Shown here piece by piece: positions 1-64,000 of a stretch of DNA of 64,000 nucleotides. The position numbers and the translations under genes are program-made. Source of the DNA: an uncultured Oscillospiraceae bacterium (lineage in GTDB: Bacteria; Bacillota; Clostridia; Oscillospirales; Oscillospiraceae); NCBI GenBank assembly GCA_944385365.1, contig CALWWW010000002.1:62001-126000 (forward strand), written 5' to 3'. Each line of letters starts with the position of its first letter. The first letter of the stretch is position 1. The notes beneath the pieces were generated by a model. The model did not search any database and was not told the DNA's origin. It was given only the letters and a program-made list of their open reading frames with translations.

Positions 1-145
1 TTCGCTGGGAGAGAGAAGAAAGAGAGGTGTATAACGCAACACAGCAGCTTTTGGATTGCTGTGGGTCTGTCTTTTATGGTTGCAGTATACCCGGCAAATT
101 TGAAAGAATTATGAACAAACAGCCAATAATTTTTGAACTTTATCG

Positions 146-265
146 TTAAAAAACTATTGTATTTTTGTTCATGACCTGTTCAAAGTCCCACGATAGACTG
201 ATACCATCAAGGCAGGCCCCCTCGTCACAAAGCGTTGGCGGCACGACTGGGCAACCTTTTTTCAT
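146..265 (-). CDS. possible small 39-aa protein
   Basis: This short reading frame encodes 39 residues beginning MKKGCPVVPPTLCDEGACLD. It has a good ribosome-binding site (AAGGAG, five bases before the ATG at 263-265) in an otherwise gene-free stretch. Three cysteines lie within the first 18 residues (positions 5, 13 and 18), followed by a more hydrophobic, acidic tail. It lies downstream of pfkA on the same strand, beyond two hairpins, so it may need its own promoter. I do not recognise a family. A small metal-binding protein, a precursor peptide or chance are all possible; the ribosome-binding site is the only real argument for it. Confidence 0.35.
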   Translation of the reverse strand: MKKGCPVVPPTLCDEGACLDGISLSWDFEQVMNKNTIVF

Positions 266-293
266 ATTCTCCTTCTTTTTTTCTTCCTTTCGG

Positions 294-371
294 CGACAGG
301 CGGGTGGTATCTTCCATCCGCCTGTCGTCGCTCTATGAAACTGTACCGGCAGCCCAGTGGGCTGCCGGTTT
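294..371 (-). terminator. two hairpins downstream of pfkA
   Basis: Two inverted repeats follow the pfkA stop codon. CCGGCAGCCC pairs with GGGCTGCCGG at 346-369, and CGACAGGCGG pairs with CCGCCTGTCG at 294-327. Neither is followed by a strong T tract on the minus strand, so termination efficiency is uncertain. Confidence 0.45.
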
Positions 372-388
372 GAAAGGATGTACAAAAA

Positions 389-1366
389 TCAGACGCCCGT
401 CATGGCTTCCAGCACATCATACTGCTGCTGGGAGAGAGTCTTCTTCATGGACAGGCCCTCGGCCAAATCCACATCCTGCAAAACGCCGCGCACCGTGCAG
501 ACCAGCCGGTTCTGACGTCCTTCCGCCAAAACCTGTACGGCATGGTAACCCATTCGGGTCGCCATCACACGGTCCCGGGCAGAGGGGGTACCGCCGCGCT
601 GAATATGGCCCAGCACAGTAACACGGGGGTCCAGGGAGATGGTCTCCTTGATCTTCTGCGCGATCTCCATGGCGCTGGAAACGCCCTCGGCCACTACAAT
701 CATATAGTGGGTTTTGCCGCGCAGTCTGGAGGTGCGGATCTTCTCGATCACATCCTTCTCAAAATCCAGGGGCTTCTCCGGAACCAGAACCGCCGTTGCG
801 CCCACAGCAATGCCCACATACATGGCCAGGTGACCGGCGTTGCGGCCCATGACCTCCACCACCGAGCAGCGCTCGTGGGACTGCATGGTGTCGCGCAGCT
901 TATCGATGGCTTCCACCGCAGTGTTGGAGGCCGTATCATAGCCCAAGGTATAGTCGGTGCAGGCGATGTCGTTGTCAATGGTGGCGGGTACGCCTACCAC
1001 GGGGATGCCATAGGTGGACAGGGCCTGAGCGCCGCGGAAAGTGCCATCGCCGCCGATGGCAACAATGCCGTCCAGTCCCAGCAGCTTGCAGGTATCCACA
1101 GCCTTCTTCTGGCCTTCCTCCGTCATAAACTCCTGACTGCGGGCCGTATACAGAATGGTGCCGCCGCTGCTGATAATATGATTGACGCTTTCGGCATCCA
1201 TCTTTACAATGTCTCCGTGAATCAGTCCATTCCATCCACGCCGGATGCCGACACACTCCATGCCGCGGTAGATGGCGCTGCGGACCACAGCGCGAATGGC
1301 TGCGTTCATGCCGGGGGCATCTCCGCCGCTGGTCAAAACACCAATGCGCTTAACAGTACTACTCAT
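389..1366 (-). CDS. pfkA: ATP-dependent 6-phosphofructokinase
   Basis: This enzyme phosphorylates fructose 6-phosphate to fructose 1,6-bisphosphate, the committed step of glycolysis, in the cytoplasm. The 325-aa product starts MSSTVKRIGVLTSGGDAPGM, the typical PfkA N-terminus. It has GGDGT at residues 105-109 and PATIDND at 127-133, with the catalytic Asp in TIDND. Gly after GGD and the absence of Lys in the PxTIDND motif point to ATP rather than pyrophosphate as donor. The start was placed at the ATG preceded by GAGGTG; an in-frame upstream extension of 29 residues is unlike the family. It is monocistronic with its own promoter. Length matches bacterial PfkA (about 320 aa). Confidence 0.95.
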   Translation of the reverse strand: MSSTVKRIGVLTSGGDAPGMNAAIRAVVRSAIYRGMECVGIRRGWNGLIHGDIVKMDAESVNHIISSGGTILYTARSQEFMTEEGQKKAVDTCKLLGLDGIVAIGGDGTFRGAQALSTYGIPVVGVPATIDNDIACTDYTLGYDTASNTAVEAIDKLRDTMQSHERCSVVEVMGRNAGHLAMYVGIAVGATAVLVPEKPLDFEKDVIEKIRTSRLRGKTHYMIVVAEGVSSAMEIAQKIKETISLDPRVTVLGHIQRGGTPSARDRVMATRMGYHAVQVLAEGRQNRLVCTVRGVLQDVDLAEGLSMKKTLSQQQYDVLEAMTGV

Positions 1367-1465
1367 ATTGAACACCTCATTTAATATTGGACTGCCGGAC
1401 TGCTCCGCAGGCAGGGACTCGCGCCGCTGCATCCGTTTTGGCAATATGGGCATGTGATTATTTTA

Positions 1466-1495
1466 ATTGTATGAAAAGCAAATGTAAACTGTCAA
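1466..1495 (-). promoter_or_regulatory. pfkA promoter
   Basis: On the minus strand TTGACA (1490-1495) and TACAAT (1466-1471) are separated by 18 bp, about 100 bp before the pfkA start. This gives a leader of roughly 95 nt in which I see no known riboswitch. Confidence 0.6.
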
Positions 1496-1610
1496 ACTGC
1501 CGATTATGTCCCGATTTTTGCGCCGCCATTGACGCTTCACTGTACAATTTGAGCAACGCAGCCTTCGTCATGGTTCTGTCTGCTTCGGCCCATGGAAATC
1601 GTTGAGACCA

Positions 1611-1639
1611 TGGACAAATGGATGGCTCTATGGTATGAT
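1611..1639 (+). promoter_or_regulatory. promoter of the tagA-tmk operon
   Basis: TGGACA (1611-1616) and TATGAT (1634-1639) are spaced by 17 bp, and a transcript starting near 1646 would reach the GTG start of the tagA-like gene after about 30 nt. Confidence 0.65.
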
Positions 1640-1676
1640 AGCGCTGTATGTAACGCAGAATCTGGAGGTATTCTCT

Positions 1677-2399
1677 GTGAAAATTGATGTGATGGGCGTC
1701 CAGTTCGACAATGTCACCATGGACGAAGCGCTGGAGCAGGCCAAGGCGATCCTGGCAGAGGGCCGGACCACCTACTGTGTGACGCCCAACCCCGAAATCG
1801 TGTATGAGGCCATGGGTGACGCCTCCTTCCGGCAGCTGCTCAACAATGCCGCCATGGTGCTGCCCGACGGCGTGGGCGTACTGCTGGGGGCGAAGATTTT
1901 GGGAACGCCTTTGAAGGAAAAAGTCTCCGGTGTCGATTTTGCCGCCCATCTGCTGCCCATTCTGGAGCAGCAGGGGAAAACGCTTTACTTATTAGGCAGC
2001 AAGCCCGGCGTAGTGGAACTGGCCGCTCAAAATATGCTGGCCCGCTGCCCGAACCTGCAAATCTGCGGTATGGCTGACGGCTACTTCAAAGACGAGACCC
2101 CTGTGGTGGAAGCCATCAACCGCGCCGGAGCCGACGTGCTCTTTGTCTGTCTCGGCTCTCCGAAGCAGGAACGGTTTATGCAGGCCCATACGCAGGAATT
2201 GAATGTATCCCTGATGATCGGTCTGGGCGGTTCTCTGGATGCGTTTGCCGGAACGGTCAAACGTGCGCCGGACTGGGTCATCCGCATCGGTATGGAATGG
2301 TTCTACCGTCTGTGCAAGGAGCCGCGCCGTTGGAAACGCATGCTGCGGCTGCCGAAATTCGTGGTGGCAGTCACGTGCAAACGTCTGAGAGGTGCCTGA
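1677..2399 (+). CDS. tagA: WecG/TagA/CpsF family glycosyltransferase
   Basis: A 240-aa member of the WecG/TagA/CpsF family (GT26), which transfers N-acetylmannosamine-type sugars to lipid-linked GlcNAc in wall teichoic acid or capsule precursor synthesis at the inner face of the membrane. Family landmarks are the TPNPE segment near the N-terminus, LPDGVGV, LLGSKPGV, VCLGSPKQE and the GGSLDAFAG motif. The start is assigned to a GTG preceded by CTGGAGG, because this gives the usual KIDVMGVQFDN start; an upstream ATG at 1602 would add 25 atypical residues and overlap the promoter. It is followed after two bases by tmk, so the two are probably co-transcribed. The actual acceptor polymer here is unknown. 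Confidence 0.88.
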   Translation: MKIDVMGVQFDNVTMDEALEQAKAILAEGRTTYCVTPNPEIVYEAMGDASFRQLLNNAAMVLPDGVGVLLGAKILGTPLKEKVSGVDFAAHLLPILEQQGKTLYLLGSKPGVVELAAQNMLARCPNLQICGMADGYFKDETPVVEAINRAGADVLFVCLGSPKQERFMQAHTQELNVSLMIGLGGSLDAFAGTVKRAPDWVIRIGMEWFYRLCKEPRRWKRMLRLPKFVVAVTCKRLRGA

Positions 2400-2401
2400 A
2401 T

Positions 2402-3070
2402 ATGGGAAAGCTCATTGTATTGGAAGGTACCGACGGCTGCGGAAAGTCCACCCAAGTCCGTCTGTTGACGGAGCGGCTTACCCGGGAGGGCAAAAACTTT
2501 CGGCAGCTGCGGTTCCCGCGGTATGATCAGGAATCCTCGGCATTGATCCGTTTGTATCTGGGCGGCGCTTTCGGGCAGGACCCCAACGCCGTCAACGCCT
2601 ACGCGGCATCCACCTTTTATGCTGTGGACCGCTATGCATCCTATTTGCAGGATTGGGGAGAGTACTACCGCAGCGGCGGCATTCTTATAGCCGACCGCTA
2701 CACAACTTCCAATGCCATTCATCAGGGCGGCAAGCTGCCGGAAGGGGAGAAGCATGACTTTCTCCGTTGGCTGGAAGAATTGGAATATGAACGTATGGAA
2801 TTGCCCCGGCCGGACCGGGTTCTCTGGCTCAATATGCCGGTGGAGCAGACCTTGGTTTTGATGCAGCACCGGCAATGTACCGGCGGCGGTTCCGCTGATA
2901 TTCATGAGCTGGACGAGGGGTATCTGCGTCACTGCTATGACACCGCTCGAGATACCGCCCGCTTCTGTGGCTGGACCACCATCGACTGTGTCCGTGATGG
3001 CGTGATCCGTCCGGCAGAGGAAATCGCATCCGAGATTTATACAACCGTATTGGACTGTATGGAGGAATAA
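2402..3070 (+). CDS. tmk: thymidylate kinase
   Basis: This kinase phosphorylates dTMP to dTDP for DNA synthesis. The 222-aa product has the P-loop GTDGCGKST at residues 9-17, the DRYTTSN motif characteristic of thymidylate kinases and a lid region near RQCTGGG. The start is the ATG two bases after the tagA stop, with GAGAGGTG of the tagA 3' end serving as ribosome-binding site. It is slightly longer than the usual 205-215 aa, with the extra residues in the central part. It sits in the tagA-tmk-DJ1-mltG-U32 run. Confidence 0.93.
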   Translation: MGKLIVLEGTDGCGKSTQVRLLTERLTREGKNFRQLRFPRYDQESSALIRLYLGGAFGQDPNAVNAYAASTFYAVDRYASYLQDWGEYYRSGGILIADRYTTSNAIHQGGKLPEGEKHDFLRWLEELEYERMELPRPDRVLWLNMPVEQTLVLMQHRQCTGGGSADIHELDEGYLRHCYDTARDTARFCGWTTIDCVRDGVIRPAEEIASEIYTTVLDCMEE

Positions 3071-3074
3071 AATT

Positions 3075-3629
3075 ATGGTATATGTCATTCTTGGAACCGG
3101 ATTTGAAGAAGTCGAGGCCATTGCCCCGGTGGATATTCTGCGCCGCTGCGGCGTCACGGTAAAGACGGCTGGTATCGGCGGTCTTCAGATTACCGGCGCC
3201 CACGGCATCACCGTGACAGCTGACTGCACGGTGGATGAGTTGGACTTGGATGCTATGGATATGATCGTTCTGCCCGGCGGTTTGGGTGGTGTGGCGTCCA
3301 TCAATGGTTCGGAGACGGCGCTGGCCGCTGTCCGCAAGGCCTGGAACGACGGAAAGTATGTGGCCGCCATCTGTGCTGGGCCTACGGTGCTGGCCGGTTT
3401 GGGCCTGACTGCCGGTAAAACCGTTACCGGCTATCCCGGCACGGAGTCGCAGCTGGGCGATTGCCGGTATGTTTCGGATACGCCCGTAGTGGTGGATGGC
3501 CGTCTGATCACCAGCCGCGGCCCCGGCACGGCGCTGCTGTTCGGCTGGAAGCTGGCAGAAATTCTGTGCGGTGCAGAAGCTGCCGGACAGGTAGCCGCCG
3601 GTATGCTGCTGACGGAATCGCAAGTCTAA
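3075..3629 (+). CDS. DJ-1/PfpI family protein
   Basis: A 184-aa DJ-1/ThiJ family protein. The nucleophile elbow Cys is seen in AAICAGPTVL (about residue 100) and the conserved Glu in GFEEVEA near the N-terminus. YajL and human DJ-1 type members have been linked to protein or nucleotide deglycation and oxidative-stress protection; the exact substrate here is not evident from sequence. It lies four bases after tmk and is probably co-transcribed with it. Confidence 0.88.
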   Translation: MVYVILGTGFEEVEAIAPVDILRRCGVTVKTAGIGGLQITGAHGITVTADCTVDELDLDAMDMIVLPGGLGGVASINGSETALAAVRKAWNDGKYVAAICAGPTVLAGLGLTAGKTVTGYPGTESQLGDCRYVSDTPVVVDGRLITSRGPGTALLFGWKLAEILCGAEAAGQVAAGMLLTESQV

Positions 3630-3654
3630 TCACCCGCAGAAACGGAGTTATCGT

Positions 3655-5082
3655 ATGGCAGATGAACGCTGGCTCAGAGATTTGAACCACGACCCGGACC
3701 TGATACGCTTAGCGGGGGATGATGTGGACGAACTCATCAAGAGCACCCGAGAAGAGCTGGACTACGCGGACCGTATCATGCGGTCCGGGCGGCCGCAGGA
3801 ACCGGAGTTTTCCACTCCGCAGTCCTATCGAAAAGAAGTGTTTCAGCCGAAGATTCCCGATATCTATGCGGATTGGACGCAGGAGGAAGAGGAACCGGAA
3901 GAGCCCATCAAGCCGCCGCGGAAACGTCTGGCCGCCGGATGGCGGGTCCTGATCTATGTAGTGTCCGTTGTGGCCGCCTCGGTGCTGCTGGCCTTTGCCG
4001 GTTGGCACTGCGCCGACGATGTTATGGCCCTGACAAAGCCGGACCGGTCGGTCAGCATCACCGTGGGAGAACACGACACCATGGACGACATTGTAGATAC
4101 CCTGGAGGCCAACGACCTCATCGATCTGCCGTGGCTGTTCCGCTTTTATTGCTGGTTCTCCAATGCCGAGGAGAAGATTGTCCCCGGCACGTATGAACTC
4201 AACAATGTATACGACTACCACGCGCTGGTCAGCGGCATGTCCGGCAATTCCAACCGCATTACCCGCACTGTGACCATCCCCGAAGGCTACAGCTGCGATC
4301 AGATTTTTACTATGCTGGAACAAGAGGGCGTCTGCCGCGCAGAAGACCTCTACGACGCCGCGGCAAACAGTCAATTTTCCTACGACTTCCTGCAGGACCT
4401 GCCCTACGGAAAGAAAAACCGCTTGGAGGGCTATCTGTTCCCCGATACGTATGAGTTCTACTCAGTCAAATCGGAAAAGGATAACAGCAACGTCGATTGG
4501 ACATGGCCCGAGGGTGCAGTAGGCGACGATCCGGAGCGGGTACTGGAAAAGTTCCTCGACAACTTCCAGCAGAAATTTACCGAGGATATGCAAGCGTCCA
4601 TCGACACGCTGAACCAGAAACTGACGGCGCAAATGGAGGCCAACGGTTTCACCAGCGAAGAGATTGCCGCGGGCCAGATGGACCTCCACAAAATCATTAT
4701 TGTGGCATCGCTGATTGAAAAAGAAACTGCTTCTGTGGCAGAATCGTCGCTGATCAGTTCCGTCATCTATAACCGTCTGTGCAGCAAGGATTATCCGCTG
4801 CTGCAAATCGACGCCACGGTGCTCTATGCATTGGGTGAGCACAAGGAGACCCTGACGGCGGAGGACCTGATGGTGGACAGCCCCTACAATACCCGCCGGT
4901 ATCCCGGCCTGCCCGTCGGTCCCATCGCAAATCCGGGCCTGGCCAGCATTCAGGCGGCGCTGAATCCTGAGGATACCAATTACTTCTTCTATGCTCTGGA
5001 TACGGATGGTACCCACCACTTTTCCGAAACCAACCAGGAGCATGAGCAATTCCTTTCCCAACTGGAGAATGATGCAGAATGA
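3655..5082 (+). CDS. mltG: endolytic murein transglycosylase MltG
   Basis: MltG is a membrane-anchored lytic transglycosylase that cuts nascent glycan strands and sets their length. The 475-aa protein has a charged cytoplasmic N-terminus (about 1-95), one transmembrane segment (about 96-118), a LysM-like region and the YceG domain. LEGYLFPDTY (257-266) and ASLIEKETA (351-359) are family signatures, with Glu355 the likely catalytic residue. The N-terminal cytoplasmic extension is acidic and longer than in E. coli. Its last four bases overlap the start of the U32 peptidase gene (ATGA). The order mltG then U32 peptidase resembles the yrrL-yrrN/O neighbourhood of Bacillus, although the methyltransferase gene between them is absent. 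Confidence 0.94.
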   Translation: MADERWLRDLNHDPDLIRLAGDDVDELIKSTREELDYADRIMRSGRPQEPEFSTPQSYRKEVFQPKIPDIYADWTQEEEEPEEPIKPPRKRLAAGWRVLIYVVSVVAASVLLAFAGWHCADDVMALTKPDRSVSITVGEHDTMDDIVDTLEANDLIDLPWLFRFYCWFSNAEEKIVPGTYELNNVYDYHALVSGMSGNSNRITRTVTIPEGYSCDQIFTMLEQEGVCRAEDLYDAAANSQFSYDFLQDLPYGKKNRLEGYLFPDTYEFYSVKSEKDNSNVDWTWPEGAVGDDPERVLEKFLDNFQQKFTEDMQASIDTLNQKLTAQMEANGFTSEEIAAGQMDLHKIIIVASLIEKETASVAESSLISSVIYNRLCSKDYPLLQIDATVLYALGEHKETLTAEDLMVDSPYNTRRYPGLPVGPIANPGLASIQAALNPEDTNYFFYALDTDGTHHFSETNQEHEQFLSQLENDAE

Positions 5083-6299
5083 GAAAGAAACCGGAACTGC
5101 TGGCCCCGGCCGGCGATATGGAACGGCTGCGCCTTGCCGTTCTCTACGGCGCCGACGCCGTGTATCTGGCAGGCACCAGCTTCGGCATGCGCTCCTTCGC
5201 CGGTAATTTTACCGACGAGGAGCTGCCCGTGGCTGTAGCGTACGCCCACAGTCACGGTGTCCGCGTCCATGCGACAGTCAATACCATGCCCCGCTGTGAT
5301 GAAATTGTACACCTGCCCGCCCACCTGGAGCGGCTCAACGACGCGGGGGTGGATGCGCTGATTATGGCAGATTTGGGTGTTTTTCAAATGGCCGCCAAAT
5401 ACGCACCCAACTGCGAGCGCCATGTGTCCACCCAGGTGTCCATTGCCAATGACGCCTGTGCTACCGCCTGGTATGAGCTGGGGGCCAAGCGGGTCGTTCT
5501 GGCCCGGGAGCTGTCCTTGGAGGAAATCCGCACCATCCGGGCCAACACGCCCAAGGAGCTGGAGCTGGAAACCTTTGCCCACGGCGCCATGTGTGTCAGC
5601 TATTCTGGCCGATGCCTGCTTTCCAACTATATGACCGGCCGTGACTCCAACCGCGGTGCCTGCGCTCAGCCCTGCCGGTATCAGTACGCGCTGATGGAGG
5701 AAAAGCGGCCCGGCGAGTATTTCCCGGTCTTTGAAGACGAAAAGGGCACCTATATCATGAACTCCCGGGATATGTGCATGATTGACCATCTGGATGATCT
5801 GATGGACGCGGGCGTGGACTGCATCAAGCTGGAAGGCCGGGCCAAGTCCGCCTACTATGCCGCCATCGTCACCGGTGCCTATCGCCATGTGCTGGACGAT
5901 GTGGCCGCAGGCCGTCCTGTGGACTCGGTTTGGCGGGATGAAGTAGAGCATGTCAGTCACCGCCATTACTCAACCGGCTTTTATTACGGTGAACCGGGCC
6001 AGTACACCGAGAGCGCTCGGTATCTGCGGGAATGGCAGGTGATTGCCATTGTGACTGCCTGTGATGAGCAGGGCAACGCCACGCTCAGTCTGCGCAATAA
6101 ATTTTCCGCTGGAGATACGGTGGAACTGGTGGGTCCGGATACAAAGCCCTTTGCTTTTACTGTCCCCATGATGGAAGACCTGGAAGGCAATCCTCTGGCA
6201 GAGCCGCGGACACCCCAAATGGAATTCCGTATGAAACTGCCCAAACCGGTTCCGGCCTGGTCTATTCTGCGCCACGCTGTGGCGCTGTCCGGCAAATAA
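5079..6299 (+). CDS. U32 family peptidase, TrhP/YrrO-like
   Basis: A 406-aa U32 family protein. It opens with ELLAPAGDMERLRLAVLYGADAVYLAG and contains the signature segment ETFAHGAMCVSYSGRCLLSNY together with conserved Cys and Asn residues (RGACAQPCR). In Bacillus and E. coli the close relatives (YrrN/YrrO, YegQ/TrhP) are required for prephenate-dependent 5-hydroxylation of U34 in tRNA rather than for proteolysis; that role is inferred for this gene. Translation is coupled to mltG by a 4-bp overlap. A hairpin follows the stop codon. Confidence 0.87.
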   Translation: MRKKPELLAPAGDMERLRLAVLYGADAVYLAGTSFGMRSFAGNFTDEELPVAVAYAHSHGVRVHATVNTMPRCDEIVHLPAHLERLNDAGVDALIMADLGVFQMAAKYAPNCERHVSTQVSIANDACATAWYELGAKRVVLARELSLEEIRTIRANTPKELELETFAHGAMCVSYSGRCLLSNYMTGRDSNRGACAQPCRYQYALMEEKRPGEYFPVFEDEKGTYIMNSRDMCMIDHLDDLMDAGVDCIKLEGRAKSAYYAAIVTGAYRHVLDDVAAGRPVDSVWRDEVEHVSHRHYSTGFYYGEPGQYTESARYLREWQVIAIVTACDEQGNATLSLRNKFSAGDTVELVGPDTKPFAFTVPMMEDLEGNPLAEPRTPQMEFRMKLPKPVPAWSILRHAVALSGK

Positions 6300-6305
6300 A
6301 CAGCT

Positions 6306-6333
6306 GCGGCTCCGGAAATCCGGAGCCGCTTTG
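6306..6333 (+). terminator. hairpin after the U32 peptidase gene
   Basis: GCGGCTCCGG and CCGGAGCCGC form a perfect 10-bp stem with a 4-nt loop just after the stop codon. The T tract is only three bases, so it is a weak terminator or a processing element. Confidence 0.5.
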
Positions 6334-6349
6334 CAAAGGAGCGTTTGTC

Positions 6350-7555
6350 ATGGAGTTCGACTTTACTACAGTCATTAACCGTCACGGCTGGGACGCACAA
6401 TCCTGGGACAATCTGGGCCAGGGCAACGCCCCTCAGCCGCCCAAAGCAGGATTTGACTGCATTCCCATGTGGATTGCCGATATGAATTTTGCCACTGTTC
6501 CGGCGGTGCCGGAAGCCCTGGCCCGCCGGGCCGCGCATCCCATCTATGGATATTTTCAGCCGTCGGACGCGTACTATGAAGCCATCTCCCAATGGCATCA
6601 GACGCAGAAGGGGACAGCCCCCATTCCCAGGGAGGCCATCGCCTATGATAACAGCGTCCTGGGCGGTATTGCCAGCGCCATGGCGGCCATTTGTCCCAAA
6701 GGGGGCCCCGTACTGCTCCATACGCCGGGCCATGTTGGATTTACTCGTGTTTTGAAGGCCAACGGCTACAATATGGTCCTCAGTCCGCTGGTTCGAGACG
6801 GAAACGGTGTATGGCGCATGGATTTTGACCATATGGAACAAGCCATCCGGGAACATCATATCCATGCCGCCATTCTCTGTTCGCCCCACAATCCCTCTGG
6901 CCGTGTCTGGGAGCGATGGGAGTTGGAACAGGCCATGGAGTTGTTCCAAAAATATGATGTTTATGTGATTTCCGATGAAATTTGGTCGGATTTACTGTTG
7001 GATGGTCATTGCCACATTCCCACACAGTCCCTTTCCGAAGACGCCAAACTGCGGACCATCGGTTTATATGCGCCATCCAAAACCTTTAATTTGGCCGGCC
7101 TGATCGGCAGCTATCGCATAATCTACAACCCCCGCCTTCGGGACCGGGTAGAACAGGAGTCCGGGCTTTCGTTCTATAATCACATGAATGTGATGACGAT
7201 GCACGCCCTGATTGCAGCCTATTCCAGCCAGGGCGCTCGGTGGATGCAGGAATTGCGGCAGGTGCTCTCGGACAATGTCCATTATGCGGTGTCGTTCATT
7301 CAGGAGCATTTCCCAGATGTGGAAGTTGCCATGCCCCAGGCCACTTATTTGCTGTATCTGGACTGTACCGGTTGGTGTGAAGCGCACAGCATCTCTTTGG
7401 AGCAGCTGTTGGTACAGGGCAGCGGTGTGGGCGTCGGATGGCAGGATGGCCGGAAATTCGGTGGCAAGTGTCATATTCGGATGAATGTAGCGCTGCCTAG
7501 AACGCTGCTGGAAAAGGCTTTTTCCCGTCTGAAGCAGTTTGTGTTTACTGCATAA
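6350..7555 (+). CDS. PatB/MalY family PLP-dependent aminotransferase
   Basis: A 401-aa fold-type I pyridoxal phosphate enzyme of the MalY/PatB group, whose members usually act as cystathionine beta-lyases (C-S lyases) and sometimes have a regulatory role. Landmarks are PMWIADMNF near the N-terminus, CSPHNPSGRVW, SDEIWSDL and the PLP-binding lysine in YAPSKTFNLAGL. The start ATG at 6350 has AAAGGAG nine bases upstream. It stands alone between the hairpin at 6306 and the alaS leader. The beta-lyase activity is inferred from family membership. Confidence 0.9.
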   Translation: MEFDFTTVINRHGWDAQSWDNLGQGNAPQPPKAGFDCIPMWIADMNFATVPAVPEALARRAAHPIYGYFQPSDAYYEAISQWHQTQKGTAPIPREAIAYDNSVLGGIASAMAAICPKGGPVLLHTPGHVGFTRVLKANGYNMVLSPLVRDGNGVWRMDFDHMEQAIREHHIHAAILCSPHNPSGRVWERWELEQAMELFQKYDVYVISDEIWSDLLLDGHCHIPTQSLSEDAKLRTIGLYAPSKTFNLAGLIGSYRIIYNPRLRDRVEQESGLSFYNHMNVMTMHALIAAYSSQGARWMQELRQVLSDNVHYAVSFIQEHFPDVEVAMPQATYLLYLDCTGWCEAHSISLEQLLVQGSGVGVGWQDGRKFGGKCHIRMNVALPRTLLEKAFSRLKQFVFTA

Positions 7556-7635
7556 GTGTACAAAAGAGAAGAGAAACTGCGGTGCTGTCCCGTATTCCTG
7601 TCGTGCATCGATGGCTGATTTAATGGGAAAACCCA

Positions 7636-7663
7636 TTGACAAACAGAAAAACTGTGATAGAAT
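7636..7663 (+). promoter_or_regulatory. promoter of the alaS leader
   Basis: TTGACA (7636-7641) and TAGAAT (7658-7663) are separated by 16 bp, and the -10 hexamer is preceded by TGA, an extended -10 element. It starts the T-box leader near 7670. Confidence 0.7.
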
Positions 7664-7667
7664 AGGT

Positions 7668-7898
7668 AGGAAAATACGCAGTGCAATGAGGAAACGAGCG
7701 GTTTTGAAAGGCCCAAGCGAGAGGGGAGACGGTGCAAGCCCCTTGGCTGGAAGGAATCGCAGCCACTTCCGAGCAGGCCGTGAGGAGCGGCCCGGTTCAT
7801 CCCCGATATCCGATGGCTGAGATACCGGATTTCCGGGTAATCAGGGTGGTACCGTGAAGCAGCAGCTTCGCCCCTGTTTGGGGGCGAAGCGTTTTTTT
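7668..7898 (+). promoter_or_regulatory. T-box leader of alaS
   Basis: This is a tRNA-sensing transcription-attenuation leader. The T-box sequence AGGGTGGTACCGTG is at 7843-7856, followed by a strong terminator (GCTTCGCCCC pairing with GGGGCGAAGC, about 7865-7890, then seven T at 7892-7898). The upstream part contains the typical stem I sequence GAGAGGGGAGACGGTGCAAG. Uncharged tRNA-Ala is expected to bind and favour the antiterminator. I did not assign the specifier codon with confidence. Confidence 0.92.
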
Positions 7899-7939
7899 AT
7901 TGCACTGCAAGCGATTGAATGATGGAGGTATCCAAACCC

Positions 7940-10621
7940 ATGGCACAGAAAAAATACGGGCTCAATGAGCTCCGCGAAATGTTCCTGAAATTTTTTGAGA
8001 CAAAGGGACATCTCCGCCTGCCCAGCTTTTCCCTGATTCCCCAGAACGACGCCTCTCTGCTGCTGATCAACTCCGGTATGGCGCCCATGAAGCCTTTCTT
8101 CACCGGTGAGCAGGAGCCGCCCCGCCATCGTGTCTGCACCTGCCAGAAGTGCATCCGTACCGGCGACATTGAGAACATCGGCAAGACGGCCCGCCACGGC
8201 ACATATTTTGAGATGCTGGGCAATTTCTCTTTCGGTGATTACTTCAAGAAGGAGGCCATCCACTGGGCCTGGGAGTTTTTGACCTCCCCCGAGTGGGTGG
8301 GTCTGGACCCCAACCGGCTCTATCCCTCCGTCTTTGCCGGCAATGAGACTACTCCGGCTGACGATGAGGCGTTCCGCATTTGGAATGAGGAGATTGGGAT
8401 TCCCGCTGATCGCATTTTCAAGTTTGGCAAAGAGGATAACTTCTGGGAGCACGGCTCCGGCCCCTGCGGTCCCTGCTCTGAGATCTACTATGACCGCGGT
8501 GAAAAGTGGGGCTGCGGTAAGCCCGGCTGCACCGTAGGCTGCGACTGCGACCGCTATATTGAGGTGTGGAACGTGGTGTTCTCCCAGTTCGACAATGACG
8601 GCGAGAATCATTACACCGAGCTCAAGCAGAAGAACATCGACACCGGCATGGGCCTGGAGCGTTTGGCCTGTGTCTGCCAGAATGTTGCCTCTCTGTTTGA
8701 CGTGGACACCGTCATGAACATCACCAACAAGGTCAGCGAGATCACTCACGCTCACTACGGCGAGTCCAATGCCAAGGACGTGTCGCTCCGCGTGATCACC
8801 GACCATATCCGCTCCGCTACTTTCATGATTTGTGACGGTGTTTTGCCCTCCAATGAGGGCCGCGGCTATGTGCTGCGCCGTCTGCTGCGCCGCGCTGCCC
8901 GCCATGGCAAGCTGCTGGGCGTCAACGAGCCTTTCCTGTACACGGTCTGTGATACAGTGGTCCATGAGAACGAGGGCCACTACCCCGAACTGCGGGAGCG
9001 TCAGGGTTATATCACCAAAGTCATCCGCACGGAGGAAGAGAACTTCGCCAAGACCATTGATGGCGGCATGAACATCTTCAATGAAATGCTGCGGGGCCAT
9101 CAGGAAAAAGGCGAAAAAGTCTTCTCCGGCGCCGACGCTTTCAAATTGTACGACACCTACGGTTTTCCCATCGATCTGACCATTGAAATGGTGGAAGAGC
9201 AGGGGATGACCGTGGACCAAGAAGGCTTCAAGGCCCTGATGGAAGAGCAGCGTCAGAGAGCCAGAAAGGCCCGCGAGGCCCTGGGCGATCTGGGCTGGGC
9301 CGGTGTGGAGTTTGGCAAAGACGTCCCCGAGACCCAGTTTGTCGGCTATGAAACGGGTACGGTCACCGACGCCAAAGTGGTGGCTCTGGTGGTGGAGAAC
9401 GAGCAGGCCGAAGAGCTGATGCCCGGCGTCGACGCCATTGTGGTTCTGGACAAGACGCCTTTCTACGCAGAAATGGGTGGTCAGGTGGCAGACCATGGCC
9501 AGATTGTCATGGAAGGTGAGCACGGTTGCTGCTTCCAGGTAACCGACGTCCAGAAAAACAAGGGCGGCAAGTTCATGCACAGTGGTAAGCTGGTAGAGGG
9601 CACTCTGAAGCTGGGCGACACCGTTCTGGCTCAGATTGACCCTGTTCGACGGAAAGCTATTATGCGCGCTCACTCCGCCACCCATCTGCTGGATGCAGCG
9701 CTGCGCGCCGTTCTGGGCGATCATGTCCATCAGGCCGGTTCTCTGGTGGAGCCCGACCGTCTGCGCTTTGACTTCACCCACTTCTCCGCACTGACGGCGG
9801 AAGAGCTGGGCCGCGTGTCTGCCATGGTCAACGAGATGGTGCTGGAGGGTTATCCTGTCGTCACCGAAGAAATGCCCATTGAGAAAGCCAAGGAGCGCGG
9901 CGCCATTGCACTGTTTGGCGAGAAGTACGGCGACGTGGTCCGCGTTGTGGAAATGGGCAACGGTTTCTCTGTGGAGTTCTGCGGCGGCACCCATCTGGAC
10001 AACACTGCCAAGGTCGGCGTGTTCCACATTACCAGTGAATTCTCCGTGGCCTCCGGCGTTCGCCGCATCGAGGCGACCACCGGTGCCGTATCCCTGCAAA
10101 CCATGAACCAGAATCAGGAGAAGCTGTTTGAGGCTGCTGCCGTGCTTAAAACCAAGCCCGGTGAACTGCGGGAAAAGGCTGAGCAGACCATTGCAGAGCT
10201 GCGGGAACTGCGCCGCATGGTGGAGCAGTTCAAGGCCAAGGAAGCCGCCGGCGAGTCGGAGCGGTTCCTCATGGGCGGCCATGCTGTGGGCAATTTGAAG
10301 GTTCTCACCGCCACGCTGCCCAATGCCGACGCCAACAAGCTGCGCCAGATGGGCGATATGCTCCGGGACAAGCAGCCCAATGTGGTGGCTGTTCTGTCCA
10401 CAGTCAACGACAACAAAATCACCTTCCTGGCTGTTTGCGGCAAGGAAGCCGTTGCCAAGGGCATCAAAGCCGGTGATATTATCAAGAGCGTCACTGCCAT
10501 CTGCGGCGGCAAGGGCGGCGGCAAGCCCGACTCTGCTATGGGCGGCGGTACCGATGTTCTGAAGCTGGATGATGCTTTGGCCACGGTGGACAATCTGGTG
10601 GCTGAAAAACTGGGACTGTAA
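7940..10621 (+). CDS. alaS: alanyl-tRNA synthetase
   Basis: This class II synthetase charges tRNA-Ala with alanine and edits mischarged Ser/Gly-tRNA-Ala. The 893-aa protein begins MAQKKYGLNELREMFLKFFE. The catalytic core is seen in FEMLGNFSFGDYFK and GLERLACV, the editing domain in HSATHLLDAALR and FCGGTHLDNTAKV, and the C-terminal DHHA1 domain in GGKGGGKPDSAMGGG. The ATG at 7940 is preferred over one 21 bases upstream because GGAGG is correctly placed before it and family members start here. Expression is controlled by the T-box leader. The HIT gene follows 23 bases later. Confidence 0.97.
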   Translation: MAQKKYGLNELREMFLKFFETKGHLRLPSFSLIPQNDASLLLINSGMAPMKPFFTGEQEPPRHRVCTCQKCIRTGDIENIGKTARHGTYFEMLGNFSFGDYFKKEAIHWAWEFLTSPEWVGLDPNRLYPSVFAGNETTPADDEAFRIWNEEIGIPADRIFKFGKEDNFWEHGSGPCGPCSEIYYDRGEKWGCGKPGCTVGCDCDRYIEVWNVVFSQFDNDGENHYTELKQKNIDTGMGLERLACVCQNVASLFDVDTVMNITNKVSEITHAHYGESNAKDVSLRVITDHIRSATFMICDGVLPSNEGRGYVLRRLLRRAARHGKLLGVNEPFLYTVCDTVVHENEGHYPELRERQGYITKVIRTEEENFAKTIDGGMNIFNEMLRGHQEKGEKVFSGADAFKLYDTYGFPIDLTIEMVEEQGMTVDQEGFKALMEEQRQRARKAREALGDLGWAGVEFGKDVPETQFVGYETGTVTDAKVVALVVENEQAEELMPGVDAIVVLDKTPFYAEMGGQVADHGQIVMEGEHGCCFQVTDVQKNKGGKFMHSGKLVEGTLKLGDTVLAQIDPVRRKAIMRAHSATHLLDAALRAVLGDHVHQAGSLVEPDRLRFDFTHFSALTAEELGRVSAMVNEMVLEGYPVVTEEMPIEKAKERGAIALFGEKYGDVVRVVEMGNGFSVEFCGGTHLDNTAKVGVFHITSEFSVASGVRRIEATTGAVSLQTMNQNQEKLFEAAAVLKTKPGELREKAEQTIAELRELRRMVEQFKAKEAAGESERFLMGGHAVGNLKVLTATLPNADANKLRQMGDMLRDKQPNVVAVLSTVNDNKITFLAVCGKEAVAKGIKAGDIIKSVTAICGGKGGGKPDSAMGGGTDVLKLDDALATVDNLVAEKLGL

Positions 10622-10644
10622 CGCGCTAGAAAGGGGACTGCACT

Positions 10645-10983
10645 ATGTCTGACTGCCTGTTCTGTAAGATCATTTCCGGGGAAATCCCCTCCAACAAGGT
10701 CTATGAGGATGAAATTTGCTACGCTTTCTACGATATTTCTCCCATGGCTCCCACGCATTTTCTGGTGATTCCCAAGGTCCATTTTGCCTCAGCCGCCGAT
10801 GTGACGGAGGAAAATGCCGCTGCCATTGGCCACATCTATATGGTCATTGCAAAGCTGGCCAAGGAAATGGGATTTGCCGATGGATTCCGTGTGGTCACCA
10901 ACTGCGGCGAGATTGCCGGGCAAACGGTGCATCACATCCATTTCCACGTTCTTTCCGGTAAGCAGCTGGGGTCGTTCAACTAA
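10645..10983 (+). CDS. HIT family hydrolase
   Basis: A 112-aa histidine-triad protein. The active-site motif HHIHFHVL is near residues 97-104, and the N-terminus DCLFCKIISGEIP carries the zinc-binding Cys pair common in HinT/PKCI-type proteins. Such enzymes hydrolyse nucleoside phosphoramidates, including aminoacyl-AMP, which makes the position directly after alaS sensible; the functional link is inference. It ends in a good terminator. Confidence 0.92.
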   Translation: MSDCLFCKIISGEIPSNKVYEDEICYAFYDISPMAPTHFLVIPKVHFASAADVTEENAAAIGHIYMVIAKLAKEMGFADGFRVVTNCGEIAGQTVHHIHFHVLSGKQLGSFN

Positions 10984-10995
10984 ACCAGCCGTATG

Positions 10996-11027
10996 CAGGG
11001 ACGCCGCTTCGGTGGCGTCCCTGTTTT
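10996..11027 (+). terminator. terminator of alaS-HIT
   Basis: CAGGGACGCC pairs with GGCGTCCCTG around a GCTTCGGT loop, followed by TTTT. Confidence 0.8.
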
Positions 11028-11029
11028 GC

Positions 11030-11058
11030 TTGCGTATGGGACCGGAAAATGGTAGAAT
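11030..11058 (+). promoter_or_regulatory. promoter of the comEC operon
   Basis: TTGCGT (11030-11035) and TAGAAT (11053-11058) are 17 bp apart, with TGG before the -10 hexamer. It lies between the HIT terminator and the comEC GTG start. Confidence 0.55.
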
Positions 11059-11075
11059 GAGTCTGAGGTGAGAGC

Positions 11076-13331
11076 GTGCGAGTTTTGGCTCTGTTTGCTG
11101 CCGGCTTCTGCGGGGCAGTCCTCTGCAATATGATGGGGCTGTCATATGGTGTAGTGCTGCCGTGTGGTTTGCTGGCCCTGGCTGTGGTGCTGTTTCTGCT
11201 GCGCCGCCGATGGTTCATACGGATTGGGCTGGTGGCCCTGGGCGCTTGCATTGGTTTGGGCTGGTCCTGGTCCTATGTACAGCGGGAGGTTCGGTGGACC
11301 GATGCCTATGATGGTCGTGTACGGACCCTGTCCATGGAGGCCGCCGCATACAGCAGAGCCACCGCATATGGCACAGCCACAACGGTCTCAGGTTCGGTGG
11401 ATGGACATACGTTCACCGCCGTGCTCTACAGTGAACACGATTTATCACTGAAACCGGGCGATATGGTTCATGGCCTGGTAAAACTGCAATCCACCGACGC
11501 TTATTGGGGCGAAGAAGACCTCTTTTATGGAACCCGTGGCATGGATTTTACGCTGCGTCTATATGATCGGCACCAGATTCAGTACGCCGATTCCATCCCC
11601 ATGCGGTATTTACCACTGTATCTCTCGCACATTCTTCAGGAGCAGTTGGGAAAACTGTTGCCGGAAGCAGAACAGGGCTACGCCGTGGCACTGCTCAGCG
11701 GTGACCGCAGCGGCCTGTCCGAATCCATTCAAACACAGCTGAGTCAATCGGGCACCAATCATATTGTGGCCGTCTCCGGTATGCACATCGGCATTCTGAT
11801 GGGCGCTATTATGCTGTTATTGGGGCAGTACGGTTGGAAAACCTCTGTTGTCGGTTTACCCCTGATCTGGATTTTTGCTTTGTCCGTAGGCATGACCGCC
11901 TCTGTAGTACGCTCGGCAATCATGTTCAGTTTGCTGCTGATTGCGTGTCTGGCCCATCGGGATAATGATATACCGACGACAGTATTGCTGGCGTTGCTTC
12001 TGATCATCCTGCCCAATCCCAGAGCCATTCTCGATGTGGGATTACAGTTATCCTTTGCCTCAGTAACTGGTATCTTGCTGTTTTCCAGCCGGATTTTTCA
12101 GCGGTTCTGGATGGCGCAGCCTGTACAGTGGCTTATTTCCCGGCACCGGATTTTCCGTAAACTGGTGCGGCCGGTCTGTGCCGGTGTCGCGTCTTCCATT
12201 GCGGTCATTCCGTTGACAATGCCGCTGAGTCTGCTGTATTTTGACAGCTTTTCTCTGGCCACACCCCTAAGCGGCGCAGTGATCGTGCCGTTGATTCCCG
12301 CGTGTTTTTTGCTTTCCCTGGTGACCGCACTGGTCAGCTTGCTCTCCATGCCGGTCGCCGTCCTTCTGGCGTATCCGCTGCAATGGTTGATTGGCATAAC
12401 TATGGGGTTGACCCGTTGGATTGCCGGTCTGCCATTTGCCTGGATGACCATGGACAATGGATACGCCCTGATTTTTCTGGTTCTGTTCTACGGCATCATA
12501 CTGGTACTGCTGCTGGACACCGGTCAATCCATCCGGCTTTGGATTCCGGTTGCCGCCATCGGCTGTTCATTTCTGGGCTGTCTGCTGGTGAGTTCTCTGG
12601 AATACGATCGAGCGCAGTTGTCGGTAACCATGCTGGACGTAGGGCAGGGGCAGTGCATCTATGTAGAGTCCAAGGGTGTTTCCGCCATGTACGATTGCGG
12701 TGGGGAAGACCGTCCCGCTGCCCGCGCCGTCAGCTTTCTTCATACCGCCGGACGCTTCCGGCTCCACGCTTTACTGGTCAGCCACTATGACAGCGATCAT
12801 GCCGGTGGCGTTCCGGAATTGCTGCGTTCTGTGAAGGTCGATGCCATTTACTTGCCCGCAACCGCCGATGACGGCGACATGCAGGCGCAGATTTTAGCTG
12901 CCGCAGAGGAAACCGGAACACAGGTGTACTTTGTGGAGCAAGACCTGAACATGGCGTTTGGCGCTTCGGTACTATCGGTTTATGCACCGGTTTTTGCCGT
13001 GGATGAAAACAACGGCAGTCTGTCGGCCCATTGGCGATATGGTCAGTTTGACGTGCTGATGACCGGTGATATGGATGCCGACGCAGAGCGAGTACTGCTG
13101 GACCGGCAGGGTCTCTCCGCTGTTGAAGTTCTGGTGGCAGGTCACCATGGAGCTGCTACTTCCACAGGAGACGCGCTGCTGGAGCAGCTGACGCCGGAGC
13201 TGGTGTTGATCTCCGTCGGTGCGGAAAACTCCTACGGCCATCCGGCGGCTGAAACACTGGAACGGCTGCGGCAGTCGGGTGCATCTGTCTATCGTACGGA
13301 CCAATGCGGTAATATCACCATTCGGAGGTAA
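11076..13331 (+). CDS. comEC: ComEC/Rec2 DNA internalisation protein
   Basis: ComEC forms the inner-membrane channel for single-stranded DNA uptake during natural transformation. The 751-aa product has N-terminal membrane segments with a periplasmic DUF4131-type domain, the multi-spanning Competence domain (around 200-470, including VAVSGMHIGILMG) and a C-terminal metallo-beta-lactamase-like domain with VSHYDSDHAGG and VAGHHGA metal ligands. It starts at GTG with GAGGTGAG upstream. It is first in an operon with holA, rnmV, an ABC-F gene and ydcF. A comEA gene is present at 56.3 kb, so a partial DNA-uptake pathway exists in this window. Confidence 0.93.
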   Translation: MRVLALFAAGFCGAVLCNMMGLSYGVVLPCGLLALAVVLFLLRRRWFIRIGLVALGACIGLGWSWSYVQREVRWTDAYDGRVRTLSMEAAAYSRATAYGTATTVSGSVDGHTFTAVLYSEHDLSLKPGDMVHGLVKLQSTDAYWGEEDLFYGTRGMDFTLRLYDRHQIQYADSIPMRYLPLYLSHILQEQLGKLLPEAEQGYAVALLSGDRSGLSESIQTQLSQSGTNHIVAVSGMHIGILMGAIMLLLGQYGWKTSVVGLPLIWIFALSVGMTASVVRSAIMFSLLLIACLAHRDNDIPTTVLLALLLIILPNPRAILDVGLQLSFASVTGILLFSSRIFQRFWMAQPVQWLISRHRIFRKLVRPVCAGVASSIAVIPLTMPLSLLYFDSFSLATPLSGAVIVPLIPACFLLSLVTALVSLLSMPVAVLLAYPLQWLIGITMGLTRWIAGLPFAWMTMDNGYALIFLVLFYGIILVLLLDTGQSIRLWIPVAAIGCSFLGCLLVSSLEYDRAQLSVTMLDVGQGQCIYVESKGVSAMYDCGGEDRPAARAVSFLHTAGRFRLHALLVSHYDSDHAGGVPELLRSVKVDAIYLPATADDGDMQAQILAAAEETGTQVYFVEQDLNMAFGASVLSVYAPVFAVDENNGSLSAHWRYGQFDVLMTGDMDADAERVLLDRQGLSAVEVLVAGHHGAATSTGDALLEQLTPELVLISVGAENSYGHPAAETLERLRQSGASVYRTDQCGNITIRR

Positions 13332-13336
13332 CTTTC

Positions 13337-14383
13337 ATGGCGAAAAAGCCATCTACAGAAAACGAAGCCTATCAGCAATTAAAAGCAGAAATCAAACAGA
13401 ACGCGCTGCGTTCCTGCTATCTGTTCTACGGCGAAGAAGCCTATCTGCGGGAGGCTTATCTGGGTCAAATCCGGAAAAAACTGCTGGATGGTCCGGCGGC
13501 GGAGTTCAATTTCCACCGGTTCCGCAAGGACTCTCTGGACTGGGATCAGGTATCCACCGCTGTGGAAGCCATGCCAATGATGGCGGAGCGGACCTTGATT
13601 CTGGTGGAGGATGTGGACCTCTATAAGGAGCCGGAAGCGTCCCGTGAGAAGATTATCTCCATTCTGGAAGATTTGCCGGATTACTGCTGTTTGATTTTCA
13701 TTTACGATACTGTGGACTACAGCCCCGACAAACGGCTGAAAAAGCTGCATACCGCTTTATCCCAGCATGCGCTGGCTGTGGAATTCCGAAAGCAGTCCGG
13801 CAGTGAAATGCGCAGTTGGATTCAGCGGCAAGCCCGCAAAGGCGGCAAAGTCATTGATAACGCTACAGCGGATTATCTGGCCTTTCTTAAAGACAATTCT
13901 CTCAGCGCCTTGGTGGGAGAAATTGAAAAGCTGACCGCTTATGCAGATGGAGAGGCCATCACCAGGATGGATGTAGATACGGTGGTGGAGCCCACCTTGA
14001 CGGCTGCCACCTTTGATATTTCCAATGCGCTGGCCGATGGGGCATATGAGCGGGCCCTGCTGAAGCTGCGGGACCTGTTGGCATTGCAGGAGGACCCGAT
14101 CTTACTGCTGGGTACCGTGGCAGCGCAAATGCGGCGATTGCTTTATGGCCGCGTGCTCTACGAAAACGGCAAGGCGCCGGAGGAATTGGTAAAACTGCTG
14201 GGCGGTTCGCCGTATGGCGCCCGGATGACCATGGACAGCGTGCGCAAGCTGACGTCCGCTTTCTGTAAGCGGGCGGTGCTTCTGTGTCTGGAAGCGGACC
14301 GGCAGATGAAAACCTCCCGGGACACACCGGAGCGGATTCTGGAATTGCTGATTTTGCAGTTATCCAGGGAGGCCCGGCCATGA
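13337..14383 (+). CDS. holA: DNA polymerase III subunit delta
   Basis: The delta subunit opens the beta sliding clamp within the clamp loader complex. The 348-aa protein shows CYLFYGEEAYLREAYLGQI at the N-terminus and the delta AAA+ and collar regions, ending with RILELLILQLSR. It follows comEC by five bases (a common Firmicute arrangement, although rpsT usually follows) and overlaps rnmV by four bases. Confidence 0.92.
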   Translation: MAKKPSTENEAYQQLKAEIKQNALRSCYLFYGEEAYLREAYLGQIRKKLLDGPAAEFNFHRFRKDSLDWDQVSTAVEAMPMMAERTLILVEDVDLYKEPEASREKIISILEDLPDYCCLIFIYDTVDYSPDKRLKKLHTALSQHALAVEFRKQSGSEMRSWIQRQARKGGKVIDNATADYLAFLKDNSLSALVGEIEKLTAYADGEAITRMDVDTVVEPTLTAATFDISNALADGAYERALLKLRDLLALQEDPILLLGTVAAQMRRLLYGRVLYENGKAPEELVKLLGGSPYGARMTMDSVRKLTSAFCKRAVLLCLEADRQMKTSRDTPERILELLILQLSREARP

Positions 14384-14973
14384 TTCGGATTCGGGAAGCC
14401 ATCGTCGTAGAAGGACGATATGATAAAAATACCCTGTCCCAGCTGGTAGATGCCCCCATTTTTGAGACATCCGGCTTTGGCGTTATGAATAACCGGGAGT
14501 TGTTAGCCTTTCTGCGAGAGGTTGCACGCCGCCGGGGTCTGATTATTCTCACAGATTCTGACGGCGCAGGGTTTGTAATCCGCAATTATCTCAAGGGCGC
14601 GTTGCCAAAAGAACAGGTACTACATGCCTATATTCCCGATATTTTCGGAAAAGAGCGCCGTAAACGCCAGGCAGGCAAAGAGGGAAAACTGGGCGTAGAA
14701 GGGATGACGCCGGAAATTTTGCTGGCCGCTCTTCGGGATGCCGGTGCGCATATAGAAGGGGAAACCGCAAAAGCAGCAGGGGAGCCCATTACCAAGCTGG
14801 ACTTATTCGAGCTAGGCCTGTCCGGTACTGCCGACAGCAGCGAGCGGCGCGCCGCTTTAAAGCGGGAGCTGTCCCTGCCGGAGCACCTCAGCGCCAACGG
14901 TTTACTGGACGCGCTCAACGTTCTGTTTCGCCGTGAAGAATTTCTGGAACGATACAAAAGGAGCAATCCATGA
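14380..14973 (+). CDS. rnmV: ribonuclease M5 (TOPRIM)
   Basis: RNase M5 matures 5S rRNA precursors. The 197-aa protein has a TOPRIM domain with the acidic EAIVVEGRYDKNTL and LTDSDGAGFVIRN motifs (catalytic Glu and DxD) followed by the DUF4093 C-terminal domain. The start ATG overlaps the holA stop (ATGA), and its own stop overlaps the next gene the same way, so translation along this operon is coupled. Confidence 0.9.
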   Translation: MIRIREAIVVEGRYDKNTLSQLVDAPIFETSGFGVMNNRELLAFLREVARRRGLIILTDSDGAGFVIRNYLKGALPKEQVLHAYIPDIFGKERRKRQAGKEGKLGVEGMTPEILLAALRDAGAHIEGETAKAAGEPITKLDLFELGLSGTADSSERRAALKRELSLPEHLSANGLLDALNVLFRREEFLERYKRSNP

Positions 14974-16862
14974 TCGATATTTCTGTGAAAAACCTGGTCA
15001 AATCCTATGATGTAGACGTGAATTTGATCGACGGCCTTTCCTTTGACATACAAGAAGGGGAGAGGGTGGCCATTCTTGGCCGCAACGGCGCCGGTAAATC
15101 GACGCTGTTTAAAATACTCACCGGTGAAATCGACTATGACACCGGAGAGATCAACATCGCTCCCGGCAAACGAATGGGACTGATTTCCCAGATTCCCCAC
15201 TATCCACCGGAGTACACCGTGGAGGATGTGCTGCGTTCCGCCTTTCGGGACTTGCAGAACATCAAGAAAAAGCTGCGGGCTTTGGAAGAACAGATGGCCC
15301 AGCAGACTTCGCCGGAGATTTTGCGGCAGTACGACGATCTTTCCAACCGGTTTACTGCCGGCGGCGGCTACGAAATGGATGTGGAAGCTGACAAGACCTG
15401 CAACGGCCTTGGTATTCCGTCAGATATGCGGGAGCGGCTGTTCTGTGAACTGTCCGGCGGTGAGAAAACCCGTGTCAATTTGGCCCGTCTGCTGCTGGAA
15501 AAAACCGATATTCTGCTGTTGGATGAGCCCACCAACCATTTGGACCTGAAAAGTGTGGAATGGTTGGAGGACTATATTCTGCGGTTTAAGGGGACCGTTC
15601 TGGCCATCTCCCACGACCGGTATTTTCTGGACCGGGTCATTGACCGGGTTATTGAGCTGCGGGGCGGCCGGGCAGAGTTCTACAGCGGCAACTACTCGTT
15701 CTATGTGGAAGAGAAGCAGGCCCGGTATGAATTGCAGTTGAAGCAATATGAGCAGGAGCAGGCAAAGCTGAAGCAACTGGGCTATACGGTGGAACGGATG
15801 AAGGGCTGGGGCATCAACAACCGTTCCATGTACCGTCGGGCCATGTCCATTCAGCATCGTATGGAGCGCATTGAGAAGACTGAGCGGCCTCAGAAGGAAC
15901 AAACCCTGTCGGTTCGTTTTGCAGAGAAGTCCTTCCATGGCGACGAAGTTTTGAAAATCAAAGACCTCTCCAAAAAATTCGGAGATCGAACACTTTTTTC
16001 CAATGTGGACCTGCTGATTGAAGGCGGCCAACGGATTGCCTTTCTGGGGGATAACGGCACTGGTAAATCCACCTTTCTCAAAATCATTTTAGGAGAGGAG
16101 CCGCCCACTACCGGCCGCCTGCGCTTTGGCCCGTCGGTAAAATGGGCATATCTGCCGCAGATTATCCACTTCGCCCATCCGGAGCGCAGCCTTTTGGATA
16201 CCATGCTCTATGAGAAAAACTGTACCACCCAGATGGCCCGCGACCGTTTAGGCTCGTTTATGTTCCGGGGCGAGGATGTATTCAAACCGGTTTCCAGCCT
16301 GTCCGGCGGTGAGCAGTCCCGGCTGCGCCTGTGCATGCTCATGGACGAGAAGATCAATCTGCTGATTCTGGACGAACCCACCAACCATTTGGATATTGCG
16401 TCCAGAGAATGGATTGAGGCAGCTCTGGAGGAATATGAGGGAACATTGTTGTTTGTCTCTCATGACCGTTACTTTGTGGACCGGTTTGCCACACGTATTT
16501 GGGAGCTGAAGGACGGGAGCATCCGCGATTTTCCCTGTGGTTATCAAAAATACCGTTCTATTTGTGAGCATGAGCAGCAGGCAAAACCGGCCCCGGCACC
16601 TACTGTGCCGGAGAAAAAGGAGAGCAGGGAAAAGCCAAAAGGCGGCACGAAAAATCTTGACAAGCAAATTGCCCGACTGGAACGGGAAATTGAGAAGCAG
16701 GAAGAGGCCGTGGCAGCCTTTGACCCGCAGATTGCCGCAACCGCCAGTGATTATCAGGAATTGGCCCGGTTGATGGAGGAGAAGCAGCACGCAGAAGAGC
16801 AGTTAGCCACGCTCTACGACCAATGGGAAACACTGTCAGCCCAGTTGGAGGAACGGTCATGA
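14970..16862 (+). CDS. ABC-F family ATPase
   Basis: A 630-aa soluble protein with two ABC ATPase domains and no membrane segment. Walker A motifs are GRNGAGKST (about 37-45) and GDNGTGKST; signature motifs are LSGGEKTRVNLARLL and LSGGEQSRLRLCML; Walker B motifs are LLLDEPTNHLD and LILDEPTNHLD. The two domains are joined by a charged linker around YELQLKQYEQEQAKLKQL, and a coiled-coil tail follows (about 550-630). ABC-F proteins bind the ribosomal E site and relieve stalling or confer antibiotic protection. Its housekeeping position suggests a translation factor of the YdiF/Uup type rather than resistance, but this is inference. Confidence 0.92.
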   Translation: MIDISVKNLVKSYDVDVNLIDGLSFDIQEGERVAILGRNGAGKSTLFKILTGEIDYDTGEINIAPGKRMGLISQIPHYPPEYTVEDVLRSAFRDLQNIKKKLRALEEQMAQQTSPEILRQYDDLSNRFTAGGGYEMDVEADKTCNGLGIPSDMRERLFCELSGGEKTRVNLARLLLEKTDILLLDEPTNHLDLKSVEWLEDYILRFKGTVLAISHDRYFLDRVIDRVIELRGGRAEFYSGNYSFYVEEKQARYELQLKQYEQEQAKLKQLGYTVERMKGWGINNRSMYRRAMSIQHRMERIEKTERPQKEQTLSVRFAEKSFHGDEVLKIKDLSKKFGDRTLFSNVDLLIEGGQRIAFLGDNGTGKSTFLKIILGEEPPTTGRLRFGPSVKWAYLPQIIHFAHPERSLLDTMLYEKNCTTQMARDRLGSFMFRGEDVFKPVSSLSGGEQSRLRLCMLMDEKINLLILDEPTNHLDIASREWIEAALEEYEGTLLFVSHDRYFVDRFATRIWELKDGSIRDFPCGYQKYRSICEHEQQAKPAPAPTVPEKKESREKPKGGTKNLDKQIARLEREIEKQEEAVAAFDPQIAATASDYQELARLMEEKQHAEEQLATLYDQWETLSAQLEERS

Positions 16863-17596
16863 AACGAGTAGTGATTGGCTGTATTCTCATTGTTCTGGGC
16901 GTGATTCTGGTATTGCTGCCATATGGCCTGACCATGACCAGCTTATGCCTTTGGGGCTATGCGGGGCTGTTGCTTATCGACGCGTGGACCCAGCGGTTTT
17001 CTTGGCACAGGAGGATGCGAATGATTCTGATTGGTGTTGGTACAGCCGTATTCTTGTTTTTGTCTGTTGGAATGATCTATGTGGGCAGCCGTGCGGAAAG
17101 CCAGTGGGAACAGGCAAAAACATCATCTTATGCCATTGTTCTGGGCGCCCAGGTACAGGGTGATCAACCATCCAGAACGTTGCGGCAGCGTTTGGATGTG
17201 GGATTACTGTATTTACAGGAAAATCCTACCGGATTACTGATTGTTTCCGGCGGTCAGGGCCCCGATGAGGATGATACGGAAGCCGCTGTCATGTACGCGT
17301 ATCTGGAGCGCCACGGCGCCGATATGCAGCGTGTCATACAGGAGCCCCAGGCATCCAATACCCGGGAAAACCTGATGTTTTCTGCGGCTCTGGCCCAGGA
17401 AGCAGGCTGTGACGCAGCACGGCCCACCATCATAACCAGTGAATATCATTTGTGCCGTGCCCGATATATCGCCGGAACGCTGGATATGGAGCCAACAGGA
17501 TTGGGCAGCAAAACCACGCCGTGGATTCTGATGTGGAACTACGAATTGCGTGAGGTTTTTGCTCTTGTCAAAGCCTGGTTTGTAGCCAGTACATAA
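16859..17596 (+). CDS. YdcF family membrane protein (DUF218)
   Basis: A 245-aa protein with three hydrophobic segments in the first 80 residues and a DUF218 domain afterwards. Family motifs are YAIVLGAQV, SGGQGPDED, EPQASNTRENL and TSEYHLCRARYI. Members related to SanA and ElyC are implicated in envelope integrity and lipid-carrier metabolism; the precise reaction is unknown. The ATG at 16859 overlaps the stop of the ABC-F gene by four bases. It closes the comEC operon and is the last chromosomal gene before the tandem mobile element. Confidence 0.85.
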   Translation: MKRVVIGCILIVLGVILVLLPYGLTMTSLCLWGYAGLLLIDAWTQRFSWHRRMRMILIGVGTAVFLFLSVGMIYVGSRAESQWEQAKTSSYAIVLGAQVQGDQPSRTLRQRLDVGLLYLQENPTGLLIVSGGQGPDEDDTEAAVMYAYLERHGADMQRVIQEPQASNTRENLMFSAALAQEAGCDAARPTIITSEYHLCRARYIAGTLDMEPTGLGSKTTPWILMWNYELREVFALVKAWFVAST

Positions 17597-17600
17597 ATAC

Positions 17601-17636
17601 AATGCGCGGACCGTCAACACGCGGTCCGCGCATTGG
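17601..17636. terminator. strong stem after ydcF
   Basis: AATGCGCGGACCG and CGGTCCGCGCATT form a 13-bp stem immediately after ydcF. No T tract follows on either strand. It marks the end of the upstream operon. The 85 bp between it and the mobile element (17637-17721) hold no gene and no clear promoter. Confidence 0.55.
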
Positions 17637-17718
17637 TACCATCTAACCGTGCAAATGCGTCAGGGGAATGGATTGCAGCCCACAAAACCATAGAGAAAAG
17701 CTTTTTACGACCTCCCTA

Positions 17719-17754
17719 CCCAACGCAACAAAATAAAAGATGTTTTGTTGCGTT
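17719..17754 (+). other. left attachment junction (attL, dif-like)
   Basis: Arms AACGCAACAAAA (17722-17733) and TTTTGTTGCGTT (17743-17754) are perfect inverted repeats separated by a 9-nt spacer, TAAAAGATG. The 20-bp core CCCAACGCAACAAAATAAAA is shared by all three att sites; the sequence to its left is chromosomal and differs from that at the other two sites, while the sequence to its right is the element's left end. Confidence 0.85.
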
Positions 17755-17846
17755 CGGGTTCGTTCAATCGGGCCCGACTGTTCTCGGCCAGAGTTGCGTT
17801 GGGGCGTGGGCATCCAGGGCCTTGCCGCCCATTGTATACCATCCCC

Positions 17847-17926
17847 GCACAAGGGGGCCGCTCCGTCAAGGGTGCTACTGCACGGCTCTGACCGCCGCGC
17901 CCTTGATGGGGCGGCCCCTCTTGTGC
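17847..17926 (+). repeat. 80-nt long hairpin in the element (copy 1)
   Basis: Three stem blocks stack: GCACAAG with CTTGTGC, GGGGCCGC with GCGGCCCC, and TCAAGGG with CCCTTGA. Together they form a long imperfect hairpin. A second copy is at 21264-21343. Such structures serve as single-strand origins or packaging signals in ssDNA replicons; the role here is unknown. Confidence 0.7.
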
Positions 17927-18125
17927 TACTCGTGCCACCCTGGGCGGCATGGCCCATGACTGGGCAGAGGGTCCGGCGGACCCGACCGGCGAGGCCGTTG
18001 TCTTTCCCACTTTTTCCGCCCGTGGGCCGCTCCCGGCGGCCCAGTCCGGGCCTTGCGCTCCCTGGAGCCCCCAGCGGGGGCGGCAGGGCGGGGGGTCGCC
18101 GGGGAGATGCCCCCAGGTATGACAA

Positions 18126-18198
18126 AAGCCGCCCCCCAGGTCCTACGGTACACGAAACGTAGTTAAGGGGGCGGCTTCTATCCGGCTGATAGCCGGGC
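18126..18198 (+). repeat. nested hairpins in the element (copy 1)
   Basis: AAGCCGCCCCC pairs with GGGGGCGGCTT and encloses a smaller hairpin CTACG/CGTAG; the short hairpin CCGGCTGATAGCCGG follows. The copy-2 equivalent is at 21543-21615. The outer stem could act as a terminator-like or origin structure. Confidence 0.6.
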
Positions 18199-18369
18199 CT
18201 CGCGCGTATATACTACCACAAGGCGGGTGCAACTGTCAAGCCCTGGCAAGAGGCTGGCGCGTGCTGCGCTCTGGGCCCGGCCATGAACAGATTTAGCCGG
18301 GTTCCCCCAGATGGATGATATGCACAGCATATCACATCCAGGCGCGGAGCGCAAGCCCCAAAAGCCGGA

Positions 18370-18820
18370 TGCAGTCTGTTCAGCCCTGCCGGGGGGGCGC
18401 GAAGCGACCAGGAGGGCCCGCCGCGCGGGCCCTGCGCCCCCCCGGCAGTGGAGGAGCCGCCGCCAACCAGCTACCGACAACTGAGCTGCACCGACGCGAG
18501 GGGGGGCACCGCGCCCCGGCACGGAGCCGGGCTCGGCGGCTTCCTGAACTGAACAGACTGCGTAGCCCGGCGACGGGCCGCAAGGAGGAAGCTGGGCGAA
18601 CCGGGCGGGGGGAGAGCAGCGAGGGGGCGCGACCAGCGGCCACAAGCGGAGCGGACACCGACCGGGGCGACCACCGACGGGGCGCACCGCAGTGCGCCCG
18701 GGCGCGGGGGGGACGCGAGGCGGCGGCGACGGGCGCGGCGCGGCTTGCGGGGCGGGGCAAGACCAGCTAACCACCACCGCCCCCCGCCCCGCAACCCGCA
18801 TAAGGGGCGCGACCCCTACG
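18370..18820 (+). other. multibranched structured region, RNA or ssDNA (copy 1)
   Basis: Several perfect complementary pairs nest like a folded RNA. GCAGTCTGTTCAG (18372-18384) pairs with CTGAACAGACTGC (18549-18561). Inside it CTGCCGGGGGGGCGC (18387-18401) pairs with GCGCCCCCCCGGCAG (18435-18449), capped by an AGGGCCCGC/GCGGGCCCT hairpin (18414-18434). GGAGCCGCCG (18454-18463) pairs with CGGCGGCTTCC (18534-18544), enclosing CCCGGC/GCCGGG (18515-18531). Further 3', GGGCGCAC/GTGCGCCC (18680-18699) and TTGCGGGGCGGGG/CCCCGCCCCGCAA (18745-18794) form stems. No reading frame here has a ribosome-binding site or family resemblance. It matches no RNA class I can name. Confidence 0.6.
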
Positions 18821-19010
18821 GGGGAGCGACCGCCGCGCACACCTTTTTGATGCCCCGCCGCGCCATGGCGACAGCCGGGCGACAGGCGGCGGGGCAGTGG
18901 CCCCCGGACGGGGCCGCGCTGCCCTGGGCCGCGCGACTGTGCGGGCCGGGGCGGCGGGGTCGCGGACGGGGGCCACCTGCACCATCGTTGACAGAGCAGA
19001 GGGCGAGGTC

Positions 19011-19091
19011 GTGCCCCGCGCGCGCGTCGTGCGCGCGGGGCACGGGCCGCCCGACCGGCGGCGCGCTTCGGGGGCGGGGATTCCCGCCCCC
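19011..19091 (+). repeat. two perfect GC hairpins before the rep origin (copy 1)
   Basis: GTGCCCCGCGCGC pairs with GCGCGCGGGGCAC (19011-19023 with 19031-19043), and GGGGGCGGG pairs with CCCGCCCCC around GATT (19070-19091). The copy-2 equivalents are at 22428-22508. Confidence 0.75.
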
Positions 19092-19138
19092 GTCGGGGCG
19101 GCGGCAGCCATTCCGCATCCCCCCCACATCTGAGCCGA

Positions 19139-19222
19139 GGCCCCGCTTCGGATTGCGGCCCCTGGCCGCTATCCGGCGGTGGCCGACCGGGGCCGTATCC
19201 TCTACTTGATACTAGGACGTTA
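19139..19222 (+). other. candidate double-strand origin (nick site), copy 1
   Basis: A GGCCCC/GGGGCC stem (19139-19144 with 19189-19194) is followed by CTACTTGATACTAGG, which contains ACTTGATA. The phiX174 gpA and pC194-family Rep nick sites share CTTG|ATA, so nicking is predicted between 19208 and 19209. It lies 35 bp before the rep gene, whose product has the matching YxxKYxxK motif. Assignment is by sequence analogy only. Confidence 0.55.
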
Positions 19223-19243
19223 TTCCGTCAGCGGCATGCACCC

Positions 19244-20245
19244 ATGACCGGACGCGAAGAACGGGCACAAGTTAAATACTTTAGCAGAATAAAGCGATTC
19301 CCGAACCAAATTGTGGAAATTATGGCCGCAGACCGGCCCATCTTCAAGGCCCCTGGTTGGGAGCCTGTGGAACGGTCCGGCAGCTCCACAGTGTCCAATA
19401 AACGGGACACCAAACAGAACAACCAGGACCCCACCGGGGCCAGTGTGGTGCGTTCCATTCGCCGCGCCCGCGCCAAGGTGCGGGAAATCGCCCTGGCGAA
19501 TAACTTCACCATGTTTGTGACACTGACCCTGGACGGGGCCAAAATTGACCGGTATGACCCGGCGGCCATCGTCAAAAAGCTGTCCACCTGGGCCGATAAC
19601 CAGGTGCGGCGGCGGGGTCTCCGCTATGTCCTGGTGCCGGAGCATCACAAGGACGGGGCCGTCCATTTCCACGGCTTCCTGTCCTGGCCCGACGGGGCCG
19701 GGTTCATCGATTCCGGCACCATCCAGGCACCGGGGGCCAAAAAGCCACGGCGGCCACGCTCCCAGCGGCAGCGGGACGAATGGCTCGCCGCTGGCGGCCA
19801 TCCGGTCTACAACGTGCCGTCCTGGCCGTTCGGCTTCTCTACGGCCATCCCCGTTTATGGGGACTACCTGGCCGCCGTCAATTACTGCTGCAAGTATATC
19901 GGCAAGGAGATGGACGCACCCCAGGGGGAGGGCCAAGGCTGCGATCCTGCCGCGTTCCTGGGGGGCAAGATTGGCGGTCGGTGGTATTACTCCGGCGGCA
20001 AACTGGACAAGCCCCTGGTGGAGTACGCCGATTTAGGGGTACGGGATGTGGCCGCCATGGCTGGCGGCTACGCTTTCGACATTGCCGAGGCCGGGCTGTC
20101 CATGGCATTGTATCGGGGCCGTCAGCCAGAGGGCCACCAAAGCACGGGTGACCAGGTCCGCACTGGTGAGGCCGGGGAAACTGTGGTGGAGCTGCCCCAG
20201 GGCCATCAAAGCCATGTCGGACAGTTCCACGGCGGGGGGCGGTAG
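19244..20245 (+). CDS. rep: HUH rolling-circle replication initiator (Rep), copy 1
   Basis: A 333-aa HUH endonuclease expected to nick one strand of the circular element and prime rolling-circle replication. Motif 1 is FVTLTLD (91-97), the HUH metal-binding motif is HFHG (141-144), and motif 3 is YCCKYIGK (214-221). Tyr214 and Tyr218 match the paired tyrosines of the phiX174 gpA/pC194 superfamily (YxxKYxxK). The Gly/Gln-rich C-terminus (after about 290) resembles nothing I know. The ATG at 19244 lacks a good Shine-Dalgarno sequence, so the true start could be downstream, for example the ATG at residue 27. Upstream lie the candidate nick site and 1.5 kb of structured DNA. Confidence 0.88.
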   Translation: MTGREERAQVKYFSRIKRFPNQIVEIMAADRPIFKAPGWEPVERSGSSTVSNKRDTKQNNQDPTGASVVRSIRRARAKVREIALANNFTMFVTLTLDGAKIDRYDPAAIVKKLSTWADNQVRRRGLRYVLVPEHHKDGAVHFHGFLSWPDGAGFIDSGTIQAPGAKKPRRPRSQRQRDEWLAAGGHPVYNVPSWPFGFSTAIPVYGDYLAAVNYCCKYIGKEMDAPQGEGQGCDPAAFLGGKIGGRWYYSGGKLDKPLVEYADLGVRDVAAMAGGYAFDIAEAGLSMALYRGRQPEGHQSTGDQVRTGEAGETVVELPQGHQSHVGQFHGGGR

Positions 20246-20288
20246 ATGCTCCATGCGCTCACGCTCCTGTTGTTGATTTTCAACGTGC

Positions 20289-20308
20289 ATGTTTATTGTT
20301 ATAAACAT
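20289..20308. promoter_or_regulatory. palindrome between rep and int (copy 1)
   Basis: ATGTTTAT and ATAAACAT flank TGTT, an AT-rich palindrome in an otherwise GC-rich intergenic stretch, followed closely by TTGACA at 20312-20317. It may be an operator or a protein-binding site for int expression; the repeat recurs at 23706-23725 in copy 2. Confidence 0.4.
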
Positions 20309-20417
20309 TGGTTGACAGTTTGTGGAAAGTCCACCGGCCCGGAACGCCCCGCCCCGTGGGGGCTTCGGGCTCCGGGCCGCCGGTGGCTGCTGCGCTATTT
20401 TAAGGGGGTAAAAAGTT

Positions 20418-20948
20418 TTGAAAACTGAATATTTACTGGAAAAACAAGTGGAATTGGTGCTTTCTGCATTGACGCCGGTCAACCGGCTGGTCATTCGCGT
20501 TGCCATACACACCGGTTTACGGGTGGGGGACGTGCTGGCCCTCAAAACCGCCGAACTCAAGCCGCAAATGTGGGTTACGGAGGAAAAGACCGGAAAACGT
20601 AAAAAAATTGGATTGCCCGCGCCTTTGCTGGATGATTTGCGGCTTTATGCCGGGGAAAAATGGGTTTTTCCCAACGCCGTCGACCCGGAACGCCACCGGA
20701 CACGGCAAGCCGTTTGGAAAGACGTCAAACGCGCCGCCAAGCTGTTCCGGCTGCCACAGAACGTCGCGCCCCACAGCTTCCGCAAGGTCTACGCCGCCGA
20801 CCTCATGCAGCGGTATGGCGACATCGAAAAAGTTCGCCGGGCCCTCAACCATGACAGCGAGGCCGTTACGCTCATCTATGCCATGGCTGATCAGCAGCTT
20901 CGTGCCAAGGCCCAGCGCAAACGCCGCAACCATGGGCGGCTCGTGTAA
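20418..20948 (+). CDS. minimal tyrosine recombinase, copy 1
   Basis: A 176-aa tyrosine recombinase consisting almost only of the catalytic domain, about half the length of Xer or phage integrases. All catalytic positions are present: Arg35 in TGLRVGDVL, Lys57 in EEKTGK, His119 and Arg122 in PHSFR, His145 in LNHDS and Tyr154 in LIYAMA. There is no SAM-like core-binding domain at the N-terminus. The start is a TTG preceded by AAGGGGG; the Arg-rich tail ends RKRRNHGRLV. It may integrate or resolve the element at the dif-like sites, alone or with host Xer proteins (inference). Confidence 0.85.
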   Translation: MKTEYLLEKQVELVLSALTPVNRLVIRVAIHTGLRVGDVLALKTAELKPQMWVTEEKTGKRKKIGLPAPLLDDLRLYAGEKWVFPNAVDPERHRTRQAVWKDVKRAAKLFRLPQNVAPHSFRKVYAADLMQRYGDIEKVRRALNHDSEAVTLIYAMADQQLRAKAQRKRRNHGRLV

Positions 20949-20956
20949 ACCAACGG

Positions 20957-20996
20957 TTGACACGGCGGCCTTGCTGTGATACCATCAGAGTATCAC
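20957..20996 (+). promoter_or_regulatory. outward promoter with operator-like palindrome, copy 1
   Basis: TTGACA (20957-20962) and TACCAT (20980-20985) are 17 bp apart with an extended TGA before the -10. An inverted repeat GTGATAC-N7-GTATCAC (20976-20996) overlaps the -10, suggesting repression by a dyad-binding protein. GGAGAGGAGG follows, but no start codon stands at a proper distance. In this copy transcription would cross the att junction into the structured region of copy 2. Confidence 0.65.
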
Positions 20997-21081
20997 GACA
21001 GGAGAGGAGGCTGGCGAATAGCTGCACCGAGTATCAAGGCTCTGAGCAGAGGGCCCGGTTCATCAAGCGGCTGAATCCGAA

Positions 21082-21109
21082 CGTCAACAAAACAAGGATT
21101 TTGTTGAGT
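21082..21109. other. accessory dif-like site, copy 1
   Basis: Arms CGTCAACAAAA and TTTTGTTGAGT flank a 6-nt spacer CAAGGA, giving exactly the 11-6-11 geometry of Xer sites. The right arm matches that of the main att site (TTTTGTTGCGT) at 10 of 11 positions. It lies 29 bp before the element's att core. Confidence 0.65.
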
Positions 21110-21135
21110 TGGGGTCAGTTTTTTCTTCATCCTTT

Positions 21136-21171
21136 CCCAACGCAACAAAATAAAAGATGTTTTGTTGCGTT
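21136..21171 (+). other. internal att site between the two copies (attP-like)
   Basis: Element sequence lies on both sides, so this junction equals the site in the circular form. Arms AACGCAACAAAA (21139-21150) and TTTTGTTGCGTT (21160-21171) flank the 9-nt spacer TAAAAGATG. Confidence 0.85.
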
Positions 21172-21786
21172 CGGGTTCGTTCAATCGGGCCCGACTGTTC
21201 TCGGCCAGAGTTGCGTTGGGGCGTGGGCATCCAGGGCCTTGCCGCCCATTGTATACCATCCCCGCACAAGGGGGCCGCTCCGTCAAGGGTGCTACTGCAC
21301 GGCTCTGACCGCCGCGCCCTTGATGGGGCGGCCCCTCTTGTGCTACTCGTGCCACCCTGGGCGGCATGGCCCATGACTGGGCAGAGGGTCCGGCGGACCC
21401 GACCGGCGAGGCCGTTGTCTTTCCCACTTTTTCCGCCCGTGGGCCGCTCCCGGCGGCCCAGTCCGGGCCTTGCGCTCCCTGGAGCCCCCAGCGGGGGCGG
21501 CAGGGCGGGGGGTCGCCGGGGAGATGCCCCCAGGTATGACAAAAGCCGCCCCCCAGGTCCTACGGTACACGAAACGTAGTTAAGGGGGCGGCTTCTATCC
21601 GGCTGATAGCCGGGCCTCGCGCGTATATACTACCACAAGGCGGGTGCAACTGTCAAGCCCTGGCAAGAGGCTGGCGCGTGCTGCGCTCTGGGCCCGGCCA
21701 TGAACAGATTTAGCCGGGTTCCCCCAGATGGATGATATGCACAGCATATCACATCCAGGCGCGGAGCGCAAGCCCCAAAAGCCGGA

Positions 21787-22237
21787 TGCAGTCTGTTCAG
21801 CCCTGCCGGGGGGGCGCGAAGCGACCAGGAGGGCCCGCCGCGCGGGCCCTGCGCCCCCCCGGCAGTGGAGGAGCCGCCGCCAACCAGCTACCGACAACTG
21901 AGCTGCACCGACGCGAGGGGGGGCACCGCGCCCCGGCACGGAGCCGGGCTCGGCGGCTTCCTGAACTGAACAGACTGCGTAGCCCGGCGACGGGCCGCAA
22001 GGAGGAAGCTGGGCGAACCGGGCGGGGGGAGAGCAGCGAGGGGGCGCGACCAGCGGCCACAAGCGGAGCGGACACCGACCGGGGCGACCACCGACGGGGC
22101 GCACCGCAGTGCGCCCGGGCGCGGGGGGGACGCGAGGCGGCGGCGACGGGCGCGGCGCGGCTTGCGGGGCGGGGCAAGACCAGCTAACCACCACCGCCCC
22201 CCGCCCCGCAACCCGCATAAGGGGCGCGACCCCTACG
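21787..22237 (+). other. multibranched structured region, RNA or ssDNA (copy 2)
   Basis: Identical to the region at 18370-18820, with the same nested complementary segments (for example GCAGTCTGTTCAG with CTGAACAGACTGC at 21789-21801 and 21966-21978). In this copy it lies downstream of the outward promoter of copy 1 (20957), so it could be transcribed from there. Confidence 0.6.
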
Positions 22238-22555
22238 GGGGAGCGACCGCCGCGCACACCTTTTTGATGCCCCGCCGCGCCATGGCGACAGCCGGGCGAC
22301 AGGCGGCGGGGCAGTGGCCCCCGGACGGGGCCGCGCTGCCCTGGGCCGCGCGACTGTGCGGGCCGGGGCGGCGGGGTCGCGGACGGGGGCCACCTGCACC
22401 ATCGTTGACAGAGCAGAGGGCGAGGTCGTGCCCCGCGCGCGCGTCGTGCGCGCGGGGCACGGGCCGCCCGACCGGCGGCGCGCTTCGGGGGCGGGGATTC
22501 CCGCCCCCGTCGGGGCGGCGGCAGCCATTCCGCATCCCCCCCACATCTGAGCCGA

Positions 22556-22639
22556 GGCCCCGCTTCGGATTGCGGCCCCTGGCCGCTATCCGGCGGTGGC
22601 CGACCGGGGCCGTATCCTCTACTTGATACTAGGACGTTA
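22556..22639 (+). other. candidate double-strand origin (nick site), copy 2
   Basis: Same ACTTGATA sequence and preceding stem as copy 1; predicted nick between 22625 and 22626. Two origins in direct orientation would let Rep release a unit-length circle from the tandem array (inference). Confidence 0.55.
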
Positions 22640-22660
22640 TTCCGTCAGCGGCATGCACCC

Positions 22661-23662
22661 ATGACCGGACGCGAAGAACGGGCACAAGTTAAATACTTTA
22701 GCAGAATAAAGCGATTCCCGAACCAAATTGTGGAAATTATGGCCGCAGACCGGCCCATCTTCAAGGCCCCTGGTTGGGAGCCTGTGGAACGGTCCGGCAG
22801 CTCCACAGTGTCCAATAAACGGGACACCAAACAGAACAACCAGGACCCCACCGGGGCCAGTGTGGTGCGTTCCATTCGCCGCGCCCGCGCCAAGGTGCGG
22901 GAAATCGCCCTGGCGAATAACTTCACCATGTTTGTGACACTGACCCTGGACGGGGCCAAAATTGACCGGTATGACCCGGCGGCCATCGTCAAAAAGCTGT
23001 CCACCTGGGCCGATAACCAGGTGCGGCGGCGGGGTCTCCGCTATGTCCTGGTGCCGGAGCATCACAAGGACGGGGCCGTCCATTTCCACGGCTTCCTGTC
23101 CTGGCCCGACGGGGCCGGGTTCATCGATTCCGGCACCATCCAGGCACCGGGGGCCAAAAAGCCACGGCGGCCACGCTCCCAGCGGCAGCGGGACGAATGG
23201 CTCGCCGCTGGCGGCCATCCGGTCTACAACGTGCCGTCCTGGCCGTTCGGCTTCTCTACGGCCATCCCCGTTTATGGGGACTACCTGGCCGCCGTCAATT
23301 ACTGCTGCAAGTATATCGGCAAGGAGATGGACGCACCCCAGGGGGAGGGCCAAGGCTGCGATCCTGCCGCGTTCCTGGGGGGCAAGATTGGCGGTCGGTG
23401 GTATTACTCCGGCGGCAAACTGGACAAGCCCCTGGTGGAGTACGCCGATTTAGGGGTACGGGATGTGGCCGCCATGGCTGGCGGCTACGCTTTCGACATT
23501 GCCGAGGCCGGGCTGTCCATGGCATTGTATCGGGGCCGTCAGCCAGAGGGCCACCAAAGCACGGGTGACCAGGTCCGCACTGGTGAGGCCGGGGAAACTG
23601 TGGTGGAGCTGCCCCAGGGCCATCAAAGCCATGTCGGACAGTTCCACGGCGGGGGGCGGTAG
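22661..23662 (+). CDS. rep: HUH rolling-circle replication initiator (Rep), copy 2
   Basis: The 333-aa product is identical to that of copy 1, with FVTLTLD, HFHG and YCCKYIGK motifs intact, so both copies appear functional. It differs only in context: its upstream region is joined to the right end of copy 1, as in the circular form, and so includes the outward promoter at 20957. Confidence 0.88.
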   Translation: MTGREERAQVKYFSRIKRFPNQIVEIMAADRPIFKAPGWEPVERSGSSTVSNKRDTKQNNQDPTGASVVRSIRRARAKVREIALANNFTMFVTLTLDGAKIDRYDPAAIVKKLSTWADNQVRRRGLRYVLVPEHHKDGAVHFHGFLSWPDGAGFIDSGTIQAPGAKKPRRPRSQRQRDEWLAAGGHPVYNVPSWPFGFSTAIPVYGDYLAAVNYCCKYIGKEMDAPQGEGQGCDPAAFLGGKIGGRWYYSGGKLDKPLVEYADLGVRDVAAMAGGYAFDIAEAGLSMALYRGRQPEGHQSTGDQVRTGEAGETVVELPQGHQSHVGQFHGGGR

Positions 23663-23834
23663 ATGCTCCATGCGCTCACGCTCCTGTTGTTGATTTTCAA
23701 CGTGCATGTTTATTGTTATAAACATTGGTTGACAGTTTGTGGAAAGTCCACCGGCCCGGAACGCCCCGCCCCGTGGGGGCTTCGGGCTCCGGGCCGCCGG
23801 TGGCTGCTGCGCTATTTTAAGGGGGTAAAAAGTT

Positions 23835-24365
23835 TTGAAAACTGAATATTTACTGGAAAAACAAGTGGAATTGGTGCTTTCTGCATTGACGCCGGTCAAC
23901 CGGCTGGTCATTCGCGTTGCCATACACACCGGTTTACGGGTGGGGGACGTGCTGGCCCTCAAAACCGCCGAACTCAAGCCGCAAATGTGGGTTACGGAGG
24001 AAAAGACCGGAAAACGTAAAAAAATTGGATTGCCCGCGCCTTTGCTGGATGATTTGCGGCTTTATGCCGGGGAAAAATGGGTTTTTCCCAACGCCGTCGA
24101 CCCGGAACGCCACCGGACACGGCAAGCCGTTTGGAAAGACGTCAAACGCGCCGCCAAGCTGTTCCGGCTGCCACAGAACGTCGCGCCCCACAGCTTCCGC
24201 AAGGTCTACGCCGCCGACCTCATGCAGCGGTATGGCGACATCGAAAAAGTTCGCCGGGCCCTCAACCATGACAGCGAGGCCGTTACGCTCATCTATGCCA
24301 TGGCTGATCAGCAGCTTCGTGCCAAGGCCCAGCGCAAACGCCGCAACCATGGGCGGCTCGTGTAA
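23835..24365 (+). CDS. minimal tyrosine recombinase, copy 2
   Basis: The 176-aa product is identical to copy 1, with the full Arg-Lys-His-Arg-His-Tyr set and the same TTG start after AAGGGGG. This copy lies about 250 bp upstream of the host Xer-type recombinase gene, so two unrelated-length tyrosine recombinases flank the dif-like site at 24556. Confidence 0.85.
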   Translation: MKTEYLLEKQVELVLSALTPVNRLVIRVAIHTGLRVGDVLALKTAELKPQMWVTEEKTGKRKKIGLPAPLLDDLRLYAGEKWVFPNAVDPERHRTRQAVWKDVKRAAKLFRLPQNVAPHSFRKVYAADLMQRYGDIEKVRRALNHDSEAVTLIYAMADQQLRAKAQRKRRNHGRLV

Positions 24366-24373
24366 ACCAACGG

Positions 24374-24413
24374 TTGACACGGCGGCCTTGCTGTGATACC
24401 ATCAGAGTATCAC
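24374..24413 (+). promoter_or_regulatory. outward promoter with operator-like palindrome, copy 2
   Basis: The same TTGACA-17 bp-TACCAT promoter and GTGATAC-N7-GTATCAC dyad as in copy 1. Here it reads out of the element, across the att site, towards the host tyrosine recombinase gene starting at 24612, which has no other clear promoter between the att site and its start codon. Confidence 0.65.
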
Positions 24414-24498
24414 GACAGGAGAGGAGGCTGGCGAATAGCTGCACCGAGTATCAAGGCTCTGAGCAGAGGGCCCGGTTCATCAAGCGGCTGAATCCGAA

Positions 24499-24526
24499 CG
24501 TCAACAAAACAAGGATTTTGTTGAGT
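24499..24526. other. accessory dif-like site, copy 2
   Basis: Same 11-6-11 inverted repeat as at 21082-21109, 29 bp from the right att junction. Confidence 0.65.
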
Positions 24527-24552
24527 TGGGGTCAGTTTTTTCTTCATCCTTT

Positions 24553-24585
24553 CCCAACGCAACAAAATAAAAATTTTGTTGCGTT
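24553..24585 (+). other. right attachment junction (attR), perfect dif-like palindrome
   Basis: Arms AACGCAACAAAA (24556-24567) and TTTTGTTGCGTT (24574-24585) flank a 6-nt spacer TAAAAA, against 9 nt at the other two sites. Trimmed by one base each side it has the 28-bp 11-6-11 geometry of dif. Joining the left chromosomal flank to the right chromosomal flank would recreate this same site, so it represents the pre-integration target. It lies 26 bp before the recombinase ATG. Confidence 0.8.
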
Positions 24586-24611
24586 GGATGTAGTTAGACA
24601 AAGGAGAATCT

Positions 24612-25595
24612 ATGAATACAACCGATTGCTCGCAAATTCTACGGGAATTTCTCAGCTACCACGAAACCATCAAAGGTCAATCGCCCAAGACTGTTTCTGA
24701 ATACTATTTGGATTTACGGATGTTTTTACGGTTCATGAAGCTCATACGTCTGGAGCTGCCATATGATACGCCGCTGGATTCCATCTCCATTAAAGATGTG
24801 GATTTGGAATTCCTGCGCAATATCCATGTAACCGACATCTATGATTTTTTATCGTATCTTGCCAATGACCGCACCACTGGAGAATCGCCATCCGACAGCG
24901 GTATCGGCGCGGCAGCCAGAGCGCGAAAACTGTCGGCCATCAAATCCTTTTTCAAATACCTGACGGTCCGTACAAAGCAGCTGGAGGAAAATCCTGTCCA
25001 AGACCTGGAGTTTCCCAAGCTTCGGAAAGCGCTTCCCAAATATCTGACATTGGAGGAATCCAGCCGTCTGCTCCAGTCCGTGAGCGGTCCCAACGCCAAG
25101 CGGGATTATGCCATTTTGATGATCTTTCTCAGCTGCGGTATCCGCCGTTCAGAGTTAGTCGGTCTAAACATCACAGATATCTACGAAGACCGCATCCGTG
25201 TTGTGGGCAAAGGCAACAAAGAGCGCATTGTCTATATGGGCAGCAACTGCAAGCAGGCCATTGATGACTATTTGATCGAACGCAACAAAATCGAGCTAAC
25301 AGACAATCGTGCGCTGTTCGGCTCCCGTAACGGCAACCGGATCAGTGTCACAGCCGTACACCGTTTGGTCAAAAAGCATCTTCTGGATGCGGGGTTGGAC
25401 GCCACACAGTTTTCCGCCCATAAGCTGCGCCATACGGCCGCCACGCTTATGTTGTCCGGCGGTGTCGACGTAAAGACAGTCCAGGAGGTTTTGGGACACG
25501 AACATCTGAATACCACTGAAATCTATACCCATATCGAAAATACTGAATTGAAAATTGCTGCGGAAGCCAACCCTATTTCCAAACTTTCCAAGTGA
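24612..25595 (+). CDS. Xer-type tyrosine recombinase
   Basis: A 327-aa tyrosine recombinase with an N-terminal SAM-like core-binding domain (about 1-125) and a C-terminal catalytic domain. Catalytic residues are Arg178 in SCGIRRSEL, Lys200 in VVGKGNKER, His270 and Arg273 in AHKLRH, His296 in LGHEH and Tyr305 in TEIYTHI. It has AAGGAG five bases before the ATG and ends in a strong terminator. A dif-like palindrome lies immediately upstream, an arrangement known from single-recombinase systems such as XerS/difSL and XerH. Whether it is the chromosome-dimer resolvase or a dedicated recombinase is not certain, since a clear xerD lies 2.7 kb away. Confidence 0.88.
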   Translation: MNTTDCSQILREFLSYHETIKGQSPKTVSEYYLDLRMFLRFMKLIRLELPYDTPLDSISIKDVDLEFLRNIHVTDIYDFLSYLANDRTTGESPSDSGIGAAARARKLSAIKSFFKYLTVRTKQLEENPVQDLEFPKLRKALPKYLTLEESSRLLQSVSGPNAKRDYAILMIFLSCGIRRSELVGLNITDIYEDRIRVVGKGNKERIVYMGSNCKQAIDDYLIERNKIELTDNRALFGSRNGNRISVTAVHRLVKKHLLDAGLDATQFSAHKLRHTAATLMLSGGVDVKTVQEVLGHEHLNTTEIYTHIENTELKIAAEANPISKLSK

Positions 25596-25616
25596 CCCAC
25601 TTCCCTGCCGCATCAC

Positions 25617-25656
25617 ACCGGGACCTGTTCTGTCAACGGGTCCCGGTTAATTTTTT
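25617..25656 (+). terminator. terminator of the Xer-type recombinase gene
   Basis: ACCGGGACC pairs with GGTCCCGGT, followed by AATTTTTT. Confidence 0.85.
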
Positions 25657-25666
25657 CCGGACTGCA

Positions 25667-25673
25667 CATACTA
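25667..25673 (+). promoter_or_regulatory. possible sigma-G type -10 element of spoVAD
   Basis: CATACTA matches the -10 consensus of forespore sigma-G promoters and lies 35 bp before the spoVAD start; a matching -35 is not clear. SpoVA genes are sigma-G regulated in known spore formers. Confidence 0.4.
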
Positions 25674-25707
25674 TTGCCAAATCATGTTTGTGCAGGAGTT
25701 GATAAAA

Positions 25708-26724
25708 TTGAGCGTACAGCGCACCGGCCGTCAAACCCTGGTGTTTCAGCATCGTCCGGTTCTCCTGACCACCGCCGCTGTCGGTGGAAAAAAAGAGCTG
25801 GAAGGTCCGCTGCATCCGTGGTTTGACCATCTGAATCCCGATACTAAATTCGGCCAGCCCTCCTGGGAGAAAGCAGAAACGCAAATGCAGTCCCTGGCCG
25901 TACAAACAGCGCTGGAAAAAGCCCATCTGCAGCCCAAGGACATTGATATCCTGTTTGGCGGCGATTTGCTGAACCAATGCATCGGCACCAGCTTTTGTCT
26001 GCGGGATCTGAGCATTCCGTTTCTGGGGTTGTATGGAGCCTGCTCCACCATGGCGGAGAGCTTGCTCTTGGGCTCCATGGCCATCAGCGGCGGCTTTGCA
26101 CAGCGCGTGATTGCCATGACCTCCTCCCATTTTGCCTCTGCGGAGCGACAATACCGGTTCCCGCTGGTCTATGGCGGTCAGCGTCCGCCCACAGCCCAGT
26201 GGACCGTTACAGGCTCCGGATGCGCCGTGCTGGGCCGGGAAGGGAGCGGACCGCGGATCACCTCTGCCACCATCGGGCGCGTTGTGGACTGGGGAATCAA
26301 GGATGCCAACAACATGGGCGCAGCAATGGCACCGGCAGCCTATGACACACTGACCCAGCACTTTGCGGATTTGAACATTGGTCCCACCGCTTATGACCTC
26401 ATTGTCACCGGCGATCTGGGGCAACTGGGATGGCAAATTGTCGGCGATCTGTTCGCTAAGGATGGCATTTCCATGGACGGCGTGTATCAGGACTGCGGCA
26501 TGATGATCTACGATCAGAAGGCACAGGATGTCCATGCGGGCGGCTCCGGTTGCGGTTGCAGTGCCGTGGTCCTGTGCGGTTATTTGTACCGGCAAATGCT
26601 GGAACGCCGCTATCGAAAAATTCTTTTCTGCGGTACCGGCGCACTGTTGTCACCCACCTCAACCCAGCAGAAAGAATCCACCCCCGGCATCTGTCATGCC
26701 GTTGCCATAGAATTGGAGGATTGA
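25708..26724 (+). CDS. spoVAD: stage V sporulation protein AD
   Basis: SpoVAD binds dipicolinic acid and, with other SpoVA proteins, imports it into the developing spore. The 338-aa product has the thiolase-like fold seen in family members, with the conserved Cys in YGACSTMAES and glycine-rich GSGCGCSAVVLCGYL. The start is taken as the TTG preceded by AGGAG, giving MSVQRTGRQTLVFQHRPVL, the usual beginning; the ATG at 25684 would add eight residues overlapping the ribosome-binding site. It is followed four bases later by spoVAE. spoVAC, normally upstream, is not found in this window. Confidence 0.92.
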   Translation: MSVQRTGRQTLVFQHRPVLLTTAAVGGKKELEGPLHPWFDHLNPDTKFGQPSWEKAETQMQSLAVQTALEKAHLQPKDIDILFGGDLLNQCIGTSFCLRDLSIPFLGLYGACSTMAESLLLGSMAISGGFAQRVIAMTSSHFASAERQYRFPLVYGGQRPPTAQWTVTGSGCAVLGREGSGPRITSATIGRVVDWGIKDANNMGAAMAPAAYDTLTQHFADLNIGPTAYDLIVTGDLGQLGWQIVGDLFAKDGISMDGVYQDCGMMIYDQKAQDVHAGGSGCGCSAVVLCGYLYRQMLERRYRKILFCGTGALLSPTSTQQKESTPGICHAVAIELED

Positions 26725-26728
26725 ATCC

Positions 26729-27085
26729 ATGGAATATCTCAAAGCGTTTTTGGTTGGCGGTGCCTTCTGTGCCCTGGGTCAAATTCTCATTGACCGTACC
26801 AAGCTGACACCAGCCCGGATACTGGTCAGTTTTGTGGTGGCCGGTGTCATTCTGGGCGGTCTTGGCATCTATGAGGCCATTGTGGACTTTGCCGGAACCG
26901 GCGCTACCATTCCCCTGACCGGTTTTGGTTATACCCTGGCCAAAGGTGTCCGGGAATCTGTACAGGAAAACGGATGGGTAGGCGCACTCCTCGGCGGTGC
27001 AACAGCCAGCGCCGGCGGTGTGACAGCAGCTATTTTTTTCGGCTATCTTGCCGCATTGATTTTCAAGCCGAAGGATAAAAGCTGA
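26729..27085 (+). CDS. spoVAE: stage V sporulation protein AE
   Basis: A 118-aa integral membrane protein with three to four hydrophobic segments (starting MEYLKAFLVGGAFCALGQIL and including IPLTGFGYTLAKG), typical of the SpoVAE membrane component of the spore dipicolinate channel. GGAGG stands ahead of its ATG. It is co-transcribed with spoVAD. Confidence 0.9.
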   Translation: MEYLKAFLVGGAFCALGQILIDRTKLTPARILVSFVVAGVILGGLGIYEAIVDFAGTGATIPLTGFGYTLAKGVRESVQENGWVGALLGGATASAGGVTAAIFFGYLAALIFKPKDKS

Positions 27086-27144
27086 AAAACGGGATAACCT
27101 ATCTCTGCGGAACACCGCAAATATTGATTTGGGAGGACTCCAAA

Positions 27145-27267
27145 ATGGATAAGGCAACCAATCAGAACAAGAACCAGAAGATGAAGAACAAAGCGCAGAA
27201 CATGGAGCAGAACAAGGCTCAAAACGGCACCGAGAGCAACTGCCAGAAGCAGGACTGCAGAGGCTGA
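27145..27267 (+). CDS. small Asn/Gln/Lys-rich peptide (40 aa)
   Basis: A 40-aa hydrophilic peptide, MDKATNQNKNQKMKNKAQNM at the start and ending NCQKQDCRG, with a well placed GGGAGG nine bases before the ATG and a strong terminator just after. More than half of the residues are Asn, Gln or Lys, and two Cys lie near the end. Its position 60 bp after spoVAE suggests a forespore-expressed small spore protein in the style of the minor Ssp proteins, but I recognise no family and that role is inference. Confidence 0.6.
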   Translation: MDKATNQNKNQKMKNKAQNMEQNKAQNGTESNCQKQDCRG

Positions 27268-27287
27268 TCCGCCCCGCCAATGCCGAA

Positions 27288-27320
27288 AAAGAGTGGCCAC
27301 TCTGAGAGTGACCACTCTTT
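27288..27320. terminator. bidirectional terminator between the small peptide gene and xerD
   Basis: AAAGAGTGG pairs with CCACTCTTT with an inner CACTC/GAGTG stem; A and T runs at the two ends suit both strands. Confidence 0.8.
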
Positions 27321-28204
27321 TAATATGCCTTGGGATGGAATTTATTATAGACGTTCTTCAAGTTTTGTTTGACCAGCTGCGTATAAATATGTGTGGAAGA
27401 AATGTCGCTGTGTCCCAGCATCTCCTGTATGGACCGCAAATCGGCACCGTTCTCCAGCAGATGCGCCGCAAAGCTGTGACGCAGCGTATGCGGTGTGATG
27501 TCTTTGTCAATCTCCGCCAGCTCCTGATAGTGCTTGACAATCTTCCAGAATCCCTGTCGGGACATGCGTTCGCCGCTCAGGTTGACAAACAAGGATTGTT
27601 CCTCCGGATGGGCAATCAGCTTAGGCCGGACATCTTGAATGTAATCCGTCAACGCCTGCACCGCCGCAGGATACAGCGGAATCATGCGGCTCTTCCCTGC
27701 CGGTCCACACTTGATAAAGCAACCGGGCAAATTGACATCGCTGACATTCAGAGAAATCAACTCTGTCACACGAATACCAGTGGCGTACAGTAGCTCCAGC
27801 ATAGCCTTATCCCGATAGCCTTTGGCGTCGGTACACTTGGGCTGCGCCAGCAGCAGTTCTACCTCTTTACCGGTCAGAATCTGTGGCAGCTTCTTTTCGG
27901 TCTTTTGAACCTGGATATTCCGAACTGGATTTTCCTCCACATAGCCGCTGTTCAAAAGATAGTGGTAAAAGCATTTCAGCGACGCCAACGTGCGGGAGAT
28001 GGTGGCAGGCGATTTTCCCTGCTCCGTAAGCCAGTGGGTATATGCGATGATCTGCGGCCGCTCCACTGTCTCAGGCTCCAGCTCCTGGGTCTGCAGATAA
28101 TGGAGAAACTGCTGTACATCCCGCATATACGAGGTAATGGTATTCCGAGAAGCCTGTTTTTCATTGATCAAATAGTTCTCGAACCCATCCAGTAAAGTTG
28201 CCAT
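27320..28204 (-). CDS. xerD: tyrosine recombinase XerD
   Basis: A 294-aa Xer recombinase closest to XerD, which with XerC resolves chromosome dimers at dif. It has a core-binding domain (1-100) and catalytic residues Arg145 in TGIRVTEL, Lys171 in AGKSR, His239 and Arg242 in PHTLRH, His265 in LGHSD and Tyr274 in STHIYTQL. The start is the ATG after AGAGGAC, giving MATLLDGFENYL; an in-frame extension upstream is not typical. It lies convergent to spoVAE and the small peptide gene, 2.7 kb from the second Xer-type gene and the dif-like palindrome. Confidence 0.9.
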   Translation of the reverse strand: MATLLDGFENYLINEKQASRNTITSYMRDVQQFLHYLQTQELEPETVERPQIIAYTHWLTEQGKSPATISRTLASLKCFYHYLLNSGYVEENPVRNIQVQKTEKKLPQILTGKEVELLLAQPKCTDAKGYRDKAMLELLYATGIRVTELISLNVSDVNLPGCFIKCGPAGKSRMIPLYPAAVQALTDYIQDVRPKLIAHPEEQSLFVNLSGERMSRQGFWKIVKHYQELAEIDKDITPHTLRHSFAAHLLENGADLRSIQEMLGHSDISSTHIYTQLVKQNLKNVYNKFHPKAY

Positions 28205-28732
28205 GTTTCTGTCCTCTTCTTTGCCATGATTCACCGCACTGTCTCCCAGCAAATCTTCGATTTGACTCCCGGCAATTCCTAATGCTTCAAACCGGCAGAG
28301 CAGGCGGTATCAAATTGTTGTAGAAAAACGCCTTTGCCGCAATGGGATAAGCCTGCGGAAAAGCGGAAAAAAACAAACAGTCAGAAGGGTACGGCAAACT
28401 ACACTGGATCTATGTGTGGGGGTGTGCAATGCGCATTCAAACGGTCGGAGAAGCACTCTCTCAGCCGCACAATGCTGGAATCAAACGGATGCAATATCTA
28501 CCAGACTTTCTCGATACGGTTACTATACTGGAATCGAGGGAGAATTTCAAGGAAAATACGCAAAATTTCAAATATTTGTGCAGAATGACGTATTATTATG
28601 TCTACTAATTATGTCAATTCGCGTTTAATTTGCTATTTTCTGCGTAAAATTGTAGGCAAAATACACAAATTCTCAAAATGCAAGTTATCTTGCATTTGCC
28701 AGCCAGAGGCACGTGCAGGAGTTCTTGCATTT
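28205..28732. other. gene-poor AT-rich stretch
   Basis: I see no supported gene here. The first about 100 bp upstream of xerD stay open in frame with it on the minus strand (reading LCRFEALGIAGSQIEDLLGD before the xerD start), which may be the remains of a former upstream gene. The part around 28540-28700 is AT-rich with repeated AAAATACGCAAAATT-like and GCAAGTTATCTTGC motifs. Short frames at 28414-28608 lack family resemblance. Confidence 0.4.
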
Positions 28733-29128
28733 TCATCGTCTTGTCAGCCGCGTTCCCAACAGGCCGCTGAGAAAGACGGCACACGCAATAACAATCCAGA
28801 GGGCGACACCCTCATCACCACCCCCCTGCGGCCAGACAGTGTTCTTGAACAATGCAAACAGCGCTGTCCAGAGAATACCGTATCCACAGGCAATGGGCAG
28901 TGGGTATTTCCCGATCAGTTTGATCATGGGCAGCGGTGTCAGAAGATAGAAGGCCGCCGCCGTCAGGTAGGACAGATACGGAATTCCTGTCTGCGGCACC
29001 CACTGCCGTATGGCGATCACGCCGCTTAACGCTGCAACAGCCAGCAGCAGCACCAACGGCACAGCGACGCCGCGGAGTATCAGCTGCCACGGCTTCCATT
29101 GGCCGGTCCGTTTCGCAGTTCTTGTCAT
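28733..29128 (-). CDS. small membrane protein
   Basis: A 131-aa protein with four predicted transmembrane segments (GVAVPLVLLLAVAALSGVIA, YLSYLTAAAFYLLTPLPMI, LPIACGYGILWTALFALF and WIVIACAVFLSGLLGTRL) and a basic N-terminus, so the N-terminus probably faces the cytoplasm. AAGGAG lies nine bases before the chosen ATG; an upstream start would add seven residues. The size and topology resemble the TIGR04086-type membrane proteins of Clostridia, but no function is known. It is transcribed divergently from ppk1. Confidence 0.65.
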   Translation of the reverse strand: MTRTAKRTGQWKPWQLILRGVAVPLVLLLAVAALSGVIAIRQWVPQTGIPYLSYLTAAAFYLLTPLPMIKLIGKYPLPIACGYGILWTALFALFKNTVWPQGGGDEGVALWIVIACAVFLSGLLGTRLTRR

Positions 29129-29302
29129 GATGGTCCACTCCTTATGCAATTCAATTTGCCTGTATCAGATGCCCCGATTTCCAAAATTTTTTAAAAATAC
29201 CGTGGCAACTTCCTGCTATATGTAGTATGATAATGGAAGGGTAAATATGAACGTGCCATAGAACGCCCGAGAGATTGTTGTGCTACGCAAGGAGAGGTTA
29301 TC

Positions 29303-31474
29303 ATGTCTGAACATCCCGCGAAACGGACCCGAGATTACAGTTATACACAAAATCGCGAACTCAGTTGGCTTCGTTTCAATCGTCGTGTGCTGGAAGAGGC
29401 CGCCGATCAAACGGTTCCGTTGCTGGAGCGGTTGAAGTTTATTTCCATTTTTACCAGCAATCTGGATGAGTTCTTCATGGTGCGCGTTGGCAGTTTGTTT
29501 GATCTGTCGTTGATTTCTCCGGATGAAATCGACAACAAGTGCAATATGACGCCGGGGCAGCAGTTGGAGCGGATCTATGAGACCATTCCCGGCCTGGTGG
29601 CTTTGAAAGATCAGTTTTTCCATACAGTCACCCACCAGCTGGCACAGATGGGGATTCTTGACCTTGGACTTTCCGAGCCGTTGCCGGAGGAGAAAAAGTT
29701 TATCAGCCAATATTTCAAAGCCAAGGTTCTGCCCATTCTGTCGCCGCAGATTGTTGACGTACATCACCCCTTCCCTCACCTGGTCAATAAGGGGCTTTAT
29801 ATCGCTGCGCTGCTTCAGGATAAAAAAGACGGGCAGTCTTTGGGCCTAATCCCTGTGCCGGAGGCGCTGCCGCAGTTTATCATCATGCCCGACCATCCCA
29901 ATCACTATATCCGAACTGAAGATGTGATTCTGCAATGGGCTCCCACACTCTTCGGCAGCTACAAGGTACTCAATGCCTGTGTAATCTCTGTCACCCGTAA
30001 TGCGGATATCGGTTTTGACGAAGAGAAATTCGATGATAACGACGGTGATTTCCGCAACCGCATGAGCAAGCTCTTGAAGAAACGTTCCCATCTGGCCATT
30101 GTCCGTCTGGAAATCAACGGCACCGCCGAGGGCGACTTTCTCAAGATGCTAAAACGCCGCATCAATGTCCATGATCATCAAATCTACTTTGATCAGGCGC
30201 CGTTGAATATGAAGTATGTCTATGGTTTGATCAAAGCACTGCCGGAGACAACCGTCCAGCCTCTGGAATTCACCCCCTATATCCCCCGCTGGCCAGAATG
30301 TCTGGACCCCAATCGCAGCATGATCGAACAGATTCAGCAGCGGGATCAGATGCTCTTCTTCCCCTTTGACAAAGTAGACCCGTTCCTGCGGCTGCTCAGT
30401 GAAGCAGCAGACCGGCCCGATGTGGTTTCCATTAAGATCACCATCTACCGGCTGGCTTCCTCCTCCAAGATCGCCCACATTCTCTGTCGGGCCGCCGAAA
30501 ACGGGAAAGAAGTCACAGTTCTGATGGAGCTGCGGGCCCGATTTGACGAGGCCAACAATATCTCCTGGTCCCGGCTGCTGGAGGATGCCGGTTGCCGCGT
30601 GATTTACGGTGTGGAGGATTTCAAGTGTCACAGTAAAATCTGCCTGATTACTCTGCGTCAGAAAGACCAGCTGCGCTACATCACCCAAATCGGTACCGGC
30701 AACTATAATGAAAAAACCAACACCATGTACACCGACTTGAGTTTGATGACAGCATCGGAGCAAATTGGCATCGACGGCACTGTGTTTTTCCAGAATATGC
30801 TGGTAGGCAATCTGGAAGGCAGCTACAATCATCTGTTAGTGGCTCCTGTTGGCATCAAGCGACTGCTGCTGACCATGATTGACCGGGAAATTGCCAAAGG
30901 GCCCAACGGTTACATCTGCATCAAAGCCAACTCCATGACCGAACGTGAAGTTATGGATAAGCTCTCTGAGGCCTCCTGTGCCGGTGTAAACATCCATTTG
31001 ATTCTCCGCGGTATCTGCTGCCTGCGGCCTGGAATCCCTGGCAAAACCGAACACATCCATGTCACCAGCATTGTGGGCCGATTCCTGGAGCATGCTCGTA
31101 TTTACTGCTTTGGCCGCGGGAACGATGCCAAGTATTACATTGCCTCTGCCGATCTGATGACACGCAATCTGAACCGCCGCGTGGAGATTGCCTGTCCTGT
31201 GGAAGACCCGGAGCTGTGCCAGATGCTTCAGGAGATTTTGACCACAGAACTGGCCGATAATGTCAAAGCCAGCAGTCTGCAGCCGGACGGTTCCTATTTC
31301 CGCAAAAGCAACGCCACGTCCCATATTGACAGCCAAGCCAGTTTTATGGAGCATTCTCTGCATAAACCGGTTCCGGCACAGAAGAAGCCGGATGGAAGCG
31401 CTAAAGTTCATCGCAATCCCTCCTGGAAGAATCGTTTCTTAGGATTCTTGAACGGAGCACAGAAAAAGAAATAA
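29303..31474 (+). CDS. ppk1: polyphosphate kinase 1
   Basis: PPK1 reversibly polymerises the gamma-phosphate of ATP into polyphosphate. The 723-aa protein has the N-terminal domain with NRELSWLRFNRRVLEEA and FISIFTSNLDEFFMVR, the head domain, and two phospholipase-D-like catalytic domains. The autophosphorylated His lies in EDFKCHSKICLI, and the second conserved His in ICC followed by HIHVTSIVGRFLEHARIY. AAGGAGAGG precedes the ATG. The C-terminal 60 residues are basic and low-complexity, beyond the usual end. A strong terminator follows. Confidence 0.95.
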   Translation: MSEHPAKRTRDYSYTQNRELSWLRFNRRVLEEAADQTVPLLERLKFISIFTSNLDEFFMVRVGSLFDLSLISPDEIDNKCNMTPGQQLERIYETIPGLVALKDQFFHTVTHQLAQMGILDLGLSEPLPEEKKFISQYFKAKVLPILSPQIVDVHHPFPHLVNKGLYIAALLQDKKDGQSLGLIPVPEALPQFIIMPDHPNHYIRTEDVILQWAPTLFGSYKVLNACVISVTRNADIGFDEEKFDDNDGDFRNRMSKLLKKRSHLAIVRLEINGTAEGDFLKMLKRRINVHDHQIYFDQAPLNMKYVYGLIKALPETTVQPLEFTPYIPRWPECLDPNRSMIEQIQQRDQMLFFPFDKVDPFLRLLSEAADRPDVVSIKITIYRLASSSKIAHILCRAAENGKEVTVLMELRARFDEANNISWSRLLEDAGCRVIYGVEDFKCHSKICLITLRQKDQLRYITQIGTGNYNEKTNTMYTDLSLMTASEQIGIDGTVFFQNMLVGNLEGSYNHLLVAPVGIKRLLLTMIDREIAKGPNGYICIKANSMTEREVMDKLSEASCAGVNIHLILRGICCLRPGIPGKTEHIHVTSIVGRFLEHARIYCFGRGNDAKYYIASADLMTRNLNRRVEIACPVEDPELCQMLQEILTTELADNVKASSLQPDGSYFRKSNATSHIDSQASFMEHSLHKPVPAQKKPDGSAKVHRNPSWKNRFLGFLNGAQKKK

Positions 31475-31481
31475 CTGATCA

Positions 31482-31525
31482 TAAAACCGCCGCCGTTCCC
31501 CCTTTCACGGGACGGCGGCGGTTTT
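31482..31525 (+). terminator. terminator of ppk1
   Basis: AAAACCGCCGCCGT pairs with ACGGCGGCGGTTTT, 14 bp. Confidence 0.85.
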
Positions 31526-31545
31526 GTCTATGGTATAATATAAAA

Positions 31546-31572
31546 AGTGCCAGACCCGTTAGGGTCTGGCAC
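31546..31572 (-). terminator. terminator of the GGGtGRT gene
   Basis: GTGCCAGACCC pairs with GGGTCTGGCAC around GTTA/TAAC, followed by TTTTTA on the minus strand. Confidence 0.85.
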
Positions 31573-31588
31573 AAAGACACAGAAGAAA

Positions 31589-32587
31589 TTACTTCAGGCT
31601 CTCAGCAACCGCAACAGCGCAAGCCACAGTCATACCGACCATGGGGTTGTTGCCAGCGCCCAGGAAGCCCATCATCTCAACGTGAGCAGGCACGGAGGAA
31701 GAGCCGGCGAACTGAGCATCGCTGTGCATACGGCCCATGGTGTCGGTCATGCCGTAGGAAGCGGGACCAGCGGCCATGTTGTCGGGGTGCAGCGTACGGC
31801 CGGTGCCGCCGCCGGAGGCAACGGAGAAATACTTCTTGCCCTGCTCGATGCACTCCTTCTTGTAGGTGCCGGCAACAGGATGCTGGAAGCGGGTGGGGTT
31901 GGTGGAGTTACCGGTGATGGAAACGTCCACACCCTCCAGGTGCATGATGGCCACGCCCTCACGGACGTCGTCTGCACCGTAGCAGCGGACATTGGCACGC
32001 TCGCCCTCGGAGTAACGGATCTCCTTGACAATGTTGACCTTGCCGGTGGCATAGTCGAACTGGGTCTGAACGTAGGTAAAGCCGTTGATACGGGAAATGA
32101 TCTGAGCAGCGTCCTTGCCCAGGCCGTTCAGAATAACGCGCAGGGGCTCCTTACGGGCCTTGTTGGCGTTCTTAACGATGCCGATGGCGCCCTCAGCAGC
32201 GGCGAAGGACTCGTGGCCAGCCAGGAAGGCAAAACACTTGGACTCGTCGCTCAGCAGCATGGCACCCAGGTTGCCGTGGCCAACACCAACCTTGCGATCC
32301 TCGGCAACAGAGCCGTCGATGCAGAACGCCTGCAAGCCCTCACCGATGGCCTTGGCAGCCTCGGCAGCAGTCTTGACGCCCTTCTTCAGAGCAATGGCGG
32401 AACCCATGCAGTAAGCCCAAGCGGCATTCTCGAAGCAGATGGGCTGAATGCCCTTGACGATCTCATAGGGATCGAAGCCCTTCTCCTGGCAAATGGCGCG
32501 GCACTCCTCGATATCCTTGATACCGTAGTTGGCGAGGACACCGTTGATCTTGTTGATTCTTCTCTCGTAGCTTTCAAACAGAGCCAT
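31589..32587 (-). CDS. GGGtGRT protein
   Basis: A 332-aa protein of the conserved but uncharacterised GGGtGRT family, named for its motif, seen here as SVASGGGTGRTLHPDNMAAGP. Other conserved stretches are LAGHESFAAAEGAIGIVKNA and CYGADDVREGVAIMHLEGVD. It follows a NifU-like gene by 18 bases; this pairing is typical of the family in anaerobes. No biochemical role is established; a link to Fe-S cluster or metal cofactor handling is inferred from the partner gene. Confidence 0.85.
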   Translation of the reverse strand: MALFESYERRINKINGVLANYGIKDIEECRAICQEKGFDPYEIVKGIQPICFENAAWAYCMGSAIALKKGVKTAAEAAKAIGEGLQAFCIDGSVAEDRKVGVGHGNLGAMLLSDESKCFAFLAGHESFAAAEGAIGIVKNANKARKEPLRVILNGLGKDAAQIISRINGFTYVQTQFDYATGKVNIVKEIRYSEGERANVRCYGADDVREGVAIMHLEGVDVSITGNSTNPTRFQHPVAGTYKKECIEQGKKYFSVASGGGTGRTLHPDNMAAGPASYGMTDTMGRMHSDAQFAGSSSVPAHVEMMGFLGAGNNPMVGMTVACAVAVAESLK

Positions 32588-32605
32588 TTTCGTTGTCCTC
32601 CCCTC

Positions 32606-33298
32606 TTATTCGTGACGCGGATCGATGTACTTGGCAGCGTTCTCGAACTGACCATAGTGGCCCTTGGCCTTCTCCATGGCCTCGTTGGCGTCCATGCCGC
32701 CCTTGATAGCGTCCATCATCTTACCCAGGTTGATGAACTCATAGCCGATGATCTCGTTGTCCTTGTTCAGAGCAACGCGGGTGCAGTAGCCCTCGGCCAT
32801 TTCCAGATAGCGGGGACCCTTCTCCTTGGTGGCGAACATGGTGCCAACCTGGGAACGCAGGCCCTTGCCCAGGTCCTCCAGAGAAGCGCCGACAGCCAGA
32901 CCGTCCTCGGAGAAAGCGGACTGGGTACGGCCATAAACGATCTGCAGGAACAGCTCGCGCATGGCAGTGTTGATGGCGTCGCAAACCAGGTCGGTGTTCA
33001 GCGCCTCCAGAATGGTCTTGCCGATGAGAATCTCGGAAGCCATAGCGGCGGAATGGGTCATGCCGGAGCAGCCCAGAGTCTCCACCAGAGCCTCTTCAAT
33101 CACGCCGTTCTTGACGTTCAGGGTCAGCTTACATGCGCCCTGCTGGGGAGCACACCAACCCACACCGTGGGTAAAGCCGCTGATGTCGCTGATTTCCTTT
33201 GCCTGCACCCACTTGCCCTCTTCGGGAATGGGAGCGGGACCATGGTATGCGCCCTTGGCAACGGGGCACATATGCTGTACTTCTGCCGAGTAGATCAT
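32606..33298 (-). CDS. NifU-like iron-sulfur assembly scaffold protein
   Basis: A 230-aa protein related to NifU/IscU scaffolds, with the ETLGCSGMTHSAAMASEILIGKT segment corresponding to the scaffold core and further cysteines in HMCPVAKG and WCAPQQGAC. It is longer than IscU (about 130 aa) and carries an extra C-terminal region. It heads a two-gene operon with the GGGtGRT gene, expressed from a consensus promoter with a palindrome at the start site. Its role in general or dedicated Fe-S assembly is not known. Confidence 0.8.
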   Translation of the reverse strand: MIYSAEVQHMCPVAKGAYHGPAPIPEEGKWVQAKEISDISGFTHGVGWCAPQQGACKLTLNVKNGVIEEALVETLGCSGMTHSAAMASEILIGKTILEALNTDLVCDAINTAMRELFLQIVYGRTQSAFSEDGLAVGASLEDLGKGLRSQVGTMFATKEKGPRYLEMAEGYCTRVALNKDNEIIGYEFINLGKMMDAIKGGMDANEAMEKAKGHYGQFENAAKYIDPRHE

Positions 33299-33378
33299 GG
33301 TAATCTTCCTTTCAGTCTTATTAACTCATGGAAAGGCCTGTCCGATAGGCCTCAACATAGTTGCAAAACAGAAATATC

Positions 33379-33429
33379 GGAACAATTTGTTCCAATATAA
33401 TTATAACGGATAGCTTGTCCCGGTGTCAA
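33379..33429 (-). promoter_or_regulatory. promoter and palindrome of the NifU-like/GGGtGRT operon
   Basis: On the minus strand TTGACA (33424-33429) and TATAAT (33400-33405) are 18 bp apart. Just downstream, at the expected transcript start, lies the perfect palindrome GGAACAA-T-TTGTTCC (33379-33393), a likely operator. The 5-bp centre between GAAC and GTTC differs from the LexA box (4 bp). Confidence 0.65.
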
Positions 33430-33485
33430 GGCGAAGAACTACGCAATTTCGCAGTTCCACGGGACGGATTCTCATATACTTTCAC

Positions 33486-33520
33486 AAAAAGACACGGCGC
33501 TTAGCCAAAAGCGCCGTGTC
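33486..33520 (-). terminator. terminator of upp
   Basis: GACACGGCGCTT pairs with AAGCGCCGTGTC (12 bp), followed by TTTTT on the minus strand. Confidence 0.85.
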
Positions 33521-33528
33521 GCCGCAGG

Positions 33529-34161
33529 TTATTTGGTGCCGAAAATCCGGTCGCCGGCATCGCCCAGTCCGGGGACAATATAGGCGTGTTCATTCAGGCG
33601 TTCATCCAGCGCGGCCAGGAAAATGTCCACGTCCGGATGGTCCTTCCGCACAGTCTCCACACCTTCCGGCGCAGCCAGAATATCCATCAGCGTAATGTTT
33701 TTGCAGCCGTACTTCTTCTTCAGCAGGGCAATCGCCGCAGAAGCGCTGCCGCCGGTGGCCAGCATGGGGTCCACGACAAACACCTGACGCTCCGCGATAT
33801 CGGGCGGCATCTTGCAGTAATACTCCACCGGCTCGTGGGTCTCCGGGTCCCGGAACAAGCCGATATGTCCAACCTTGGCCGAGGGAATCAGGTCAATGAT
33901 GGTATCCACCATGCCCAGGCCGGCCCGCAGAATGGGGACGATGGCCAGCTTCTTACCGGCCAGAACGCGCACCTTGGCCACCGCCACCGGCGTCTCCACC
34001 TCCACCTCTTCGGTGGGCAGATTGCGTGTGGCTTCATAGCACATCAGGGCGGCAATTTCGCCGACGATCTCCCGGAATTCCTTGACGCCGGTGCGCTTGT
34101 CGCGCAGAATCGCCAGCTTATGCTGGATCAGGGGATGATCCAAAACGTGAACAGTTCCCAT
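33529..34161 (-). CDS. upp: uracil phosphoribosyltransferase
   Basis: Upp converts uracil and PRPP to UMP in pyrimidine salvage. The 210-aa protein has the PRPP-binding motif [14 protein letters not shown], the uracil-binding C-terminus [17 protein letters not shown] and PILRAGLGM. Length matches the family. It lies two bases after tsaB, so it appears to be the last gene of a tsaE-tsaB-upp operon. Confidence 0.96.
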
Positions 34162-34163
34162 GG

Positions 34164-34880
34164 TTATTGGTCTCCTCTCGTCGATTGTAAACGTTCCAGC
34201 CGTTCCCGTTCCGCCTGACTCAGGCGCAGATAGGAAGGCGTCATCGATGCGCCGTCGCAGTCAATTCCCTGCTCCAGCCGCTGCTGTGCGGCCAAGGCGA
34301 CGCCGGATGCCCGCTGGTGGCGCAGGTGCTCCGGCATCAGGCAGAGATCCGGCAGCTGCTTTCCGATGGTATTATAACACAGCTGTGCACCATCTCCAAC
34401 TAAAATTTTTCGCCCTTCCACAGCTTGCAGCTTTTTGCACAATTCCTCCAAGGAAATGGCGCTATCCTCCAAAAGCCGGTGGGGTATTCCCTGCTCCATC
34501 CGGAATATAGCTGTGTACACCTGACTGCGGCGTGCATCCATGGTTGGAACCACAATGCCGTCCGTCAGCCCGCTGGACCATGCCATAGCCTCCAACGTAG
34601 AGACACCGCAGCAGGGCAGCTGCCGCCCCCAGGCGAAGCCCTTGGCCGCCGCCACACCAATACGGACGCCGGTAAAACTACCGGGACCGGCTGCCACGGC
34701 TACGGCATCCACCTGCTCCACCGTCAGATCACAGTTGCACAGCAAATCCTCCGCCATTTTCATGACGGTACGGCTGTGGGTCTGGCCGCTGTTTTGATAA
34801 TATTCGGCCAGCAGGACGCCGTCGTTCAGCAGTGCCACCGACGCTGCCTTTGCCGAGGTTTCAAATGCCAAGATCCGCAA
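34164..34880 (-). CDS. tsaB: tRNA threonylcarbamoyladenosine biosynthesis protein TsaB
   Basis: TsaB works with TsaD and TsaE to transfer threonylcarbamoyl to A37 of ANN-decoding tRNAs. The 238-aa protein shows [15 protein letters not shown] and [23 protein letters not shown] of the ASKHA fold. The start is chosen at a TTG with AAGGGGGG upstream, giving RILAFETS at the N-terminus; a further in-frame TTG would add six residues. It overlaps the 3' end of tsaE by 20 bp. tsaD is not in the window. Confidence 0.92.
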
Positions 34881-35304
34881 ACTGCCGCCCCCCTTCAATC
34901 GAAATCACACGTTGCTCCGGGTCGTCATTCACCTTGCGCAGCTCCACACGGATGGGGTCCTCCAGCGCTTCCTCCACGTTTTCGCTCCACTCCACGGCAC
35001 AGACGCCGCCGCGGGTCAGATAGTCCTCCCATCCGATATCAAACAGCTCATCTGCCGAATGCAGCCGGTACATGTCGAAGTGGAACAGCGGCAGTCGGCC
35101 GCTCAGATATTCGTTGACCACCGTATAGGTGGGGCTGGTAACGCGATCTGTAATGCCGAGACCTGCCGCCAGCCCGCGGGTAAAGGCCGTCTTGCCGGCG
35201 CCCAGGTCGCCGGTATAGGCCAGCACATCGCCGGGCAGCAGATACTGGGCCAGAGCCGCCCCCAGCCGTTCCGTCTCCTGGGGAGACCGGGTAATAAACT
35301 CCAT
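34861..35304 (-). CDS. tsaE: tRNA threonylcarbamoyladenosine biosynthesis ATPase TsaE
   Basis: TsaE is the ATPase that drives t6A synthesis with TsaB and TsaD. The 147-aa protein has Walker A GDLGAGKTAFTRGLA, switch VTSPTYTVVNEY and HFDMYRL, all typical. Translation probably starts at the ATG (MEFITRSPQETERLG); a GTG four codons upstream sits on the GGAG sequence. First gene of tsaE-tsaB-upp. Confidence 0.93.
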   Translation of the reverse strand: MEFITRSPQETERLGAALAQYLLPGDVLAYTGDLGAGKTAFTRGLAAGLGITDRVTSPTYTVVNEYLSGRLPLFHFDMYRLHSADELFDIGWEDYLTRGGVCAVEWSENVEEALEDPIRVELRKVNDDPEQRVISIEGGRQFADLGI

Positions 35305-35363
35305 ATGCTCTAACACTCCAAATGGTTCTTATCTGTCTATTCTACCACAGGAAACGACAGGCA

Positions 35364-35651
35364 TCAATCCTTTTGCTTTTTATATTCTTCAATCAGAATC
35401 TTAGCGGCGTCAAAATCCAGTCGTTCTTCCATCGCCATACGTTTGATCAGGCCGATATACGGGTCGGCATCTGCCGTCTCTCCCACACGAATTTTCTGAA
35501 TCAGCCGGTCCAGCCGCAGGCGAACCGTCGGATATGTGACACCATACCGTGCCGCTACCTCTTTCAAAGAGCCGGATGCCAGCACAAAATTTTTCATAAA
35601 TGTGACGTCCTCCGGCTCCAGATTATGAAGCCATTCCGGCAAAAGCTGCAT
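35364..35651 (-). CDS. DUF2089 family protein
   Basis: A 95-aa protein matching the DUF2089 pattern: LPEWLHNLEPEDVTFMKNFVLASGSLKEVA followed by a helix-turn-helix region ARYGVTYPTVRLRLDRLIQKI. It is probably a small DNA-binding regulator; in the family a zinc-ribbon is often present but is missing here. AAGGGGGTG lies before the ATG; in-frame upstream codons are AT-rich and unlikely to be coding. Confidence 0.75.
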   Translation of the reverse strand: MQLLPEWLHNLEPEDVTFMKNFVLASGSLKEVAARYGVTYPTVRLRLDRLIQKIRVGETADADPYIGLIKRMAMEERLDFDAAKILIEEYKKQKD

Positions 35652-35777
35652 TGCCGCACCCCCTTGTTTTTTATTATAATTTTTAACATTATTAAAGTCA
35701 ATCATAAATATTATTAAAAATATTCTTGAAATTCTGCTGGCAAGCAATGAGCCGCACTTCAAATTCATCTATGAAAA

Positions 35778-35808
35778 ACCCGGTCGATACAGAATGTACC
35801 GACCGGGT
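35778..35808 (-). terminator. terminator of the CxCxxC protein gene
   Basis: ACCCGGTCG and CGACCGGGT form the stem, followed by TTTTT on the minus strand. Confidence 0.75.
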
Positions 35809-35851
35809 ATATCGCCTGAGCTAGTCATATGAATACAATCGCAGCCCCTCC

Positions 35852-36286
35852 CTATTGGTCCGGTTCTTCCAGGACCCATGGGAGTCGGGCAGAAAACATC
35901 AAGTCAAACTGTGGCTCCGGAAATCCAGGTGCTCCATATGGATACGAGTCGTGCCCACAGCATCCCGTGCCCCAGTCAAAGTCGATCTCATGCAGATCAT
36001 TTTCGCATAGAATCCGCCCCGCCAGCCGGTAGCAGAATTGATACAGATGTTCGCCATCGACTGCGTACAGTTCGCAGACATAGGTTGCTTTCTCCGGCGG
36101 AATCTGGAGCTGTTCCAGCAGCTTTAGGACTGGGGACGGCAGTTGCTTCTGCTGCGCCAGCTTCAGGAAATTGCGGCAGTGTCCGCAATCGCAGCCCCAT
36201 AGCTCTGCATGATTGTACCATGTCACTGTAGCATCCAGATCAATCGTTACCCGTGAACCAAAAAGTTCTCCCTCATATTGTTTCAT
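35852..36286 (-). CDS. uncharacterised Cys-rich protein
   Basis: A 144-aa soluble protein with a CxCxxC cluster in ELWGCDCGHCRNFLKLAQQ (about residues 31-42) and a second Cys pair in DWGTGCCGHDSYPYG near residue 108. The arrangement suggests metal or Fe-S binding, or a structural zinc site. I recognise the CGHCRNF pattern as recurring in Clostridial hypothetical proteins but cannot name a function. The ATG has AGGAG ten bases upstream. It lies directly before (in transcription order, after) the DUF6054 gene, 30 bases apart, so the two may be co-transcribed. Confidence 0.7.
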   Translation of the reverse strand: MKQYEGELFGSRVTIDLDATVTWYNHAELWGCDCGHCRNFLKLAQQKQLPSPVLKLLEQLQIPPEKATYVCELYAVDGEHLYQFCYRLAGRILCENDLHEIDFDWGTGCCGHDSYPYGAPGFPEPQFDLMFSARLPWVLEEPDQ

Positions 36287-36316
36287 ACTGCATCTCCTGC
36301 ATGATTTCCATTCTGC

Positions 36317-36643
36317 TTATAAAATCTCCTGCAGTTTTTCTAGAAAGGCCTCTTCTCCCCAAGTGTTAATCTTGAAAAAGACAGCCTGGCTGCCACCGGA
36401 TGTAATGGCGGAAAGCTGAATCGCATCTGTACCGTTTTGAAACAATGTCACATTCAGGCTGACACGGTTCCCTCCAGCATAGCTGTATCGCTCAAACACC
36501 CGGACGCTGCATCTGGCATCACCACTCCGAAAATCGCTGGAATCCTCCATAGATGCCGATACACTGCCGTTGACAATTCCCTCTTCAATTCTTTGCAAAA
36601 TTTCATCAAAATTGCCTGTGAGAGTTTGTTCCAATTTTGCCAT
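36317..36643 (-). CDS. DUF6054 family protein
   Basis: A 108-aa protein resembling the DUF6054 family: GNFDEILQRIEEGIVNGSVSASMEDSSDF, a conserved CSVRVFERYSYAGGNRVSL and ITSGGSQAVFFKINTWGEEAFL. No signal peptide or membrane segment is visible and no function is known. The ATG chosen has AAGGGGA seven to eight bases upstream; a GTG two codons earlier is less likely. Confidence 0.75.
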   Translation of the reverse strand: MAKLEQTLTGNFDEILQRIEEGIVNGSVSASMEDSSDFRSGDARCSVRVFERYSYAGGNRVSLNVTLFQNGTDAIQLSAITSGGSQAVFFKINTWGEEAFLEKLQEIL

Positions 36644-36679
36644 ATACACTTCCCCTTTCGTTATCTGTCCTGCGTATGG

Positions 36680-37360
36680 TTACTTGATAATAACCGTTGG
36701 GTACTGTTCCAGCACCGTCACATTGGGCACTTCTCCGCCATATCGGGCAAGGTTTTTTGCCGCCTTTTTACAGATTCCGCTGCCGTCGATTTCTGGCTCC
36801 GGCATGTGATAAATCCAGGCATGGTGGGCCGTTTCCCGCAGCAGCTGCCGTGTCTCCGGGTAAGACAGGTATACCGCATTGAAAAAGCCATGGTCCGCTA
36901 TGCGTCCATGTAAAAAAGTTCGATGCTTTTCCGGTGACAGTTCCGCGTCGGCTGTCAGATAGAAGCTCGTCTCCCCTGCCTGAACAAAAAAGGTGTAATG
37001 CTTGGCCCATACATAGTCACAGGGCATATGCTCATGGTATTGATATTCCACCGTAAAGGCCCCGACTTGCAGAATGCCATGGTCCGGCATCTCCGGCGCA
37101 GGGAAAAAGGTTGCCACATGGGGATGGTTCCGCAAAAATGCCGCATTATCTGATTGATCATAGTGGTCAGGGTGCAGATGGGAGTAAAACAGTCCGTCTA
37201 CGTGCGCATTCGGCGGCAGTGTTCCCCGGATGATTCCTCGGGCCAACGTTCGGTCTATCTGTTTAAAGCTGCCATGGCGGCCATTGAGGCCGTCGAACAA
37301 AATGGCAGAATTTCCGTGACACAGCAACAGGCCCGTACTGCATAAAAGCGTCGCTTCCAT
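36680..37360 (-). CDS. metallo-beta-lactamase fold hydrolase
   Basis: A 226-aa MBL-fold protein with the metal-binding motif FYSHLHPDHYDQ and further ligand candidates in MPDHGILQ, YLTADAELS and HHAWIYHMPE. It contains three times more His and Tyr than its neighbours in the central part. The substrate cannot be deduced; members of this superfamily include lactonases, phosphodiesterases and nucleases. GGAGG precedes the ATG. It is the most upstream gene of a minus-strand cluster with the DUF6054 and CxCxxC genes. Confidence 0.82.
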   Translation of the reverse strand: MEATLLCSTGLLLCHGNSAILFDGLNGRHGSFKQIDRTLARGIIRGTLPPNAHVDGLFYSHLHPDHYDQSDNAAFLRNHPHVATFFPAPEMPDHGILQVGAFTVEYQYHEHMPCDYVWAKHYTFFVQAGETSFYLTADAELSPEKHRTFLHGRIADHGFFNAVYLSYPETRQLLRETAHHAWIYHMPEPEIDGSGICKKAAKNLARYGGEVPNVTVLEQYPTVIIK

Positions 37361-37370
37361 GGTCCACCTC

Positions 37371-37402
37371 CAAAAAACTCCGGGAGCAGATGCCCCCGGA
37401 GT
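37371..37402 (-). terminator. terminator of the PTS-IIC-like gene
   Basis: ACTCCGGG pairs with CCCGGAGT, followed by TTTTTT on the minus strand, immediately before the ribosome-binding site of the next gene. Confidence 0.8.
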
Positions 37403-37434
37403 CTATTGTATTTCCTATGGTGTCAAAAGGCAAG

Positions 37435-38526
37435 TTACAGTTTCAGATCATTTTCCCGAATCCAGCCCAAGCGACGGCATAGCAGACCCAGTGCCCAGCA
37501 GATGACCGCCGGCAGGATAAAGCAGATCAGCGCCATGCCAATCCAATCCATGGCCGTGATAGCCGCTTTGGTTCCGGCCGCTACATCGTTCACCCAGCCG
37601 GTATAAACGCCGATGGGGCCTACAAAACCACAAGTACCCATACCAGAGGACACCGGCGATCCGTTCATCTCCAACCGGAAAACGCAGGTTGCAATGGGGC
37701 CGGTAATGGCCGACGTGAGAATGGCCGGAATCCAAATGCGAGGGTTCCGTACAATATTGCCCATTTGCAGCATGGAAGTACCCACCCCCTGAGACACCAA
37801 GCCGCCCCAGCTGTTTTCCCGGAAACTCATAACGGCAAAGCCCACCATCTGCGCACAGCATCCGGCCACAGCCGCACCGCCAGCCAGACCCGTAAGCGAC
37901 AGCGCCGCACAGATGGCTGCGCTGGAAATAGGCAGCGTCAAGGCAATGCCCACAATCACCGACACCAGAATGCCCATCAGCAAGGGCTGCAATTCTGTGG
38001 CCCACATAATAAGCTGTCCCACCGAACTGGCCGCCGTACCAATGGCCGGCGCCCACCAGGCGGACAGTCCCACGCCAACGGCAATGGTCACCAACGGCGT
38101 TACCAGAATGTCCACTTTCGTCTCTTTGGAGACCAGTTTTCCCAATTCCGCCGCCAGAATAGCTACGAACAGGACGGCCAGCGGGCCGCCTGCACCGCCC
38201 AGTGTGTTAGCGGCAAAACCAACCGTAGCCAGAGAAAACAGCACCAGCGGCGGAGCTTGTAACGCATACCCGATGGCGATGGCCATGGCGGGGCCGCTCA
38301 TGGCCGAAGCCAATCCGCCCACCGTATAGGAAATTGCATGGTCACCGGTACCTAAGGTTGCCACCGTGCGGGTCAAAAAGTCGATATGGAACTGCGTTCC
38401 TACCGTATCAATGATGGTGCCGATGAGCAAGCTGCAAAACAAACCTTGGGCCATAGCGCCTAGTGCGTCCACACCGTATCGCTTGGCCGATATGACGATG
38501 TTCTTTCGTTTTAGAAATTCTTTCAC
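37435..38526 (-). CDS. PTS EIIC-like membrane permease (PF13303 type)
   Basis: A 363-aa integral membrane protein with about ten hydrophobic segments, resembling the PTS_EIIC_2 (PF13303) group: GLFCSLLIGTIIDTVG, AGGPLAVLFVAILAAELGKLVSKETKVDI and SSGMGTCGFVGPIG. No EIIA or EIIB domain or gene accompanies it, which is usual for this group. It is divergent from a NiaR-type niacin repressor gene and shares its regulatory region, so nicotinate or a related NAD precursor is a plausible substrate (inference), rather than a sugar. Confidence 0.82.
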   Translation of the reverse strand: MKEFLKRKNIVISAKRYGVDALGAMAQGLFCSLLIGTIIDTVGTQFHIDFLTRTVATLGTGDHAISYTVGGLASAMSGPAMAIAIGYALQAPPLVLFSLATVGFAANTLGGAGGPLAVLFVAILAAELGKLVSKETKVDILVTPLVTIAVGVGLSAWWAPAIGTAASSVGQLIMWATELQPLLMGILVSVIVGIALTLPISSAAICAALSLTGLAGGAAVAGCCAQMVGFAVMSFRENSWGGLVSQGVGTSMLQMGNIVRNPRIWIPAILTSAITGPIATCVFRLEMNGSPVSSGMGTCGFVGPIGVYTGWVNDVAAGTKAAITAMDWIGMALICFILPAVICWALGLLCRRLGWIRENDLKL

Positions 38527-38555
38527 ACACTCTCCCGCTTTCTGTAAATCTAACC

Positions 38556-38604
38556 GACAAGACAGTTGACAACCCCATTATACTGACTGTGTTGCCAATG
38601 TCAA
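38556..38604 (-). promoter_or_regulatory. promoter and candidate NiaR site of the permease gene
   Basis: On the minus strand TTGACA (38599-38604) and TATAAT (38577-38582) are 16 bp apart. The sequence GACAAGACAG (38556-38565, plus-strand reading) lies at the expected transcript start and recurs as GACAAGACTG in the niaR promoter, so it may be the repressor's operator. Confidence 0.6.
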
Positions 38605-38643
38605 TGGCTTTTGTGAAAATCAGAATTCTTTCTGAAAATCTCA

Positions 38644-38673
38644 TTGACAAGACTGCGGTATATTGTATATGAT
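38644..38673 (+). promoter_or_regulatory. niaR promoter with candidate operator
   Basis: TTGACA (38644-38649) and TATGAT (38668-38673) are 18 bp apart. GACAAGACTG (38646-38655) overlaps the -35, consistent with autorepression. Confidence 0.55.
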
Positions 38674-38694
38674 TACACAAAAGGAGTGAGTGCC

Positions 38695-39213
38695 ATGGAT
38701 GGACGGCAGCGCAGAGCAAAAATCGCCTCTTTATTAAACAGCAAGCACCCCATGACCGGTACGGAACTGGCCCGGTGTCTCGGTGTCAGCCGTCAGATCA
38801 TTGTGCAGGATATCGCACTGATGCGGGCAGAAGATAAAAATATTTTATCCACCAACAAAGGCTATCTGATCTATGATTCCACTGACGTACAAACCTCCTG
38901 CCGCCGGGTGTTTCATGTGCGCCACACCACGGAACAGCTGTTGGATGAACTGACATCCATTACAGAATTGGGCGGTCAGGTACTGGATGTCAGTGTGGAG
39001 CACAGCATTTACGGTCAGCTGCGCGTGGATTTGTTCATTCGTTCTGTACAGGATGCGGAAGAATTTGCAGCCAAATGGAAACATGCCGATGCCGCGCCAT
39101 TAAAAGAGTTGACGCAAGATACGCACTATCATACGGTGGCCGCCAGCTCTGAACGGTTGCTGGACCTGATTGAAGCCGAACTGGAACACAAAGGATATCT
39201 CATTAAGGCATAA
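38695..39213 (+). CDS. niaR: NiaR-type transcriptional repressor of niacin genes
   Basis: A 172-aa protein with an N-terminal HTH_11 domain (MTGTELARCLGVSRQIIVQDIALM) and a C-terminal 3H domain carrying three conserved His regions (FHVRHTTEQ, VEHSIYG, DTHYHTVAA). NiaR (YrxA) binds nicotinate via the 3H domain and represses niacin transport and NAD synthesis genes in Firmicutes. AAGGAG lies before the ATG at 38695. The neighbouring divergent permease is its likely target. Confidence 0.88.
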   Translation: MDGRQRRAKIASLLNSKHPMTGTELARCLGVSRQIIVQDIALMRAEDKNILSTNKGYLIYDSTDVQTSCRRVFHVRHTTEQLLDELTSITELGGQVLDVSVEHSIYGQLRVDLFIRSVQDAEEFAAKWKHADAAPLKELTQDTHYHTVAASSERLLDLIEAELEHKGYLIKA

Positions 39214-39214
39214 G

Positions 39215-39249
39215 AATGGGCGGGTACGCGCGACGCGTACCCGCCCATT
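39215..39249. terminator. bidirectional terminator between niaR and ligA
   Basis: AATGGGCGGGTACGCG and CGCGTACCCGCCCATT form a perfect 16-bp stem with loop CGA between the convergent genes. Confidence 0.85.
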
Positions 39250-39252
39250 TCA

Positions 39253-41896
<2,644 letters not shown>

Positions 41897-41936
41897 CGCC
41901 ACCACCTCGCCCATGTCTATGGGCAAGCGGCATCCA

Positions 41937-44306
41937 TTATGACAACTTTTTCATATGGGCCCCGGCCGTTCTGGCCATAACCCGTTTGGTTCCTACATTG
42001 TCAAAGGCAATTTCCAGCAGAGCGTCGTTGCCCATGGGCGTCACCGCAAGAATCATACCGGTACCGAAGGCCGTATGGCAGACCCGGGTTCCCTTTGTAT
42101 AACTCATGGCTTCCACCGGCTGGGTGGAACGATTGGTCAACGACGAATAATCCTTTTTGGGTTCCCGCTTGGGTGTTGGTTTCTGCTGCGCCGCCTTAAT
42201 CTGTGCCTCCGTCCGGCCAGTGGTGTGCTGGGCCGGGATTTCCTGCACAAAACGGGATGGCCGGTTGACTGAGGTTCGGCCGTAGAGCATCCGCTGCCGT
42301 GCGTGGGTAATGGTCAGGCTTTCCTTGGCGCGGGTAATGGCCACATAGCAGAGACGCCGTTCCTCTTCCATCTCCTCCGGCTCGCCGATGGCCCGGGAAC
42401 CGGGGAACAGCCCTTCCTCCATGCCCACCAGGAACACATGGGGAAATTCCAGGCCCTTGGCAGAGTGGATAGTCATCATTACCACCGCATCCGCTCCCTG
42501 ATCGTACTGCTCCAAATCCGTATAGAGGGCAATTTCCTCCAAAAAGCCGTTGAGCGTCGGCACGTCCTGATTCTCCATATAACTGAGAATACTGGATTTC
42601 AATTCGCGGACGTTTTCGGCCCGTGTCTGACTTTCTGTGTCGTCTTTGGCTTCGAGCATGGCAAGATACCCGCTGCGAATCAGCAGTTCGTCGTAAAATT
42701 CCGCCAATGTCAGTGTCTCCAGCAATTCCTCACAGCCATCGATCATGTCGGTAAAGGCTTTCAACTTGTTGGCGGCCTTTTCCATGGCCGGGTATTCCCC
42801 TGCTCTGGCAATGACCGAATAGAGGGGTTTGCCCTCGGCGTCGGCCAGACGTTCCGCCGTCTCCACGGTCTTCGGACCTATCCCTCGGGGCGGATTGTTG
42901 ATGATCCGCCGCAGGCGGAGGGTATCGCTGCGGTTGTTGATGACTGACATATACGCCAGCATGTCTTTGACCTCTGCCCGGTCGAAGAACCGCATACCAC
43001 CCACAACCCGGTATGGAATACCATTGCGCTTGAACGCATATTCCAGCGCGTTGGATTGGGCATTGGTCCGATAGAGCACCGCATAGTCCTTGAGATTCTG
43101 CCCCCGGGACCGGGTTAAGATGCCATTGGTGACAAAATTGGCCTCATCAGACTCATTGTAGGCTTCATACAGGCGGATTTTCTCTCCGTCATTGTTTTCC
43201 GTCCAGAGATTTTTACCCTTACGGCCCTGATTGTTGGCAATAACAGCATTGGCCGCCGCCAAAATGCATTTGGTAGACCGGTAGTTCTGTTCCAATCGAA
43301 TGAGCCGTGCGCCCTTGTACTGTTTCTCAAAGCCCAGAATATTCTCAATGGTGGCGCCGCGGAATCGATAGATACTCTGGTCATCGTCACCGACCACGCA
43401 GATATTCTCATAGCCACCGGACAGCAGCTGCGCCAGCAGGAACTGCAAATGGTTGGTATCCTGATACTCGTCAATAAGGACATACCGGAACTTCTGCTGA
43501 TAATGCTCCCGCACATCCTCGTGTTCCTGTAAGAGCTGGACTGTCAGCAGGATGATATCATCGAAATCCACCGCATTGGCCGCCCGCAGCCGTTTTTGAT
43601 ACTCGGCATAGGCCTTGGCGATACGCTCCGTGCGGTAGTCCCCAGCAGCCTCGGCCTGCCGGGCGAAGTCCTCCGGCGACTGGAGCTTGTCCTTGGCCTT
43701 GGAAATCAGGTTCAAGCACAGCCGGGCCGGCAGCAGTTTATCGTCCAGGCCCATGTCCCGAACTACGTCCTTCATGACCCGTTCTGAATCGGCAGTATCG
43801 TAGATGGTAAAGCTGCGGTCATATCCCAGCCACTCAATGTCCCGGCGCAAAATCCGGCAGCAGGCGGAATGGAACGTCATAGCCCACACATCGTTGGCGT
43901 CAGGCCCCAGAATCGACTCCAGCCGGTCCTTCAGCTGGTTGGCTGCCTTGTTGGTAAAGGTGATGGCGATGACATTCCAGGGGGCCGCCGGGCGGCAGGC
44001 GCAAAGGGCGTCCACCCGGCGGCGGTCCTCCTCCCGCGGATGCTCCGCAAAAGACTCCAGCAGCGCCACATCCTCTTCCGTCGGCGGAAACGGTATCTCA
44101 TCGGAGTCGGATGCACAGCCGTAGCGCAGCAGATTGGCAATCCGATGAATCAACACCGTGGTTTTGCCGGAACCGGCACCGGCCAGCAAAAGAAGCGGCC
44201 CTTCCGTGGTCAGGACCGCTTGCCGCTGCTCCGGGTTCAATCCCGCAAACTGCGACGCGATCACCGCCCGGCGGGCAGCAAGAAAACGTTGTTCCAATGT
44301 GCTCAT
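41937..44306 (-). CDS. pcrA: ATP-dependent DNA helicase PcrA/UvrD
   Basis: A 789-aa superfamily 1A helicase that translocates 3'-5' and acts in repair, plasmid rolling-circle replication and removal of recombination intermediates. Motifs: LLLAGAGSGKTTVL (Walker A), VLIDEYQDTNHLQF (Walker B), VVGDDDQSIYRFRGA, RLEQNYRSTK, TIHSAKGLEFPHVFLVGMEE and YVAITRAKESLTI. It carries the C-terminal region (KRVMARTAGAHMKKL) seen in PcrA. The ATG follows AAGGTGA. PcrA is the usual host helicase for rolling-circle elements such as the one at 17.7-24.6 kb. Confidence 0.95.
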   Translation of the reverse strand: MSTLEQRFLAARRAVIASQFAGLNPEQRQAVLTTEGPLLLLAGAGSGKTTVLIHRIANLLRYGCASDSDEIPFPPTEEDVALLESFAEHPREEDRRRVDALCACRPAAPWNVIAITFTNKAANQLKDRLESILGPDANDVWAMTFHSACCRILRRDIEWLGYDRSFTIYDTADSERVMKDVVRDMGLDDKLLPARLCLNLISKAKDKLQSPEDFARQAEAAGDYRTERIAKAYAEYQKRLRAANAVDFDDIILLTVQLLQEHEDVREHYQQKFRYVLIDEYQDTNHLQFLLAQLLSGGYENICVVGDDDQSIYRFRGATIENILGFEKQYKGARLIRLEQNYRSTKCILAAANAVIANNQGRKGKNLWTENNDGEKIRLYEAYNESDEANFVTNGILTRSRGQNLKDYAVLYRTNAQSNALEYAFKRNGIPYRVVGGMRFFDRAEVKDMLAYMSVINNRSDTLRLRRIINNPPRGIGPKTVETAERLADAEGKPLYSVIARAGEYPAMEKAANKLKAFTDMIDGCEELLETLTLAEFYDELLIRSGYLAMLEAKDDTESQTRAENVRELKSSILSYMENQDVPTLNGFLEEIALYTDLEQYDQGADAVVMMTIHSAKGLEFPHVFLVGMEEGLFPGSRAIGEPEEMEEERRLCYVAITRAKESLTITHARQRMLYGRTSVNRPSRFVQEIPAQHTTGRTEAQIKAAQQKPTPKREPKKDYSSLTNRSTQPVEAMSYTKGTRVCHTAFGTGMILAVTPMGNDALLEIAFDNVGTKRVMARTAGAHMKKLS

Positions 44307-44369
44307 AGCTTCACCTTGTAATTTCATAGATGGAACTATTTTATTATATTTTTCGTCTTTTGTCGAGCA

Positions 44370-45080
44370 CTATTCCAAAATGGTTTCCCGCAGATGGGTC
44401 AGTGCCTTTTTTTCAATACGCGACACCTGGACCTGGGAGACGCCCACAATGGCCGCGGTTTTTTCTTGGGTCAGCCCGCGGAAAAACCGCAAAACCACCA
44501 CCATACGTTCCCGCTCCGGCAGCTTAGCAATGGCTTCCCTCAAGGCAATGCGCTCAATGAGCTGGTCCTCCTGGCTTCCGTCAGTGAGAACCGCCTCCAA
44601 TGTAAAGCCGTCCTCCCCGGTTTCCCGCTGGATGGATTCCGCCGCCGAGGTGGCCGTCTCGGCCATGGCAATTTCCTCCACGGTAAATCCCACCTGTTCC
44701 GCAATCTCAGACAACGTCGGCTCCCGTCCCAATTCACCGGTCAGCCGCTGCCGGGCCATTTTGACCGTAGCCGCCCGCTCCTTGAGACCTCGGCTGACTT
44801 TGACCGCGCCATCGTCCCGGAGAAACCGTCGGATTTCTCCGGCAATCTTCGGCACGGCGTAGGTGGAAAACTGCGTGCCGTACTGGGTATCGAATCCGGC
44901 CACCGCCTTGAGAAATCCCACACATCCCAGCTGGTAGAGGTCGTCCGGGTCCACACCCCGGCCAAAATACCGTCGGGCCACAGACCAGATCAATCCGGCG
45001 TTATCCACCACCAGCTGCTCCCCAGCCTGCCGGTCTCCCTGTTGGGAACGGACAATCAATTCTTCCAGGGCCGCACTCAC
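44370..45080 (-). CDS. sigF: RNA polymerase sporulation sigma factor SigF
   Basis: Sigma-F (SpoIIAC) is the first forespore-specific sigma factor. The 236-aa protein has sigma-70 regions 2 (NAGLIWSVARRYFGRGVDPDDLYQLGCVGFLKA), 3 and 4 (QEKTAAIVGVSQVQVSRIEKKALTHL). It overlaps spoIIAB by four bases, and together with spoIIAA forms the classical spoIIA operon, where SpoIIAB holds it inactive until SpoIIAA is dephosphorylated. Confidence 0.95.
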   Translation of the reverse strand: MSAALEELIVRSQQGDRQAGEQLVVDNAGLIWSVARRYFGRGVDPDDLYQLGCVGFLKAVAGFDTQYGTQFSTYAVPKIAGEIRRFLRDDGAVKVSRGLKERAATVKMARQRLTGELGREPTLSEIAEQVGFTVEEIAMAETATSAAESIQRETGEDGFTLEAVLTDGSQEDQLIERIALREAIAKLPERERMVVVLRFFRGLTQEKTAAIVGVSQVQVSRIEKKALTHLRETILE

Positions 45081-45517
45081 GGGCGTTCTCCCCGTTTGAC
45101 AATCTTTCGCTTCATATGTACCGTGGTACCCTTTCCCGGCTGTGATGTCACCCGCAGTTCATTCATAAAGCTCTCCATGATGGTAAAGCCCATACCGGAC
45201 CGTTCCGCACCGCCGGTGGTGAATAACGGTGTCTTTGCCTGATCGATGTCAGCAATGCCACGTCCCTTGTCCCGAATCGTCAGGTCCAGCACGCCGTCGC
45301 CGGTGATCTTGGCCTTTAACGTAATTATGCCGATTTCATTGGGATACGCGTGGACAATGCAGTTGGTCACTGCCTCGGATACCGCCGTTTTGATATCGCC
45401 CAATTCGTCCAGCGTCGGGTCCAGCTGGGCCGCAAAGGCCGCCACGATGGACCGGGCCAGCCCCTCGTTCACCGATTTGCTGGGAAAGGTCACCTGAATC
45501 TGATTTTCATATTTCAT
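45077..45517 (-). CDS. spoIIAB: anti-sigma F factor SpoIIAB
   Basis: A 146-aa GHKL-fold serine kinase and anti-sigma factor with ATP-binding motifs AVSEAVTNCIVHAYP, IRDKGRGIADIDQAK and TTGGAERSGMGFTIME. It binds SigF and phosphorylates SpoIIAA. The start is the ATG one base after the spoIIAA stop, giving MKYENQIQVTFPSKS. Longer upstream frames overlap spoIIAA. Confidence 0.95.
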   Translation of the reverse strand: MKYENQIQVTFPSKSVNEGLARSIVAAFAAQLDPTLDELGDIKTAVSEAVTNCIVHAYPNEIGIITLKAKITGDGVLDLTIRDKGRGIADIDQAKTPLFTTGGAERSGMGFTIMESFMNELRVTSQPGKGTTVHMKRKIVKRGERP

Positions 45518-45518
45518 C

Positions 45519-45833
45519 TTATGTGCCGCTCCTCTCCGGTATCTCAATGAGTTTTGCCATACCCGCCGCTTCCAGCACCTTATAGGGCTGGGCCGGAATA
45601 TTTTGCAGGCGAATTTTGCCGCCAATCTCCCGCATCCGGCGAACGGCGTTAATGACGATGGCGATGCCGCTGGAATCCATAAAGGTCACATCCCGAAAAT
45701 CCAGGATACACAGCGCCGGCAGATAGGTATCAATCTTACCGCCGATGGTTTCCATGGTCTCCCGGGCGCTGTGATGGTCAATCTCGCCGCTGAGGGCAAT
45801 GGTCAACTGCTTGTCCTGCAGATAGCTGGTCAT
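45519..45833 (-). CDS. spoIIAA: anti-sigma F factor antagonist SpoIIAA
   Basis: A 104-aa STAS-domain protein with the phosphorylated Ser in FMDSSGIAIV (Ser54 or Ser55; the first corresponds to Bacillus Ser58). It releases SigF from SpoIIAB when dephosphorylated. First gene of the spoIIA operon. The promoter is not obvious; a TATAAT lies upstream on the minus strand before the valS terminator hairpin. Confidence 0.94.
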   Translation of the reverse strand: MTSYLQDKQLTIALSGEIDHHSARETMETIGGKIDTYLPALCILDFRDVTFMDSSGIAIVINAVRRMREIGGKIRLQNIPAQPYKVLEAAGMAKLIEIPERSGT

Positions 45834-45861
45834 GGGTTCTCATCCTCTCCGCAAATAATAA

Positions 45862-45893
45862 AAGCGCACACGGAGACGATTCCGTGTGCGCTT
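45862..45893 (-). terminator. terminator of valS
   Basis: AAGCGCACACGGA pairs with TCCGTGTGCGCTT, followed by TTATTATTT on the minus strand. Confidence 0.8.
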
Positions 45894-45960
45894 ATTATAC
45901 AGTTTTTGGAAAATAAATCCTGTCGAAGTCCGCCATAGAGGACGAAGTTTTCCGGGATTT

Positions 45961-48597
45961 TTACTTTTTCAGCCGCTTCTCGGCTTCCTCCAGCTGTGCG
46001 ATCAGCGCCCGGGCCTTTTCAGCCTTTTCCTTTTCGGCATTGACCACATTCTCCGGAGCACGGGAGACAAAGTTCTCATTGCTGAGTTTGCCCTCGATGG
46101 ATGCCAGATTCTTTCTGGCCTTCTCCAGCTCCTTGGCAATGCGCTCCAGCTCCTTCTCGATGTCCACCAGCTGATTCATGGGAATGAACATCTCCGCGTC
46201 GGCGGTGACGCAGGAAACCATGTCCTCATGACCGGCGGGAGCGGTGTCGGAAACCACCACCTGATCAGCGTAAGCCAGGCGGGTAATGAAGCCGGCCCCC
46301 TGCTCAAAGACATCCCGCTTGCCGGTGACCACATAGAGGGTGGATTTCTTGGAGGGCGGCACATTCATTTCCGCACGGCGGTTGCGGACGGCGCGGATGG
46401 CATTCATAATGGCTTCCATGGCCGTCTCTTCCGTCTTGAAGCACAAATCCTCCCGGAACTTGGGCCAGGACTGGACCATGATGCTGTCGCCCTCGTGGGG
46501 GATGGCCTGCCAGATTTCCTCTGTGAGGAACGGCATAAAGGGATGGAGCAGTTTCAGGAACTGATCCAGCACATACAGCAGCACCTTCTGGGCCACGGTC
46601 TTGCTGGCCTCGTCCTCGCTGTAAAGACGGGCTTTCGTCAGCTCGATATACCAATCACAGTAGCTGTCCCAGATGAAGTCGTAGACCTTCTGAACAGCGA
46701 TGCCCAACTCGTACTTGTCCAGATTCTCGGTGACCTCGGCAATGAGGGTGTTGAGCTTGGAGAGAATCCACTTGTCAGCCAGCTTCAGCTCGTTTATGGC
46801 GGGCAGCTCATTCTTCTCAATCTTCAGGTTCATCAGCACGTAGCGGCTGGCGTTCCAGATCTTGTTGGCGAAGTTCCGCATGGCTTCGCAGCGTTCCACA
46901 TAGAAGCGCATATCGTTGCCGGGTGAGTTGGCGGTAACCATGTTCATACGCAGGGCGTCAGATCCGAAGCGGTCGATCATCTCCAGTGGATCAATGCCGT
47001 TGCCCAGGGACTTGGACATCTTGCGGCCCTTGTCGTCGCGGACCAGACCGTGAATCAGTACCGTATGGAACGGCGGCTTGCCGGTGTGCTCACAGCCGGA
47101 GAAGATCATGCGGGCCACCCAGAAGAAAATGATATCGTAGCCAGTAACCAGCACGTCAGTGGGATAGAAATATTTGAAATCTTCCGCATCCTTATCGGGC
47201 CAGCCCAGGGTCTCAAAGGGCCACAGAGCCGAGGAGAACCAGGTATCCAACACATCCTCATCACGGGTGATATTCTTGCTGCCGCACTTTTCGCAGCAAG
47301 TGGCATCCTCACGGGACACGGTCATATGGCCGCAGTCGGCGCAGTACCAGGCCGGAATCTGGTGGCCCCACCACAGCTGACGGGAAATACACCAGTCGCG
47401 GCAGTTTTCCATCCAGTTGGTATAGGTCTTGGTAAAGCGCTCCGGGACAAACTTGGTAGCGCCGCTGTTGACGCACTCCAGCGCCGCCTCAGCCAGCGGC
47501 TGCATCTTGACAAACCACTGGGCAGAGATGATAGGCTCCACATCGTTGTGGCAGCGGTAGCAGGTACCGACGTTATGGGCATGGTCTTCGATCTTCACCA
47601 GATAGCCCTGCTCTTCCAGGTCAGCCACAATGGCCTTTCTGGCCTCGTAGCGGTCCATACCCTGGTACTTGCCGCCAAACTCGTTGACCTTACCGTTGTC
47701 ATCCAGGACGCGGACCACTTCCAGATTGTGACGCAGGCCCACCTCAAAGTCGTTGGGGTCATGGGCCGGGGTCATCTTGACGCAGCCGGTACCGAACTCC
47801 ATATCCACATAGTCATCGGCAACGATGGGAATTTCCTTGTTGACCAAGGGCAGAATGCAAGTCTTGCCCACAATATTCTTGTACCGCTCGTCGTTGGGAT
47901 TGACCGCCACGCCGGTATCGCCCAGCATGGTTTCAGGACGGGTGGTGGCCACGATGACATCGCCGGAGCCGTCGGACAGCGGGTAGCGCAGATGCCACAT
48001 ATGGCCGGGCTTGTCCTGGTACTCCACTTCGGCGTCGGACAGAGCAGTGACGCAATGCGGACACCAGTTGATGATGCGGCTGCCCTTGTAGATCAGGCCC
48101 TTTTCATAGAGGCTGACAAAGACCTCGCGGACGGCGTTGGAGCAGCCCTCGTCCATGGTGAACCGGGCCCGGTCCCAATCGCAAGAGGCGCCCAGCTTCT
48201 TCTGCTGCTCCACAATGCGGTTGCCGTACTTGTGCTTCCAGTCCCAGACCTTCTCCAGGAACTTCTCGCGGCCCAGGTCGTAGCGGGTCAGGCCCTCCTT
48301 GCGGAGCTCCTCCTCCACCTTGATCTGGGTAGCGATACCGGCATGGTCCACGCCGGGCAGCCAAAGGGCGGAATAGCCCTCCATGCGCTTAAAGCGGATC
48401 AGCACGTCCTGCAGCGCTGCGTCCATGGCATGGCCCATGTGCAGCTGGCCGGTGACATTGGGAGGCGGCATAACGATGGTAAAGGGTTTCTTTTTGGGGT
48501 CGCGCTCGGCGTGGAAGTAGCCGCCCTTCTGCCACATTTCATAGATGCGGCTCTCCACTTCCTGCGGCTCGTAGACCTTGGACAGTTCTTTTGCCAT
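45961..48597 (-). CDS. valS: valyl-tRNA synthetase
   Basis: Class I synthetase charging tRNA-Val. The 878-aa protein has the HIGH-type motif [19 protein letters not shown], the editing CP1 domain ([17 protein letters not shown]), [14 protein letters not shown] and a C-terminal coiled-coil arm ([21 protein letters not shown]). [13 protein letters not shown] segment is typical of ValRS. It has its own T-box leader and terminator. Confidence 0.97.
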
Positions 48598-48644
48598 AGT
48601 GTTTCTTCAACTCCTGTCAATTCTTTCGCAAGGGCAGGGACAAA

Positions 48645-48892
48645 TAAAAATTCCCGACAGCACAGCTGTCGGGACGAAATCAACATTCCGCGGTACCACC
48701 CGGTTTCCCGCTCCATAAAGCGGGCCACTTGCGCCTCTGTAACGGGAGGACCCGAAGGGGCCTACTGCATCGGTTCAGCCCTCCGCTCAGAGGGGACGTT
48801 CCAAAGCCGCACCACAGACTTGCACCGTCCGTCTGCTCTCTGATAGGGGCCGCACTTTGTACTCTTCCTCGTCATCGCGTTTCCAATATTGA
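48645..48892 (-). promoter_or_regulatory. T-box leader of valS
   Basis: The minus-strand leader contains the T-box sequence GGGTGGTACCGCGG (about 48688-48702), stem I sequences GACGAGGAAGAGTAC and GCAGACGGACGGTGCAAG, and a terminator CCCGACAGC/GCTGTCGGG with an AATTTTTATTTG tail (48645-48673). Uncharged tRNA-Val is expected to trigger readthrough. Confidence 0.92.
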
Positions 48893-48896
48893 TTCG

Positions 48897-48925
48897 ATGA
48901 TACACCATATCCGGGAATTTGTCAA
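48897..48925 (-). promoter_or_regulatory. valS promoter
   Basis: On the minus strand TTGACA (48920-48925) and TATCAT (48897-48902) are 17 bp apart. Confidence 0.75.
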
Positions 48926-48937
48926 TCCGTTGTAAGG

Positions 48938-48972
48938 AAAAAGCGGACAGGTGCCCAAAGGCAGCTGTCCGC
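48938..48972 (-). terminator. terminator of the uvrC-coaD cluster
   Basis: GCGGACAG and CTGTCCGC form the stem, followed by TTTTT on the minus strand. Confidence 0.8.
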
Positions 48973-48980
48973 ATAATTGC

Positions 48981-49478
48981 TCAGATATCCTCGATGATGG
49001 GAGAAGGCTTTTTCTCCTGGGGGTTGGTCAAAGCGTTGAACTTGGCGCGGGAATCCTGCACCCGGGCCAGCGCCTCGCTGATGGACTCTTCGGTACGCTT
49101 CAATGCGTCGTCCACAAACTCATTGGTAACCTGGCGCAGCTCCTTGAGCTTCACCTGGGCTTCCTTGATCATCTCATTGGCCTCATTCTGGGCCTCCAGA
49201 TAGACGGTTTCCTTGGAGATCATCTGCATAGCCCGCTGTTCAGCCTGCTTGAGGATATTCTCCGCCTCTTTCTTGGCGTTGGTGATAACCTCGTTGCGGG
49301 ATTCCACAATGGTCTTTGCCTGCTTCAACTCGCCGGGCAGCTGACGGCTGACCTCGTCCAGCAGATTCAGAACCTTGTCCCGCTCAATGACACACTTGTC
49401 GGTGCCCAGGGGCAGCGACCATGCATCCCGGATGATGTTGTATATGCTGTCAATGATTTCGTCAATGCTGTTCGCCAT
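48981..49478 (-). CDS. coiled-coil protein, F0 subunit b-like
   Basis: A 165-aa, highly charged protein that is almost all alpha-helix. Residues about 50-150 (ELKQAKTIVESRNEVITNAKKEAENILKQAEQR and following) show heptad spacing typical of a coiled coil and resemble the stalk of ATP synthase subunit b, but there is no membrane anchor and no ATPase motif. Related proteins occur next to coaD in other Clostridia. Function unknown; a cell-division or envelope scaffolding role similar to DivIVA is possible. It follows coaD by 13 bases. Confidence 0.75.
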   Translation of the reverse strand: MANSIDEIIDSIYNIIRDAWSLPLGTDKCVIERDKVLNLLDEVSRQLPGELKQAKTIVESRNEVITNAKKEAENILKQAEQRAMQMISKETVYLEAQNEANEMIKEAQVKLKELRQVTNEFVDDALKRTEESISEALARVQDSRAKFNALTNPQEKKPSPIIEDI

Positions 49479-49491
49479 GCTACATTTCTCC

Positions 49492-49977
49492 TCAAACAGT
49501 TTGATTCATTCGTTTTACGCAGTCGGGAATGATCTCCTCCGGCAAAAAATCGCTGAGATCCGCGCCGTGACTGCCCAGCTCCTTGACCACGCTGGAGCTC
49601 AGGTACATAAACTGGTGTTCCGACGTCAAGAACATACTGTCCAGATTAGGGTTCATCTTGTGGTTGATGAGCGCCATCTGAAACTCTTTCTCAAAGTCTG
49701 TAGCAGCCCGCAAGCCCTTGACTACCACGTTGACGTTGTTCTGCTGGGCATACTCCGCCAGCAGCGCCGAGGAACTGTCCACGGTCACATTGTCCAGGCC
49801 CTGGGTCACGCGGCGGATCATATCCACCCGCTCCTCCGAGGTGAACATGGGACGCTTATCCACGTTGACCATTACACAGACGATGAGACGGTCGAAAATC
49901 TTGGCGGCCCGCTGGATAATATTCAGATGCCCTTTGGTAATGGGGTCGAAGCTGCCGGGGTAAATGGCTGTTGTCAT
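49492..49977 (-). CDS. coaD: phosphopantetheine adenylyltransferase
   Basis: CoaD makes dephospho-CoA from 4'-phosphopantetheine and ATP. The 161-aa protein starts TAIYPGSFDPITKGHLNIIQRA (with the nucleotidyltransferase HxGH-type motif) and has VVKGLRAATDFEKEFQMALIN and YLSSSVVKELGSHG. It overlaps the end of rsmD by four bases. Confidence 0.96.
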   Translation of the reverse strand: MTTAIYPGSFDPITKGHLNIIQRAAKIFDRLIVCVMVNVDKRPMFTSEERVDMIRRVTQGLDNVTVDSSSALLAEYAQQNNVNVVVKGLRAATDFEKEFQMALINHKMNPNLDSMFLTSEHQFMYLSSSVVKELGSHGADLSDFLPEEIIPDCVKRMNQTV

Positions 49978-50534
49978 GGTTCCTCCCTGTGGCTGTCCTT
50001 GCGGTACAGCGTGACCAGTGTCTTTCCGTAGCGGTAATCCTTACCGACCGAAAGGCCCGGAAACTGACCGGGGTGGGGTTTTTCCGTCGGTCTCTCGCAG
50101 ATTATTATACCACCGTCTGATAAAATGTCAATTTCCGATATTTTCTGCAGCGCCGTCTCCAGAAACACCTCGGCATACGGCGGGTCCAGCAAAATCACGT
50201 CGAACGTCTGGCGGCAACGGCTTAAATAATCCAGATAATCCCCCTGGACCGTCTCCGCCCGGTCGCTGAGACGGGTACGCTTCAAATTCTCCCGTACCAG
50301 CGCCACGGCCTCCCGGCGGGCATCCACAAAGACAGCGTGTTCCGCACCGCGGCTCAATGCTTCAATGCCCAGCTGGCCTGTTCCGGCGAACAGGTCCAGA
50401 ACCCGGCGGCCCTCAATTTCAAACTGAATGATACTGAACACAGCTTCCTTGACCCGGTCCGCTGTGGGGCGGGTCTGCATGCCGTCGGGGGTCTTGAGCC
50501 GGACGCCCCGGGCAGTTCCCGTGATGACTCTCAT
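49974..50534 (-). CDS. rsmD: 16S rRNA (guanine966-N2)-methyltransferase
   Basis: RsmD methylates G966 of 16S rRNA. The 186-aa protein has RVITGTARGVRLKTPDGMQTRPT, the SAM-binding motif LDLFAGTGQLGIEALSRGA and the catalytic VILLDPPYAEVF. It overlaps uvrC and coaD by four bases each, showing translational coupling. Confidence 0.94.
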   Translation of the reverse strand: MRVITGTARGVRLKTPDGMQTRPTADRVKEAVFSIIQFEIEGRRVLDLFAGTGQLGIEALSRGAEHAVFVDARREAVALVRENLKRTRLSDRAETVQGDYLDYLSRCRQTFDVILLDPPYAEVFLETALQKISEIDILSDGGIIICERPTEKPHPGQFPGLSVGKDYRYGKTLVTLYRKDSHREEP

Positions 50535-52363
50535 GGTGTTGTTTCCTCCTCTGTATGGGGATGGTAATGGGCATAGACGGCCTCTGCCGCTCCCTGGGGC
50601 AGCACCTCCAGCAGCTGTTCCCGGGTAGCTTCCCGAATGCGCTTCATGGATTTGAAGCGCCGCAGCAGCTGTTCCCGCCGTTTGGGGCCGATGCCCTCGA
50701 TGGTATCCAGCTCCGATCCCCGCATACGGCGGCTGCGGAGCGTCTGGTTATAAGTGATGGCAAAACGGTGGGTCTCCTCCTGAATGCGGCCCACCAGTGC
50801 AAACACCGGCGGCTGTCCGGCAATACCGATTTCGCTGCCGTCAGGCCGGGTCAACGCGCGGGTCCGGTGGCGGTTATCCTTGACCATGCCGAAAACCGGA
50901 ATGGTCAGTCCCATTTCCGCCAGCTGCCGCTCCACCACACCGGCGTGGACGGCGCCGCCGTCAATAAGCAGGGCGTCCGGTTTTTCAGAAAATCCCTCAT
51001 CCCCCTGGAGCAGGCGGCGAAACCGCCGCTCGATAATCTGCCGCATGGATTCATAGTCATTCTGATCGTCCAGTTCCTGCAATTTAAAATGCTTATAATC
51101 CCTTTTCAGCGGTTTGCCGTCCTGAAACACCGTCATGGATGCTACGATGTCCGAACCAGCCAGGTTGGAGATATCATAGGCTTCGATACGTTCCAGCTTG
51201 GGAAGGTTCAGCATGGAACAGAGCATACCCAGCGCGCCCTGGACTCGCTCCTCCCGGGAGGTCACCCGTTCGGCCTCCTCCCTGGCGTTTTTGTTGGCCA
51301 ATTCCACCAGCCGGACATTATCGCCCCGCTGGGGCACCCGCAGATGGACCCGGTGGCCGAACTCCTCCCGCAGCAGCTGTTCAAACAATTCTGCGTCTTC
51401 CATGGCAAAGGGCAGCAAAATCTCCTTGACGACGCCCTGACGGGAAAGATAATACTGTTTGACCAGACTGGATACCGCCTCCTCCGGGCTGTCCGCCGGC
51501 GGCAAAATCTGATAGTCTTTGTCCAGCAGGCTGCCGCCCACATAGTGCAGCACAGCAAAGCACGCCTTGGCTTCACTCTGATAGAAGCCCACCACATCGG
51601 TATGGGCCATGGTGCCTGCTGTCACCAGCTGTTTCTGGCTCAGCGCTTCCAGAGAACGCAGCCGGTCCCGCAGGGCTGCCGCCTGCTCAAATTGCAGGGC
51701 GTCGGAAGCGGCCAGCATTTTCTCCCGGATATCCGCCGCCACATCCTGATACTGTCCCCGCAGCGTTTTGACCACCTGTTCCATGGCGGCACGGTACTGT
51801 TCCTCAGTCTGTTGGGGCTGGCACCATCCATCGCAGACGTTCATATGGAAGTTGAGACAGGGCCGGTCCTTGCCTACGTCCCGTGGAAACTGCTTATGAC
51901 AGCCCGGCAGCTTCCAGGTGAGCCGGATGGTGTCCAGCACGCTTTGGGTCACACCGCGGCCGCCAAATGGCCCGAAATAGTCCGCGCCGTCATTTTCCAC
52001 CCGACTGACAATTTTCATGGTGGGGTATGGCTCCCTCATGTCAATGCGAATATAGGGGTATCCCTTGTCATCCTTCAAAAGGATGTTGTACTTGGGCATG
52101 TGCCGTTTGATCAGGGAACACTCCAGTACGAGCGCTTCAAACTCCGACCGGGCCACAATGGTTTCAAAGGAGTGAATATGCGACACCATCAGCCGCGTCT
52201 TGGGCGTGTGGGACGCGGAATCCTGAAAATACTGGGAGACCCGGTTTTTCAGCCGCTTGGCCTTACCCACATAGATGATCTGACCCTGCCGGTCGGACAT
52301 GAGGTAGACGCCCGGTTCATAGGGCAGCGACAGCGCTTTGTCCCGCAATTCTTCCTTGGTCAT
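50531..52363 (-). CDS. uvrC: excinuclease ABC subunit UvrC
   Basis: UvrC makes the dual incisions of nucleotide excision repair. The 610-aa protein has the GIY-YIG nuclease domain (PYEPGVYLMSDRQGQIIYVGKAKRLKNRV), the UVR domain (AASDALQFEQAAALRDRLRSLE), the RNase H-like C-terminal nuclease domain (DALLIDGGAVHAGVVERQL) and HhH motifs (IEGIGPKRREQLLRRF). GGAGGG precedes the ATG; in-frame upstream codons are outside the conserved start. Confidence 0.96.
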   Translation of the reverse strand: MTKEELRDKALSLPYEPGVYLMSDRQGQIIYVGKAKRLKNRVSQYFQDSASHTPKTRLMVSHIHSFETIVARSEFEALVLECSLIKRHMPKYNILLKDDKGYPYIRIDMREPYPTMKIVSRVENDGADYFGPFGGRGVTQSVLDTIRLTWKLPGCHKQFPRDVGKDRPCLNFHMNVCDGWCQPQQTEEQYRAAMEQVVKTLRGQYQDVAADIREKMLAASDALQFEQAAALRDRLRSLEALSQKQLVTAGTMAHTDVVGFYQSEAKACFAVLHYVGGSLLDKDYQILPPADSPEEAVSSLVKQYYLSRQGVVKEILLPFAMEDAELFEQLLREEFGHRVHLRVPQRGDNVRLVELANKNAREEAERVTSREERVQGALGMLCSMLNLPKLERIEAYDISNLAGSDIVASMTVFQDGKPLKRDYKHFKLQELDDQNDYESMRQIIERRFRRLLQGDEGFSEKPDALLIDGGAVHAGVVERQLAEMGLTIPVFGMVKDNRHRTRALTRPDGSEIGIAGQPPVFALVGRIQEETHRFAITYNQTLRSRRMRGSELDTIEGIGPKRREQLLRRFKSMKRIREATREQLLEVLPQGAAEAVYAHYHPHTEEETTP

Positions 52364-52390
52364 AGTCCCTCCAAACGGTAAAATGAAAAT

Positions 52391-52435
52391 GGCTGTCTCA
52401 CGCCGCGGAGCGATCACGCGGTCGTCGAGACAGCC
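52391..52435 (-). terminator. terminator of the HPr-like gene
   Basis: GGCTGTCTC and GAGACAGCC form the base of a long stem; on the minus strand ATTTTCATTTT follows. Confidence 0.7.
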
Positions 52436-52450
52436 ATCCGACGATGTGAA

Positions 52451-52711
52451 TCAGAAAATTTCCTTCACGAGCATCTCAGAGAGGGCAGTAACAGCCTCCT
52501 GCTCATCAGGGCCCTCGGCAATCAGATTCACGCGGGTGCCCTTGGTAATCCCCATGGAAAGAACACCCAACAGGCTCTTGGCGTTGATACGGCGTTCCTC
52601 CACCTCAACCCAGATGCTGGACTTGAACTCGTTGGCCTTCTGGATGAAATAGGTTGCCTGCTTATTGTGCAGACCGGATTCACATTTTACGATAGACTGC
52701 TGCATGTACAT
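52451..52711 (-). CDS. HPr family phosphocarrier protein, variant active site
   Basis: An 86-aa HPr-like protein. His15 lies in SGLHNKQA, and Ser46, the HPr kinase site, lies in INAKSLLGVLSMGI, both at canonical numbering. The residues after His15 are NKQ instead of the usual ARP, so the Arg17 important for phosphotransfer is Lys. It may work in PTS transfer or, like Crh, in catabolite regulation. It is monocistronic with a good promoter and terminator; no enzyme I gene is nearby. Confidence 0.85.
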   Translation of the reverse strand: MYMQQSIVKCESGLHNKQATYFIQKANEFKSSIWVEVEERRINAKSLLGVLSMGITKGTRVNLIAEGPDEQEAVTALSEMLVKEIF

Positions 52712-52764
52712 TTTGGTGTCACTCCCTCAAAGTTTGGCGTGTGTCTCGCATACCAGCTATTTGT

Positions 52765-52793
52765 ATGATAGCGAATATATGAAAAATTGTCAA
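52765..52793 (-). promoter_or_regulatory. promoter of the HPr-like gene
   Basis: On the minus strand TTGACA (52788-52793) and TATCAT (52765-52770) are 17 bp apart. Confidence 0.75.
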
Positions 52794-52857
52794 TCTTTTT
52801 TGATTGATTTCACTAAAAGAACTGCACTGTTTTTCCAGCCCATTCCATATTCGCCCA

Positions 52858-54189
52858 TTATGGCAGATTGTCCGCCGTGTAGAACCGGTCCAGGGTATAG
52901 ACGGAAAAACCGTCGCTTTCCCCGTTGACTGTGATCTTTACCCGCCGCACCGGATCCAGAGACAGCAGCGTTTCCACAATGGAGCGAATGGCCATCCGCT
53001 CTGCCGTTCCATCCCCTGCGCAATGCAGCAGCGCACTGGAAAAATCAGCCTGGCAATATCCCTCGTGGACATCGACCCATTGGAGGGTTGTTCCGGGCGG
53101 CAGCGGGTTTTTCAGACCATTTCGGTCGGAAAACGCGGTCAATTTCTCCAAAAGCGTCTGTTCTATGGGAATCTGGGCCAACTGCCGCACCGATACCGGC
53201 ACCGGCGACAGCAGAATGTCACTGCCGCCCCAGACATAGAGGGTGGCGTCGGTCTCATTCAAGCCCTGGCGCACCACGTCCATGGCCGTCTCGTCCCGAA
53301 CCAGCTCCCGGTCCAGGTCCATGGTGTAGTACAGGCCCACCGGCGCCCCTTCCACCAGGATCCGCACGGTACGGATGGTGTCCAGTTCCGTCAGCGAGTT
53401 GACCAGAGACAAAACTGTCATCCGCTCCATCAGGCCCGCTGTAGGCTTGTTGTATAAAAATTCAGCTGACAAGTCCACGGTACAGCAGCCGTCCTCCACC
53501 GAGAGATTGCGCAGAACCGTGCCCTCCGGCATAGTGGCCACCTGTCCCGCCTCCGTGGGACCGGCCAGCAGCTGCTGCACCACATAGGTGGGAATCTCGT
53601 CCGCTGAAGCGAAGGTCTCCTCCCGCTCCGACGACACCAAATAGCGGCCGTTGGCATCGGAAAAGTAGAGCCGCACCGTCGTGGCCGTATTGGCGGTGCT
53701 GCCGTCGAGATAGAGAAACTCCTGCCCTGTCAGCACCGCCGCGCTTTCCCCGGCGGCGGCGTTGGTCTCCGTCTCCAGGCAGACGCCCTTGACGCCCGGA
53801 AGCTGCATGGCGGTTCGGGTCAGGCAGGCGGTAGCCAACGTCTCAGACATGCCGCCCAGCTGCTCCCACGGCTCATTGAGCACCATTGTCAGGACACCGT
53901 CATCCAGGGAGGTTTCCACACATTGCAGCCCCTCCGGGAATGGAGAAATCAGGTCCGTTCGGCTCGGTCCGGCCAGATAGCCGTTGAGAATTTGCTTCCA
54001 TTCCTCCAAGGGTTGAGACAGCGACCGGACTTCACTGCCCAGTACGCCCTCGTTTCGGCCAAAGGACCGCTCCGACTGGAGGTAATAGCAGGAAAGGTCC
54101 CATGTTTCCGGGTCGACCGGCTCGTTGGAACAAGCCGACAGCAGCAGCGCGCTGCACACCAGCAATATCCACAGAATCGCCCGTCTCAT
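52858..54189 (-). CDS. lipoprotein with three GerMN domains
   Basis: A 443-aa lipoprotein with a signal peptide and lipobox LSAC (Cys20), so anchored on the outer face of the membrane. Three GerMN-type repeats follow (about 65-155, 165-290 and 330-440), each with a DGVLTMVLNEPWEQLGGMSETL-like or DGCCTVDLSAEFL core and a following helix. GerM proteins act in sporulation, germination and peptidoglycan-related signalling. It overlaps the histidine kinase gene by four bases, so it may be a sensory or envelope partner of that system (inference). Confidence 0.82.
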   Translation of the reverse strand: MRRAILWILLVCSALLLSACSNEPVDPETWDLSCYYLQSERSFGRNEGVLGSEVRSLSQPLEEWKQILNGYLAGPSRTDLISPFPEGLQCVETSLDDGVLTMVLNEPWEQLGGMSETLATACLTRTAMQLPGVKGVCLETETNAAAGESAAVLTGQEFLYLDGSTANTATTVRLYFSDANGRYLVSSEREETFASADEIPTYVVQQLLAGPTEAGQVATMPEGTVLRNLSVEDGCCTVDLSAEFLYNKPTAGLMERMTVLSLVNSLTELDTIRTVRILVEGAPVGLYYTMDLDRELVRDETAMDVVRQGLNETDATLYVWGGSDILLSPVPVSVRQLAQIPIEQTLLEKLTAFSDRNGLKNPLPPGTTLQWVDVHEGYCQADFSSALLHCAGDGTAERMAIRSIVETLLSLDPVRRVKITVNGESDGFSVYTLDRFYTADNLP

Positions 54190-55631
54190 GTCTCCTCCTC
54201 CATGCCGAAAAACGGGAACGTCAGCGTGAAACGCGTACCGCCTTCCTCCCGCTGCTCCACCGTCACCGTGCCGTAGTTCCGCTCCACCAGATCATGGACA
54301 ATGGACAGGCCCAGTCCGCTGCCGCCTGCCTGGCGGGAGCGGGCCTTGTCCACCCGGTAGAACCGGTCGAACACGTAGGGCAGCGATTCCTCAGGAATGC
54401 CGATGCCGCTGTCCTCCACGATCAGCACCACGTCCTCTCCTTTTCGCTGGAGAAACACGCCAAGATAGCCGCCGTCCACGTTGTATTTGATGGCGTTTTC
54501 CACCAGATTGAACGCCATCTGATAGATATCGTCTCCCCGTGTCACCACCGTACAGTCCGGGTCCAGCTTCGTTTCCAGCCGAATCTGCCGCAGCTGTGCC
54601 AGGGGGGTCAGCAGCCGGACGGCTTTCTCCACCACCGGCCCCGGCTCCATAACCACAAAGTCCTCCTTGGGCGCATCCTCCAGCCGGTTCAGCTCCAGAA
54701 GCTTCTGCGCAATGCGGGTCAGACGGTCGGCCTCATTGCCGATATCGCCTACAAATTCTCGCACTGTATCCATATCCATCTCGTTTTGCAGAATGGAATC
54801 CGACAAAAGTTTGATGGACGCCAACGGTGTTTTCAGTTCGTGGGATGCGTCGGAGACAAACTGCTGGCGGGTGGCCTCCGAGGTCCGCAGCCGTTCCGTC
54901 AGCTTGTTGAATTCCTCAGCCAGTACGCCCACTTCGTCATGGCCCCACAAGGCAATCCGATGGGTGTATTCTCCTTCCCGCAGCAGTTGGATGGAATCCA
55001 GAATCAACCGCATTCGCCGGGAGAAAATCAGCGCAAACAGAATGGAAAACAGCACGATTGCCGTTCCCAGCACCAGAGAAATCCGCACCAGATTCATTTC
55101 CAGCGCCGCAATGACCGCGCCCAGGTCTGTATCGTACTCCATCAGGTAAACGGAGCCAATCAGCTGATCGCTGCCATTGTAGATGGGCATACAGGCCCGG
55201 CTTTCCAGCGCCGCGCCGTCATAGACGCAGTAAAACACCACGTTGCCCTGTAACGCCGTCACCACTTCGGAAAACAGAATCATGCGGCCCGTGGCGTTGT
55301 CTTTGGTCAGAGAATCATACACCGCCTTGCCGGTGGCGTCTGTCACCGTGACACGGTTGGCGTCCAGATCGCCCAGCAGTGCTATGACCTGGGCCACATT
55401 ATCGCCGCTGAGCCGTTCCAGACCGGCCAGCGAGGATACCACCAGCTGCACTTTGCCTTGTAATGACACCTCTTTGCTGCGGAACATCATGTCCCGGGTG
55501 GTACTGGCGGTATAGACATTGAGAAACACCAGCACCACGGCGGTAATCAGTACATACGTCAGGGCATAGCGAATCTGTGAACTGCTGCGCAGAAGCAGCA
55601 GCCGTCGTTTAAGCTTTGAAATAGTAGCCAA
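54186..55631 (-). CDS. sensor histidine kinase
   Basis: A 481-aa membrane kinase. It has two transmembrane segments (about 22-42 and 175-197) flanking a roughly 130-residue extracellular sensor domain, a HAMP domain, a HisKA domain with phosphorylated His in VSDASHELKTPLASIKLLS, and a HATPase domain (NLVENAIKYN, DSGIGIPEE, GGSGLGLSIV). It resembles the PhoR/WalK class. It is paired with the OmpR-type regulator just upstream (23-bp overlap) and followed by the GerMN lipoprotein. The signal is unknown. Confidence 0.93.
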   Translation of the reverse strand: MATISKLKRRLLLLRSSSQIRYALTYVLITAVVLVFLNVYTASTTRDMMFRSKEVSLQGKVQLVVSSLAGLERLSGDNVAQVIALLGDLDANRVTVTDATGKAVYDSLTKDNATGRMILFSEVVTALQGNVVFYCVYDGAALESRACMPIYNGSDQLIGSVYLMEYDTDLGAVIAALEMNLVRISLVLGTAIVLFSILFALIFSRRMRLILDSIQLLREGEYTHRIALWGHDEVGVLAEEFNKLTERLRTSEATRQQFVSDASHELKTPLASIKLLSDSILQNEMDMDTVREFVGDIGNEADRLTRIAQKLLELNRLEDAPKEDFVVMEPGPVVEKAVRLLTPLAQLRQIRLETKLDPDCTVVTRGDDIYQMAFNLVENAIKYNVDGGYLGVFLQRKGEDVVLIVEDSGIGIPEESLPYVFDRFYRVDKARSRQAGGSGLGLSIVHDLVERNYGTVTVEQREEGGTRFTLTFPFFGMEEET

Positions 55632-56289
55632 CTCCCCATTTGGTCAGGATGTATTCCGGCGAAGCCGGATTGTTCTCCAATTTTTCCCGCAAGCGGCGGA
55701 TATGGACATCCACCGTGCGAATATCGCTGCGGTACTCATACCCCCAGATGGTATCCAGAAGGGACTCCCGGGAGTAAACCCGGTTGGGGTTTCGCATGAG
55801 CAGCTCAATCAGGTCGAATTCCTTGGCGGTCAAATCCACCAGCACATCGCCCTTATATGCGTTGCGGCCATCGGTGTCCACGGTGATATGCCCATGGGTC
55901 AGCCGGTTGGGACGCTGCTCTGTCTGCTGGGGGCCGGCCCGCCGCAGCAGCGCCCGGACCCGTGCTTTCAGCTCTAGAATATTGAACGGCTTCGTCAGAT
56001 AGTCGTCGGCTCCCTGTTCAAAGCCCATAAGCTTGTCCATATCGTCCGCCTTGGCCGTCAGCATGATGATGGGCACATTGGAAAACTCCCGGATTTTCTG
56101 GCAGGCCCCCAGGCCATCCAGCCGTGGCATCATCAAATCGAGAATAATCAAATCCACAGACTGCTCTCGGGCGATTTTCACGGCCTCTTCGCCATCATAG
56201 GCGGTCACCACTTCATAGCCGTCATTTTCCAGATTAAACTTGATTCCCTTGACCAGCAGCTGCTCGTCATCCACTACCAATATTTTCAT
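55609..56289 (-). CDS. OmpR-family response regulator
   Basis: A 226-aa response regulator with a receiver domain (phosphorylated Asp51 in LIILDLMMP, switch residues in MLTAKADD) and a C-terminal winged-helix DNA-binding domain (LTAKEFDLIELLMRNPNRVYSRESLL). Closest in style to WalR/PhoP. It overlaps the kinase gene and follows comEA by 13 bases. Confidence 0.94.
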   Translation of the reverse strand: MKILVVDDEQLLVKGIKFNLENDGYEVVTAYDGEEAVKIAREQSVDLIILDLMMPRLDGLGACQKIREFSNVPIIMLTAKADDMDKLMGFEQGADDYLTKPFNILELKARVRALLRRAGPQQTEQRPNRLTHGHITVDTDGRNAYKGDVLVDLTAKEFDLIELLMRNPNRVYSRESLLDTIWGYEYRSDIRTVDVHIRRLREKLENNPASPEYILTKWGVGYYFKA

Positions 56290-56302
56290 TGCATCCTTGC
56301 TC

Positions 56303-56746
56303 CTATTTTACACAGATGAGGCCGTCCAGCGCCTCCAGCTTCTTTTCTCCGATGCCGCTGACCTCCAGCAAATCCTCCGGCAGAACAAACGGTCCGTTGC
56401 TTTCCCGGTAGTCAAGAATCCGCTGGGCCAAGGTCTCCCCTATGCCCGGCAGTTCCATAAGTTCCTCCAGCGTGGCCGTGTTGAGATTCACCGGTCCACG
56501 GACGGCGGGTTCCGCTTCTTCCGCTGGGGTCTCCTGCGCCGGCGGCGCTGTGGTTTCCTGCACCTGTTCCACCGCTGTCTGTTCCACTTCCACCGGTTCT
56601 GCCTCTGGCTGGGGTTGGGTCTGGACAATAACCGCCGCCGTGCCGTCCGGTGTGGCAGTGGTTCGTCCTACAAAGTATCCACTGGTGAACAATCCGCCTG
56701 CCAGCAGCAGTACCAGAATCCAATACTCCGGTTTCCACGGACGCAC
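56303..56746 (-). CDS. comEA: ComEA-like helix-hairpin-helix protein
   Basis: A 147-aa protein with one N-terminal transmembrane segment ([18 protein letters not shown]), a Pro/Glu/Thr-rich spacer (about 40-80) and a C-terminal double HhH domain ([26 protein letters not shown]) typical of ComEA, the extracellular DNA receptor for transformation. A GTG start after GGGGGA is preferred to one five codons upstream. It is placed in an operon with a two-component system, unlike its usual position with comEC. Confidence 0.82.
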
Positions 56747-56762
56747 GGCAATTCCCCCCACA

Positions 56763-56790
56763 TTGACATCATCAAAAAATTTGGTATAAT
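56763..56790 (+). promoter_or_regulatory. dacF promoter
   Basis: TTGACA (56763-56768) and TATAAT (56785-56790) are 16 bp apart, with TGG before the -10. Confidence 0.7.
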
Positions 56791-56802
56791 CATTTCTATT
56801 GG

Positions 56803-56832
56803 ATTATAGCACAGTTTTCGGTTTGGACGCAA
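56803..56832 (-). promoter_or_regulatory. comEA promoter
   Basis: On the minus strand TTGCGT (56827-56832) and TATAAT (56803-56808) are 18 bp apart, with TGC before the -10. The two promoters face each other, with start sites almost coinciding near 56796. Confidence 0.55.
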
Positions 56833-56862
56833 CGTCCCCACCTGTTTTTTATGGAGTGAATC

Positions 56863-58323
56863 ATGAAAAAGAAAAAAATTCTTTCCCTGTTTTTGAGTAT
56901 CCTGATCGCGTGCTCCTGCATGTATCCCGTCGCCGCCACCGACGACGACACCGCGGCAGAGGCGGGAGCCACGGTCTCTGATACCGCCACAGATACGGCG
57001 GCAGATACCACCGTCGTCAACACCAGCGCGCCGTCCCATACCGTCAAGGCCAAGGCTGCTCTGCTGCTGGAGCTGGAAAGTGGTCAAGCCCTGCTGGAGC
57101 AGAACGCCGACGAGCAGGTATATCCCGCCAGTCTGACCAAGGTCATGACCTGTTTACTGACTTTGGAGCATGGCACTCTCACCGACACGGTTACCGTCTC
57201 GGAAACGGCACTGCAAAATCTGGACGCCGCCGGCAGTACTGCCGGTTTGAAAGTCGGTGAGCAGCTGACCGTCGAGGAGCTGCTGTACTGCATTATGCTT
57301 TCCTCTGCCAACGAGGCCTGCAATGTAGCTGCCGAATATATCGCCGGGTCCGTGGACGCCTTTGTGAACATGATGAATGAAGAGGCCAAGGCTCTGGGCT
57401 GCACCGGCACCCACTTTGCCAATCCCCACGGTCTCCACGATGAAAACCATTACACCACCGCCCGGGACCTGAGCCTCATCGTACAGGAGGCCATGAAAAG
57501 CCAGACGTTTCTGACCATCACCTCCACAGTGACCCACACGGTACCGGCCACCAATCTCTCCGAGGAGCGGGAATTGTTCACCACCAATCTTTTGGAGACG
57601 CCCGGCACCCAGTATTACTACGAATATGCCTCAGGTATCAAAACCGGTTTCACTACCCCCGCTGGACGCTGTCTGATTTCCACCGCCCAGCGTCCCGACT
57701 CAGACCTGCATCTTCTGTCTGTGGTCTGCGGCGCCGAGGATGTGACGGCGGAGGACGGCTCCATTATCAACGAGAATTTCACCGAGACAAAGGCCCTCTT
57801 TGAGTACGGTTTTGAAAATTTCTCCTTTGACACCATACAAGAGGCCACGCCTGTTACAGAGATTCCCGTGTTCCATTCCGCCAGTGTTGACGCCGCGGTT
57901 CTGGCCGCCGATCAGGCCATCACCGCTGTGATGCCCAAAGACTACGACGTGACGCAGTTGGAGAAGACGCTGCATCTGGATAATCCCAATGGTGTGGAAG
58001 CCCCCATTTCCAAGGGCCAGAAGCTGGGCACCATGACTGTCAGCTATCAGGGCCGGGAGCTGGGTACGGCCAATCTGGTGGCCATTACCGATACGCCCCG
58101 TTCGGAACTGGCTGCGCAAGTCAGCAAAACCAGTAATTTTTTGACAGAACATCCGCTCCTGTCGGTCATCGGCGGCATTGTCCTGCTCTTTATTCTGTAT
58201 CTGATCATCAATAACGTCCGGCGGGCCAGACACCGCAAGCGCCGCCAGCAGCAGATGGCCAGACGCCGCCGTCAGCAGGAAATTATCGAGTTCCCCGGAA
58301 ACCGGGATAACCGTTGGGAGTGA
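56863..58323 (+). CDS. D-alanyl-D-alanine carboxypeptidase (DacF/PBP5 family)
   Basis: A low-molecular-weight penicillin-binding protein that trims the terminal D-Ala of peptidoglycan pentapeptides. The 486-aa protein has a signal peptide (about 1-25), a Thr/Ala/Asp-rich spacer, and active-site motifs SLTK (Ser90-Lys93), SAN (148-150) and KTG (260-262). Unlike the usual amphipathic C-terminal anchor it ends with a true transmembrane helix (LLSVIGGIVLLFILYLII) and a very basic cytoplasmic tail. DacF-type enzymes act in spore cortex or vegetative wall synthesis. Confidence 0.93.
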   Translation: MKKKKILSLFLSILIACSCMYPVAATDDDTAAEAGATVSDTATDTAADTTVVNTSAPSHTVKAKAALLLELESGQALLEQNADEQVYPASLTKVMTCLLTLEHGTLTDTVTVSETALQNLDAAGSTAGLKVGEQLTVEELLYCIMLSSANEACNVAAEYIAGSVDAFVNMMNEEAKALGCTGTHFANPHGLHDENHYTTARDLSLIVQEAMKSQTFLTITSTVTHTVPATNLSEERELFTTNLLETPGTQYYYEYASGIKTGFTTPAGRCLISTAQRPDSDLHLLSVVCGAEDVTAEDGSIINENFTETKALFEYGFENFSFDTIQEATPVTEIPVFHSASVDAAVLAADQAITAVMPKDYDVTQLEKTLHLDNPNGVEAPISKGQKLGTMTVSYQGRELGTANLVAITDTPRSELAAQVSKTSNFLTEHPLLSVIGGIVLLFILYLIINNVRRARHRKRRQQQMARRRRQQEIIEFPGNRDNRWE

Positions 58324-58329
58324 GTGCGC

Positions 58330-58908
58330 ATGACCATGGATCAGCTGCGGCAGACGTGTCTGGACTGCCGCCAGTGCAACCTCTGTGAAACACGAAATCA
58401 TGTGGTCTTCGGCGTAGGGCCGGAGGAAACGCCGATTCTGTTTGTGGGCGAAGGTCCGGGCCAGCAGGAGGACTTACAGGGTGAGCCCTTTGTCGGTCCG
58501 GCGGGAAAGCTCCTGGACGATATGCTCTCCATCATTGATCTCAGCCGCCGCAACTGTTACATCACCAACATTGTCAAATGCCGTCCGCCCCGAAACCGCG
58601 ATCCGTTGGAGACGGAACAGCAGGCCTGCATCGGTTATCTGCGGAAGCAAGCGCTGCTGCTGAAACCCCGTATTCTCGTCTGCCTGGGGCGCATTGCCGC
58701 CACACGTCTCATGGATGAACAGCTTCGCATTACGCGGGACCACGGCAAATGGTTCCAAAAGGGCGGTATCTGGATGATGGCTTTGTATCACCCTTCCGCC
58801 CTGCTGCGGGATGTGACCAAGCGCCCCGACACGTTCCGGGATTTGAAGGGTCTGCAAGCCAAGATTCGGGAGGTTTGCCCCGATTTTTACGATACCATGA
58901 TGCCATAA
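58330..58908 (+). CDS. type-4 uracil-DNA glycosylase
   Basis: A 192-aa uracil-DNA glycosylase that removes uracil from DNA. It has the four-Cys pattern of family 4 (CLDCRQCNLCETR in the N-terminus and another Cys later) implying a 4Fe-4S cluster, motif 1 LFVGEGPGQQEDLQGEPFVG and motif 2 ALYHPSALL. The ATG after GGGAG is chosen; GTG and ATG alternatives lie two codons either side. It follows dacF without a terminator. Confidence 0.92.
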   Translation: MTMDQLRQTCLDCRQCNLCETRNHVVFGVGPEETPILFVGEGPGQQEDLQGEPFVGPAGKLLDDMLSIIDLSRRNCYITNIVKCRPPRNRDPLETEQQACIGYLRKQALLLKPRILVCLGRIAATRLMDEQLRITRDHGKWFQKGGIWMMALYHPSALLRDVTKRPDTFRDLKGLQAKIREVCPDFYDTMMP

Positions 58909-58945
58909 AAGAAAAGCCCAGGTAATCGATACAGGTGTGGAAGAT

Positions 58946-59314
58946 ATGAATATCCAACAGTATTGGGCAGCAACCGCCGCCCAGGATGCTGCCCGTATGC
59001 GCACTTTTTTCCATACAGATGCCATCATCCGGTGGCATAACACCAATGAGCAGTTCACGGTGGAGGAATTTCTCCGCGCCAACAGCGAATATCCCGGAAC
59101 GTGGTGCGGAGAACTGGAACGCACGGAACAGTTGGGCGATCTTCTGATCTCTGTCGCCCGTATTTATGCCATGGGACCCGCAGAATCCCATCATGTTGTC
59201 TGTTTTATGCGGCTGAAAGACGGTCGTATTGCCTCTATGGATGAATATTGGGGCGAAGATGGTACCGCCCCCCAGTGGCGTCTGGATAAAGCGATTGGAA
59301 GCGCCATAAAGTAA
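58946..59314 (+). CDS. SnoaL/NTF2-like protein
   Basis: A 122-aa protein of the nuclear transport factor 2-like (SnoaL) fold: YWAATAAQDAARMRTFFHTDAIIRWHNTNE and MRLKDGRIASMDEYWG are typical. Such proteins range from isomerases to scaffolds; the substrate is not evident. It lies about 35 bp after the glycosylase gene and 22 bp before a GNAT gene. The start ATG is taken rather than a GTG three codons upstream. Confidence 0.75.
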   Translation: MNIQQYWAATAAQDAARMRTFFHTDAIIRWHNTNEQFTVEEFLRANSEYPGTWCGELERTEQLGDLLISVARIYAMGPAESHHVVCFMRLKDGRIASMDEYWGEDGTAPQWRLDKAIGSAIK

Positions 59315-59336
59315 TCGATTGTTATGGGGTGGTAAT

Positions 59337-59843
59337 ATGGCTCAAATTACGATTCGTGAAGCACTGCCAAAGGACGCGGAAGCTGTTCTGGCCTGTCTGA
59401 AGCAGGCCGGCGGAGAAACAGATAATTTGACCTTTGGCAGCGAAGGTCTGCCCTTTACCGTAGAGCAGGAGCGCGTTTTCCTCCAGGAGCAGCAGGCAAA
59501 CGACCACGCAGTGTTTCTCTGTGCCTGGGATGGCAACCATTTGGTGGGAACCGCAAGCCTGCACCCCCTTCCCCGCCGGATGTACCATCGGGCAGAACTA
59601 GGGATTTCTGTGATAAAAGCATACTGGGGCCGCGGTATCGGCAGTCAACTGTTGGAGCAGGTAATTGCCTATGCCAAAGCCCACGGCATTGAGCTTTTGA
59701 ATCTGGATGTGCGCAGCGACAATGTGCGAGCCATCCATCTGTATGAAAAACATGGCTTTTGTTCCATCGGCACTTCGCCTGCCCATGTCAAGATCGGCAG
59801 CCAGTATGCCGATTGTGTGCTGATGTACCTTGATCTGCGGTAG
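59337..59843 (+). CDS. GNAT family N-acetyltransferase
   Basis: A 168-aa GNAT acetyltransferase with the acetyl-CoA loop in KAYWGRGIGSQLLEQVI and the later NVRAIHLYEKHGFCSIGT motif. It resembles the RimJ/RimL-like or ribosomal-type acetyltransferases; the acceptor is unknown. GGGGTGG precedes the ATG at 59337. Confidence 0.85.
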   Translation: MAQITIREALPKDAEAVLACLKQAGGETDNLTFGSEGLPFTVEQERVFLQEQQANDHAVFLCAWDGNHLVGTASLHPLPRRMYHRAELGISVIKAYWGRGIGSQLLEQVIAYAKAHGIELLNLDVRSDNVRAIHLYEKHGFCSIGTSPAHVKIGSQYADCVLMYLDLR

Positions 59844-59872
59844 GGTGATACCCGCCGCTATTAGGATGTATT

Positions 59873-59901
59873 TTGCGTTACTCCGCTGCTGGTGATATGA
59901 T
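59873..59901 (+). promoter_or_regulatory. promoter of the DUF6440 gene
   Basis: TTGCGT (59873-59878) and TATGAT (59896-59901) are 17 bp apart, with TGA before the -10. Confidence 0.55.
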
Positions 59902-59948
59902 AGGTGCAGTCATATACAATAAATATCAAAGTGTTTGGAGGAATTACA

Positions 59949-60143
59949 ATGGCAAAAGATGATCGTTTTGAGAGAGTATACTATCAGGGTGTGCTGAACA
60001 TCATGGAGATCTGGGTGGACCGGGAAACCGGTGTCAACTATTTATTCCACAGTTCCGGTGATTGCGGCGGCATGACACCTCTGCTGGACCGGGACGGAAA
60101 GCCCATCATCTCCCCCGTCCTCAATTCTGGGTCGTATGACTAA
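59949..60143 (+). CDS. DUF6440 family protein
   Basis: A 64-aa protein with the DUF6440 pattern: DDRFERVYYQGVLNIMEIWVDRETGVNYLFHSSGDCGGMTPLLDRDGKPI. GGAGG lies seven bases before the ATG. Upstream in-frame codons are outside the conserved region. Function unknown. It has its own promoter and may be co-transcribed with the S66 peptidase gene 31 bp downstream. Confidence 0.8.
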   Translation: MAKDDRFERVYYQGVLNIMEIWVDRETGVNYLFHSSGDCGGMTPLLDRDGKPIISPVLNSGSYD

Positions 60144-60174
60144 GCAGTTTCGTTAAAAAAGCGAGGCATTCCCT

Positions 60175-61173
60175 ATGAAAGCCCCCAGGATCACGATGCC
60201 CTGCACCATCGGTGTATTTTCCTCTTCGTCTCCCATCTCCGCCACTGTACCGGTCCGGTATGACCGGGGCGTGGCCTATCTGGAATCCAAAGGATTCACT
60301 GTAGTTCATGGGCAGCAATACCGGAAACAGGATTTTTATCGTTCCGGCTCCATTCGGGAGCGGGCAGAGGAATTCAATCAGCTGCTGTACCGGGAGGATA
60401 TTCCCATTCTGATGGCTTCCATCGGCGGCAACAACACCAATTCCATTCTGCCCTACATTGACTATGACTATCTGAAAGCCCATCCCAAGCTCATCATTGG
60501 GTATTCCGACGTGACGGCGCTCCTGCTGGCCATCTACGCCAAAACAGGACTGGTAACCTTTTACGGTCCGGCGGTTGCCTCGTCTTTCGGCGAACTGCCG
60601 CCCTTTGTGGACGAGACCTTTACCGCGTTTTATGAGTTGGTATGCGGCAAAATGTCGTACCCCCATACGTTCCCTATGCCCCCATTCTGGACCGACGAGT
60701 TTCTCGACTGGAGCACCCAGGACCGCGCCAAGGAGCAGCGGCCCAACAGCTGGCTCTGTGTTCACCCCGGCGTTGCCGAGGGCCGGTTGATTGGCGGTAA
60801 TCTCAACACCATGGAGGGCTTTTTCGGTACAGACTATATGCCCGAAATTCGACAGGGCGATATTCTGCTGCTGGAGGATTCTCTGAAAGACGCCTGTACC
60901 ATTGAACGTTCCTTCTCCCTGCTGAAGCTATCCGGCGTTCTGGACAGGGTCGGCGGCATTCTGCTGGGGAAGCACGAGAAATTCGATGACAACGGTACCG
61001 GCAGACAGCCCTATGAGATTCTTCTGGAGGTATTGGGAGAACCGAAGATTCCCATACTGGCGGAATTCGATTGCTGTCATACCCACCCCATGCTGACCAT
61101 GCCCATTGGATGCCAAGTACGGCTGGATGCCGTCAACCGGCAGGTCACGCTGTTGGAGTCCCCGCTTGCATAA
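60175..61173 (+). CDS. S66 family peptidase (LD-carboxypeptidase/MccF-like)
   Basis: A 332-aa S66 serine peptidase. The nucleophile is Ser111 in IIGYSDVTALL; the Glu and His of the triad are in GNLNTMEGFFG and DCCHTHPMLT. LD-carboxypeptidases recycle murein tetrapeptides, whereas MccF members cleave microcin C-type nucleotide-peptides and related antibiotics; longer insertions here (about 180-215) resemble the MccF branch. No microcin gene is nearby, so a role in peptidoglycan turnover or detoxification is open. Confidence 0.87.
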   Translation: MKAPRITMPCTIGVFSSSSPISATVPVRYDRGVAYLESKGFTVVHGQQYRKQDFYRSGSIRERAEEFNQLLYREDIPILMASIGGNNTNSILPYIDYDYLKAHPKLIIGYSDVTALLLAIYAKTGLVTFYGPAVASSFGELPPFVDETFTAFYELVCGKMSYPHTFPMPPFWTDEFLDWSTQDRAKEQRPNSWLCVHPGVAEGRLIGGNLNTMEGFFGTDYMPEIRQGDILLLEDSLKDACTIERSFSLLKLSGVLDRVGGILLGKHEKFDDNGTGRQPYEILLEVLGEPKIPILAEFDCCHTHPMLTMPIGCQVRLDAVNRQVTLLESPLA

Positions 61174-61180
61174 AGGTTAA

Positions 61181-61213
61181 AACACGGGAAGCCTTGCGGC
61201 TTCCCGTGTTTTT
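61181..61213. terminator. bidirectional terminator
   Basis: AACACGGGAAGCC pairs with GGCTTCCCGTGTT (13 bp), followed by TTTTT on the plus strand; it serves the S66 peptidase gene and the convergent transglutaminase gene. Confidence 0.85.
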
Positions 61214-61224
61214 ATTTTGCACAG

Positions 61225-63483
61225 TTACAGGACACCCAAAATCCAGTGAAGCCAGAACTGCCGCACCTTGGGCAGCCGGTCCAGTTTTTCCCGTTCCCGC
61301 AGCCATAGCAATGCGGCTTGCTGCCGTTCTTCCGCTGTGATGCCCTGACGGCTGTATTGTGCTTTCTGGGCCAAAGATTGCAGCGCAGTCGGGTCGGTAC
61401 CCCAGGGCTGCAGCTGCTCCAGATGGCGGTACATAGCCAGCACTGCCCCGCTGTAATCGCTGTCGGAGAACTGCTGTTCCCGCCGACGGGCCCGATACCA
61501 GCTATGCAGGGGGAATATCGCCAGAACCAGGATGCCCACCAAAGTCCAGGGGGCCCAAGTTGGAATTTCCGCGTCGGCCTCCGCCGACTCTTCCGGCTGC
61601 TCCGGTTTTTCCTCTGTCGGCTGGTCCGGTTGTTCCGGCGTTTCCGGCTGGGGCTTCTGCTCCGGTGTTTCCGGCTCCGGTTCATTGATATCATTGATGT
61701 CTATATCCAGTTCTACCGATTCCTCCGGCTCCGGCGCTGTCTCTCCGATGCCCTCACCCGGGGCCAGCCCGATTTCCGCCGGGGGAGTCATTTCCACCGG
61801 ATACCAGCCGTAGCCGTCCAGGTAAATCTCTACCCAGGCGTGGGCATCGGAATCCAAAACCTCCACCTTGCCCGAGGATGGAACCTTGGTCAAATACCCC
61901 GTCACATATCGTGCTGGAACACCAAGGTACCGCATAAACAGCACACCGGCGCTGGCGTAGTGGACACAATACCCTCGACGGCTTTCATTCAAAAAATAAT
62001 CTACAAAGTCCTTGCCCTCCGGCGTCAGCGGTGTCTCCAGATCATATTCTGTCATCTGCGATAATGCCAGGGCAATCAAACGCGCTCGATTTACTTCCGA
62101 CGGCAGCATCACTTCCCCGGAATAGCCTAAATGTCCATATGTTTGCAGGTACGCTTGCGCAAATTCCTGAAAGGTCTTCTCAAAGCTGTCAGGCACATCA
62201 AGATAATTTTCATAGACAAATTGCCGGTATTCCGCCTCCGCCACCGCCGCTTCCCACTGGGTACTCCGGCTCAACACCTGGATTTCCTCCGGTGGAATGA
62301 AATACAGGTTTTTGGTGCGGATGCCGAAGTCTCTCTGTAAATGCGTATCATTGACAAAGGTGACGTCCATAATCTCATCCGGGTTGCTCAGCAGTTGATA
62401 CGGTGTAAACATCCACCCCGACAAGGAACGGGGATACGTGATGGTCATTTCATAATACCGGCTGCTGCCGGAGGCCAGCGCGGGAAAATTCACCGGTGCA
62501 AACCCCTGGACCGAATTGGACTGGCCATCATCACCCAAGCCGTCTTCATAGACCTGTTCCGGAAGGTCCATCCATTCCTGTCCCGTATATACCGCCGCGG
62601 AGGTCCCCCGCAGGTAGACAGTGCCGTGATACTCGCTTTCCACTTCCAGTACCACATTTTCCCGGAAGGTACGGGGCCCGGCGCCGGACAAACTGACGCT
62701 GACCTGGTCGCCACCGGGCAGCGCCGCGCCCAGGCTGCCGAGAATTCCTTCATCCGTCAAACTGCTGCCTGCCGCCTCCAGCTTTGTCCGCACGCCCTCG
62801 GTCCATTGGGGGCGCTGGTACTCCTGGCGGGGCAGCAGTGCGGCCACCAGTCCTAACACCACCAGCAGCGGCGGCAGCGCCATCCAGGCCTGCCGGACGC
62901 TGCCCACTCGGTCGAACCGGTGGCTTCGTCCCGTCAGCAGCAGCAGACAACCGCCAAGGGTCAGGGCCAGCAGTCCCACCCAGGACAATTCCTGTTCAAA
63001 GGCCACCGCCGGGACCAGCCACGGCAGCGTCAGCGCCCACGTCAGCGCCGCCGAACGAATCAGCAGCACCATCATGCCCAATGTTACCGACAACAGTAGT
63101 GCAAAGAATGTGACCGTCCACAGGACATCCTGAGCCGATCCGGTCAGCCATTGGGATTCCACCTCCACTGGCACCGCCAGGGCGGTCAACGCCTGCTGCA
63201 GTAGCTGGCAGCCGCCGGACAGCCATATGGTATGCCAATACCATCCCGCCAGCGCCAGCAAAATCGCAGCGCCCAGGAGAAACCACCGCCGTTTCGGCAG
63301 CCGTACCAGAATCCAGGGGACGGCCACCGCCGGCAGCATCGCCCGCAGCAGAAAAGATTGCATGGAAAGGTTCAGCCCATAGGTATACCGCAGAGACCAG
63401 AGAAAGCCCCCCTGAATCAGCACCAGCAGCAGCAAATCCAGTGCCATTTCGCTGAACACCGCCCGCTTGTCAACCTGTTTCAT
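61225..63483 (-). CDS. transglutaminase-like membrane protein (TgpA type)
   Basis: A 752-aa protein with about six N-terminal transmembrane segments (about 15-255), a large extracellular region, and a transglutaminase-like core with catalytic Cys in RRGYCVHYASAGVLFMRYL, His in SDAHAWVEIY and Asp in LDGYGWYPVEM. A low-complexity Pro/Glu/Gln spacer (EPETPEQKPQPETPEQPDQ) precedes another transmembrane segment (WTLVGILVLAIFPL) and a cytoplasmic tail. It is coupled to the DUF58 gene by a 4-bp overlap, the usual MoxR-DUF58-transglutaminase order. The ATG at 63483 is chosen because earlier in-frame codons overlap that gene. Confidence 0.88.
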   Translation of the reverse strand: MKQVDKRAVFSEMALDLLLLVLIQGGFLWSLRYTYGLNLSMQSFLLRAMLPAVAVPWILVRLPKRRWFLLGAAILLALAGWYWHTIWLSGGCQLLQQALTALAVPVEVESQWLTGSAQDVLWTVTFFALLLSVTLGMMVLLIRSAALTWALTLPWLVPAVAFEQELSWVGLLALTLGGCLLLLTGRSHRFDRVGSVRQAWMALPPLLVVLGLVAALLPRQEYQRPQWTEGVRTKLEAAGSSLTDEGILGSLGAALPGGDQVSVSLSGAGPRTFRENVVLEVESEYHGTVYLRGTSAAVYTGQEWMDLPEQVYEDGLGDDGQSNSVQGFAPVNFPALASGSSRYYEMTITYPRSLSGWMFTPYQLLSNPDEIMDVTFVNDTHLQRDFGIRTKNLYFIPPEEIQVLSRSTQWEAAVAEAEYRQFVYENYLDVPDSFEKTFQEFAQAYLQTYGHLGYSGEVMLPSEVNRARLIALALSQMTEYDLETPLTPEGKDFVDYFLNESRRGYCVHYASAGVLFMRYLGVPARYVTGYLTKVPSSGKVEVLDSDAHAWVEIYLDGYGWYPVEMTPPAEIGLAPGEGIGETAPEPEESVELDIDINDINEPEPETPEQKPQPETPEQPDQPTEEKPEQPEESAEADAEIPTWAPWTLVGILVLAIFPLHSWYRARRREQQFSDSDYSGAVLAMYRHLEQLQPWGTDPTALQSLAQKAQYSRQGITAEERQQAALLWLREREKLDRLPKVRQFWLHWILGVL

Positions 63484-64000
63484 GGCTTCTCCTCCCTCAC
63501 CGGCTCCAAATGGTAATAATACCAATCGGCCGTCTGCCGCAGCCCCGTGGGGAATCGGTGTCCCTCCGTGGGAGCCGGCTGAGACAGCAGCACGCCGAAG
63601 CAGCGGCGCAACTCTCCCTGCCCCCGCAATACAAACCGAAACTGTTGTCCGTTCTCCGGATGCACCCATTGGATTTCATGGGCCTTCTGCTGCTCCAACA
63701 GGGCGTTGCTCAGAGACCACAGGCGATCCAACACCCCGTCCAGCAAATCCGGCGGCCCCAGGTGGTCAAAGGTCAGCATCGGCACCGCTTCCGGGCGCTC
63801 CAGTACCTCCCGCAGAATCAATTCCTCACTTTTGGACGACAGTTTCCAGTGAATCATTCGCACCGGGTCGCCGGGCTGATAGGCCCGCAGTTCGTATTCC
63901 TCCCCCATACCGCCGCCCCGCCGGGGGCGCTGGGCCGTGGTCTGCTCCTGGCCTTGGGTGGCCTGGGGCAGGGGTTCCGGCTCCACAGATCGGGGCAATA
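63480..64000 (-). CDS. DUF58 family protein (partial, cut by the window edge)
   Basis: The visible 170-odd C-terminal residues contain the DUF58 motif YELRAYQPGDPVRMIHWKLSSKSEELILREV. DUF58 proteins usually sit between a MoxR ATPase and a transglutaminase and are thought to act in envelope protein assembly; the N-terminal half is outside the window. It overlaps the transglutaminase gene by four bases. Confidence 0.85.
   Translation of the reverse strand, partial: LPRSVEPEPLPQATQGQEQTTAQRPRRGGGMGEEYELRAYQPGDPVRMIHWKLSSKSEELILREVLERPEAVPMLTFDHLGPPDLLDGVLDRLWSLSNALLEQQKAHEIQWVHPENGQQFRFVLRGQGELRRCFGVLLSQPAPTEGHRFPTGLRQTADWYYYHLEPVREEKP

What the first reader, a model, noticed from the sequence alone, without database searches (positions are those of the whole stretch)
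17722..24585. Tandem Xer-site-exploiting rolling-circle element with no virion or transfer genes
Seen: two head-to-tail 3417-bp units, each bounded by a dif-like inverted repeat, encoding only an HUH Rep and a catalytic-domain-only tyrosine recombinase, plus about 1.5 kb of structured non-coding DNA. Known: filamentous vibriophages such as CTXphi, and satellites such as TLCphi, integrate at dif through host Xer recombinases. Inference: this is a minimal Firmicute counterpart, smaller and without coat genes, perhaps a satellite or plasmid. I know of no described family with this gene set.
Basis: partly seen in the sequence, partly recalled or inferred. Interest (0 to 1): 0.88.

Follow-up and report, generated by a model that had tools for sequence, protein, structure and literature searches.

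The report
dif-integrating mini-plasmid with hairpin attachment site
Two identical copies of a tiny rolling-circle plasmid sit in a gut bacterium's chromosome-dimer-resolution site, apparently inserted as folded single-stranded DNA by the host's own Xer enzyme, a trick known from the cholera phage CTXphi but here seen in a family of phage-free elements that also carry a stripped-down recombinase of unknown role.

Summary
Two identical 3417-bp units lie head to tail directly upstream of the host xer gene, at the GC-skew switch, in an Oscillospiraceae-type genome. The two left-hand sites are a modified dif (9-nt centre). The right-hand site is an intact dif, and a congener has the same dif empty. 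attP2 and attP1 pair into a forked hairpin in 24 of 24 elements folded (several are close kin), and their flanks covary. The left site keeps the element's centre and the right site dif's centre, as expected if one strand is exchanged; the putative nick motif CTTGATA lies on that same strand. This is the anatomy of CTXphi-type ssDNA integration. Of 39 loci with the mini-recombinase, 36 have a related Rep and 25 lie within 1.5 kb of xer. Att arms match the local dif even in three hosts whose dif is unrecognisably different. Relatives exist as exonuclease-resistant 2.2-3.8 kb circles with other Rep families, so plasmid fits better than phage satellite. The constant partner is a catalytic-domain-only tyrosine recombinase of open role. 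Best reading: Xer-exploiting integrative RCR plasmids of Clostridia. No wet test was possible.

The parts
17722..17754 (+). attL: attP1-type modified dif, arms AACGCAACAAAA/TTTTGTTGCGTT, 9-nt centre TAAAAGATG
   Evidence: junction of host left flank with element
17722..21138 (+). element unit 1 (3417 bp)
   Evidence: identical to unit 2, 0 mismatches
18034..18124 (+). G-rich patch similar to patches in 7 relatives aligned; possible sso, packaging or other ssDNA signal (function unknown)
   Evidence: blastn/MAFFT of non-coding regions
19203..19230 (+). putative double-strand origin TACTTGATACTAGGACGTTATTCCGTCA; nick expected between 19208 and 19209 (CTTG^ATA; consensus recalled from pC194/phiX174-type origins)
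   Evidence: motif conserved upstream of rep in 10 of 10 aligned; [AT]CTTGATA on + strand in 19 of 21 elements
19244..20245 (+). Rep, HUH rolling-circle initiator (REP_ORF2-G2P)
   Evidence: invariant H141, H143, Y214, K217 in A2
20418..20948 (+). mini-recombinase, catalytic domain only, TTG start
   Evidence: (R35, K57, H119, R122, H145, Y154 invariant)
21082..21109 (-). attP2, inverted dif-like site, 6-nt centre
21139..21171 (+). attP1 at the unit/unit junction, same as the expected circle junction
21139..24555 (+). element unit 2 (3417 bp)
22620..22647 (+). putative origin of unit 2
22661..23662 (+). Rep, unit 2
23835..24365 (+). mini-recombinase, unit 2
24499..24526 (-). attP2 of unit 2
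24556..24585 (+). attR = restored intact dif AACGCAACAAAATAAAAATTTTGTTGCGTT
   Evidence: same 30 bp upstream of xer in G053, G282, G138
24612..25595 (+). host Xer recombinase (327 aa), dif-linked
   Evidence: XerC/XerD models E 6e-67 and 3e-62, below the models' curated cut-offs; linked in relatives

Best explanation
The unit is a small integrative rolling-circle plasmid that exploits the host dif/Xer system in the CTXphi manner. (1) Rep nicks the + strand at CTTG^ATA upstream of its own gene and rolling-circle replication releases + strand circles [inferred from motif and family]. (2) On that strand attP2 pairs with attP1 into a forked hairpin that rebuilds a dif-like duplex with an abnormal centre [fold and covariation shown by computation; use in vivo inferred]. 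(3) The host Xer encoded next to dif exchanges one strand between the hairpin and dif at the left-arm/centre border, and chromosome replication resolves the junction [inferred from site structure]. (4) The product is attL with the element's centre plus an intact dif on the right [shown], so dimer resolution is spared and further copies can insert, giving arrays; a tandem array in turn lets Rep copy a full unit from one origin to the next without excision [inferred, as described for CTXphi]. (5) The conserved mini-recombinase is most likely an accessory or partner in the folded-site reaction, or a resolvase of arrays [inferred, weakest step].
For: Tandem identical units, dif, xer and GC-skew switch. 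attL/attP2/intact-dif order in relatives. The attP2:attP1 hairpin is the minimum-energy fold in 15 of 15 elements (24-36 inter-site pairs, z -5.6 to -11.8 against mononucleotide shuffles), in 5 of 5 more and in 4 of 4 with attP2 at the other end (z -4.9 to -12.0). Right-flank complementarity of 14 elements: own partner mean 7.6 of 10 matches, other elements' partner 4.8, 0 of 20,000 permutations as good; left flank no signal, p 0.46. In one clade flank letters change on both sides together (L089/L091/L094). Published CTXphi values are attP1 centre 12, attP2 5-7, about 90 bp apart, inverted, one functional dif restored (PMC4246890, PMC3089051; passages); in the 15 elements attP1 centres are 6-10, attP2 6-8, spacing 37-178 nt. 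attL and right-hand centres differ in 15 of 15, and in length in 11 of 15; the right-hand site has a 6-nt dif-like centre in 14 of 15 (L090 degenerate). Strand polarity agrees: exchange on + and nick motif on + in 19 of 21 elements, on - in 4 of 21. Att arms follow host dif through unrelated arm sequences CGCTAAA (L104, L149) and CGGCATAA (L092). Circles: self-overlapping contigs L084, L097, L105, L156 and 7 rat-cecum plasmids from exonuclease-treated DNA, 4 of 7 with a recognisable dif-like pair, with Rep_1, Rep_OBD or RepL instead of this Rep.
Against: Xer dependence, ssDNA as substrate and circular-junction reads were not tested. The element encodes its own tyrosine recombinase with all catalytic residues invariant, unlike CTXphi, so host Xer need not be the catalyst. 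Of 33 loci with enough flank, 4 (L070, L073, L080, L081) have no xer in the >=7.9 kb held downstream, and L070 carries dif in the opposite orientation. attP2 was not found in L086, L088 and L100. In L104, L149, L155 and plasmid L164 attP2 lies just after attP1 rather than at the right end, so the layout is not universal. In four elements (L089, L091, L094, L098) the attP1 centre is 6 nt, not longer than dif's. Three of 7 plasmids and circle L097 have no recognisable dif-like pair. Two of 21 elements lack the nick motif and 4 also have it on the other strand. Shared ancestry inflates the permutation and fold statistics.
Confidence: 0.77

Rival explanations
1. Helper-dependent satellite of filamentous inoviruses (like RS1 or TLCphi): the element has lost coat and assembly genes and spreads in the particles of a helper inovirus of the same hosts.
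For: The phage records with a related Rep are 28 gut-derived viruses; the three opened are classed as Inoviridae. Zot matches lie beside the same dif-xer site in G305, G089 and G091. Tandem arrays at dif resemble CTX/RS1.
Against: No Zot match in any of the 11 family genomes that carry Rep plus mini-recombinase (the model scores even accepted hits at only 22.7-30 bits against a cut-off of 20.3, so this is weak). The dif-inovirus stretches L064, L157, L159 and L160 gave no mini-recombinase match and their attL, where found, is one-armed. The same mini-recombinase sits on plasmids with Rep_1, RepL and RepB-type Reps. In the Rep tree 29 of 41 mini-element rows form their own cluster, but others branch near inovirus Reps.
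Confidence: 0.2
2. The mini-recombinase, not host Xer, catalyses an ordinary double-stranded integration at dif; the resemblance to Xer hijacking is secondary.
For: It is the one protein constant across different replicons and all catalytic residues are invariant in 11 of 11. Three plasmids with it lack a dif-like pair, so its target may be broader.
Against: attP1 and right-hand centres differ in letters in 15 of 15 elements and in length in 11 of 15, so a standard two-step exchange lacks the needed overlap identity. Arms match whatever dif stands beside the local xer. It does not explain the covarying attP2.
Confidence: 0.2
3. Immobile remnant or assembly duplication: an old insertion at dif, with the tandem made by misassembly.
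For: The window assembly has 64 contigs and reads were not available.
Against: 0 mismatches between units, third-codon-position excess of substitutions in rep and mini-recombinase of close pairs, a second exact tandem in L107, circles of relatives, empty site in G053.
Confidence: 0.04

Closest known systems
CTXphi and its satellite RS1 (CTX-type IMEX, Vibrio cholerae)
   Same: Two inverted dif-like sites 37-178 nt apart (about 90 in CTXphi), attP2 with a short centre and attP1 with, in 11 of 15, a longer one than dif; one functional dif restored; tandem arrays at dif; rolling-circle Rep
   Different: No recognised phage genes; about 2.4-4.0 kb; in Clostridia; dif next to a linked xer; encodes its own mini-recombinase; other Rep families among relatives
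VGJphi/TLCphi-type IMEX and dif-integrated Clostridial inoviruses (e.g. L064, 5181-10692)
   Same: Same chromosomal target; related Rep
   Different: attL of L064, L159 and L160 keeps one arm plus the dif centre (a lone arm-like 13-mer lies 70 nt before dif in L157); L064 encodes a Zot match and further membrane-like ORFs; no mini-recombinase match
Rat-cecum circular plasmids HG796404, HG796394, HG796380, HG796421 (PMC3913684)
   Same: Mini-recombinase 41-66% identical to a family member; circular 2.2-2.7 kb; dif-like pair present
   Different: Different Reps (Rep_1 twice, RepL, one not scanned); in HG796421 the pair is in the reverse order; the paper counted 83 'phage integrase' genes among its circles and, in the passages I saw, did not link them to dif
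Integron cassettes / IntI
   Same: Folded single-stranded att site recombined by a tyrosine recombinase; IntI4 is the top structural match of the mini-recombinase
   Different: Whole replicon rather than cassette; mini-recombinase lacks the N-terminal domain
FimB/FimE-type short tyrosine recombinases (recalled)
   Same: Catalytic domain only
   Different: Inversion switches, not integration; no NCBIfam DNA-invertase match for the mini-recombinase
XerS/difSL and XerH/difH single-recombinase systems (PMC5357621, passages)
   Same: xer linked to its dif
   Different: Site sequence and Xer family differ; a second Xer-like gene lies nearby in some hosts (L083, L148)

Membership tests
IMEX (integrative mobile element exploiting Xer) | Inserted at chromosomal dif | tested here: met
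   GC-skew switch, linked xer, empty dif in G053; 25 of 39 loci with xer within 1.5 kb
IMEX (integrative mobile element exploiting Xer) | Integration catalysed by host Xer | not testable with these tools
   Only indirect: att arms match the local dif
CTX-type IMEX | Two inverted dif-like attP sites that fold into a forked hairpin | tested here: met
   pair not found in L086, L088, L100
CTX-type IMEX | Integration restores one functional dif; attP1 left with non-dif centre | tested here: met
   window and 13 further of 15 elements (L090 excepted)
CTX-type IMEX | No recombinase of its own | tested here: not met
   Mini-recombinase with complete catalytic set in all 11 rows aligned, the window's included; hence 'works like', not 'is a member'
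CTX-type IMEX | ssDNA is the integrating form | not testable with these tools
   Polarity agreement only
Inovirus or inovirus satellite | Zot/pI and coat genes, or helper-dependent packaging | tested here: inconclusive
   No such gene recognised in the unit; no Zot in 11 of 11 carrier genomes; packaging not testable
Rolling-circle plasmid | HUH Rep with origin motif | tested here: met
Rolling-circle plasmid | Autonomous circular form | tested here: inconclusive
   Shown for relatives, not for this unit
ICE/IME | Relaxase or oriT | tested here: inconclusive
   No relaxase match among the proteins scanned; oriT not tested

The most novel reading that the evidence does not exclude
The mini-recombinase is a dedicated ssDNA-integration enzyme or obligate partner of the dif-linked Xer: a portable 'integrate-as-a-hairpin-at-dif' module (mini-recombinase plus attP2/attP1) that different rolling-circle replicons pick up, defining a large unrecognised class of integrative plasmids across Clostridia, convergent with CTXphi and with integrons.
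Probability: 0.35. Interest if true: 0.9.

Novelty: new variant of a known kind. Interest (0 to 1): 0.8.

Why it matters
CTXphi-type single-stranded integration has been known from a few proteobacterial filamentous phages (PMC4246890, passages). Here the same site architecture appears in Clostridia on tiny elements with three different Rep families (the window's, Rep_1 and RepL; the mini-recombinase also occurs with a RepB-type Rep), together with a minimal recombinase, so one can ask how often the trick arose and what the extra enzyme adds. It would explain arrays of small repeats beside xer at the terminus of Oscillospiraceae chromosomes, suggests a natural dif-targeting module for hard-to-modify gut anaerobes, and offers a sequence signature (inverted dif pair plus mini-recombinase) to find such elements.

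Tried and rejected
Rfam scan of 17500-24700: three matches below gathering scores, to animal small-RNA families, rejected. Non-coding ORFs: in three close pairs substitutions in the non-coding region have phases 25/32/24, 97/117/98 and, in the pair with only 8 changes, 6/1/1; indels include 32 and 287 nt (not multiples of 3) besides 21 and 84; treated as non-coding. Rep fold search: no significant match (best E 0.09), no PDB sequence match; the HUH call rests on Pfam and motifs. Rep in IMG/VR: single-sequence scan found nothing, profile scan 3 distant loci. Mini-recombinase in IMG/VR: 15 loci, only L114 close (48%), the rest 24-32%. C. difficile and similar hits at 28-30% (L108-L113, 6 of the 44 named loci) were dropped before counting. 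Small TM-like ORF 20246-20428 as a coat gene: no family match, and in L074 only about 95 nt separate rep and mini-recombinase. Fold set: 15 elements with both attL and attP2 in hand; others were left out because the contig ends before attL or attP2 was not found. Ten paper queries: in the listed titles and abstract starts I saw no description of dif-integrating RCR plasmids or of this gene pair in Firmicutes; most subscription journals and preprints are not held, so this is not proof of absence from print. The Roux 2019 inovirus paper was checked by find only: 'Xer', 'dif', 'Firmicutes' and 'satellite' 0 times as whole words. PMC8138268 on tyrosine recombinase classes: find passages only.
Full report
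OBSERVATION. The window holds two identical 3417-bp units in tandem, 17722-21138 and 21139-24555 (0 mismatches), the only full copies in the assembly. GC is 65% for the unit and 73% for its 1.5-kb non-coding part, against 55% for the rest of the window. Each unit has two recognised genes: Rep (REP_ORF2-G2P) and a 176-aa tyrosine recombinase that covers only the catalytic domain. A structure prediction (mean pLDDT 83.5) best matches integron integrase IntI4, XerH, XerA and the P2 integrase catalytic domain. In an 11-row alignment R35, K57, H119, R122, H145 and Y154 never vary (their assignment as the catalytic set is mine, from recall of the family). In Rep the HxH pair and the Y/K motif never vary.

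THE SITE IS dif. A full-length Xer gene starts 26 bp after the right-hand site. Upstream of xer in same-genus genomes G053, G282 and G138 the same 30-bp palindrome stands, and none of these genomes has a Rep match at E<=1e-10. L041 and L042 were not informative in the stretch printed, and G244 gave no xer match at the cut used. GC skew turns from positive to negative at about 24-26 kb. The window therefore spans the replication terminus.

A second dif-like site lies 57 nt (start to start) before the second and third sites, in inverted orientation (21082-21109, 24499-24526). In most relatives with both ends in hand the order is attL (attP1-type, centre 6-10 nt), rep, mini-recombinase, attP2 (centre 6-8), 37-178 nt, intact dif. 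In L104, L149, L155 and plasmid L164 the second site instead follows attP1 directly, 30-44 nt away. In the 14 pairs compared, attP1's right flank is complementary to attP2's flank: mean 7.6 of 10 positions with its own partner, 4.8 with other elements' partners, 0 of 20,000 permutations as high. The left flank shows no such signal (p 0.46). In the L089/L091/L094 group both flanks change together. Minimum-energy DNA folds pair attP2 with attP1 in 15 of 15 elements, in 5 of 5 further ones including three plasmids, one self-closing contig and L092, whose dif arms are unrelated, and in 4 of 4 with the other layout (16-19 core pairs). Related elements are not independent samples, and the shuffles were mononucleotide.

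POLARITY. In the 15 elements attL and the right-hand site differ in centre letters in all 15 and in centre length in 11; the right-hand site has a 6-nt dif-like centre in 14, L090 being degenerate. attL thus keeps the element's centre and the right-hand site dif's, so the crossover lies at the left-arm/centre border on the + strand, and a normal two-strand exchange with identical overlap is unlikely. Independently, the conserved block TACTTGATAnnnGGACRTTATTCCRTCA sits just upstream of rep in 10 of 10 aligned (with small departures); CTTG^ATA is the nick site of pC194/phiX174-type origins (recalled). [AT]CTTGATA occurs on the + strand in 19 of 21 elements and on the - strand in 4 of 21. The strand Rep should release is thus the strand whose hairpin would give the observed crossover.

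DISTRIBUTION. In 400 genomes of the family 27, the window's own included, have a Rep relative at E<=1e-10. Of the 20 stretches then read the 10 with the best Rep match also have the mini-recombinase and the other 10 do not. In 394 genomes of the order 13 have a mini-recombinase at E<=1e-25: the own genome, two of the family and ten in five other families. The named-genome scan gave 44 loci, of which 38 (37-69% identity) were kept and 6 (28-30%) dropped. With the window that makes 39. Of these, 36 have Rep within 2.5 kb; 25 have xer within 1.5 kb downstream; 1 has xer 7.1 kb downstream; 3 have it on the other side; 10 have none, of which 6 have less than 2.5 kb of flank and 4 (L070, L073, L080, L081) have 7.9 kb or more. 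Of the ten order-level loci, 4 have xer within 1.8 kb downstream, 1 on the other side and 5 none in the stretch held. Named hosts include Flavonifractor, Dysosmobacter, Oscillibacter and Intestinimonas. Where dif has other arms (CGCTAAA in L104 and L149, CGGCATAA in L092) the element's sites carry those arms, which is what host-Xer recognition predicts.

ARRAYS AND CIRCLES. L107, in another genome, has two identical 4047-bp units followed by an intact dif-like site. L095, L106 and L148 show signs of mixed or broken arrays. Contigs L084, L097, L105 and L156 close on themselves with 116-141-nt overlaps, circles of 2.9-3.6 kb; in L097 and L156 this Rep was not recognised and L097 shows no dif-like pair. 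Seven of 72,556 plasmid records hold a mini-recombinase relative at E<=1e-12. All carry accession numbers in the range that PMC3913684 gives for circular DNA from rat cecum, prepared by exonuclease digestion of chromosomal DNA, with inverse PCR confirming 38 of 40 tested circles (passages; I do not know whether these seven were among the 40). Four of the seven show a dif-like pair by pattern search (L161, L163, L164, L166); L162, L165 and L167 do not and instead have other inverted repeats. Their Reps are Rep_1 (3), Rep_OBD/RepB (1), RepL (1), no Pfam match (1), and one record not scanned. The mini-recombinase is thus the constant part and Rep the variable one.

RELATION TO PHAGES. The phage records with a related Rep are 28 of 50,697, named bajarodino or Dulem viruses; the three opened are classed as Inoviridae. 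A Zot match lies beside the same dif-xer locus in G305 (L064: one-armed attL 5181, dif 10692), G089 (L157; attL not found, a lone arm-like 13-mer 70 nt before dif) and G091 (L159, one-armed attL); G206 (L160) has a related Rep and a one-armed attL, and Zot was not searched there. I did not search these prophages exhaustively for an inverted partner. None of these stretches gave a mini-recombinase match. None of 11 carrier genomes matched Zot (the model is weak here). In the Rep tree 29 of 41 mini-element rows form one cluster (support 91/91), others branch elsewhere, some near inovirus Reps; the mini-element label needs 3 changes on the best tree.

COMPARISON. PMC4246890 and PMC3089051 (passages only) describe CTXphi attP1 with a 12-bp centre, attP2 with 5-7, inverted, about 90 bp apart, folding on the + strand, one XerC strand exchange, one functional dif restored, irreversible, with tandem prophages copied by rolling circle. 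The structural items are matched here, except that attP1's centre is no longer than dif's in 4 of 15. The items needing experiment are untested, and one defining item (no recombinase of its own) is not met. I therefore say it works like a CTX-type IMEX and is a new variant: an integrative RCR plasmid class with its own mini-recombinase.

LIMITS. No coverage, no junction reads, no biochemistry. The role of the mini-recombinase and the route of transfer (transformation, mobilisation, helper phage) are open.

Noticed in passing
L064 5181-10692; L157 near 5547; L159; L160: Inovirus-like prophages (Zot match in the first three) use the same dif-xer site in Oscillospiraceae, three of four with one-armed attL sites (VGJ/TLC-like), so two styles of dif use coexist at one locus.
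   Followed up: partly
L056, L058, L061: Reps 30-40% identical to this one occur next to full-length integrase-like and, in L058 and L061, Xis-like ORFs rather than the mini-recombinase (by eye): perhaps a further group of small integrative RCR elements at other sites.
   Followed up: partly
L104 8623-8642, L149, L092 8866-8887: dif arms of Oscillospirales relatives are unrelated in sequence (CGCTAAA, CGGCATAA versus AACAAAA) although xer stays linked.
   Followed up: partly
18034-18124 and the copy in unit 2: G-run-rich patch shared with the non-coding region of 7 relatives aligned, present twice in L089; possible ssDNA signal.
   Followed up: partly
L162, L165, L167, L097: Mini-recombinase circles without a recognisable dif-like pair; close inverted repeats containing CCCTTGA (L162, L165, L097) or CCCTTGC (L167), perhaps a different target.
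   Followed up: no
L104, L149, L155, L164: Alternative layout with attP2 directly after attP1 at the left end; still folds site to site.
   Followed up: partly
L070 2934-2963: Element flanked by dif in the opposite orientation (centre TTTTTA), no closely matching xer in 8 kb.
   Followed up: no
L105: Self-closing 2895-bp contig binned as Paludibacteraceae (Bacteroidota) carries this mostly Clostridial element; misbinned or a host jump.
   Followed up: no
L090 8682-8698: Right end of an element sits at a degenerate dif-like sequence about 7 kb from xer: possible secondary-site insertion.
   Followed up: no
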